Part shown: positions 1-33,638 of the stretch, in pieces
How the letters are laid out: the number at the start of each line of letters is the position of its first letter
How positions within the stretch are numbered: the stretch's first letter is position 1
NCBI RefSeq assembly: GCF_018129065.1
Contig: NZ_JAAEDM010000057.1
Span: 1 to 33,638, forward strand
Length of the DNA: 33,638 bases
Source: Neoroseomonas soli
GTDB taxonomy: Bacteria > Pseudomonadota > Alphaproteobacteria > Acetobacterales > Acetobacteraceae
Reading direction: 5' to 3'
Made by a program: the position numbers and the translations under genes
The notes under the pieces: generated by a model
Databases searched by the model: none
Told to the model about the DNA's origin: nothing
What the model saw: only the letters and a program-made list of their open reading frames with translations

Positions 1-426
1 CGCGACGGCCGCAGGGGCCGCGGGCTGGCCCGCAGCCGGCGCGGCGGCACGGCCCGCGCTCGCTTCGTCGAGCGCGGCGATCAGCGGCACGTCGTCCCCC
101 GCCGGCTCGGCGCCGGTGGCTTCCAGCCCTGCGACGATCGCCTTGATGCGGTCGAGCGCGGCGAGGATCACGGTGATCCCCGCCGGCATCACCGGCAGCG
201 TGCCGTCACGGTAGCGGCCGAGCACGTTCTCCGCCGCATGCGCCACCGCCTCGAGCCGAGGGAGGCCGAGGAAGCCACAGGTGCCCTTGATGGTGTGCAC
301 CAGGCGGAAGACCTCGGAGAGGGTCGGCTGGTCGTCCGGCGTGCGTTCGAGGCGCACCAGGGCGGAATCGAGCGCCGTCAGCCCCTCATGCGTCTCCGTC
401 AGGAAGTCCGCCAGAAGATCGTCCAT
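1..426 (-). CDS. cheA: Chemotaxis histidine kinase CheA, N-terminal part (runs off the window)
   Basis: The minus-strand frame opens at ATG 426 and stays open to base 1, giving the first 142 residues. Residues 1-105 form an HPt domain with the phospho-acceptor motif VHTIKG, His44, followed by the usual GxxGFLGL helix. An Ala/Pro-rich linker begins near residue 108, as expected before the CheY-binding or dimerisation domains of CheA. CheA autophosphorylates this histidine in trans and passes phosphate to CheY and CheB at the membrane-bound receptor array. A G-rich ribosome site lies just upstream of the ATG. The neighbour 87 bp upstream on the same strand is a ChpT-like phosphotransferase, so the two may be one transcript. 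The kinase, dimerisation and CheW-like domains are outside the window, so another HPt-containing hybrid protein is not excluded. Confidence 0.85.
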   Translation of the reverse strand, partial: MDDLLADFLTETHEGLTALDSALVRLERTPDDQPTLSEVFRLVHTIKGTCGFLGLPRLEAVAHAAENVLGRYRDGTLPVMPAGITVILAALDRIKAIVAGLEATGAEPAGDDVPLIAALDEASAGRAAAPAAGQPAAPAAVA

Positions 427-513
427 CGCCACCCCCGGTTTCGGTGCCGGGGGCAGGATGCGCTCGTGGCGCCGAAGAATCGGTAAAGCGCGGGAACCGC
501 GCCGGGGCGCATT

Positions 514-1161
514 TCAGCGCGGCAGGCCGAGCACCAGCGGACCGACCCCCTCCCCCGCCGGCATGGCGAGGCCGAGGCGCACCCCCGCCGCCGTGGCGGT
601 GGCGCCGAGCCAGAGCGGCATCACCTCCCGCCCCGTCGGCTCGGTCGCCAGCGGCGCGCCGGCGACGACGCGGAGCAGGGCCGGCGACCATGCGACCCGC
701 GGGCCCTCCGGCAGCACGACGATCTCCCGCTCCGGTTCTCCGGCCAGGCGCACGACGCCGCCGCGCAGCAGCGCCTCCCCCGCCGCCAGCACCGCCGCGA
801 GCAGCACCGGGACGAGGTCCTCGGGCACCAGCCAGCCGGCATCGAGGCCAGCCGCATCCGTCGTGGCGCGCCCGCCGGCGACCTGGCCATCGAGCAGATC
901 GAGCAGGCTGCCGAGCGTCGCGTCCCCCTGCCCGCCGAGCAGGGCGCGCCACAGCAGCAGGCGCCGGCGCAGCACCGCCGCCGCCTCGATCGCGATCTCC
1001 GCCGCCTCCCCGCCGGCGCCGCCGAGCAGTTCGAGGGCATTGCCGACCGTCCCGGCGACACCGCCGAGGTCGTGGCAGAGGCGAAGTCCGACCAGCCGCG
1101 CCAGGCGGAACTCGGACAGGGGCGATTCGGGCGGCATCGGCCGGGGCATCCCTTGCGTCAT
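514..1161 (-). CDS. chpT: ChpT-like histidine phosphotransferase
   Basis: This is a 215-residue protein of the histidine phosphotransferase ChpT family. ChpT is a dimeric cytoplasmic protein that relays phosphate from the hybrid kinase CckA to CtrA and CpdR in alphaproteobacteria. The motif LRLCHDLGG near the N-terminus puts the phosphorylated histidine at His30, followed by a long helix (GTVGNALELL) as in the DHp-like domain. The C-terminal half resembles a degenerate kinase ATPase fold. I chose ATG 1161 because the open frame further upstream (to 1326) has no family-like sequence. It diverges from the DUF3553 gene with only 51 bp between starts, and lies directly upstream of cheA on the same strand. 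It may be the cell-cycle ChpT or a chemotaxis-associated paralogue; the sequence alone does not decide. Confidence 0.8.
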   Translation of the reverse strand: MTQGMPRPMPPESPLSEFRLARLVGLRLCHDLGGVAGTVGNALELLGGAGGEAAEIAIEAAAVLRRRLLLWRALLGGQGDATLGSLLDLLDGQVAGGRATTDAAGLDAGWLVPEDLVPVLLAAVLAAGEALLRGGVVRLAGEPEREIVVLPEGPRVAWSPALLRVVAGAPLATEPTGREVMPLWLGATATAAGVRLGLAMPAGEGVGPLVLGLPR

Positions 1162-1212
1162 GGGCGCAGACGGTATCCTCTGAGGGGCTGACAGCACCTT
1201 AGCGCCGGACCC

Positions 1213-1392
1213 GTGACCGCGATCATTGAACCAGGCATGCGCGTCCGACACCCGGCATGTCCCGATTGGGGCATCGGCCAGGTGCAGTCCGTGGTGGGCG
1301 ATCGCATCACCGTCAATTTCGAGCATGCCGGCAAGGTTCTGATCAACGCCGCCGTGATCGAACTCGAGATCGTGGAGGACGAGCGGCGGTGA
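1213..1392 (+). CDS. DUF3553 small protein (59 aa)
   Basis: A short gene that starts with GTG. It encodes 59 residues with the family pattern PGMRVRHPACPDWGIGQVQS, then a VNFEHAGKVLI strand. This is the DUF3553 family, small proteins of unknown function common in alphaproteobacteria, with a compact beta-barrel look similar to the CarD/UvrD C-terminal (Tudor-like) fold. An in-frame stop lies at 1189-1191, so the frame is well bounded; ATG 1237 is an alternative start but would remove the conserved PGM segment. Its stop overlaps the GTG start of the following TauE/SafE gene by four bases (GTGA), which suggests translational coupling. The role is unknown; binding to nucleic acid or RNA polymerase is only an inference from the fold resemblance. 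Confidence 0.75.
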   Translation: MTAIIEPGMRVRHPACPDWGIGQVQSVVGDRITVNFEHAGKVLINAAVIELEIVEDERR

Positions 1393-2144
1393 GTGGACTG
1401 CCCGATGCGGCGCTGCCGGTGCTGGCGGACTGGCGGCTGCTCGCCGCCGTGCTCGCCACCGTCGTCGCCGGGCTGATGCGCGGCTATTCCGGCTTCGGCA
1501 CGGCGGTGATCCTGGCGCCGGTCTATTCGCTGCTCTGGGAGCCGCGCGCCGGCGTGCCGGTGATGCTGCTGATGGAGCTGCTGGTCTCCCTGCAGCTCCT
1601 GCCCGGGGCGATCAAGGACGCCGACCGGCGCGTGGTGCTGCCGCTCGGCGGCGCGGCGGCGGTCGCCACGCCCCTCGGCGCCTGGATCCTGCTCACCGCG
1701 GACGGGGAGGCGCTGCGCCGCTTCATCGGCGGCTTCGTGCTGGCCTTCGGCGTGCTGCTGATGTCGGGCTGGCGCTACCACGGGTCCCGCCCGCTGTCGC
1801 TGAACCTCGCGGTCGGGACGGCGGCGGGGCTGCTCAAGGGCTCGACGGGCATGAGCGGGCCGCCGGTGATCCTCTACCTGCTGGCGGGGCTCGAGGAAGC
1901 GAAGCGCCATCGCGCCAACCTGATCCTGTTCTTCGCGTCCATCGCGGTCATCTCGGTGGTGCCGCCCTTCCTCGGCGGGCTGATCGATGCGGCCGTCTGG
2001 CTGCGGCTGGCGGTGCTGCTGCCGGTGATGGCCATCTCGGTGCCGATCGGCGTGCGGCTGTTCCGGGTGATCCCGGATCGGCTCTACCGCCCCTTCGCCA
2101 TGGGGGTGCTGCTCGTGGCGGGCGGCCTCGCCCTGTTCGGATGA
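1389..2144 (+). CDS. TauE/SafE family permease
   Basis: A 251-residue integral membrane protein with about eight hydrophobic helices. The N-terminal signature is GLMRGYSGFGTAVILAPV, and a second similar repeat (GLLKGSTGMSGPPVILYLL) sits near residues 145-165. This is the two-repeat arrangement of the TauE/SafE family (sulfite exporter TauE, sulfoacetate exporter SafE), which move sulfonates, sulfite or other small anions across the inner membrane. The GTG start at 1389 overlaps the DUF3553 stop, so it is probably co-translated. No sulfur-oxidation or sulfonate genes lie nearby, so the substrate cannot be named. A second family member sits at 29676-30443 and shares the RGxSGFG and SGWRYHG segments. 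Confidence 0.85.
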   Translation: MSGLPDAALPVLADWRLLAAVLATVVAGLMRGYSGFGTAVILAPVYSLLWEPRAGVPVMLLMELLVSLQLLPGAIKDADRRVVLPLGGAAAVATPLGAWILLTADGEALRRFIGGFVLAFGVLLMSGWRYHGSRPLSLNLAVGTAAGLLKGSTGMSGPPVILYLLAGLEEAKRHRANLILFFASIAVISVVPPFLGGLIDAAVWLRLAVLLPVMAISVPIGVRLFRVIPDRLYRPFAMGVLLVAGGLALFG

Positions 2145-2224
2145 CGGATTCGTTTCGATTTCGTTCGTCATGGGCGTAGCCTCCGCCGAGGCCGGCCCCC
2201 CCGCCGGCTGCAAGGGAGGACACC

Positions 2225-2557
2225 ATGCCGCACTACATGATGCAGTGGTCCTTCACGGCCGCGCAGGCCAAGGCGCTGGTCGAGAATCCCCAGGACCGCG
2301 AGCCCCCCGCCCGCCAGGTGGTCCAGGCCTTCGGCGGGAAGCTGCTCTGCTATTTCTTCATGCTCGGGGAACGCGACGGCATGCTGGTCGCCGAATTCCC
2401 CGACAGCCAGAGCGCCGCCGCCTGCAGCATGCGGGTCGGTGCAAGCGGCGCCTTCTCTGCGTTCGAGACCCATGCGCTGCTGACGCCGGCCGAGGCGATG
2501 GAGGCGATGCAGAAGGTGAAGTCCTCGGCCTTCGCCTATCGCCCGCCCGCGAGCTGA
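2225..2557 (+). CDS. GYD-domain-like small protein
   Basis: A 110-residue soluble protein with a near-ideal Shine-Dalgarno (AGGGAGGA, about five bases before ATG 2225). It reads as a ferredoxin-like alpha/beta protein. It has an N-terminal strand (MPHYMMQWSF), a helix, FGGKLLCYFFMLGERDGMLVAEFPD in which GERD stands where the GYD family has GRYD, then a helix rich in Ala and Ser and a final THALLTPAEAMEAMQK stretch. GYD-domain proteins are small proteins of unknown biochemical function. The gene stands alone between the TauE/SafE gene and moaA, with about 80-90 bp on each side, and has its own strong ribosome site, so it is probably a separately expressed cytosolic protein. The family assignment is by pattern only. 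Confidence 0.65.
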   Translation: MPHYMMQWSFTAAQAKALVENPQDREPPARQVVQAFGGKLLCYFFMLGERDGMLVAEFPDSQSAAACSMRVGASGAFSAFETHALLTPAEAMEAMQKVKSSAFAYRPPAS

Positions 2558-2647
2558 ACCGCCACGCGGAGGCCCGGGGCGGACTGCCTGCCCCGGGCGC
2601 CGAAGGGGGCTTGCGGCGCCTGCCCCTCCGGCCCCAAATCGCAATAC

Positions 2648-3670
2648 ATGCAGGCCCTTGATCCTTCCCCGGCTGGACTGATTGACCCCTTCGGGCGGGG
2701 CGTGACCTATCTGCGGGTATCGGTCACCGACCGCTGCGACCTCCGCTGCGTCTATTGCATGGCGGAGGACATGACCTTCCTCCCCAAGAAGGACATCCTG
2801 TCGCTCGAGGAACTGGACCGGCTCTGCGGCGCCTTCATCGCGCTGGGGACGGACAAGATCCGCCTGACCGGCGGGGAGCCGCTGGTCCGCAAGGGCGTGA
2901 TGACGCTGGTGCAGTCGCTCGGCGCGCGGATCGGCGCGGGCGGCCTGCGGGAGCTGACCGTCACCACCAACGGCACGCAGCTCACGAAGATGGCGGGCGA
3001 CCTGTATGCGGCGGGCGTCCGGCGCATCAACGTCTCGCTCGACACGCTGGATCCCGCGACCTTCGCCGCCGTGACGCGCTGGGGGAAGATCGAGCAGACG
3101 CTGGACGGTGTCTTCGCGGCCAAGGCTGCGGGCCTCGCCGTCAAGATCAACGCCGTCGCGCTGAAGGGCGTGAACGAGGACGAGTTCGACCGCATGGTCG
3201 CCTGGTGCGGCGAGCACGGCTTCGACCTCTGCCTGATCGAGACCATGCCGCTCGGCGACATCTCCGGCGACCGCACGGAGCAGTACCTGCCGCTCTCCCT
3301 CGTCCGGTCGCGCCTGCGCCAGTCCTGGACGCTGGAGGAAACCGACTACAGCACCGGCGGCCCCGCCCGCTACGTGACGGTGAAGGAGACCGGGCGGCGC
3401 ATCGGCTTCATCACGCCGATGACCCACAATTTCTGCGAATCCTGCAACCGCGTGCGGCTGACCTGCACGGGCACGCTGTTCATGTGCCTCGGCCAGGACG
3501 ACGCGGCCGAGTTCCGCGGGTTGCTGCGCGACCCGTCGGTGGACGATGCGGCGCTGGCGCAGGCCATCCGCGACGCCATCGCGCGCAAGCCGAAGGGACA
3601 TGACTTCGTGATCGACCGCCGTCACAACCGCCCCGCCGTGGCGCGGCACATGAGCATGACCGGTGGCTGA
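2648..3670 (+). CDS. moaA: GTP 3',8-cyclase MoaA
   Basis: A 340-residue radical SAM enzyme that converts GTP to (8S)-3',8-cyclo-7,8-dihydroguanosine 5'-triphosphate, the first step of molybdenum cofactor synthesis. The N-terminal SAM cluster is CxxxCxxC at Cys30, Cys34 and Cys37, followed by the SAM-binding LTGGEPL motif. The C-terminal GTP-binding cluster has Cys263, Cys266 and Cys280 (CX2CX13C). The protein ends in Gly-Gly, which MoaA needs for its active site. Length is normal. ATG 2648 gives the expected start, though no clear Shine-Dalgarno precedes it. Its stop overlaps the GTG of the next gene by 8 bp. The other moa and moe genes are not in the window. Confidence 0.95.
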
Positions 3671-4073
3671 GGTGCTGCAAGGCCTGGTGGAGAAGCTCAC
3701 CATCCCCGGGCTGCCGCCCTGGGTGGCGCTCGTGCTGCTGGTGGCGATCAGCGTCACCATCCTCGCCTTCCTGGCCATGCCCTTCGCGGTCTTCGGGGTG
3801 AAGTCGCGGCTGGAGGCGGTGGAAGCGGAACTCGCCGACCTGCGCACCGAGATCCGCGCCCTGCTGCGCCAGCCGATGGCCACCGCGGCCCCGCAGCGGC
3901 CGATCGAGGAGGATTGGGTGGCCCCGCCGCCCAAGGCCGGCATGCGCGCGCCTTCGGTCGAACCGCGCATCGCCCCGCCCGTGCCGCCGCCGCCCGCACG
4001 GCCCGAACGCAGCGCGCGCAACGGCCGCGCCGAGCCCCGCTTCGACTGGCCGAAAGGCGACCGGGACGCGTGA
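3663..4073 (+). CDS. Hypothetical one-helix membrane protein
   Basis: I do not recognise this 136-residue protein. It starts with GTG inside the end of moaA (8-bp overlap), so translation is probably coupled to moaA. A single hydrophobic helix spans about residues 19-46, beginning [13 protein letters not shown]. It is followed by a charged amphipathic stretch, residues 47-71 ([20 protein letters not shown]), with heptad-like spacing that suggests a short coiled coil. The remaining C-terminal half is a low-complexity Pro/Ala/Arg tail, likely disordered and probably cytoplasmic. The pattern resembles small envelope scaffold proteins, but no catalytic residues are visible. The high-GC codon use matches the neighbours, and the tail reads cleanly to the stop, so I treat it as a real gene. 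Confidence 0.6.
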
Positions 4074-4093
4074 GCACAGCCCCCACACCGAGG

Positions 4094-4118
4094 CGGCCCG
4101 AGGCCTTGCCTCGGGCCG
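4094..4118 (+). terminator. Candidate stem-loop terminator after the moaA-coupled gene
   Basis: A perfect 11-bp inverted repeat (CGGCCCGAGGC / GCCTCGGGCCG) with a three-base CTT loop starts 20 bp after the stop at 4073. There is no T-tract behind it, so it is a weak intrinsic terminator at best and may simply stabilise the 3' end. Confidence 0.4.
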
Positions 4119-4185
4119 GGAGCGCAAGGCGCGACCGCGCCCAGACCAACCGCAGCCGCCGAAGCGGCAGCACAGGGCGCGAAGG

Positions 4186-4224
4186 CAAGGCGGCCGGATG
4201 GCCGCCGCCCGCCGTCTGAGGGCA
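4186..4224 (+). repeat. Dispersed palindromic repeat, copy A
   Basis: The 26 bases 4186-4211 are identical to 24236-24261. After a four-base divergent spacer the match resumes with CTGAGGGCA (4216-4224 here, 24266-24274 there). The core contains a 7-bp stem, GGCGGCC / GGCCGCC, with a GGAT loop. Copy A ends seven bases before the ATG of the amidohydrolase gene and leaves little room for a normal ribosome site. It lacks the left outer arm present in the second copy. Confidence 0.7.
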
Positions 4225-4231
4225 TAGAAAA

Positions 4232-5086
4232 ATGCGCGTCAGCGTGATCCAGATGAACCAGGGCAGCGACAAGGCGGCCAATCTCGATCAGGCGCGCCGC
4301 CTGGTCGAAGCCGCCATCGCAGCCGACCGGCCCGGGCTGGTCTCCCTGCCCGAGACCTGGACGAACCTCGGCGGCGGGCGCGATTCGCGGCGCGCGGCGG
4401 CGGAGATCCTGCCCGCACCCGGCGGCGAAGGCGGCCCGGCCTACGAGATGCTGCGCGGCCTCGCGCGCGCCCACGGCATCACCGTCCATGGCGGCTCGAT
4501 CATCGAGGATGGCGGCGAGAAGCTGTTCAACACCACGCTGGTCTTCGGCCCGGACGGGGCCGAGATCGCGCGCTACCGCAAGATCCACCTGTTCGACATC
4601 ACCGCGCCGGATGGCACCGGGTATCGCGAGAGCGCGCTCTACGGCGGCGGCTCCGACCTCGCACTGTTCGAGGCCGGGGGCATCCGCTTCGGCTGCACCA
4701 TCTGCTACGACATGCGCTTCCCGGAACTCTACGTCGCGCTGCGACGGATGGGCGCGGAGGCGATCCTGGTGCCGTCCAACTTCACGCTCCAGACCGGCAA
4801 GGACCATTGGGAGGCGCTGCTGCGCGCGCGCGCGATCGACAGCCAGTGCTGGATCATCGCCGCCGCCTCCTACGGCACCTATGAGGAACGCGGCGCGACC
4901 CGCAGCGTCTATGGCCATTCGCTGGTGGCCGATCCCTGGGGCCATGTGGTCGCCAAGTGCAGCGACGGCACCGGCTGGGCGACGGCGCGCATCGATCCCA
5001 AGGTGACCGCGCGGGTGCGCGCGGGGATGCCGCTGCTCGAACACCGCGAGGCCGCCCGCGCCTGGGTCGCGAAGGCCGCGCCGTGA
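4232..5086 (+). CDS. Nit-type carbon-nitrogen hydrolase
   Basis: A 284-residue nitrilase-superfamily amidase. The Glu-Lys-Cys triad is visible as Glu41 (LPETW), Lys117 (YRKIHLFD) and Cys158 ([12 protein letters not shown]), with the expected spacing. The IHLFDI and CYDMRFPEL segments look most like the Nit1/Nit2 branch, whose members hydrolyse deaminated glutathione or omega-amides such as 2-oxoglutaramate in the cytosol. The exact substrate is inferred from branch resemblance only. The ATG is preceded by an A-rich tract rather than a Shine-Dalgarno, and a dispersed palindromic repeat ends just upstream. Its stop overlaps the GTG of the NAD kinase gene by four bases. Confidence 0.88.
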
Positions 5087-5853
5087 CCGCTGCGCCGCGG
5101 CTCGCCATCCTCGCCGCGCAGAATGAGACCGCCCGCGCTGCGCAGGAGGCGCTCGCCACCCGCTACGGGGCCGCAGCGCCCGAGAAGGCCGATGTCATCG
5201 TGGCGCTGGGCGGCGACGGCTTCATGCTGGAGACGCTGCACCGATTCCTCGGCCGCGGCACGCCGGTCTACGGCATGAACCGCGGCTCGGTCGGCTTCCT
5301 GATGAACGACTACCGGGAGGAGGACCTGCCCGAGCGCATCGCCGCCGCCCAGGCCGCGACGCTGCACCCCCTGCGCATGCGCGCCCTGGCCAATGGCCGC
5401 GACCCGGTCGAGGCGCTCGCCATCAACGAGGTCTCCCTGCTGCGCGAAAGCCGCCAGGCGGCCAAGATCCGCATCCTGGTGGACGGCAAGGAACGCCTGC
5501 CGGAGCTGATCTGCGACGGCATCCTGATCAGCACGCCGGCGGGCAGCACGGCCTACAACCTCTCGGCGCACGGGCCGATCGTGCCGCTGGGGGCGAACCT
5601 GCTGCCGCTGACGCCGATCTCCGCCTTCCGCCCCCGCCGCTGGCGCGGCGCGCTGCTGCCCGCCGATGTCGAGGTGGTGTTCGAGATCCTCGAACGCGAC
5701 AAGCGCCCGACCGCCGCCGTGGCCGACTACACCGAGGTGCGCGACGTCTCCCGCGTCGAGGTGCGGGAGGCGCGGGACGTCTCCCTGACCTTGCTCTTCG
5801 ACCCCGACCACGGATTGTCGGAACGCATCATCGCGGAGCAGTTCACGGTGTGA
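5083..5853 (+). CDS. nadK: NAD kinase
   Basis: A 256-residue NAD kinase (EC 2.7.1.23), which phosphorylates NAD to NADP in the cytosol. The diagnostic GGDG motif is at residues 43-46 ([10 protein letters not shown], catalytic Asp45). It is followed by [20 protein letters not shown], and [26 protein letters not shown], all in the family order. The length is typical of the short alphaproteobacterial form. The GTG start overlaps the amidohydrolase stop, and the TGA stop overlaps the GTG of the MFS gene, so three genes are chained by 4-bp overlaps. The upstream open frame (to 4957) carries no family sequence and is the amidase in another frame. Confidence 0.93.
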
Positions 5854-7025
5854 GTGGCGGCGGCCTTTCCGACCGCACCCTCGTATGGGGCACCGCGACG
5901 ACGCAACTGATCGGCTGGGGCACGCTCTACACGCCCTTCCCGCTGATGATCGCGCCGATGGAAGCCGAACTCGGCTGGTCGCGCGTGCTGCTGAACGCGG
6001 CCTTCACCTGCGGGCTGCTGGCTTCGGGCCTGGCGGCGGTGCCGGCGGGGAAGTGGCTCGACCGGCACGGGGCGCGGGGGATGATGAGCCTCGGCGCCTT
6101 CGCGGCCGCGCTGCTGCTGCTGGGCTGGTCCCTGGTGCGCGACCCGGTGGCCTATTTCGCCGTCTGGATGCTGATCGGCGTGGCGCAGGCGGCCTGCCTC
6201 TGGAACACCGCGATGGCGCTGGTGGTGGCGGAGGCGCGTGACACGACCCGCACCATCACCGCCATCACCTTCATCACCGGGTTCACCGGCACCGTCTTCC
6301 TGCCGCTGACCGATGCGCTGATCACCGGCCTCGGCTGGCGTGGCGCGCTACAGGCGCTGGCGGCACTGCAACTGGTCGCAGCGGTGATCACCTTCCTGAT
6401 GCTGCGCCAGGCGCGACGGCCGTCCCCCGCCGCGGTGCAGGCGGCGGCGCGGGTGCCGCTGCGCGATCGACTGCGGGACCCCGCCTTCGCCGGACTGGCG
6501 TTGTGTTTCGCGGCGCATGCCTTTCTCGGCACCGGCCTCGCCGCGCACCTGATCCCGCTGCTGCGCGAGCGCGGCTGGCCGGAGGCGACGGTGCTGCTGC
6601 TCGCCGCCGCGCACGGGCCGGCTCAGGTCACGGCGCGCGCGCTGCTCTTCGTCGCCGGGCAGCGGGTCACGATGCGCACGGTCGGGCGTTTCGCGACGAC
6701 GCTGCTGCCGGTCGCGATGCTCGCCCTGGCGGCGGGGCCGGGCAGCCTGGCGCTGACAATCCTCTTCGTCGGCTGCTGGGCGGTGGCGGACGGGCTGCTG
6801 ACCATCGTGCGCGCCGCCGGCACGGCGGAGATCCTGGGGCGGGAGGGATACGGCGCGGTGACGGGCGCGCTATCGGCGGTCGCGGTGCTGCCGCGCACCG
6901 GGGCGCCGCTGCTGCTGGCGCTGGTCTGGGAAGGGGCTGGCGGCTATGGGCCGCTGCCCTGGCTGCTCGTCGCGGTCGGGCTGGTGGCCGCGGCGGGCTT
7001 CGTGGCCGCGGCGCGGCGGCGCTGA
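5850..7025 (+). CDS. MFS transporter
   Basis: A 391-residue major facilitator with about twelve hydrophobic helices. The N-terminal half has the loop motif [17 protein letters not shown] (the family GxxxDRxGxR pattern between helices 2 and 3). The overall look ([28 protein letters not shown]) resembles the oxalate/formate or monocarboxylate-type MFS members of proteobacteria. A basic-residue-rich cytoplasmic loop around residues 187-210 separates the halves. The GTG start overlaps the nadK stop by four bases, so the gene is in the same transcript. No substrate can be assigned. It ends 58 bp from the convergent FkbM gene. Confidence 0.85.
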
Positions 7026-7083
7026 AGATGTGCCCAGGCGAGTATCGTCACCCGGGCAGGCGATTCGACCCGACCGGGATCCG

Positions 7084-7836
7084 CTACGCCGGCAGGTAGA
7101 GGTGGTCGGCCGGCGACATCGACTTCTCCAGCCGGTAGCCCTGGGCGCGCATCGCCGCATCGCCGGTCGCGAATTCCCCGAGACGAGGGCGCAGCTCGAT
7201 CCAGACCGGCGGGCGCAGGCGAGCCAGCGTCTCCCGAGCGCCCTCGAGCACCGGCAGGTGGTTGCCCTCCACGTCGATCTTGAGGAAGTCGAGCCGCTGC
7301 AGCCCGAGCGCGTCGATCGACGTCATCGGGTAGTCGGTGCCCGCCCCCAGATCGAAGCCGGATGCGGCGAGGTTCGCCGCCTGGAAGTAGGACAGCGCCG
7401 CCCCGCCCGTGCCTGCGCCGAGGGCAGCGTTGATGCAGCGGACATTGGTCAGCCCGTTCAGCGCGACATTGCGTTCCAGAATGGGGAAGATCGTCTTCAG
7501 CGGCTCGAAGGAGATCACCTCCGCCGCCCGGCAGACCATGGCGAAGAACACCGCATGGTTGCCGATGTTGCCGCCGGCATCGACCACCACCGCGCCCGGC
7601 GGAATCAGCGGCCGGACCTCAGCGAGCTGCCGGGATTCGTAGAAGGAGCCGCTGAGCAGGATGTACCGCTGCACGTAGTCCGTCGCGGCGAAGGGCAGGT
7701 GCATCCGCACCAGCGTGTCGAAGGCGGCGAAGCTGTGGATGCGTTCCGGACCCATGGCCTGGAACAGCACGGCAGCGCGCACGTCATCCATGCGCCGCGC
7801 CAACCCATCCATGGAACGGCGCAGTTCCTCGGACAT
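7084..7836 (-). CDS. FkbM family methyltransferase
   Basis: A 250-residue SAM-dependent O-methyltransferase of the FkbM family. The SAM motif I is VVDAGGNIGNHAV at about residues 84-96, followed by the acidic strand VISFEPL and the family hallmark FLKIDVEGNHLPVLEGA. FkbM proteins methylate hydroxyl groups of sugars or secondary metabolites; the target is unknown here. A purine-rich ribosome site (GGGAGGGGGAA) precedes ATG 7836. It lies 25 bp after the stop of the last ABC-importer gene on the same strand, so it is probably the distal gene of that operon. There are no glycan genes nearby to suggest a substrate. It ends in a family-like DHLYLPA tail. Confidence 0.88.
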   Translation of the reverse strand: MSEELRRSMDGLARRMDDVRAAVLFQAMGPERIHSFAAFDTLVRMHLPFAATDYVQRYILLSGSFYESRQLAEVRPLIPPGAVVVDAGGNIGNHAVFFAMVCRAAEVISFEPLKTIFPILERNVALNGLTNVRCINAALGAGTGGAALSYFQAANLAASGFDLGAGTDYPMTSIDALGLQRLDFLKIDVEGNHLPVLEGARETLARLRPPVWIELRPRLGEFATGDAAMRAQGYRLEKSMSPADHLYLPA

Positions 7837-7861
7837 GTGCCGTTCCCCCTCCCCCTGTGCG

Positions 7862-8899
7862 TCAGGCCGCGTCGTTCAGGTGGCAGGCGCTGCGCTGGCC
7901 CGGCGCGACTTCCTTCAGCACCGGCTTCTCCACCTTGCAGCGTTCCATCGCGTGCGGGCAGCGCGGGTGGAAGTGGCAACCCGGGGGCGGGTTGAGCGGC
8001 GACGGGATTTCCCCCTTCACCACCGCGAAGGCGCGCTTGCGGTTCTCGATGCGCGGCACCGAGGCGAGCAGCGACTGGGTGTAGGGATGATTCGGCTGGG
8101 AGAAGACCGTCTCCGTCGGCGCTTCCTCGACCACGCGGCCGAGATACATGATCACCACGCGGTCGCTCAGGTGCTCCACCACGCCAAGGTCATGCGAGAT
8201 GAAGAGATAGGTGAGGTCGAGTTCCGTCCTCAGCCGCATGAAGAGGTTGAGGATCTGCGCCTGGATGGACACGTCCAGCGCGGCCACGGCCTCGTCGCAA
8301 ACGATGAAGTCCGGCTTCACCGCGAGCGCGCGGGCGATGCCGATGCGCTGCCGCTGCCCGCCCGAGAACTGGTGCGGGTAGCGGCGCTTGAAGGCGGGGT
8401 CGAGGCCCGCGCGGCGCATCTGCTCGTCCACATAGGCCTCGTAGCCCGTGCGGGTGGTGATCCCGTGGACAAGCGGCGCCTCGCCGACGATGTCGGCCAC
8501 CCGCATGCGCGGGTTCAGCGAGGCGTAGGGATCCTGGAAGATCATCTGCGTCCGCAGCTTCATCTCCTTCGCCGCGGCGTGGGAGAGGGAGCGGATGTCG
8601 ACGCCGTTGCGCAGGATGGTGCCGTCCGACGGCGGCATGATGCCCGCGACCATGCGGCCGAGGGTGGACTTGCCGCAGCCGCTCTCGCCGACCAGGCCGA
8701 CCACCTCGCCCTTGCGGATGGTGAGGTCGACATTGTCCACGGCGTGGACGACCTCCTCCCGCACCGGGGCACCGAGGCGCTTGGCGATGCGGCCGGCGAA
8801 GTCGAGCTTCTTCTCGAAGCGGCGGGAGACGCCACGCAGTTCCATCATCGGGGAGCCGGCATCGATGGCGCGCGCGGGCGCGGTCGTGGTCGCGCTCAT
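7862..8899 (-). CDS. Peptide/nickel-type ABC transporter ATPase, DppF/OppF-like
   Basis: A 345-residue ATPase subunit. The Walker A motif is GESGCGKST (71-79), the signature FSGGQRQR (178-185), Walker B FIVCDE (198-203), and the H-loop LFISHDL. The C-terminal oligopeptide-transporter extension is present with its conserved PPGCHFHPRCPHAMERC cysteines. After Walker B the usual Pro of DEPVSALD is Ala (DEAVAALD), a mild departure. It energises import on the cytosolic face together with the DppD-like subunit, whose stop overlaps this ATG by four bases. The two ATPases, two permeases and binding protein form a complete importer. Substrate could be di- or oligopeptides, opines or other small molecules; the family does not decide this. 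Confidence 0.92.
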   Translation of the reverse strand: MSATTTAPARAIDAGSPMMELRGVSRRFEKKLDFAGRIAKRLGAPVREEVVHAVDNVDLTIRKGEVVGLVGESGCGKSTLGRMVAGIMPPSDGTILRNGVDIRSLSHAAAKEMKLRTQMIFQDPYASLNPRMRVADIVGEAPLVHGITTRTGYEAYVDEQMRRAGLDPAFKRRYPHQFSGGQRQRIGIARALAVKPDFIVCDEAVAALDVSIQAQILNLFMRLRTELDLTYLFISHDLGVVEHLSDRVVIMYLGRVVEEAPTETVFSQPNHPYTQSLLASVPRIENRKRAFAVVKGEIPSPLNPPPGCHFHPRCPHAMERCKVEKPVLKEVAPGQRSACHLNDAA

Positions 8900-9888
8900 G
8901 CCGCCTGCTCCGCGGGGGTGTTCATGGGGAAGAAGCAGCGGGTCTCACGGCCCGGCAGGATCTCGCTGATCCCGGGTTCGGCCATGCAGGCCTCCGCGGC
9001 GCGCGGGCAGCGCGAGCGGAAGGCGCAGCCGGGCGGCAGGTTGAGGAGTGAGGGCGTCATGCCCGGGATCTGGCGCAGCGGCTCGCCGCGCTTGTTGCGC
9101 GACGGCACGCTGCCGATCAGCCCGGCGGTGTAGGGATGCAGCGGCGCGTCGAGCACCTCCGACACCGGCCCCTTCTCGACGATGCGGCCGGCGTACATGA
9201 CCGCCACGTCGTCGGCGAGGCCGGCGACGACCGAGAGATCGTGCGTGATCCAGATCAGCGATGTGCCGGTGGTCTGCGCGAGCTTCTGCACCTCGGCCAG
9301 GATCTGCCCCTGGATGGTGACGTCGAGCGCGGTGGTCGGCTCGTCCGCCACGATCAGGTCGGGTTCGTGCAGCAGCGCGATGGCGATGGCCACGCGCTGG
9401 CGCATGCCGCCCGAGAACTGGTGCGGGTAGGCCATCAGCCGCTCGTCCGGGGACGGGATGCCGACCATGCCGAGCGTGTCGCGCGCGCGCTGGCGGGCTT
9501 CCTCACGGCTGACCTTCTTGTGCGCCTGGACCGTCTCGATCATCTGCGTGTCGATGCGCAGGACCGGGTTCAGCGTCATCATCGGGTCCTGGAAGATCAT
9601 CGCGATGCGGTTGCCCCGCAGGTCGCGCATCTCCTCCTCGCTGATCTTCGCGAGGTCCCGGCCCTGGAACAGGATCTGCCCGCCGGTGACGCGGCCCGGC
9701 GGATCGACCAGCCCGATGATCGAGAAGCCCGTGACGGACTTGCCCGAGCCGGATTCGCCGACAAGGCCGAGGACCTTGCCGCGTTCCACCGTGAAGGACA
9801 CGTCGTCGACGGCCTTCACGATTCCCGCGCGGGTGAAGAAGTGGGTCCGCAGGTTGCGGACCTCGAGAGTGGGTGCTGCCATCGTCAC
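8896..9888 (-). CDS. Peptide/nickel-type ABC transporter ATPase, DppD/OppD-like
   Basis: A 330-residue ATPase subunit with Walker A GESGSGKS (44-51), signature FSGGMRQR (158-165), Walker B LIVADE (178-183) and the H-loop WITHDL. The C-terminal domain has the family [18 protein letters not shown] cysteine segment and [10 protein letters not shown]. The GTG at 9888 overlaps the stop of the upstream permease by four bases, which favours it over ATG 9882, two codons later; the protein would differ by two residues. Together with the DppF-like partner it forms the nucleotide-binding heterodimer of the importer. Confidence 0.92.
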
Positions 9889-10811
9889 TTCTTCAGGCGC
9901 GGGTTGAGCACATCACGCAACTGGTCGCCCACCAGGTTGATGGAGACGATCGTCACCAGCAGCGCGATGCCCGGATAGAAGGAAATCCAGTACTTGCCCG
10001 AGAGCATGTACTCGTAGCCGTTGGCGATCAGCAGGCCGAGCGAGGGCTCGGTGATCGGCACGCCGAGGCCGAGGAAGGACAGTGTCGCCTCCAGCGCGAT
10101 GGCGCGCGCCACCTGCATGGTGGCGACGACGATCAGCGGCGGCAGGCAGTTCGGCAGCAAATGGCGGAACAGGATGCGGTGCGTCGGCAGGGCGAGGCAC
10201 TGGGCGGCCTCGATGTATTCGCGCCGGCGTTCCACCAGCGCGGTGCCGCGCACGGTGCGCGCGTAGTAGGCCCATTCCACGATCACCAGCGCGATGACCA
10301 CGTTCATGATGCCCTTGCCGAGGAAGGCGAGGATCATCAGCGCGACCAGGATCGACGGGAAGGACAGCTGCAGGTCCACCAGCCGCATGATGACCGTGTC
10401 GGTCTTCTTGCCGGCATAGGCCGCGAGCAGGCCCAGCGTCGCGCCGACCACGCAGGCGATCAGCGCCGAGCCGGCACCGACGATCAGCGAGATGCGCAGC
10501 CCGTACATGATGCCGGAGAGCATGTCGCGCCCCTGGTCATCCGTGCCGAGCCAGAAGGTGAAGCCCGCGCCGCCCACCGTGCCGGGCTCCATGCGCCCGT
10601 CCATGATGTCGAGCTGCGCCAGGTCGTAGGGATTCTGCGGCGCGATCCAGGAAGCGAAGATCGCGACCAGGGCGATGATCGTGAACACGATCAGGCCGCC
10701 CATCGCGACCTTGGATTCCGCGAATTCCGAGACGAAGCGCCGGAACGGCGTCTCGACCTTGTCCTTGCGCGGGGCGGCTGGCGCCGCCCCGTTCATCACG
10801 GCCTGGCTCAT
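9885..10811 (-). CDS. Peptide-type ABC transporter permease, DppC/OppC-like
   Basis: A 308-residue inner-membrane permease with the OppC N-terminal domain (one helix, SKVAMGGLIVFTIIALVAIFAS, then the APQNPY and WLGTDDQGRDMLSGIMYG segments). A five-helix permease core follows. The coupling EAA loop is EYIEAAQCLALPTHRILFRHLLPN; the usual Gly in this loop is Ala here. ATG 10811 was chosen because it overlaps the DppB stop by four bases (ATGA) and starts the normal family N-terminus; the longer open frame reads through DppB in another frame. Pairs with the DppB-like subunit. Confidence 0.92.
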   Translation of the reverse strand: MSQAVMNGAAPAAPRKDKVETPFRRFVSEFAESKVAMGGLIVFTIIALVAIFASWIAPQNPYDLAQLDIMDGRMEPGTVGGAGFTFWLGTDDQGRDMLSGIMYGLRISLIVGAGSALIACVVGATLGLLAAYAGKKTDTVIMRLVDLQLSFPSILVALMILAFLGKGIMNVVIALVIVEWAYYARTVRGTALVERRREYIEAAQCLALPTHRILFRHLLPNCLPPLIVVATMQVARAIALEATLSFLGLGVPITEPSLGLLIANGYEYMLSGKYWISFYPGIALLVTIVSINLVGDQLRDVLNPRLKK

Positions 10812-11815
10812 GCGCCCTTGGTCTCCAGCCGCACCCGCGGATCGAGCATGGAATAGGTCAGATCCACGATCAGGTTGATGGCGATGAACATCAGCACGAT
10901 GATCATCAGGTAGGCGACGATCACCGGCCGGTCGAGCACGTTGATGCTGTCGATGATGAGCTTGCCCATCCCCGGCCAGGCAAACACGCTTTCCGTCACG
11001 ACCGAGAAGGCGATGGTGGACCCGAGTTCCAGCCCCACCACGGTGACGACCGGAATGAGGATGTTCTTGAACACGTGCACGAAGGTCACGCGCGCCGGGG
11101 AAAGCCCCTTGGCGCGGGCGAACTTCACGTAGTCCATCAGCATCGTCTCGCGCACGCCGGCGCGCGTCAGGCGGATCACCAGGCTGATCTTGAACAGCGC
11201 GAGGTTGATCGCCGGCATCATCATGTGGGCGATGCCGTCGCCGGTGAGCCAGGACCATTGCAGCCCGACATTGCAGGGCTGCAACCCGACGAAGCCGAGC
11301 ACCGAGCAGGTCTCCCCGCGCCCCGTCGAGGGCAGCCAGCCGAGCTGCACGGCGAACACCATGATCAGCATCAGTCCGACCCAGAAGGTCGGCAGCGAGA
11401 AGCCGAGGATCGAGCCCGCCATGATGGTCTTGGAGGCCGGCGAGTTCGGCCGCAGCCCCGCATAGAGCCCGAGCGGCAGCCCGACCAGCAGGGCGATGAA
11501 CATCGCCCCGAAGGCGAGCTCCATCGTCGCCGGCATGCGCTGCAGGATCAGCTTCAGCGCCGGCTCGTTGAACACGAAGGACCGGCCGAGGTCGCCCTGC
11601 AGCGCATTGCCGAGGAAGACCAGGTACTGATGCCACAGCGGCAGGTCGAGCCCGAGGGCGCGGACGGCGCGCTCGCGCTCGATCTGGTCAGCGTCCGGGC
11701 TGATCAGGATCTCGACCGGGTCGCCGATCGCGAAGACGCCGATGAAGACGATGACCGACATCGCCAGCACGACAAACAGCGCCTGAACAAGGCGCCGCAC
11801 AAGATAGACGGTCAT
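10808..11815 (-). CDS. Peptide-type ABC transporter permease, DppB/OppB-like
   Basis: A 335-residue inner-membrane permease with six predicted helices. It opens with MTVYLVRRLVQALFVVLAMSVIVF, the usual OppB/DppB start. It contains the long periplasmic loop after helix 1 and the coupling loop MLMDYVKFARAKGLSPARVTFVHVFKN. An A/G-rich ribosome site (AGGGGACG) precedes ATG 11815. It lies 17 bp after the binding-protein gene and overlaps the next permease by four bases, so it belongs to a five-gene importer operon. The Cys pair in its periplasmic loop (TCSVLGFVGLQPCN) could form a disulfide; that is inference. Confidence 0.93.
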   Translation of the reverse strand: MTVYLVRRLVQALFVVLAMSVIVFIGVFAIGDPVEILISPDADQIERERAVRALGLDLPLWHQYLVFLGNALQGDLGRSFVFNEPALKLILQRMPATMELAFGAMFIALLVGLPLGLYAGLRPNSPASKTIMAGSILGFSLPTFWVGLMLIMVFAVQLGWLPSTGRGETCSVLGFVGLQPCNVGLQWSWLTGDGIAHMMMPAINLALFKISLVIRLTRAGVRETMLMDYVKFARAKGLSPARVTFVHVFKNILIPVVTVVGLELGSTIAFSVVTESVFAWPGMGKLIIDSINVLDRPVIVAYLMIIVLMFIAINLIVDLTYSMLDPRVRLETKGA

Positions 11816-11832
11816 CGTCCCCTACTCCGACT

Positions 11833-13416
11833 TCAGCGCGCGGCGGGGCGCAGGTCCTGCGCCCGCGTCAGCTCGTCGTTGCGCGCCGTATGCTCGAAGC
11901 CCCGCCGCGTGGCCCAGATGTTGGTCTGGATGTGCAGCGGGACCACGCCGACGTCCTGCATGCCGATGCGCATCGCGTCCACCACCAGCCGCTCGCGCTT
12001 CGCCTCGTCCATCTCCACCAGCGACTGCTCGAGCAGCGTGTCCACCTGCGGGTTGGAATAGCGCCCGCGGTTGGAAGCACCCCAGCCGCGCTCGCGCGAA
12101 ACGGTGGCGAGGATGTTGCGCAGCGGATGCGACCCGTCCGGGTTCGAGCCCCAGCCGATCAGGAAGGCGGAGTATTCCGTGCGGCCGGCGCGGCCGACGA
12201 AGGTGGTCCAGGGCTGCGCCTCCACCGCCGTGCGCACGCCGATGCGCGTCCACATCTGGCCGATCGCCTGGATGATGCGCGAATCGTTGATGTAGCGGTC
12301 GTTCGGCCCGTTCAGCTGGATGCGGAAGCCGTTCGGGTAGCCGGCCTCGGTCAGCAGGCGCTTCGCGCCCTCCGGGTCGTAGGCCGGCGCCGGCAGGTCG
12401 GACACGAAGCCGAACACGCCTTCCGGCAGGAACTGGTTGGCCGGCACCGCCGCACCTTCCATGATGCGGTCGACGATCGCGCGGCGGTCGATCGCCATCG
12501 ACAGCGCGCGGCGCACCCGCACATCCTGCAGCGGGTTGCGGCCCAGCGGCTGGCCGTCATTGCCGGTGATGAAGGGCGAGTTCTCGTTCGCCTGGCGCAG
12601 GTGGTCGAGGCCGAGGAAGATCAGCCGCAGCCCCACCGTCTCGGACAGCCGCACGCGCTGGTCCTGGCGCATCTTCGCGAGATCCGAGGTCGGCACCTGG
12701 TCGATCAGGTCCACGTCGCCGGCGAGCAGCGCCGCGGTGCGCGCCGCGTCGTTGGTGATCATGCGGTAGTTGATGCGCTGGAACGGGGCGCGCTCACCCC
12801 AGTAGCCGTCGAAGCGCTCGAATTCGATACGGTCGCCGTTGCGGTGCGACACGGCACGATAGGGGCCGGTGCCGGCGGCGGCGCGCAGCGCGTTGAAGTC
12901 CTCGGTCGTCGCGTTCTCCACCGTCTGGCGGTCGACGATGCGGACGTTCGTCATGTCGAGCGGCAGCAGCGGATAGGGCTGCGCGGTGTGGAAGCGTATC
13001 GTCAGCGGATCGACGATCTCCACCCGCGTCAGCGGGCGCGAATAGACCGCGAAGGAGGACGGGCTGTTCGGCACGTTCGGCAGGCGCTGGAGCGTGAAGG
13101 CCACGTCCTCGGCCGTGAAGGCATTGCCGTTGTGGAAGCGCACGTTCGGCCGCAGGCGGAATTCCCACACCGTCGGCTCCACCACCCGCCATTCCGTCGC
13201 GAGGCCGGGAATGTTGCGCGCCTGCGCGTCGGTGTTCACCAGCTTGTCGAAGATGGTGTCGGCCACCGCGTTGTTTGGCGAGAGCTGGTGGTAATGCGGA
13301 TCGATCGACGTGACCGGCGCGCCGACCGCGATGGTCGCGGTCTGCGCCGAGGCGCCCGCGCTCACCGCCAATGCCGGCGCGGCCGCGAGAAGCGCGGCCT
13401 TCAGGACTTTCTTCAT
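11833..13416 (-). CDS. ABC transporter substrate-binding protein, family 5
   Basis: A 527-residue periplasmic binding protein of the SBP_bac_5 family. Residues 1-24 form a Sec signal peptide (MKKVLKAALLAAAPALAVSAGASA, cleavage expected after ASA). The mature protein has the family features: TSIDPHY, GLATEWR, WEFRLRPNVRFHNG, FTAEDVAFTL, GTGPYR, DVRVRRALSMAIDR and the C-terminal PLHIQTNIWATRRG. It is the first gene of the importer operon and delivers substrate to the DppB/DppC-like permease. A clear paralogue diverges from it 100 bp away. The substrate is unknown; family 5 members bind peptides, nickel, opines and others. Confidence 0.92.
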   Translation of the reverse strand: MKKVLKAALLAAAPALAVSAGASAQTATIAVGAPVTSIDPHYHQLSPNNAVADTIFDKLVNTDAQARNIPGLATEWRVVEPTVWEFRLRPNVRFHNGNAFTAEDVAFTLQRLPNVPNSPSSFAVYSRPLTRVEIVDPLTIRFHTAQPYPLLPLDMTNVRIVDRQTVENATTEDFNALRAAAGTGPYRAVSHRNGDRIEFERFDGYWGERAPFQRINYRMITNDAARTAALLAGDVDLIDQVPTSDLAKMRQDQRVRLSETVGLRLIFLGLDHLRQANENSPFITGNDGQPLGRNPLQDVRVRRALSMAIDRRAIVDRIMEGAAVPANQFLPEGVFGFVSDLPAPAYDPEGAKRLLTEAGYPNGFRIQLNGPNDRYINDSRIIQAIGQMWTRIGVRTAVEAQPWTTFVGRAGRTEYSAFLIGWGSNPDGSHPLRNILATVSRERGWGASNRGRYSNPQVDTLLEQSLVEMDEAKRERLVVDAMRIGMQDVGVVPLHIQTNIWATRRGFEHTARNDELTRAQDLRPAAR

Positions 13417-13516
13417 GTCATTTCACCCCAGCGCCCAGACGAGAGATCAAGTGTAGCAGCCCGGCCAGCTCCCCGCTAGGTTCCCGCCCTTCCACAAGAA
13501 CAAAGCCGGAGATGGT
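13417..13516 (+). promoter_or_regulatory. Divergent promoter region between two binding-protein genes
   Basis: These 100 bp must hold start signals for both binding-protein genes. On the minus strand TACACT (13448-13453, read in reverse) resembles a -10 box, but I see no good -35 at the right distance. GGAG at about 13508-13511 is the ribosome site of the plus-strand gene. The exact promoters are inferred, not demonstrated. Confidence 0.3.
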
Positions 13517-15115
13517 ATGTCGAACCCGACGAGACCCGCCCTACCCCGCCGCGGCGGCCTGCTGCTGGCCCTTGCCGTGCTGCCCGCCCTGGCGGCGCCG
13601 GCGGCCGCGCAGAACCTCAGCATCGGCATCGGCGGCGCGATGACCTCGGTCGACCCGCACTTCTACAATGCGACCCCGAACAATTCCCTCTCGATGCACC
13701 TCTTCGACCGCCTGGTCGAGCGCGACGCGAATGCGCGGCCCATCCCCGGCCTCGCCACCGAATGGCGCGCCGTCTCCGACACCGTCTGGGAATTCAAGCT
13801 GCGCCCGGGCGTGAAGTGGCATGACGGGCGGGACTTCACCGCCGACGACGTCGCCTTCACCATCGAGCGCACGCCCAACGTGCCGAACAGCCCGGCCAGC
13901 TTCGCCGGCTTCCTGCGCGCCATCCGCAGCGTCGAGGTGGTGGACCCGCTGACCATCCGTTTCCACACGGCCGCGCCGCACCCGCTGCTGCCGGTCGAAC
14001 TCGCCTCCGTCGCCATCATTTCCCGCCATGTCGGCACCGGCGCCTCGACCGAGGACTACAATGCCGGCCGCGCGGCGATCGGCACCGGCCCCTACCGCTT
14101 CGTGTCCCACACGCCGAACGACCGGACGGAACTGGCCCGCAACGACGCCTATTGGGGCGGGCGCGAGCCGTGGGAGCGCGTCTCCTACCGCTTCATCGGC
14201 AACGACACGGCGCGCACCGCGGCGATGATCGCCGGCGACGTGGACATGATCGACCAGGTCGCCTCCACCGACCTCGCCCGCCTGCGCCGCGACCAGCGGG
14301 TCCAGGTCAGTGAGGTCCAGGGCCTGCGGGTGATCTACCTCCAGCACGACTACAGCCGGCGGGAGAACCCGATCCACGTCACCGACAATGACGGCAAGCC
14401 CCTGGCGACGAACCCCTTCCTCGACCTGCGGGTGCGCCGGGCGCTGACCATGTCCATCGACCGCGCCGCCCTGGCCCAGCGCATCATGGAAGGCACCGCC
14501 CAGCCGAACGGCCAGTGGCTGCCGGAGGGCGTCTATTCCTACAATCCCGCCGTGCCGGTGCCCCGCTACGATCCGGACGGGGCGAAGCGCCTGCTGGCCG
14601 AAGCCGGCTTCCCCAACGGCTTCCGCCTGACGCTGCATACGCCGAACGACCGCTACCCCAACGACGCCCGCACCGCCCAGGCGGTGGCGCAGATGTGGTC
14701 GCGCATCGGCGTGCGCACGCAGGTCGAGGCGCTGCCCTGGGCCGCCTTCGCCGCCCGCGCCGCGCGCCAGGAGTTCGGCACCCGCCTGACCGGCTGGGGC
14801 AGCGTGACCGGCGAGGCGTCCTACGCCCTCGTGAACATCATCGGCACCTTCAACCGCGAGGCGCGGACGGGCGCGGCGAACCAGGGGCGTTATTCGAACC
14901 CTGCGCTCGATGCGCTGACGGCGCGCGCGGCCTCCACGCTCGACAACGGGGCGCGCGAGCGGCTGCTGCAGGAAGCGGTGAAGATGGCGATGGACGACGT
15001 CGCGATCATGCCGCTCTTCCAGATCGTCAACATCTGGGCGGTGCGGCGCGGCCTGAGCCATGAGCCGCGCATGGACGAGCGGACGCTCGCGATGGGCGTG
15101 CGCCCGGCGAACTGA
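13517..15115 (+). CDS. ABC transporter substrate-binding protein, family 5 (orphan paralogue)
   Basis: A 532-residue SBP_bac_5 protein with a signal peptide at about residues 1-31 (twin Arg in ALPRRGGLLLALAV, ending AAPAAAQ). It parallels the importer's own binding protein throughout: TSVDPHFYNATPNNS against TSIDPHYHQLSPNNA, FTADDVAFTIERTPNVPNSPASF against FTAEDVAFTLQRLPNVPNSPSSF, and VRRALTMSIDR against VRRALSMAIDR. GGAG precedes ATG 13517. No permease or ATPase follows it; a strong hairpin does. It probably shares the adjacent importer as a second specificity, or acts alone as a sensor or chaperone; the shared use is inference. Confidence 0.9.
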   Translation: MSNPTRPALPRRGGLLLALAVLPALAAPAAAQNLSIGIGGAMTSVDPHFYNATPNNSLSMHLFDRLVERDANARPIPGLATEWRAVSDTVWEFKLRPGVKWHDGRDFTADDVAFTIERTPNVPNSPASFAGFLRAIRSVEVVDPLTIRFHTAAPHPLLPVELASVAIISRHVGTGASTEDYNAGRAAIGTGPYRFVSHTPNDRTELARNDAYWGGREPWERVSYRFIGNDTARTAAMIAGDVDMIDQVASTDLARLRRDQRVQVSEVQGLRVIYLQHDYSRRENPIHVTDNDGKPLATNPFLDLRVRRALTMSIDRAALAQRIMEGTAQPNGQWLPEGVYSYNPAVPVPRYDPDGAKRLLAEAGFPNGFRLTLHTPNDRYPNDARTAQAVAQMWSRIGVRTQVEALPWAAFAARAARQEFGTRLTGWGSVTGEASYALVNIIGTFNREARTGAANQGRYSNPALDALTARAASTLDNGARERLLQEAVKMAMDDVAIMPLFQIVNIWAVRRGLSHEPRMDERTLAMGVRPAN

Positions 15116-15120
15116 TGCGC

Positions 15121-15149
15121 CGCGCGTGAAGGCCCGGCCTTCACGCGCG
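15121..15149 (+). terminator. Strong stem-loop downstream of the orphan binding protein
   Basis: Six bases after the stop at 15115 there is a perfect inverted repeat with 13-14 bp arms (CGCGCGTGAAGGCC / GGCCTTCACGCGCG) around a single base, so the loop must open by a few pairs. No T-tract follows. It likely acts as a transcript end or RNA-stabilising structure. Confidence 0.55.
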
Positions 15150-15162
15150 CGCCCTGGACGGC

Positions 15163-15190
15163 GCCGGCGGCCATACGGCCGGCCGCCGGC
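15163..15190. repeat. Inverted repeat in the convergent gap
   Basis: A perfect 10-bp inverted repeat (GCCGGCGGCC / GGCCGCCGGC) with an 8-base loop, 14 bp past the strong hairpin. It lies between the convergent binding-protein gene and the guanidinium exporter. The rest of the 210-bp gap (to 15325) shows no gene that I can recognise. Confidence 0.45.
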
Positions 15191-15325
15191 GTGTGTTCTC
15201 CCGCCCTGTTGCCGCCCGCGGCGATCGACGCCCCCGCCACCGCTTGGATCGGACGCCGTCCATCCGCCTCACCGGACTACCGGCCCGCTACGCCGGCGGG
15301 AGGCCAGGACATGGGGCCGCCTGGA

Positions 15326-15646
15326 TCAGACCGGGGCGGTGAGCTTCAGCCCGACGATCCCGGCCATGATCAGCCCGACGCAGGCGAGGCGGATTGCCGT
15401 CGCCGCTTCCCCGAACAGCACGATGCCGAGCAGCACGGTGCCGACCGTTCCGATGCCCGTCCACACCGCATAGGCGGTGCCGAGCGGCAGCGTGCGCAGG
15501 GCGAGCCCCAGCAGCCCGAGGCTGACGATCATGCTGAGCACCGTCAGCGCGCTCGGCAGCGGGCGGGTGAAGCCCTCGGTGTATTTCAGGCCCACGGCCC
15601 AGCCGATTTCGGTGAGTCCCGCGGCAAAGAGGTAGATCCAGCCCAT
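15326..15646 (-). CDS. gdx: Guanidinium exporter, SMR family (SugE/Gdx)
   Basis: A 106-residue four-helix small multidrug resistance protein. The sequence follows the SugE/Gdx subtype closely: [19 protein letters not shown] with the essential Glu13 in helix 1, [31 protein letters not shown], and the C-terminal AGIVGLKL. Gdx proteins are dual-topology dimers that export guanidinium in exchange for protons. I use ATG 15646; a GTG one codon upstream is possible. AAAGGA about ten bases before the start is the ribosome site. The leader holds two ACGR-loop hairpins typical of the guanidine-II riboswitch, which independently supports guanidinium as the substrate. The gene lies downstream of accC on the same strand. 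Confidence 0.93.
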
Positions 15647-15670
15647 CACAGGTGTCCTTTCGGTGCCTGT

Positions 15671-15722
15671 GGCGGGGCCGTCCCCACCGTTTCGGGTGAT
15701 GCGCCGGGGTCGTCCCCGGCGC
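15671..15722 (-). ncRNA. Guanidine-II (mini-ykkC) riboswitch upstream of the exporter
   Basis: On the minus strand two hairpins precede the exporter gene. P1 (15722-15701) is a perfect 9-bp stem, GCGCCGGGG / CCCCGGCGC, closed by the loop ACGA. P2 (15688-15671) is a 7-bp stem, GGTGGGG / CCCCGCC with one G-U pair, closed by the loop ACGG. A 12-base linker separates them, and P2 ends 24 bases before the ATG, near the Shine-Dalgarno. Two G/C-closed stem-loops with ACGR tetraloops are the definition of mini-ykkC, the guanidine-II riboswitch; ligand binding joins the two loops and frees the ribosome site. P1 begins seven bases past the accC stop. The structure is read directly; ligand binding is known for the class. 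Confidence 0.9.
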
Positions 15723-15729
15723 CGCCTGC

Positions 15730-17076
15730 CTATTTCTGCCGCTCGGCGACGAAACGCTCGAGCCAGTGGATGGTGTAGTCGCCGGATTGGAATTCCGGGT
15801 CCTCCATCACCGCCTGGTGCAAGGGCAGCGTCGTGCGGATGCCCGCCACCACCATCTCCGCCAGCGCGCGGCGCATGCGGCTGATCGCGGCGGTGCGCGT
15901 CGGCGCGTGCACCACCAGCTTCGCCACCAGGCTGTCGTAGTGCGGCGGCACGGTGTAGCCGGAATAGAGCGCACTATCGACGCGCACGCCGAGGCCACCC
16001 GGCGCGTGATAGGTGTTCACGCGGCCGGGGCTCGGCGTGAAGGTCTCGGGGTCCTCGGCGGTGATGCGGCATTCGATCGCATGGCCGCGGAACTGGATGT
16101 CGTTCTGCGCGTAGCCGAGCGGCTCGCCCGCGGCGATGCGGATCTGCTCCTTCACCAGGTCGATGCCGCAGACCATCTCGGTCACCGGATGCTCGACCTG
16201 CAGGCGGGTGTTCATCTCGATGAAGGCGAATTGCCCGTCCTGCCAGAGGAACTCGAGCGTGCCCGCATTGCGGTAGCCGAGCTGCGCCAGCGCCGTGGTC
16301 ACGCGCGACCCGAGCGCCTCGCGGTCCGCCGCGGTCAGCACCGGGCTGCCCGCTTCCTCGACCAGCTTCTGGTGGCGGCGCTGCAGCGAGCAGTCGCGCT
16401 CGCCGAAATGCACGACATTGCCGTGCGTGTCGGCCAGCACCTGCAGCTCGATGTGCCGCGGGCGGTCGAGGTACTTCTCCATGTAGACGCTGTCGTCGCC
16501 GAAGGCCGCCTTGGCCTCGGCGCGCGCGACGCGCCACGCCTCCTCCAGCTCGTCGGCCGAGCGCGCCACCTTCATGCCGCGCCCGCCGCCGCCGGCAGCC
16601 GCCTTGATCAGCACCGGGTACTTGATCTCGTCGGCGATCGCGCGCGCTTCCTCGTAGGAGTCCAGCGCGCCGGGCGAACCGGGCACCAGCGGCACGTCGA
16701 GCCGGCGCATCGCGTCCTTCGCCGCGATCTTGTCGCCCATCATGCGGATGTGGTCCGGCGAGGGGCCGATGAACTTCAGCCCGTGCGCCTCCACCATTTC
16801 CGCGAAGCGCGCGTTCTCGGACAGGAAGCCGTAGCCCGGATGCACCGCATCCGCGCCGGTGATGGTCGCGGCGGACAGGATGGCGGCGGTGTTGAGGTAG
16901 GATTCGCGCGCATTCGGCGGGCCGATGCACACGCTCTCGTCCGCGAGGCGCACATGCATCGCCGTAGCGTCGGCCGTGGAATGCACGGCGACAGTGCGGA
17001 TGCCCATCTCCTGGCAGGCGCGATGGACGCGGAGCGCGATCTCGCCGCGGTTCGCGATCAGGACCTTGCCGAACAT
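15730..17076 (-). CDS. accC: Biotin carboxylase subunit of acetyl-CoA carboxylase
   Basis: A 448-residue biotin carboxylase (EC 6.3.4.14), the ATP-grasp enzyme that carboxylates the biotin on AccB for malonyl-CoA synthesis. It starts [17 protein letters not shown]. It carries [12 protein letters not shown], the Gly-rich ATP lid [12 protein letters not shown], the catalytic region [17 protein letters not shown], and [16 protein letters not shown]. Length is normal. It follows accB by 85 bp in the alphaproteobacterial aroQ-accB-accC order. That gap has GGCCGG/CCGGCC-type inverted repeats but no gene. The guanidine riboswitch begins right after its stop, so readthrough into the exporter is possible. 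Confidence 0.96.
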
Positions 17077-17161
17077 CAGCCGCGCCCCGCGCCGCGCTGC
17101 GCCGCGCGCCAGCCGGCCGATTCGGGCTTCCGGGCTTCCGGCGCTCCGCTCATCAGGCCGC

Positions 17162-17623
17162 TCACTCGATGATCATCAGCGGCTCGCCGTATTCGACCGG
17201 CATGCCGCTCTCGACCAGGATCCGCGCCACGGTGCCCGCGCGCGTCGCCTTGATCTGGTTGAAGGTCTTCATCGCCTCGATCAGCAGCAGGGTCTGGCCC
17301 TGCACGACCTTGGACCCGACGCCGACGAAGGGCGCCGCGCCCGGCTCGGGCGAGAGGTAGGCGACGCCCACCATGGGGCTGGTCACCGCGCCCGGATGGT
17401 CGGCGTCCGCCGCTTCCGGCGCCGCGACAGCGACCGGCGCCGCGGCCGCGGGGGCGGCGACCGCCACCTGCGCGACGGCCGGCGCGGCGATCACGGACTG
17501 GCGCACCACGCGCAGGCGGGACTCGCCGTCCACCAACTCGATTTCCGTGAGGTCCGTCTCGCGCAGGATCTGCGCGAGTTCGCGGATGGCCGCGGCGTCG
17601 AACTCGATGAAGTTGCCCATCAT
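17162..17623 (-). CDS. accB: Biotin carboxyl carrier protein of acetyl-CoA carboxylase
   Basis: A 153-residue BCCP. Residues 1-45 are the N-terminal domain that contacts AccC (FIEFDAAAIRELAQIL, LTEIELVDGESRLRVVR). An Ala/Val/Pro-rich flexible linker spans about residues 45-72, and the biotinyl domain ends the protein. The biotin attachment motif is IEAMKTFN with Lys119, where Thr replaces the common Met/Leu after Lys. ATG 17623 overlaps the aroQ stop by four bases; a second ATG follows directly. It carries biotin between AccC and the carboxyltransferase, whose genes are not in the window. Confidence 0.95.
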   Translation of the reverse strand: MMGNFIEFDAAAIRELAQILRETDLTEIELVDGESRLRVVRQSVIAAPAVAQVAVAAPAAAAPVAVAAPEAADADHPGAVTSPMVGVAYLSPEPGAAPFVGVGSKVVQGQTLLLIEAMKTFNQIKATRAGTVARILVESGMPVEYGEPLMIIE

Positions 17624-18072
17624 TCCTCGTCCTGCTCGACCAGCTCGGCCATGGCGCGCATCGCCAGCGCGTAGCCCGCGACACCGAGGCCGCAGATCAC
17701 GCCGGTCGCCGCCTTGGACACGTAGCTGTGGTGCCGGAATTCCTCCCGGCGGTGGATGTTGGTGATATGCACCTCGATCACCGGCAGCTCGGTCAGCAGC
17801 AGCGCGTCGAGCAGCGCGATCGAAGTGGTCGTGTAGCCTGCCGGATTGATGATGATGCCGGCGGCGCGGCCACGGCATTCCTGCACCCAGGTCACCAGTT
17901 CGCCCTCGGAATTGGTCTGGCGGAAATCGATGGCCAGGCCGAATTCCTCCGCCGCCTCGGCGCAGAGCGCCTCGACGTCGTCGAGCGTGGCGATGCCGTA
18001 CTTCTCCGGCTCGCGCACGCCGAGCATGTTGAGGTTCGGTCCGTTGAGGACCGCGATCAGGGGCGGGGTCAC
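17620..18072 (-). CDS. aroQ: Type II 3-dehydroquinate dehydratase
   Basis: A 150-residue type II dehydroquinase (EC 4.2.1.10), a dodecameric cytosolic enzyme of the shikimate pathway. Motifs appear in order: LNGPNLNMLGVREPEKYG with catalytic Tyr25 and Arg20, FRQTNSEGELVTW, IIINPAGYTTTS, and VIEVHITNIHRREEFRHHS with catalytic His102. GTG 18072 gives the standard N-terminus; there is no clear Shine-Dalgarno. The gene is the head of the aroQ-accB-accC operon, with a 4-bp overlap to accB, and diverges from thiS across 132 bp in which I see no riboswitch. Confidence 0.95.
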   Translation of the reverse strand: MTPPLIAVLNGPNLNMLGVREPEKYGIATLDDVEALCAEAAEEFGLAIDFRQTNSEGELVTWVQECRGRAAGIIINPAGYTTTSIALLDALLLTELPVIEVHITNIHRREEFRHHSYVSKAATGVICGLGVAGYALAMRAMAELVEQDEE

Positions 18073-18204
18073 GGGCGTATCCCGAATTTCTGGGGCGGAA
18101 GGGGCTAGCACGGGGGGTTTCCAGGGGGCAAGCGGGGGCCTCGGCAGCCATGCGCCACCCCCGGCTTGCAGTGCCCCCTGCCCTTCGCCACATTCCGCCA
18201 CGAC

Positions 18205-18417
18205 ATGACCGACCGGATCACCATCACCGTGAACGGCGAAGCGCGGAACGTCGCCTCGGGCGACACCGTCGCCCGCCTGCTCGCCGCCATCGGCCTCGAC
18301 ACGCGCAAGGTCGCGGTGGAGAGGAACGAGGAGATCGTCCCCCGCTCCATCTACGCCGAGGTGGCGCTCGCTGCCGGCGACCGGCTCGAGATCGTGCACT
18401 TCATCGGCGGAGGCTGA
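18205..18417 (+). CDS. thiS: Thiamine sulfur carrier protein ThiS
   Basis: A 70-residue ubiquitin-like sulfur carrier. It has the ThiS pattern ITVNGEARNVASGDTVARLL, then VAVERNEEIVPRSIYAEVAL, and the C-terminal EIVHFIGGG whose terminal Gly-Gly is adenylated and converted to a thiocarboxylate. ATG 18205 is chosen because the upstream extension (to 18166) lacks family sequence. The thiG ATG follows three bases after the stop, with a GGAGG ribosome site inside the thiS end, so the two are co-expressed. No TPP riboswitch is evident in the 132-bp leader. Confidence 0.92.
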   Translation: MTDRITITVNGEARNVASGDTVARLLAAIGLDTRKVAVERNEEIVPRSIYAEVALAAGDRLEIVHFIGGG

Positions 18418-18420
18418 ATC

Positions 18421-19218
18421 ATGGACGGAACCCCCGCCACCACCGGCGAGGACACCTGGGAGGTCGCGGGCCGCCGCTTCCGGTCCCGCCTCATCGTCGG
18501 CACGGGGCGCTACAAGTCGCTCGAGGAGACCGCGGAGGCCATCGAGGCCTCGGGCGCGGAGATCGTCACCGTCGCGGTGCGGCGGGTGAACCTTTCCGAC
18601 CCCAACGCGCCGATGCTGCAGGATTTCGTCTCGCCCAAGCGCTACACCTACCTGCCCAACACCGCCGGCTGCCATACCGCCAGCGACGCCGTGCGGACGC
18701 TGCGCCTGGCGCGCGAGGCCGGCGGCTGGAACCTCGTGAAGCTCGAGGTGCTGGGGCCGCCGCCCTACCTCTACCCGGACATGGCCGGCACGCTCGAAGC
18801 CGCCGAGGCGCTCATCAAGGACGGCTTCGAGGTCATGGTCTATTGCGCCGACGACCCGGTCGCGGCGAAGAAGCTCGAGGACATGGGCTGCGTCGCCATC
18901 ATGCCGCTCGGCGCGCCGATCGGCTCGGGACTCGGCCTGACCAACCCCTTCATGATCCGCTCCATCAAGCAGCAGGCGAAGGTGCCGGTGCTGGTGGATG
19001 CCGGGATCGGCACGGCCTCGGACGCGGCCAAGGCGATGGAACTCGGCTGCGACGCGGTGCTGCTGAATTCCGCCATCGCCCACGCCAAGGACCCGGTCCG
19101 CATGGCGCGCGCGATGAAATCCGCGGTGGAGGCGGGGCGGGATGCCTTCCTGGCCGGGCGGATGCCGTGGAACTACTCGGCCGATGCGTCGAGCCCGATG
19201 ACGGGGCTGATCCGGTAG
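18421..19218 (+). CDS. thiG: Thiazole synthase ThiG
   Basis: A 265-residue thiazole synthase. It condenses deoxyxylulose phosphate, dehydroglycine and the ThiS thiocarboxylate to the thiazole phosphate of thiamine. It is a TIM-barrel protein with the Schiff-base lysine in [10 protein letters not shown] (Lys107). It also has [25 protein letters not shown], and the phosphate-binding [15 protein letters not shown] and [29 protein letters not shown] segments. A glycine oxidase or ThiH partner is not next to it. The stop is followed at once by palindromic repeats. Confidence 0.95.
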
Positions 19219-19317
19219 AACAGATCCCGATCGGGTGGAATCACCTGGTCGGGCGAAGATGCCCGCTAGAGCAGATCCCGATCAGGTGAATCACCTGATC
19301 GGGTGAAGATGCTCGCA
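19219..19317 (+). repeat. Tandem pair of ~50-bp palindromic repeats after thiG
   Basis: Two head-to-tail units: 19219-19267 and 19268-19317. Both read CAGATCCCGATC, then GGTG, AATCACCTG, TCGGG and GAAGATGC with few substitutions. The second holds a perfect palindrome, CCCGATCAGGTG / CACCTGATCGGG with an AAT centre (19277-19303). In the first unit this palindrome is imperfect. The first unit begins at the base after the thiG stop, so these may form the 3' end of that transcript. They look like members of a REP-type dispersed family. Confidence 0.75.
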
Positions 19318-19330
19318 AAAACAGAGGCCT

Positions 19331-19424
19331 GGAGCGGTGTTCGTGAGCCGGGGCGAACGGAAACCGCTCTAAGACAATGACCCGGAGCGGTGACCGTGAG
19401 CCTTGGCGAACGGCAACCGCTCCA
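19331..19424 (+). repeat. Second pair of ~40-bp palindromic repeats before aat
   Basis: Two direct copies, 19331-19370 and 19384-19424, share GGAGCGGTG, CGTGAGCC, GGCGAACGG and AACCGCTC. Each has inverted ends GAGCGGT / ACCGCTC, so each can fold into a hairpin. This unit is unrelated in sequence to the preceding pair. With it, four palindromic units fill the whole convergent gap between thiG and aat. Confidence 0.7.
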
Positions 19425-19446
19425 GCCTGCGAATCGGGCCCGGGGT

Positions 19447-20118
19447 TCAGTCTTGGGCCGGCGCGCGCATGCGCCCGATCTCCCCGGCAATGGCCTCGGG
19501 CGGAATCGCCGCCCGCCATTGCGCCGGCACCTCCAGCGCCTCGGCCAGCCGCCGCTTGTATTCCGCCTTCGGGATCTCGACCGCGCCGAAGCGCGCCAGG
19601 TGTTCGGTGAGGAACTGGGTGTCGAGCAACACGAAGCCGCACAGCCTCAGCCGCGCCACCAGATGCACCAGCGCCACCTTGGAAGCGTCGGTGACACGGG
19701 AGAACATGCTCTCCCCGAAGAAGGCGCCGCCCAGCGCAACGCCGTAAAGGCCGCCCACCAGCCGCCCCTCCTGGCTGACCTCGATCGAATGCGCCGCGCC
19801 GCACAGGTAGAGATCGGTGAAGAGCCGCTCGATCTCGTCGTTGATCCAGGTGTCGGTCCGCCCAGGTGCGGGCTCGGCGCAGCCGCGGAGGGCGCCGATG
19901 AAGTCGCGGTCGGCGGTGATCTCGAATCGGCCGGACAGCGCGGTGCGCTTCAGCCGCCGCGGCAGGTGGAAGCCTGCATCGAGCGGCAGCACGCCGCGCA
20001 GCGCCGGATCGAGCCAGTAGAGCCGCTCGGACCGCCGCCCCTCCGCCATCGGGAAGACCCCGGCGGCGTAGGCGCGCAGCAGCAGGTCGGGCGTGACCTG
20101 GATCTGGCGACGGCTCAT
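19447..20118 (-). CDS. aat: Leucyl/phenylalanyl-tRNA-protein transferase
   Basis: A 223-residue Aat enzyme (EC 2.3.2.6). It adds Leu or Phe from aminoacyl-tRNA to proteins with N-terminal Arg or Lys, marking them for ClpS/ClpAP (N-end rule). The family segments are DLLLRAYAAGVFPMAEG, YWLDPALRGVLPLD, GGLYGVALGGAFFGESMFSR, ASKVALVHLVARL and LLDTQFLTEHLARFGA. ATG 20118 is used because the frame upstream (to 20154) adds non-conserved residues that overlap the regulator gene. It lies 32 bp downstream of an Lrp-type regulator on the same strand and may be co-transcribed with it. Confidence 0.94.
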   Translation of the reverse strand: MSRRQIQVTPDLLLRAYAAGVFPMAEGRRSERLYWLDPALRGVLPLDAGFHLPRRLKRTALSGRFEITADRDFIGALRGCAEPAPGRTDTWINDEIERLFTDLYLCGAAHSIEVSQEGRLVGGLYGVALGGAFFGESMFSRVTDASKVALVHLVARLRLCGFVLLDTQFLTEHLARFGAVEIPKAEYKRRLAEALEVPAQWRAAIPPEAIAGEIGRMRAPAQD

Positions 20119-20150
20119 GGCGTCAGCCTGCACCATGCCGCCGCGTCGCG

Positions 20151-20621
20151 TCACTCCTCCTCGTCGTCGTGGGGCGCGACGGGCAGGATGGCCGTCTCCT
20201 TGACCGTGGCGAGGGCGAGCACCGTCTCAGTCCGATCCACGCCCGCCTTGCGGCGCAGTTCCTGGGCGACGAAGGCCTCGAGCTCGGCAAGGCCGGCGAC
20301 GCGCAGCTTCACCATGTAGGACCAGGCGCCGCTGACCGCGTGACATTCGAGGACCTGCTCCATCGGCAGCAGGGATTCGCGGAACTTCGCCTCGCCTGTG
20401 CCGGCGCGCAGCCCAACGAAGACCCAGGCGAGCAACGGGCAGCCCACCGCAGCGGGGTCGAGATCGGCGCGCCAGCCGCGGATCGTGCCGCGCTCCTCGA
20501 GACGTTTGACGCGCTCGGCGGTGGCGGAGACCGACAATCCGGCCACCTTGGCCAGCTCCGCGAGGCCGGCCGCGCCATCGTGCTGCAGCGCGACCAGGAT
20601 GTTCCGGTCAATGCTGTCCAT
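20151..20621 (-). CDS. Lrp/AsnC family transcriptional regulator
   Basis: A 156-residue regulator. Residues 1-60 hold the winged helix-turn-helix (MDSIDRNILVALQHDG, then LAELAKVAGLSVSATAERVKRLEERGTIRGW). The C-terminal RAM/effector domain follows (WVFVGLRAG, MEQVLECHAVSGAWSYMVKLRVAGLAELEAFVAQEL). The tail is acidic, DDEEE. Lrp-type proteins form octamers that bind amino acids and control amino-acid metabolism. Its neighbours are aat and, 273 bp away, an ornithine/lysine decarboxylase gene on the same strand, so either could be a target; that is inference. Confidence 0.9.
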   Translation of the reverse strand: MDSIDRNILVALQHDGAAGLAELAKVAGLSVSATAERVKRLEERGTIRGWRADLDPAAVGCPLLAWVFVGLRAGTGEAKFRESLLPMEQVLECHAVSGAWSYMVKLRVAGLAELEAFVAQELRRKAGVDRTETVLALATVKETAILPVAPHDDEEE

Positions 20622-20671
20622 GGCCGCATCCTATCCGGTGAATTGGCGGGTGGGAAGGAAACCGCGCGGAA

Positions 20672-20731
20672 TTGGAGAGGCGCCGCCCCTCCAAGCCACC
20701 CCGCCAAAGGCGGAAAGGCCTTTGGAAACCG
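20672..20731 (-). repeat. Two-hairpin element, copy 1 (downstream of the decarboxylase)
   Basis: Read on the minus strand this ~60-bp element starts CGGTTTCCAAAGGCC (20731-20717). It forms hairpin A with 8-bp arms CCAAAGGC / GCCTTTGG (20704-20725), continues with CCTTTGGCGGG, and ends in hairpin B with 11-bp arms and one mismatch (20672-20682 with 20684-20694). A matching copy lies in opposite orientation at 22466-22527, on the other side of the decarboxylase gene. The 273-bp gap 20622-20894 holds no recognisable gene. Confidence 0.7.
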
Positions 20732-20894
20732 TTACTTACCGGCAGGGAGAAGGCCCGCCCCGGCCTTCGCGGAAAGGCCTCGCGCGGCCGCTCGGAGGCG
20801 CCAAGGAGGCGTCAGCGCCGCCGATGGCCGGCATCGGCGCTGCTGATCCCTCGCGATCCGGTCCGGAGAGGCGGCGCCACCCCGGACCGCGCGG

Positions 20895-22025
20895 TCAGAT
20901 GTAGTGTTCCGCCAGCGGGCGGAAGCCGTTGAAGGCCTGGGATGCGTAGCTCGTCACATAGGCCCCGGTGGAGAGCAGTTCCACGCGGTCCCCGCAGTCC
21001 AGCGCCAGCGGCAGGCGGTAGTTGGACTTCTCGTAGAGCGTGTCCGTGCTGTCGCAGGTGGGGCCGGCGATGGTCACGGGGCCGTCCGACCCGCCGTCAT
21101 GCGGCGTGCGGAAGGTGTACTTGATCGCCTCGCCTTCGGTTTCGGCCAGGCCGCCGAAACGGCCGATGTCGAGATAGACCCAGCGCACCGGGTCGTCCTT
21201 GCCCTTACGGGAGACGAGCACGACCTCGGCGCTGACCACGCCCGCGTCGCCGACGAGGAAGCGGCCAGGTTCGATCAGCATCTCCGGCAGGTCATTGCCG
21301 AAATGCCGGGTCATGGCGCCCATGATGGCGGTGCCGAAATCGTCGATGCCCGGCACTTCCTGCCGGTAGCGCACCGGGTAGCCGCCACCGAGGTTCACCA
21401 TGCGCAGCTTCACCCCCGCTTCCTTGAGGTCGGTGAAGAGCATGGCGACACGCGCGATGGCGCCTTCATAGGCCGCCGTGCTGGTCTGCTGGCTGCCGAC
21501 GTGGAAGGAGATGCCGTAGGGGTCGAGGCCGAGCTCGCGCGCCTTCACCATCAGTTCGCGCGCCATTTCCAGCTCGCAGCCGAACTTGCGGCTGAGCGGC
21601 CATTCCGCGCCCTTGTTCTCGACCAGGATGCGGCAATAGACGCGCGCGCCCGGCGCATGCTTCGCGATCTTCAGCAGCTCGGGCTCGCTGTCGAAGGCGA
21701 ACATGGTCACGCCGGCCTCGTGCGCCGCCTTGATGGCGGCGACCTTCTTGATGGTGTTGCCGTAGGAGATCGCATCCGGCCGCGCGCCGGCGGCGAGGCA
21801 GGCCTCGATCTCCTCCCACGACGCCGCGTCGAAGGAAGAATCGAGTCCCGTCAGGCGCGACAGGATCGGCGCAGCGGGATTGGCCTTCACCGCGTAGTAG
21901 ACGCGCGCCAGCGGCAGCGCGTCCTTCAGGCGACGGTAGTTCTCCTCCACGCGGTCCACGTCGAGGACGAGGCACGGCGTGGCGGGCACATGGTCGCGCA
22001 AGAATTGGGCGATCTTGGGGATCAT
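20895..22025 (-). CDS. Type III PLP-dependent ornithine/lysine decarboxylase
   Basis: A 376-residue fold-type III (alanine-racemase-like barrel) decarboxylase of the eukaryotic-type ODC family found in alphaproteobacteria. It makes putrescine from ornithine, or cadaverine from lysine. The PLP lysine is Lys47 in YYAVKANP. HVGSQ, the Gly-rich NLGGGYP and EPGRFLVGDAG bind the cofactor phosphate, and Cys324 in GPTCDSTD is the active-site cysteine of the partner subunit. The segment FGGLAETEGEAIKY is typical of the bacterial ODC/LDC branch. GGAGAGG lies seven bases before ATG 22025. Choosing between ornithine and lysine is not possible by eye. It is flanked by inverted two-hairpin elements and has a long upstream region. 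Confidence 0.9.
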   Translation of the reverse strand: MIPKIAQFLRDHVPATPCLVLDVDRVEENYRRLKDALPLARVYYAVKANPAAPILSRLTGLDSSFDAASWEEIEACLAAGARPDAISYGNTIKKVAAIKAAHEAGVTMFAFDSEPELLKIAKHAPGARVYCRILVENKGAEWPLSRKFGCELEMARELMVKARELGLDPYGISFHVGSQQTSTAAYEGAIARVAMLFTDLKEAGVKLRMVNLGGGYPVRYRQEVPGIDDFGTAIMGAMTRHFGNDLPEMLIEPGRFLVGDAGVVSAEVVLVSRKGKDDPVRWVYLDIGRFGGLAETEGEAIKYTFRTPHDGGSDGPVTIAGPTCDSTDTLYEKSNYRLPLALDCGDRVELLSTGAYVTSYASQAFNGFRPLAEHYI

Positions 22026-22049
22026 CGCCGCACCTCTCCAGGCTCCAAC

Positions 22050-22074
22050 GGGCCGCCTGTCCAGGCGACGGCCC
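22050..22074 (-). promoter_or_regulatory. Bulged hairpin just above the decarboxylase ribosome site
   Basis: On the minus strand GGGCCGTCGCCTG (22074-22062) pairs with CAGGCGGCCC (22059-22050), with a three-base bulge and a GA loop. It ends 11 bases before the Shine-Dalgarno (22039-22033), close enough to influence ribosome access. The control function is inferred. Confidence 0.4.
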
Positions 22075-22229
22075 AAGGTTGACGAAACGGTCGAACGAAC
22101 CAGCGACCAAAGAGGACCGCGCGGCTGGCGCCGAACGGGGTTGCCAGAACGCTTGACGTCGTTGCGTAAACCCTTTGGCCGTGTTGGGGCCGGGGGCCAG
22201 AGGCACGTGCGTACTGCGTCTGAGCGGGC

Positions 22230-22257
22230 CTATACGCCCGGTCGCCCGGCACGAAAA
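22230..22257 (-). promoter_or_regulatory. Possible decarboxylase promoter
   Basis: On the minus strand TTTTCG (22257-22252) and GTATAG (22235-22230) are separated by 16 bases. This is the most AT-rich promoter-like pair upstream of the gene and it lies just past a terminator-like stem. Match to the sigma-70 consensus is modest. Confidence 0.25.
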
Positions 22258-22261
22258 GAAG

Positions 22262-22285
22262 AAATTTCGGTCGGGCCGAAGATTT
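22262..22285. terminator. Bidirectional terminator-like stem-loop
   Basis: AAATTTCGG and CCGAAGATTT pair with one bulge around a five-base loop. The plus-strand side is followed by TTTCTC and the minus-strand side by CTTCTTTTC. It is the only stem in the window with pyrimidine-rich tails in both directions. On the minus strand it would end transcripts of the diiron-protein gene before the decarboxylase. Confidence 0.5.
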
Positions 22286-22465
22286 TTCTCAAGTGCGGCA
22301 GAACGCCCGGAAACTGGCCAGAGGCGGCCCTGGGTTTCGGGGGATTTGACCCGCTGGTTCGGCGAATCGCAGGAAGCTTGCCTGTCCGCCCGGGGCGCCT
22401 TCGCCTCCCCATCGGGCTCCACCACCAGGGAAAGCACCCCCTGCGCTCGCGATGCCCCGAAGTCA

Positions 22466-22527
22466 CGGTTTCCAAAGGCCCTTCGGCCTTTGGCGGGTGG
22501 GGCTCGGGGAGGGCAGAGCCCTCCCCG
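22466..22527 (+). repeat. Two-hairpin element, copy 2 (upstream of the decarboxylase)
   Basis: It starts CGGTTTCCAAAGGCC (22466-22480). It forms hairpin A with perfect 9-bp arms CCAAAGGCC / GGCCTTTGG around CTTC (22472-22493). It continues CCTTTGGCGGG and ends in hairpin B with 10-bp arms around AGA (22505-22527). The first 15 bases and the CCTTTGGCGGG block are identical to copy 1 read in reverse. Confidence 0.7.
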
Positions 22528-22606
22528 GTCGATGTGTGGAGTTCGGGAAGGCCGGCGCCCTACCCGATCATAGCAAGTCGTTCCGGAGGGGCCGGAGCCC
22601 TCTCCC

Positions 22607-23467
22607 TCAAGCCGCCTTCGCAGGCGTCGCCGCGTTCTCGTTCACCGCCCGGCGCAGCGCCTGCTGGTAACGGTCCCGCCGCCAGCACAGCAGGCGCCAG
22701 GCGCCTTTGGCCGCGATGTCCGACATCCGCCCGCGCGGATCGAGGCCGATCGACTTGAAGATCATGCCCATCGCCCGCTCGATGTGGCGAAAGCGATAGA
22801 AGCCCATCGCCCGGCCCATGTAGCCGGTGATGCAGCGGTCATGGTCGTAGGGCGTGCCCTCGGCCTCGTTGCCGCAGTGGAAGGCGTAGGCGAGTTCGTC
22901 GTCCTCGCTCTCCCCGATCCGTCCGAGCGCCACCCGCAGGCGCTTCGCGAAGGAGAGGTTCTCCCGCGCCAGGTAGCGCTTCATGTGGTCGTAGAAGAGC
23001 TTGAAGTGCCGGTACTCGTCCGCAGCGATCAACCGGCAGACCTGCTTCAGCACCGGCTCCTCCGTCGCGTCGCCGAGCGCGCTGTAATAGGAGGAGGTGC
23101 CGGTTTCCACCATGCAGCGCGCGATCAGCTCGCCGGTGCGCGAGCCGCGAATCGACGCGTCGGCGTCGAGCTGGATCTTGTAGCCCTCGCGGTAGCGCAC
23201 GAAGGCCGCCTGGAAGTCCCAGCCCGGATCAGCGAGTTCGCCCCAGCGGCCGAGCGCGTCACCGTGCTGCGTCTCCTCCACGCCCCAGTAGTCGGTGGCG
23301 GCGCGGAAGTCGGGATCGTCGTGGAAGACGCGCGACAGGTAGGTGACGTAATCGACGGCATTGCGCTCGACCATCGCGGCGGCCTTCACCAACGGCACGA
23401 CGTCGGGATGGACCTTGGTCGGATCGAAGCGGTCCCAGTCCACCTCGTCGATATGCCAATGCTTCAT
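22607..23467 (-). CDS. Ferritin-like diiron protein resembling acyl-ACP desaturases
   Basis: A 286-residue, mostly helical soluble protein. It carries the four-helix diiron ligand set Glu34 (AMVERNAVDY), Glu65 and His68 (EETQHGD), Glu121 (VETGTSSYYSA), and Glu151 and His154 (AADEYRHF). The pieces VEETQHGDALGRW and LIAADEYRHF closely parallel the EENRHGDLL and IAADEKRHE motifs of soluble acyl-ACP desaturases, so the family is probably FA_desaturase_2-like rather than iron-storage ferritin. GAGGA lies before ATG 23467; the upstream frame (to 23566) has no family sequence. The C-terminus holds a basic Arg/Trp-rich tail. The reaction is not known from the sequence; an oxygen-dependent desaturase or oxygenase is inferred. 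Confidence 0.75.
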   Translation of the reverse strand: MKHWHIDEVDWDRFDPTKVHPDVVPLVKAAAMVERNAVDYVTYLSRVFHDDPDFRAATDYWGVEETQHGDALGRWGELADPGWDFQAAFVRYREGYKIQLDADASIRGSRTGELIARCMVETGTSSYYSALGDATEEPVLKQVCRLIAADEYRHFKLFYDHMKRYLARENLSFAKRLRVALGRIGESEDDELAYAFHCGNEAEGTPYDHDRCITGYMGRAMGFYRFRHIERAMGMIFKSIGLDPRGRMSDIAAKGAWRLLCWRRDRYQQALRRAVNENAATPAKAA

Positions 23468-23649
23468 GCCATCCTCGTCAGCACACTCGCAGCCAGTCCG
23501 GCGGCGCGTGCCCGCCGGACGGTGATGGATGCCGTGACATCTTCGCCCGCCCCGTGGCGGATTCAAGGCAGGCTGTCACGGATGCGCGCCACCGTGTCTG
23601 CGCTGCATCAAACCGGCGCGCGCTGACGCCGCGCCGAAGCCTGCGGAGT

Positions 23650-23665
23650 GGCGCCAAGCGGCGCC
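23650..23665 (-). terminator. Short stem-loop after atpC
   Basis: A 6-bp palindromic stem (GGCGCC AAGC GGCGCC) begins five bases past the atpC stop on the minus strand. No T-tract follows, so it is a weak candidate for the end of the atp transcript. The remaining gap to the diiron gene (23468-23649) shows no gene. Confidence 0.3.
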
Positions 23666-23670
23666 GGCCG

Positions 23671-24081
23671 TCAGGCCGCCTGGGCGGCGGCCAGCATCGC
23701 GCGCGCGGAGAGCAGCCTGGCCATCGCGGCCTCGCGCTTCTCCGGCGTGGCGTCGGTGGCCTCGGCGAGCGCCTTCTCGCAATCGGCGATGCGGCGCTCG
23801 GCGTCGGCCTTGGAGAGTTGCGCGACCGGCGTCGCTTCCTCGGCGAGGATGGTCACGCGCGTCGGCGTCACCTCTGCGAAGCCGCCGGCGACGAAGAGCT
23901 TCTCGGTATCCTGCCCGCCCTCGCGCACGGAGATGACGCCGCCGCGCAGCGCGACGATCATCGGCGCGTGGCCGGGCAGCACGCCCATCTCGCCCTCGGC
24001 GGCAGGCAGCACCGCCATCTCGACCGGCCGGGAGAGCAACAGCTTCTCGGGGGAGACGAATTCGAGCTGGAAGGTGGCCAT
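23671..24081 (-). CDS. atpC: ATP synthase F1 subunit epsilon
   Basis: A 136-residue epsilon subunit. It has the N-terminal beta-sandwich (FQLEFVSPEKLLLSRPVEMAVLPAAEGEMGVLPGHAPMIVALRGGVISV, VAGGFAEVTPTRVTILAEEA) and the C-terminal helical pair (SKADAERRIADCEKALAEA, REAAMARLLSARAMLAAAQ). It sits on the F1 central stalk and limits ATP hydrolysis. AGGGAG precedes ATG 24081. It is last in the operon and is separated from atpD by 212 bp that contain a palindromic repeat, more than between the other atp genes. Confidence 0.95.
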   Translation of the reverse strand: MATFQLEFVSPEKLLLSRPVEMAVLPAAEGEMGVLPGHAPMIVALRGGVISVREGGQDTEKLFVAGGFAEVTPTRVTILAEEATPVAQLSKADAERRIADCEKALAEATDATPEKREAAMARLLSARAMLAAAQAA

Positions 24082-24205
24082 CGGAAACGCTCCCTAGATC
24101 CCTCGCTAGCGTCCTGGCTAGCCCGCAACCGGCGCACCCATCCAATCTGGGCATCGCCCCTGGAGGATCCGGCCGCACAGCGGCCGGCGCCGCCCACTCG
24201 ACTTT

Positions 24206-24274
24206 CCCTCAGGCGCAACCGCGATGCGGCGGAGCCAAGGCGGCCGGATGGCCGCCGCCCGGCGCCTGAGGGCA
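24206..24274. repeat. Dispersed palindromic repeat, copy B, between atpD and atpC
   Basis: Outer arms CCCTCAGGCGC (24206-24216) and GCGCCTGAGGG (24262-24272) are perfect 11-bp inverted repeats. They enclose a second 7-bp stem, GGCGGCC / GGCCGCC with a GGAT loop (24239-24256). The core 24236-24261 is identical to 4186-4211. The element lies wholly in the atpD-atpC gap and, transcribed, would form a large nested hairpin between the two coding regions. Confidence 0.75.
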
Positions 24275-24293
24275 CACGGAAGAAGGTGGCCGC

Positions 24294-26619
<2,326 letters not shown>

Positions 26620-26644
26620 GGGTGGCTCTCCGCGCCTTGCCTAC

Positions 26645-28177
<1,533 letters not shown>

Positions 28178-28178
28178 A

Positions 28179-28778
28179 TCAGGCGGCCCCCTTCATGGCG
28201 TACTGCAGGCGCTGCAGCTTGGACTTGATGGAATTGTCGTAGAGGCGGGACCCGATCCGGACGATCAGGCCGCCAAGGATGGACGGGTCGATGTGCTCGG
28301 AGAGGCGGACGCCGGACAGGCCGGCCTCCGTCAGCCGCGCGACGATCTGCGTGCGCTGCGTCTCCGACAGCGGATGGGCGGTGGTCACATCGGCGGTCTG
28401 CTGGCCGCGGCGTTCCGCGAGCAGCGCGCCGAAGGCCTGCGCCACCGCGGGCAGGGAGGCCAGCCGGCGGTTGGTGATCATCACGCCGACGAGGTTGCGG
28501 ACCTCGGTGCCGATGCCGCCGCGGTCGAGGATCGCGAAGGTCCCCGCGCGCTGCTTCGCCGCGCCGAGGCGCGGATCGGCGATGAAGTCACGGAACCCGG
28601 CATCGTCGCGCCACAGGCCGAGCAGGCCCTCGAGGTCGGCGGCGATGCGGTCGAGCACGTCCGGTTCGGCCGCGCGCTTGTCATCGGCAAGGCCGAGCAG
28701 CGCCTGGGCATAGCGCGCGGGCGCGCCGACCGGGTTCGGCATGGAGGAGGAGGCGGTATGGATTGTCTCGGCGGCCAC
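28179..28778 (-). CDS. atpH: ATP synthase F1 subunit delta
   Basis: A 199-residue delta subunit (OSCP-like) that links F1 to the peripheral stalk. The pattern is [29 protein letters not shown] near the N-terminus, [47 protein letters not shown] in the middle, and [41 protein letters not shown] at the end. The start is uncertain: GTG 28778 gives 199 aa and ATG 28742 gives 187 aa; neither has a strong ribosome site. It is the first gene of the operon, diverging from the RraA-like gene. Confidence 0.95.
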
Positions 28779-28856
28779 GGGCGATCCCGGTCCTGTTTAC
28801 TGGTGGGCTGCGCAAAGGTCATGGCCGCGCGAGGGCATCCCTCGGCGGCGGCGGGC

Positions 28857-28884
28857 GATTAACATGGCGTCACACGCACCGCAA
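28857..28884 (-). promoter_or_regulatory. Possible atp operon promoter
   Basis: In the 224-bp divergent gap the minus strand has TTGCGG (28884-28879), 16 bases, then TTAATC (28862-28857), a plausible -35/-10 pair about 80 bases above atpH. An interrupted palindrome, TTGTC GT GACAA (28921-28932), lies further upstream and could be an operator for either side. Both are weak pattern matches. Confidence 0.25.
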
Positions 28885-29002
28885 CCGACCCGCCGCCAGA
28901 TTCCGCCCATGCCGCGACACTTGTCGTGACAAATTCGGGCGCGCGGCTGGACGGGATCCGCCCCGCGGGCCAGCATTCCCGCCGGATCCGAGGGGAAACG
29001 CC

Positions 29003-29689
29003 ATGCTCGACAACCCGCCGCTGCTCACCATCCATCGCGGCCACCGCCGCCCGGACCCGGCGCTGGTCGCGGCCTTCCGCGGGGCGCAGACCTCCCACTT
29101 GGCCGATGCCATGGATGGCCGGGGGGCGCTCGACTACCGGATCAAGCCGATGGATGCGGAAAACGCGGTCTTCGCCGGCCCGGCGCTGACCGCCTTCGCC
29201 TATCCGGCCGACATCGTCGGCGTCTATGGCGCCCTGGCCGAGGCCGAGCCGGGCGACGTGCTGGTCGTCGCCAACGACGCCTACACGGCCACGGCGGTGA
29301 TCGGCGACATCGTCGCCGGGATGCTGAAGAACAAGGGCGTGGCCGCCTTCGTCACCGACGGGCTGGCGCGCGACCGGGCCGGCATCGTCGCCACCGGCCT
29401 GCCGGTCTTTGCCGCCGGGATCATGCCGGCCTCCCCCGCCGCCAACGGGCCGGGCGTGGTGGGCGCGCCCGTGACGCTGGGCGGCCAGCATGTCCGCCCG
29501 GGCGACATCATCGTGGGCGATGCCGACGGCGTGGTGGTCGTGCCGCTCGATCAGGCGGAGGCCGTGCTGGAACGCCTCGCGGCCATCCGGGTGGCGGAGG
29601 CCAAGGCCATCGCGGCGGTCGAATCGGGCAGCACGGCCACCGACCGCATCCGCCACATCGTCGCCGGGGCCCGCATCATCGGCCCGTGA
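29003..29689 (+). CDS. RraA-like / HMG aldolase family protein
   Basis: A 228-residue protein of the RraA-like fold, which includes 4-hydroxy-4-methyl-2-oxoglutarate (HMG/CHA) aldolases and the RNase E inhibitor RraA. The key segment is GDIVAGMLKNKGVAAFVTDGLARD, holding the substrate- and metal-binding Arg-Asp pair, and GDIIVGDADGVVVVP is the other family block. The bacterial aldolase branch is more likely than true RraA, because the protein is longer than RraA and keeps the DGxxRD motif. GAGG sits nine bases before ATG 29003. It diverges from the atp operon and its 3' end overlaps the convergent TauE/SafE gene by 14 bp. No protocatechuate or gallate pathway genes lie nearby, so the substrate is open. 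Confidence 0.85.
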   Translation: MLDNPPLLTIHRGHRRPDPALVAAFRGAQTSHLADAMDGRGALDYRIKPMDAENAVFAGPALTAFAYPADIVGVYGALAEAEPGDVLVVANDAYTATAVIGDIVAGMLKNKGVAAFVTDGLARDRAGIVATGLPVFAAGIMPASPAANGPGVVGAPVTLGGQHVRPGDIIVGDADGVVVVPLDQAEAVLERLAAIRVAEAKAIAAVESGSTATDRIRHIVAGARIIGP

Positions 29690-30443
29690 GCGGATCCCAC
29701 AGCGGCATGCCGAGCACGGCGGCCGCCAGGATCAGGGCGTAGCCGGCGCGGCGGAAGGTCGTCTCGCTGGCCAGCCCGAACAGCGCGGCGCCGCCCCACA
29801 GCCCCGCCGCGTAGGACGGCCCCGCGGCCAGCGCCAGCCAGGCGCTGTCCCAGCCGATCAGCCCGCGCCAGGCATAGGCGGCGGTGACCACCGCCGTCAG
29901 GATGGCGAAATAGAGGTTCATGTTGGCCCGCACCGTCAGCGCCGGGGCCGAGCGGCCGAGCCACCAGACCGCCGGCGCCACGCCGCCGAGCATGGCCGTG
30001 CCGCTCATCACCCCGCCGACGACGCCGACGCCGACCGTCAGCGGCACCGATCCCGCCCCGTGGTATCGCCAGCCGGAGGCGAGCACCGTCGCCGCCATCA
30101 ACACCAGCCCGGTCAGCCCCCAGCGCAGCGCCACCGGGTCGGCATAGGCGAGGATCAGCGCCCCGAAGGGCACCGCGAAGATCGCGCCCACGGCCATGAC
30201 CGAGACCTCCCGCCGCGCCGCATGCCGCCAGGCGCCGCGCAGGAACAGCAGACAGGCGACGCATTCGAGCAGCGCCAGCACCGGCACCGCCGCGCGCGGC
30301 CCCACCGCGGCGGCGGCCAGCGGCACGAAGACCAGGGCGGCCCCGAAGCCCGAGAAGCCGCGCGACAGGCCGCCGACGATCGCCGCCCCGGCGACGCCGA
30401 GCAGCGCACCCAGGGGCGGCAGGTTGGCGAGAAGGAAGTCCAT
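29676..30443 (-). CDS. TauE/SafE family permease (second copy)
   Basis: A 255-residue membrane protein with about eight helices. It has GGLSRGFSGFGAALVFVPLAAAAVGPRAAVPVLALLE near the N-terminus and the repeat GGVMSGTAMLGGVAPAVWWL in the second half. It shares the RGxSGFG and SGWRYHG segments with the permease at 1389-2144 but is otherwise well diverged, so the two are old paralogues. Its 3' end overlaps the RraA-like gene on the opposite strand. Substrate unknown; a small organic or sulfur anion is inferred from the family. Confidence 0.85.
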   Translation of the reverse strand: MDFLLANLPPLGALLGVAGAAIVGGLSRGFSGFGAALVFVPLAAAAVGPRAAVPVLALLECVACLLFLRGAWRHAARREVSVMAVGAIFAVPFGALILAYADPVALRWGLTGLVLMAATVLASGWRYHGAGSVPLTVGVGVVGGVMSGTAMLGGVAPAVWWLGRSAPALTVRANMNLYFAILTAVVTAAYAWRGLIGWDSAWLALAAGPSYAAGLWGGAALFGLASETTFRRAGYALILAAAVLGMPLWDPLTGR

Positions 30444-30547
30444 GCGCGCGCAGCCTCGGCCGCCGGACCGCCGCCGTCCAGGGCGGGGCCGGCATGACCC
30501 GGCCGCGGTTGTCGCCTGCCCAGCCGCGGGCTACAGCGTGCCGCGTC

Positions 30548-31741
30548 ATGAGCCCCCCACCGGACGCCATGCCGGCCGCGTCGCCGGGCGCCCCCTCCGC
30601 ATCCCTCTCCGAAGGCCCGCTGCCGGCGCTGCGCGCGCGCATCGCCGGCGGGGCCATCGCCGCCGACCCGGCGCAGGAACTCGCGGCGGAGAAGCTGCAG
30701 GACCTCTGGCGCCGCACCCGCGGCTACGACCCGAAGGTGGATCCGCCCGAGACCGGCGGCTTCCTCGGCCGCTTCTTCCGCCGCAAGCCGGTGGACGAGG
30801 CGCCGAACGGCGCGCCTCTCGGCCTCTACCTCGTGGGCGAGGTCGGGCGCGGCAAGTCCATGCTCATGGACCTGTTTTTCGCCAGCGCCGACGTGGCGCG
30901 GAAGAAGCGGCTGCACTTCCACCAGTTCATGCAGCAGGCGCATCGCCGCATCCATGAATGGAAGAAGCAGCACGGCGACACCACGGACCCCATCCCGCCG
31001 CTCGCCGATTCGATCGTGGCCGAGGCCGCGCTGCTCTGCTTCGACGAATTCCAGGTGCACGACATCGCCGACGCGATGATCCTCGGCCGGCTGTTCGAGG
31101 CGCTGTTCGCCCGCGGCGTGGTGATCGTCGCCACCTCCAACACCGCGCCGGACGACCTGTTCAGGGGCAAGCCGGGGCGCGACGCCTTCCTGCCCTTCAT
31201 CCAGCTCATCAAGAAGCGGATCGAGGTGCTGCACCTCGAAGCCGCGCGCGACTACCGGCGCGAACGCATCCGCGGCCTGCCGACCTGGCACGTGCCGCCC
31301 GACGGCCGCGCCGAGCGCGCGATGGACGCCGCCTTCGCGGAACTGACGGGCGACACGCCGGCAAAGCCAACGAGACTGACGCTGCTCGGCCGTGCGGTGG
31401 AAGTGCCGCAGGCCGCCCGCGGCGTGGCGCGCTTCGAGTTCGACGAGATCTGCGGCAGGCCGCTCGGCCCCGCCGACTACCTGGCCGTCGCGACCCACTT
31501 CCACACGGTGGTGCTGGACGGGATCCCGCGCCTCGGCCCCGAGAACTTCGACAAGGCGCGCCGCTTCATCACGCTGATCGACGCGCTCTACGAGCACCGC
31601 TGCAAGCTGGTGGCGAGCGCCGAGGACTACCCCGACCGCCTCTATGAGCGCGGCGAGAACGCCGCGATGTTCGAGCGCACCGCCTCCCGCCTGGTGGAGA
31701 TGCAGAGCCAGGACTACCTGGCCCTCCCGCACCTCACCTGA
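30548..31741 (+). CDS. zapE: Cell division protein ZapE / AFG1-like ATPase
   Basis: A 397-residue AAA+ type ATPase of the ZapE/AFG1/LACE1 family. Walker A is GEVGRGKS (97-104) and Walker B is ALLCFDEFQVHDIADAM (161 onward). The sensor stretch is VVIVATSNTAPDDLF, and RFEFDEICGRPLGPADYLAVA is a C-terminal block specific to the family. In E. coli ZapE acts at the Z-ring; mitochondrial AFG1 helps remove unassembled respiratory subunits. ATG 30548 is an uncertain choice: no ribosome site is visible, and 30494 and 30569 are alternatives. The N-terminal 20 or so residues are Pro/Ala/Ser-rich. Its 3' end overlaps the convergent GT61 gene by 8 bp. Confidence 0.9.
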   Translation: MSPPPDAMPAASPGAPSASLSEGPLPALRARIAGGAIAADPAQELAAEKLQDLWRRTRGYDPKVDPPETGGFLGRFFRRKPVDEAPNGAPLGLYLVGEVGRGKSMLMDLFFASADVARKKRLHFHQFMQQAHRRIHEWKKQHGDTTDPIPPLADSIVAEAALLCFDEFQVHDIADAMILGRLFEALFARGVVIVATSNTAPDDLFRGKPGRDAFLPFIQLIKKRIEVLHLEAARDYRRERIRGLPTWHVPPDGRAERAMDAAFAELTGDTPAKPTRLTLLGRAVEVPQAARGVARFEFDEICGRPLGPADYLAVATHFHTVVLDGIPRLGPENFDKARRFITLIDALYEHRCKLVASAEDYPDRLYERGENAAMFERTASRLVEMQSQDYLALPHLT

Positions 31742-33326
31742 GGCGCAGCGGCACCGATGCCTCCTCCGGCCCGGGCGGGTCGGCGAGGAACTCCTCCAGC
31801 GCCGCCACCGCCTCCGGGATGGAGACGCGCCAGCGGCCGGTCAACTCGTCGCAGGGCTCGACCCAGGCGAGATGGGGATGGCCGCGCAGGCGGGAGATGC
31901 GCGTCATGCACAGCCGCACCAGGAGCGAGCGCGGCATGGCCGGCATCAGCTCGAAGACCTTCACGCCGGGGCGCGCCAGCGCCAGCAGGGCGAGCCCCGC
32001 CCCGTGCGGCGCGACGATCACCGAGGCCGCGCGCACCGCGCGGACCTGCTCCGCGAAGGGCAGGCGGGACATCATCACTGCAACGAAGCCCATGGCCTCC
32101 AGCACGGCCTCGAACTCCGCCTCGTTCTCCATCGGCCGCAGGGCGGCGTCGCGGCGGGAGATGTAGAGACGCGGCCCGCCCGGCGGGGGAAGGCTGCTGG
32201 CCGCATCGGCGGCGGCGGCGATTCGGTCGTGCAGCGCGGCGGCCGGACTCCCCGCCTCCGCCCGCCCGGTCCGGTGGGTGACGCTGTAGAGCACATCCAC
32301 CCGGCAGGCCTCGCCGACCGGCAGCACCGGCAGGTCCGGCCCGGCGAGCAGGTCGAGGCTCGCCGTCTGGAAGGGAGCGGCGTCGTCGCGCACCAGGATC
32401 GGCAGGCTGCGCGGCACGCCCGGGGCGAATCGCCAGGCGAAGCTCGGCAGGTAGCCGTTCAGCCAATGGTGCAGGTTGTTGGTCACGCCGGTGGCGAGCA
32501 CGCCGGCGGGGATGCGGGGGGCCACCGTCATGGCCGCGCGCGCGCTGCCGGGCAGCGACGTGACCAGCATGCCGAGCACGCCGCCGTCCGGCCGCCAGAT
32601 GTGGCCGTGCCGGTTCACGAACACGTCGCGATGGACCACGACCTGGGGGGTATCCTCCTCGCGCAGCTCCTGCTCGGCCCGCGCGGCCAGGCCCAGTGCC
32701 AGATCCGCGAAGGCGGGATCCACGCCGGGGGCCAGGCGCAACCGCGGCGACAGCGCGGGCAGGACGAGCGGACCCGGGTCGGGGTGGGCGAAGATGGCGC
32801 GTTCCGTCTCCTCCGCCCGTGCCCCGGAGAGGCGGCGTTCCAGGGCGCGGGCCGCGTCGCGCACCGTCGGGTCGGCGCGGGCGTCGAGGCGGATCGCGGC
32901 CAGGGTCCCGCCAACCGGGCCTCGCGCCTCAATGTCCCAGACCGTGGCGGGGTCGCAGCAGAGCACGGCCCAGGCCTGCTGGGCGTTGCCGGTGGCGGCG
33001 AGGCGCGCCGCCGCGGCCGCGCGGATCCGGTGCGGCAGCTCGGCGACGATCACCAGCCGGACGGCCCAGGCCAGCGCCTCCGGGTCGCGCACCGCGAGCG
33101 CCGCTTCCACCGCACGGACGAAAAGGCCGGGACGCAGCCGGTCGGCCGGCTGGGAGCGCAGGAGATCGAGGACCCCCTGCCAGTCCCCGGCGGTGACCAT
33201 CTCATGGGTCAGTCGGCCAATGGCGCCGGGCGCAAGCGGTGCCTTGGAAGGCGCTATCGAAGCGGAATCGTTCATCGGGGGGCCAGGATTCTCGGGGCTT
33301 GCCAGGACGGCCTCGGTGGGGTTCAT
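31734..33326 (-). CDS. Glycosyltransferase family 61 protein
   Basis: A 530-residue protein (ATG 33326; MNDSAS at 33275 is an alternative start, and neither has a good ribosome site). The C-terminal half has the GT61/DUF563 signature: RLYISRRDAALRPMENEAEFEAVLEAMGF, LPFAEQVRAVRAASVIVAPHGAGLALLALARPG and VFELMP. The PHGAGL motif is the diagnostic one. Residues 30-190 are an Ala/Leu/Arg-rich helical stretch with TPR-like repeats (WQGVLDLLRSQPADRL, AWAVRLVIVAEL, AAAARLAATGNAQQAW), absent from minimal GT61 enzymes. GT61 proteins transfer xylose, GlcNAc or similar sugars; the acceptor here is unknown. No glycan cluster surrounds it. Confidence 0.85.
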   Translation of the reverse strand: MNPTEAVLASPENPGPPMNDSASIAPSKAPLAPGAIGRLTHEMVTAGDWQGVLDLLRSQPADRLRPGLFVRAVEAALAVRDPEALAWAVRLVIVAELPHRIRAAAAARLAATGNAQQAWAVLCCDPATVWDIEARGPVGGTLAAIRLDARADPTVRDAARALERRLSGARAEETERAIFAHPDPGPLVLPALSPRLRLAPGVDPAFADLALGLAARAEQELREEDTPQVVVHRDVFVNRHGHIWRPDGGVLGMLVTSLPGSARAAMTVAPRIPAGVLATGVTNNLHHWLNGYLPSFAWRFAPGVPRSLPILVRDDAAPFQTASLDLLAGPDLPVLPVGEACRVDVLYSVTHRTGRAEAGSPAAALHDRIAAAADAASSLPPPGGPRLYISRRDAALRPMENEAEFEAVLEAMGFVAVMMSRLPFAEQVRAVRAASVIVAPHGAGLALLALARPGVKVFELMPAMPRSLLVRLCMTRISRLRGHPHLAWVEPCDELTGRWRVSIPEAVAALEEFLADPPGPEEASVPLRLR

Positions 33327-33378
33327 CAAAACGTGGAAGCGCCGGATCTTTCCAGCCCATGGTGGATCGGTCTAGCCT

Positions 33379-33394
33379 GCGTGAAATATCACGC
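33379..33394. promoter_or_regulatory. Perfect 16-bp palindrome between divergent genes
   Basis: GCGTGA AATA TCACGC is a perfect inverted repeat with 6-bp arms. It lies 22 bp before the ATG of the secreted protein and about 50 bp upstream of the GT61 start. Its GTGA-N4-TCAC shape resembles a Crp/Fnr-type or other dimer operator, but the spacing is not that of a canonical Crp site. It is the only AT-containing palindrome of this size in the divergent gap. Confidence 0.4.
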
Positions 33395-33416
33395 AACGAA
33401 TCGAGAGGTTGAACGC

Positions 33417-33638
33417 ATGCGGTTCCTGGCCTCGGCGCTGATTGCCCTTGCCACCCTGTCCTGGTCCGTCATGCCGGCGGAGGCGCGCAGCCGCACCCAG
33501 CAACAGGCCCAGGCGCAGTCCCGGCCGGTGGCGTCGCAGACCACGCGCGCGGCGGCGACGCGGCGGACCGAGGTGCCGCAGCGACAGGCCCGTGCATCCC
33601 AGCCGACCGGCCGCCAGGCCGCGGCCCCCCGCCAGGCG
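33417..33638 (+). CDS. Secreted Gln/Arg/Ala-rich protein, N-terminal part (runs off the window)
   Basis: The frame starts at ATG 33417 with GAGAGG eight bases upstream and stays open to the end of the window (74 residues). Residues 1-23 are a clear Sec signal peptide (MRFLASALIALATLSWSVMPAEA, cleavage likely after AEA). The rest is low complexity: Gln, Arg, Ala and Thr, with QQQAQAQ and repeated RQA/RAA units. Such linkers often precede a peptidoglycan-active or cell-wall binding domain, but none is reached here. I do not assign a function. Confidence 0.75.
   Translation, partial: MRFLASALIALATLSWSVMPAEARSRTQQQAQAQSRPVASQTTRAAATRRTEVPQRQARASQPTGRQAAAPRQA

Follow-up and report, generated by a model that had tools for sequence, protein, structure and literature searches.

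Guanidine-II riboswitches, also known as mini-ykkC, are described as translational switches which promote initiation (PMC12186494). The members of the mini-ykkC regulon include multidrug transporters as well as urea and agmatine genes, and accC is not mentioned there (PMC3766115). Three ideas about the OFF state have been put forward. For E. coli an anti-Shine-Dalgarno sequence within the linker is described (PMC9094411, PMC9300104). In P. aeruginosa the OFF state is ascribed to a helix with the flanking region, termed P0, and mutants in which P0 is broken are ON (PMC9561414). For Gloeobacter violaceus a stem-loop was proposed that overlaps P2 and the ribosome-binding site and is mutually exclusive with the folded aptamer (PMC5486947). 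On the side of the exporter, E13, W16, S42, Y59 and W62 are described as guanidinium-site residues of Gdx-Clo, with W16 being conserved in Gdx and not in Qac proteins, whose subtype carries Gly or Ala instead (PMC7695847). Our literature searches returned no paper in which 'guanidine riboswitch' and 'accC' occur together, and searches with Acetobacteraceae names gave neither mini-ykkC nor guanidine-II among the matches listed.

The stretch analysed here, referred to as the window, comprises 33,638 nt of Neoroseomonas soli (assembly GCF_018129065.1, 5.24 Mb; contig NZ_JAAEDM010000057.1, positions 1-33,638). It contains a genuine and ordinary guanidine-II/gdx unit, i.e. known parts in their expected pairing. 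The elements of this unit are:

15701..15722, minus strand: P1 hairpin of 9 bp, GCGCCGGGG-ACGA-CCCCGGCGC, loop ACGA (sequence reading and RF01068 alignment)
15689..15700, minus strand: linker of 12 nt, variable among congeners (sequence reading)
15671..15688, minus strand: P2 hairpin, GGUGGGG-ACGG-CCCCGCC, 7 bp including one U.G (sequence reading and RF01068 alignment)
15647..15671, minus strand: candidate hairpin P3 (CACAGG/CCUGUG), with the Shine-Dalgarno sequence inside and the ATG directly behind it (folds and pair counts)
15642..15676, minus strand: candidate OFF helix, in which the start codon and codon 2 are bound by the P2 3' arm (folding, with p 0.027 against shuffles)
15655..15660, minus strand: Shine-Dalgarno-like AAAGGA, 8 nt before the ATG (sequence reading)
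15326..15646, minus strand: gdx, predicted gdx/sugE-type SMR guanidinium exporter of 106 aa, start ATG (profile and structure matches)

The Rfam covariance model RF01068 (guanidine-II, mini-ykkC) was evaluated using cmscan. It matches 15673-15721 on the minus strand over the full model (1-48) with E values of 5.6e-7 for the whole window and 1.3e-8 for 801 bases, and is the sole gathering-score match inside the window. Other guanidine riboswitch classes in Rfam give no gathering-score match in the window, and tRNA or tmRNA genes are not found there by ARAGORN. Within its own genome RF01068 is matched once at E <= 0.001, namely by this element, while Guanidine-I (RF00442) has 0 matches. As a control of the genome search, 14 well-known genomes were scanned, of which two, E. 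coli and Caulobacter, gave an RF01068 match. Chance hairpins are ruled out by the E value over the window together with the single match in the genome. The element exceeds the curated cut-off, consists of two GC-rich hairpins with ACGR loops joined by a linker, and has a SugE/Gdx-type SMR gene downstream of P2, the spacer between the end of P2 and the gdx ATG being 24 nt.

The product of gdx matches PF00893 (SMR family) with 98.6 bits (cut-off 23.7) and the SugE equivalog NF008512 with 129.6 bits (cut-off 126). Its closest solved relatives are 6wk5 (E 7.3e-30) and 8vxu (4e-29), EmrE being far behind (4.5e-11). We take PDB entry 6wk5 to be Gdx-Clo, the entry record itself stating the SMR family. 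The alignment to 6wk5 is gapless over residues 1-104 and all five residues of the guanidinium site, E13, W16, S42, Y59 and W62, are kept. The likeness to Gdx-Clo, a guanidinium/proton antiporter, is one of sequence and lies in the gapless alignment and the site residues. As a member of the Gdx subtype the protein would be expected to exchange guanidinium for 2 H+. In the mechanical ORF list gdx starts three bases earlier, at a GTG. Since the congener G018 (L007) has GTG at the ATG codon of the window and GCG just before, we consider the ATG as the better start.

Most of this had been anticipated by the first-pass annotation. The two minus-strand hairpins with ACGA and ACGG loops, the 12-base linker and their coordinates proved exact to the base. 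P1 had been placed seven bases past the accC stop, and indeed the stop codon TAG (15732-15730) is followed by 7 nt before P1 begins at 15722. The covariance model, named there as a check of the mini-ykkC identity, was passed widely (49.1 bits, with 32 as the gathering score), and the assignment of the downstream gene to the Gdx-type SMR proteins is borne out by NF008512, the match to 6wk5 and the five kept residues.

The unit is flanked by the following features:

15730..17076, minus strand: accC, acetyl-CoA carboxylase biotin carboxylase subunit (TIGR00514, 713.3 bits, cut-off 626.5)
17162..17671, minus strand: accB-type biotinyl domain protein (PF00364; coordinates of the stretch searched, not gene limits)
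17620..18108, minus strand: aroQ, type II dehydroquinase (PF01220; coordinates of the stretch searched, not gene limits)
13517-15115, plus strand: convergent gene of a family-5 substrate-binding protein, downstream of gdx (ORF list and profile)
15121..15149, no strand assigned: inverted repeat, perfect over 14 bp and with 1 nt separating its arms, just past the end of the convergent substrate-binding-protein gene on the side of gdx

The order aroQ-accB-accC on the minus strand, from 18.1 to 15.7 kb, was confirmed by PF01220, PF00364 and the accC models. We also considered whether accC belongs to a carboxylase of guanidine or urea. This was rejected, as accC scores 713.3 with the acetyl-CoA carboxylase equivalog (cut-off 626.5) and 507.3 with the much longer urea carboxylase model, far short of its cut-off of 1303.85. 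Two plus-strand ORFs (18166-18417 and 18421-19218), presumably thiS and thiG, diverge from the aroQ-accBC genes. At the other side two family-5-type substrate-binding proteins are encoded back to back and divergently at 11833-13416 (minus strand, 527 aa) and 13517-15115 (plus strand, 532 aa). The inverted repeat at 15121..15149 was not scored as a terminator in our scan and may represent a transcript end for gdx and the convergent gene.

In three congeners (G028, G006 and G016) what directly follows the accC stop reads, by eye, as the end of the convergent gene in reverse complement. The same gene end seems to be present beyond a spacer in three of the more distant congeners, L082, L088 and L090. 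The gdx cassette therefore looks like an insertion between two old neighbours, accC and the convergent transporter gene. The earlier wording of a gate at the tail of a fatty-acid operon is right as a description of the location, the gdx unit being directly behind accC, and nothing about this location indicates that guanidine and fatty-acid synthesis are functionally linked. That the placing is unusual holds as well: it is a lineage-specific spot, which recurs in the window and seven congeners.

To place the unit in a wider context, occurrences of RF01068 were counted at several ranks. It is present in 17 of 146 relatives (16 over the cut-off), 23 of 249 members of the family (19), 34 of 299 of the order (30) and 39 of 385 of the class (35), whereby the samples overlap and runs on more than 40 genomes use stricter filters. 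Within the genus an SMR relative at E <= 1e-15 is found in 30 of 35 genomes. Ten of these relatives are located directly behind accC, namely that of the window and nine others with 82-89% identity. accC was found in 33 of the 35 genus genomes and 30 accC loci were read. At the ten loci with an adjoining gdx the riboswitch is present in eight (window included) and missing in two, so the order accC - riboswitch - gdx on one strand is seen in the window and seven congeners. P1 begins 3-9 nt past the accC stop in six of the eight riboswitch loci and about 100 nt past it in the other two. The remaining 20 loci show no adjoining gdx; two among them (L089, L093) end 39 and 225 nt past the stop.

In a tree of accC covering 28 of the 30 loci, all ten gdx carriers fall inside one clade of 16 members (support 100/100), where they are mixed with six non-carriers at open, poorly supported forks. 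This could be read as one gain of gdx and several losses within the clade. In the two congeners without a riboswitch gdx follows accC after 25 nt (G004, L026/L069) and 29 nt (G030, L024/L080). No trace of a riboswitch is seen in the gap of G004, where the best of eight comparisons is equalled by 160 of 500 shuffles. In contrast, the gap of G030 resembles the P3 end of the G018 leader with 3 of 500 shuffles as good, this being the best of eight comparisons with an uncorrected p, the next best giving 20 of 500. Because of this resemblance and a shared fork of G030 and G018 in the accC tree, of modest support (86/81), the riboswitch was likely lost by deletion in G030, and we make no such call for G004. 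By eye, G030 retains a GCAGG...CCUGC hairpin around a Shine-Dalgarno-like sequence.

Riboswitch/gdx cassettes of this kind also occupy other places in the family. Moreover, a P1 directly behind another gene is not unique, as a GC3 heuristic applied to 47 leaders, which yields estimates and not gene calls, suggests a same-strand gene within 60 nt of P1 at eight further loci (L003, L010, L061, L096, L116, L120, L122 and L124). At L106 the ORF behind a guanidine-II element that has, by eye, a P3-like hairpin starts with MGFDVYTVAGAIGSAI and gave no hit with the gdx query. A plasmid-borne sugE of Pseudomonas aeruginosa (CP075839.1, 17526-17868) shows 72.8% identity over 78% of a query reaching from the accC end to gdx, starting from near P2.

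The region between the aptamer and gdx was evaluated for a possible expression platform. The fold of the 91-nt leader is matched or surpassed by only 5 of 200 shuffles. P3 directly follows the aptamer, its first C being the last base of P2. From 70 riboswitch loci 48 gdx leaders were read, and 15 with a P3 of this type were picked by eye, 14 of them distinct. In these 14 leaders 91.4% of the 140 cells of P3 pair, against no more than 52.0% after sliding. Of 500 shuffles, 3 attain the covariation score and 4 the number of cells with both sides changed, whereby the covariation comes mostly from one pair (12-26, GC:7 AU:6) and one of the tested sequences had served to derive the structure. Pairs with a change on both sides (164 of 500) and further pair types (500 of 500) are not above shuffles. 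RNAalifold favours another outer part of P3, consisting of CCA with UGG.

The candidate OFF helix extends P3 by C15676-G15642, C15675-G15643, C15674-G15644 and G15673.U15645, followed by a mismatch (C15672/A15646). With 15 nt of the ORF included, its register moves by one base and the pairing reaches codons 3-4. The extended P3 excludes P2, whereas the short P3 is compatible with it. We therefore use the term exclusive helix for the former. It was assessed by folding the P2 3' arm, the spacer and 9 nt of the ORF against dinucleotide shuffles of the spacer in 44 of the 48 leaders; L098 and L116 (long spacers), L101 (mis-read) and L129 (no start codon there) were dropped. The exclusive helix beats the shuffles (p < 0.05) in 13 of the 44 leaders, seven of which belong to the own genus (7 of 8). 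Taking the median per genus, it does so in 5 of 27 genera (binomial 0.010), or 4 of 26 (0.039) without the own genus. It is therefore consistent in its own lineage and only weakly general.

The predicted energies are mixed. Among structures composed by hand, P1+P2+P3 beats P1 with the extended P3 by 5.0 kcal/mol, other pairs being left out. With 15 nt of the ORF, P2 is open in the predicted MFE structure (-49.5 kcal/mol), and a fold forced to contain P1+P2 is 2.6 kcal/mol less stable. The predicted ligand-free probability of P2 in the eight own-genus leaders ranges from 0.00 to 0.98, five being below 0.2 and three above 0.9. For the window leader folded with 30 nt of the ORF, forcing P1+P2 lifts the openness of the AUG from 0.53 to 0.97. 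With 15 nt it moves from 0.53 to 0.54 only. In the other seven own-genus leaders, likewise with 15 nt, it rises by at most 0.13 and is even lowered in L009 (0.47 to 0.17) and slightly in L006. The openness of the Shine-Dalgarno sequence in the window remains at 0.63. As the energetics are mixed and the openness of the AUG is mostly flat, the toggle between P3 and the start codon is a candidate and not a result. We regard it as a plausible OFF state, to be held tentatively.

A different OFF state would arise if the linker and not the P2 arm paired with the start codon. CAUCAC at the border of P1 and linker (15701-15696) and GUGAUG at the start codon (15649-15644) are complementary, an inverted repeat of 12 nt with 83% is present, and such a pairing would be comparable with the linker anti-Shine-Dalgarno model of E. 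coli (PMC9300104, PMC9094411). However, the 6-nt match is seen by eye besides the window only in L006 (G010) and L010, each with one G.U, and the other own-genus leaders have unrelated linkers (by eye). We thus consider the linker pairing unlikely. Irrespective of the OFF state, the riboswitch family suggests that the element almost certainly responds to guanidinium and does so in the ON direction. A decayed riboswitch, or one with another guanidine-like compound as ligand, could be proposed from the missing element in the two congeners having gdx, and from nothing further. Both ACGR loops and both stems are intact though, the score is well over the cut-off and the guanidinium-site residues are kept in the Gdx protein, which makes this reading highly improbable.

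Concerning the origin of the gdx mRNA, the choice is between read-through from accC and a promoter of its own. A consensus scan, which GC-rich alphaproteobacterial promoters may not fit and thus may escape, detected no sigma-70-like promoter on either strand in 15000-18300. A minus-strand, i.e. coding-strand, terminator is not found in 15000-18300 either, the stretch between accC and gdx included. Moreover, the gaps of only 25 and 29 nt between accC and gdx in G004 and G030 leave little space for an intergenic promoter. Taken together, these findings make read-through from accC the likelier source of the gdx mRNA in the window. A promoter inside the end of accC could nevertheless drive the same riboswitch and exporter, the accC neighbourhood then being a coincidence of insertion. 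Such a promoter would agree with the cassettes sitting elsewhere in the family and with the two congeners in which accC and P1 are about 100 nt apart. The scan gave no promoter match in these two longer gaps. One of them (L008, 1397-1500) contains one weak coding-strand terminator-like match (shuffles mean 0.2), which speaks against read-through at that locus. The same stretch also holds a long hairpin (by eye). At the end of accC, fourfold-site identity in the last 47 codons is 0.59 in the ten gdx carriers (20 sites; overall 0.72) and 0.78 in the six non-carriers (21 sites; overall 0.71). As synonymous identity is lower in carriers, not higher, there is no sign of a conserved element at this end. 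Together with the scan, this led us to reject a conserved promoter at the accC end as the main model, and a promoter of gdx inside accC appears rather unlikely altogether. A riboswitch-exporter unit supplied by read-through is, as a joint claim, the probable reading.

Based on this, the following mechanism can be proposed. The mRNA would most likely be read through from aroQ-accB-accC, such that the message is constant and guanidinium gates translation of the last gene, the guanidine-II riboswitch switching on translation of the exporter Gdx when guanidinium is present. In the absence of ligand the start codon and the codon behind it would be bound by the 3' arm of P2, which lengthens the P3 hairpin around the Shine-Dalgarno sequence. 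Upon binding, kissing of the P1 and P2 loops would keep P2 closed, so that its 3' arm is no longer available and the start codon becomes free. A further-reaching and less likely reading starts from the 7 nt that separate P1 from the accC stop: each accC ribosome would, on termination, cover the P1 5' arm and thereby reset the aptamer. The switch would then sense guanidinium between accC ribosomes. Obtained here are the aptamer, the identity of the gene, its position, the recurrence in the genus and the possibility of P3 and an exclusive helix. The complete picture of a detoxifying exporter, constantly transcribed by an acetyl-CoA carboxylase operon and gated by guanidinium in translation only, with a ribosome-reset aptamer and an OFF state formed by the P2 arm, is unlikely to hold in all its parts.

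The new details are the location behind accC and the possible start-codon hairpin; the riboswitch type itself is known. A textbook riboswitch is confirmed in a new setting, which leaves the knowledge of guanidine biology unchanged. The genus provides natural variants, as the riboswitch is present or missing at one and the same site in different congeners and the distance from the accC stop to P1 varies from 3 to about 100 nt. These variants could help to establish how translational riboswitches operate as part of an operon, and to choose among the published OFF models of guanidine-II.

Compared with the guanidine-II elements of E. coli sugE/gdx and of the P. aeruginosa SMR transporter, as far as described in PMC12186494 and PMC9561414, the window shows the same GC-rich ACGR hairpins and linker before the ribosome-binding site of an exporter gene, but its element sits 7 nt behind accC. 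The candidate OFF helix differs from both the linker anti-Shine-Dalgarno of E. coli and the P0 helix of P. aeruginosa. With the proposal for Gloeobacter violaceus it shares a stem-loop that overlaps P2 and the ribosome-binding site and is exclusive with the aptamer. In contrast to that system, the predicted overlap in the window brings the start codon and codon 2 into pairing with the P2 3' arm, and the smaller P3 tolerates P2. Judged by the predicted folds, the window leader would fit the Gloeobacter violaceus type best among the three published ideas of the OFF state.
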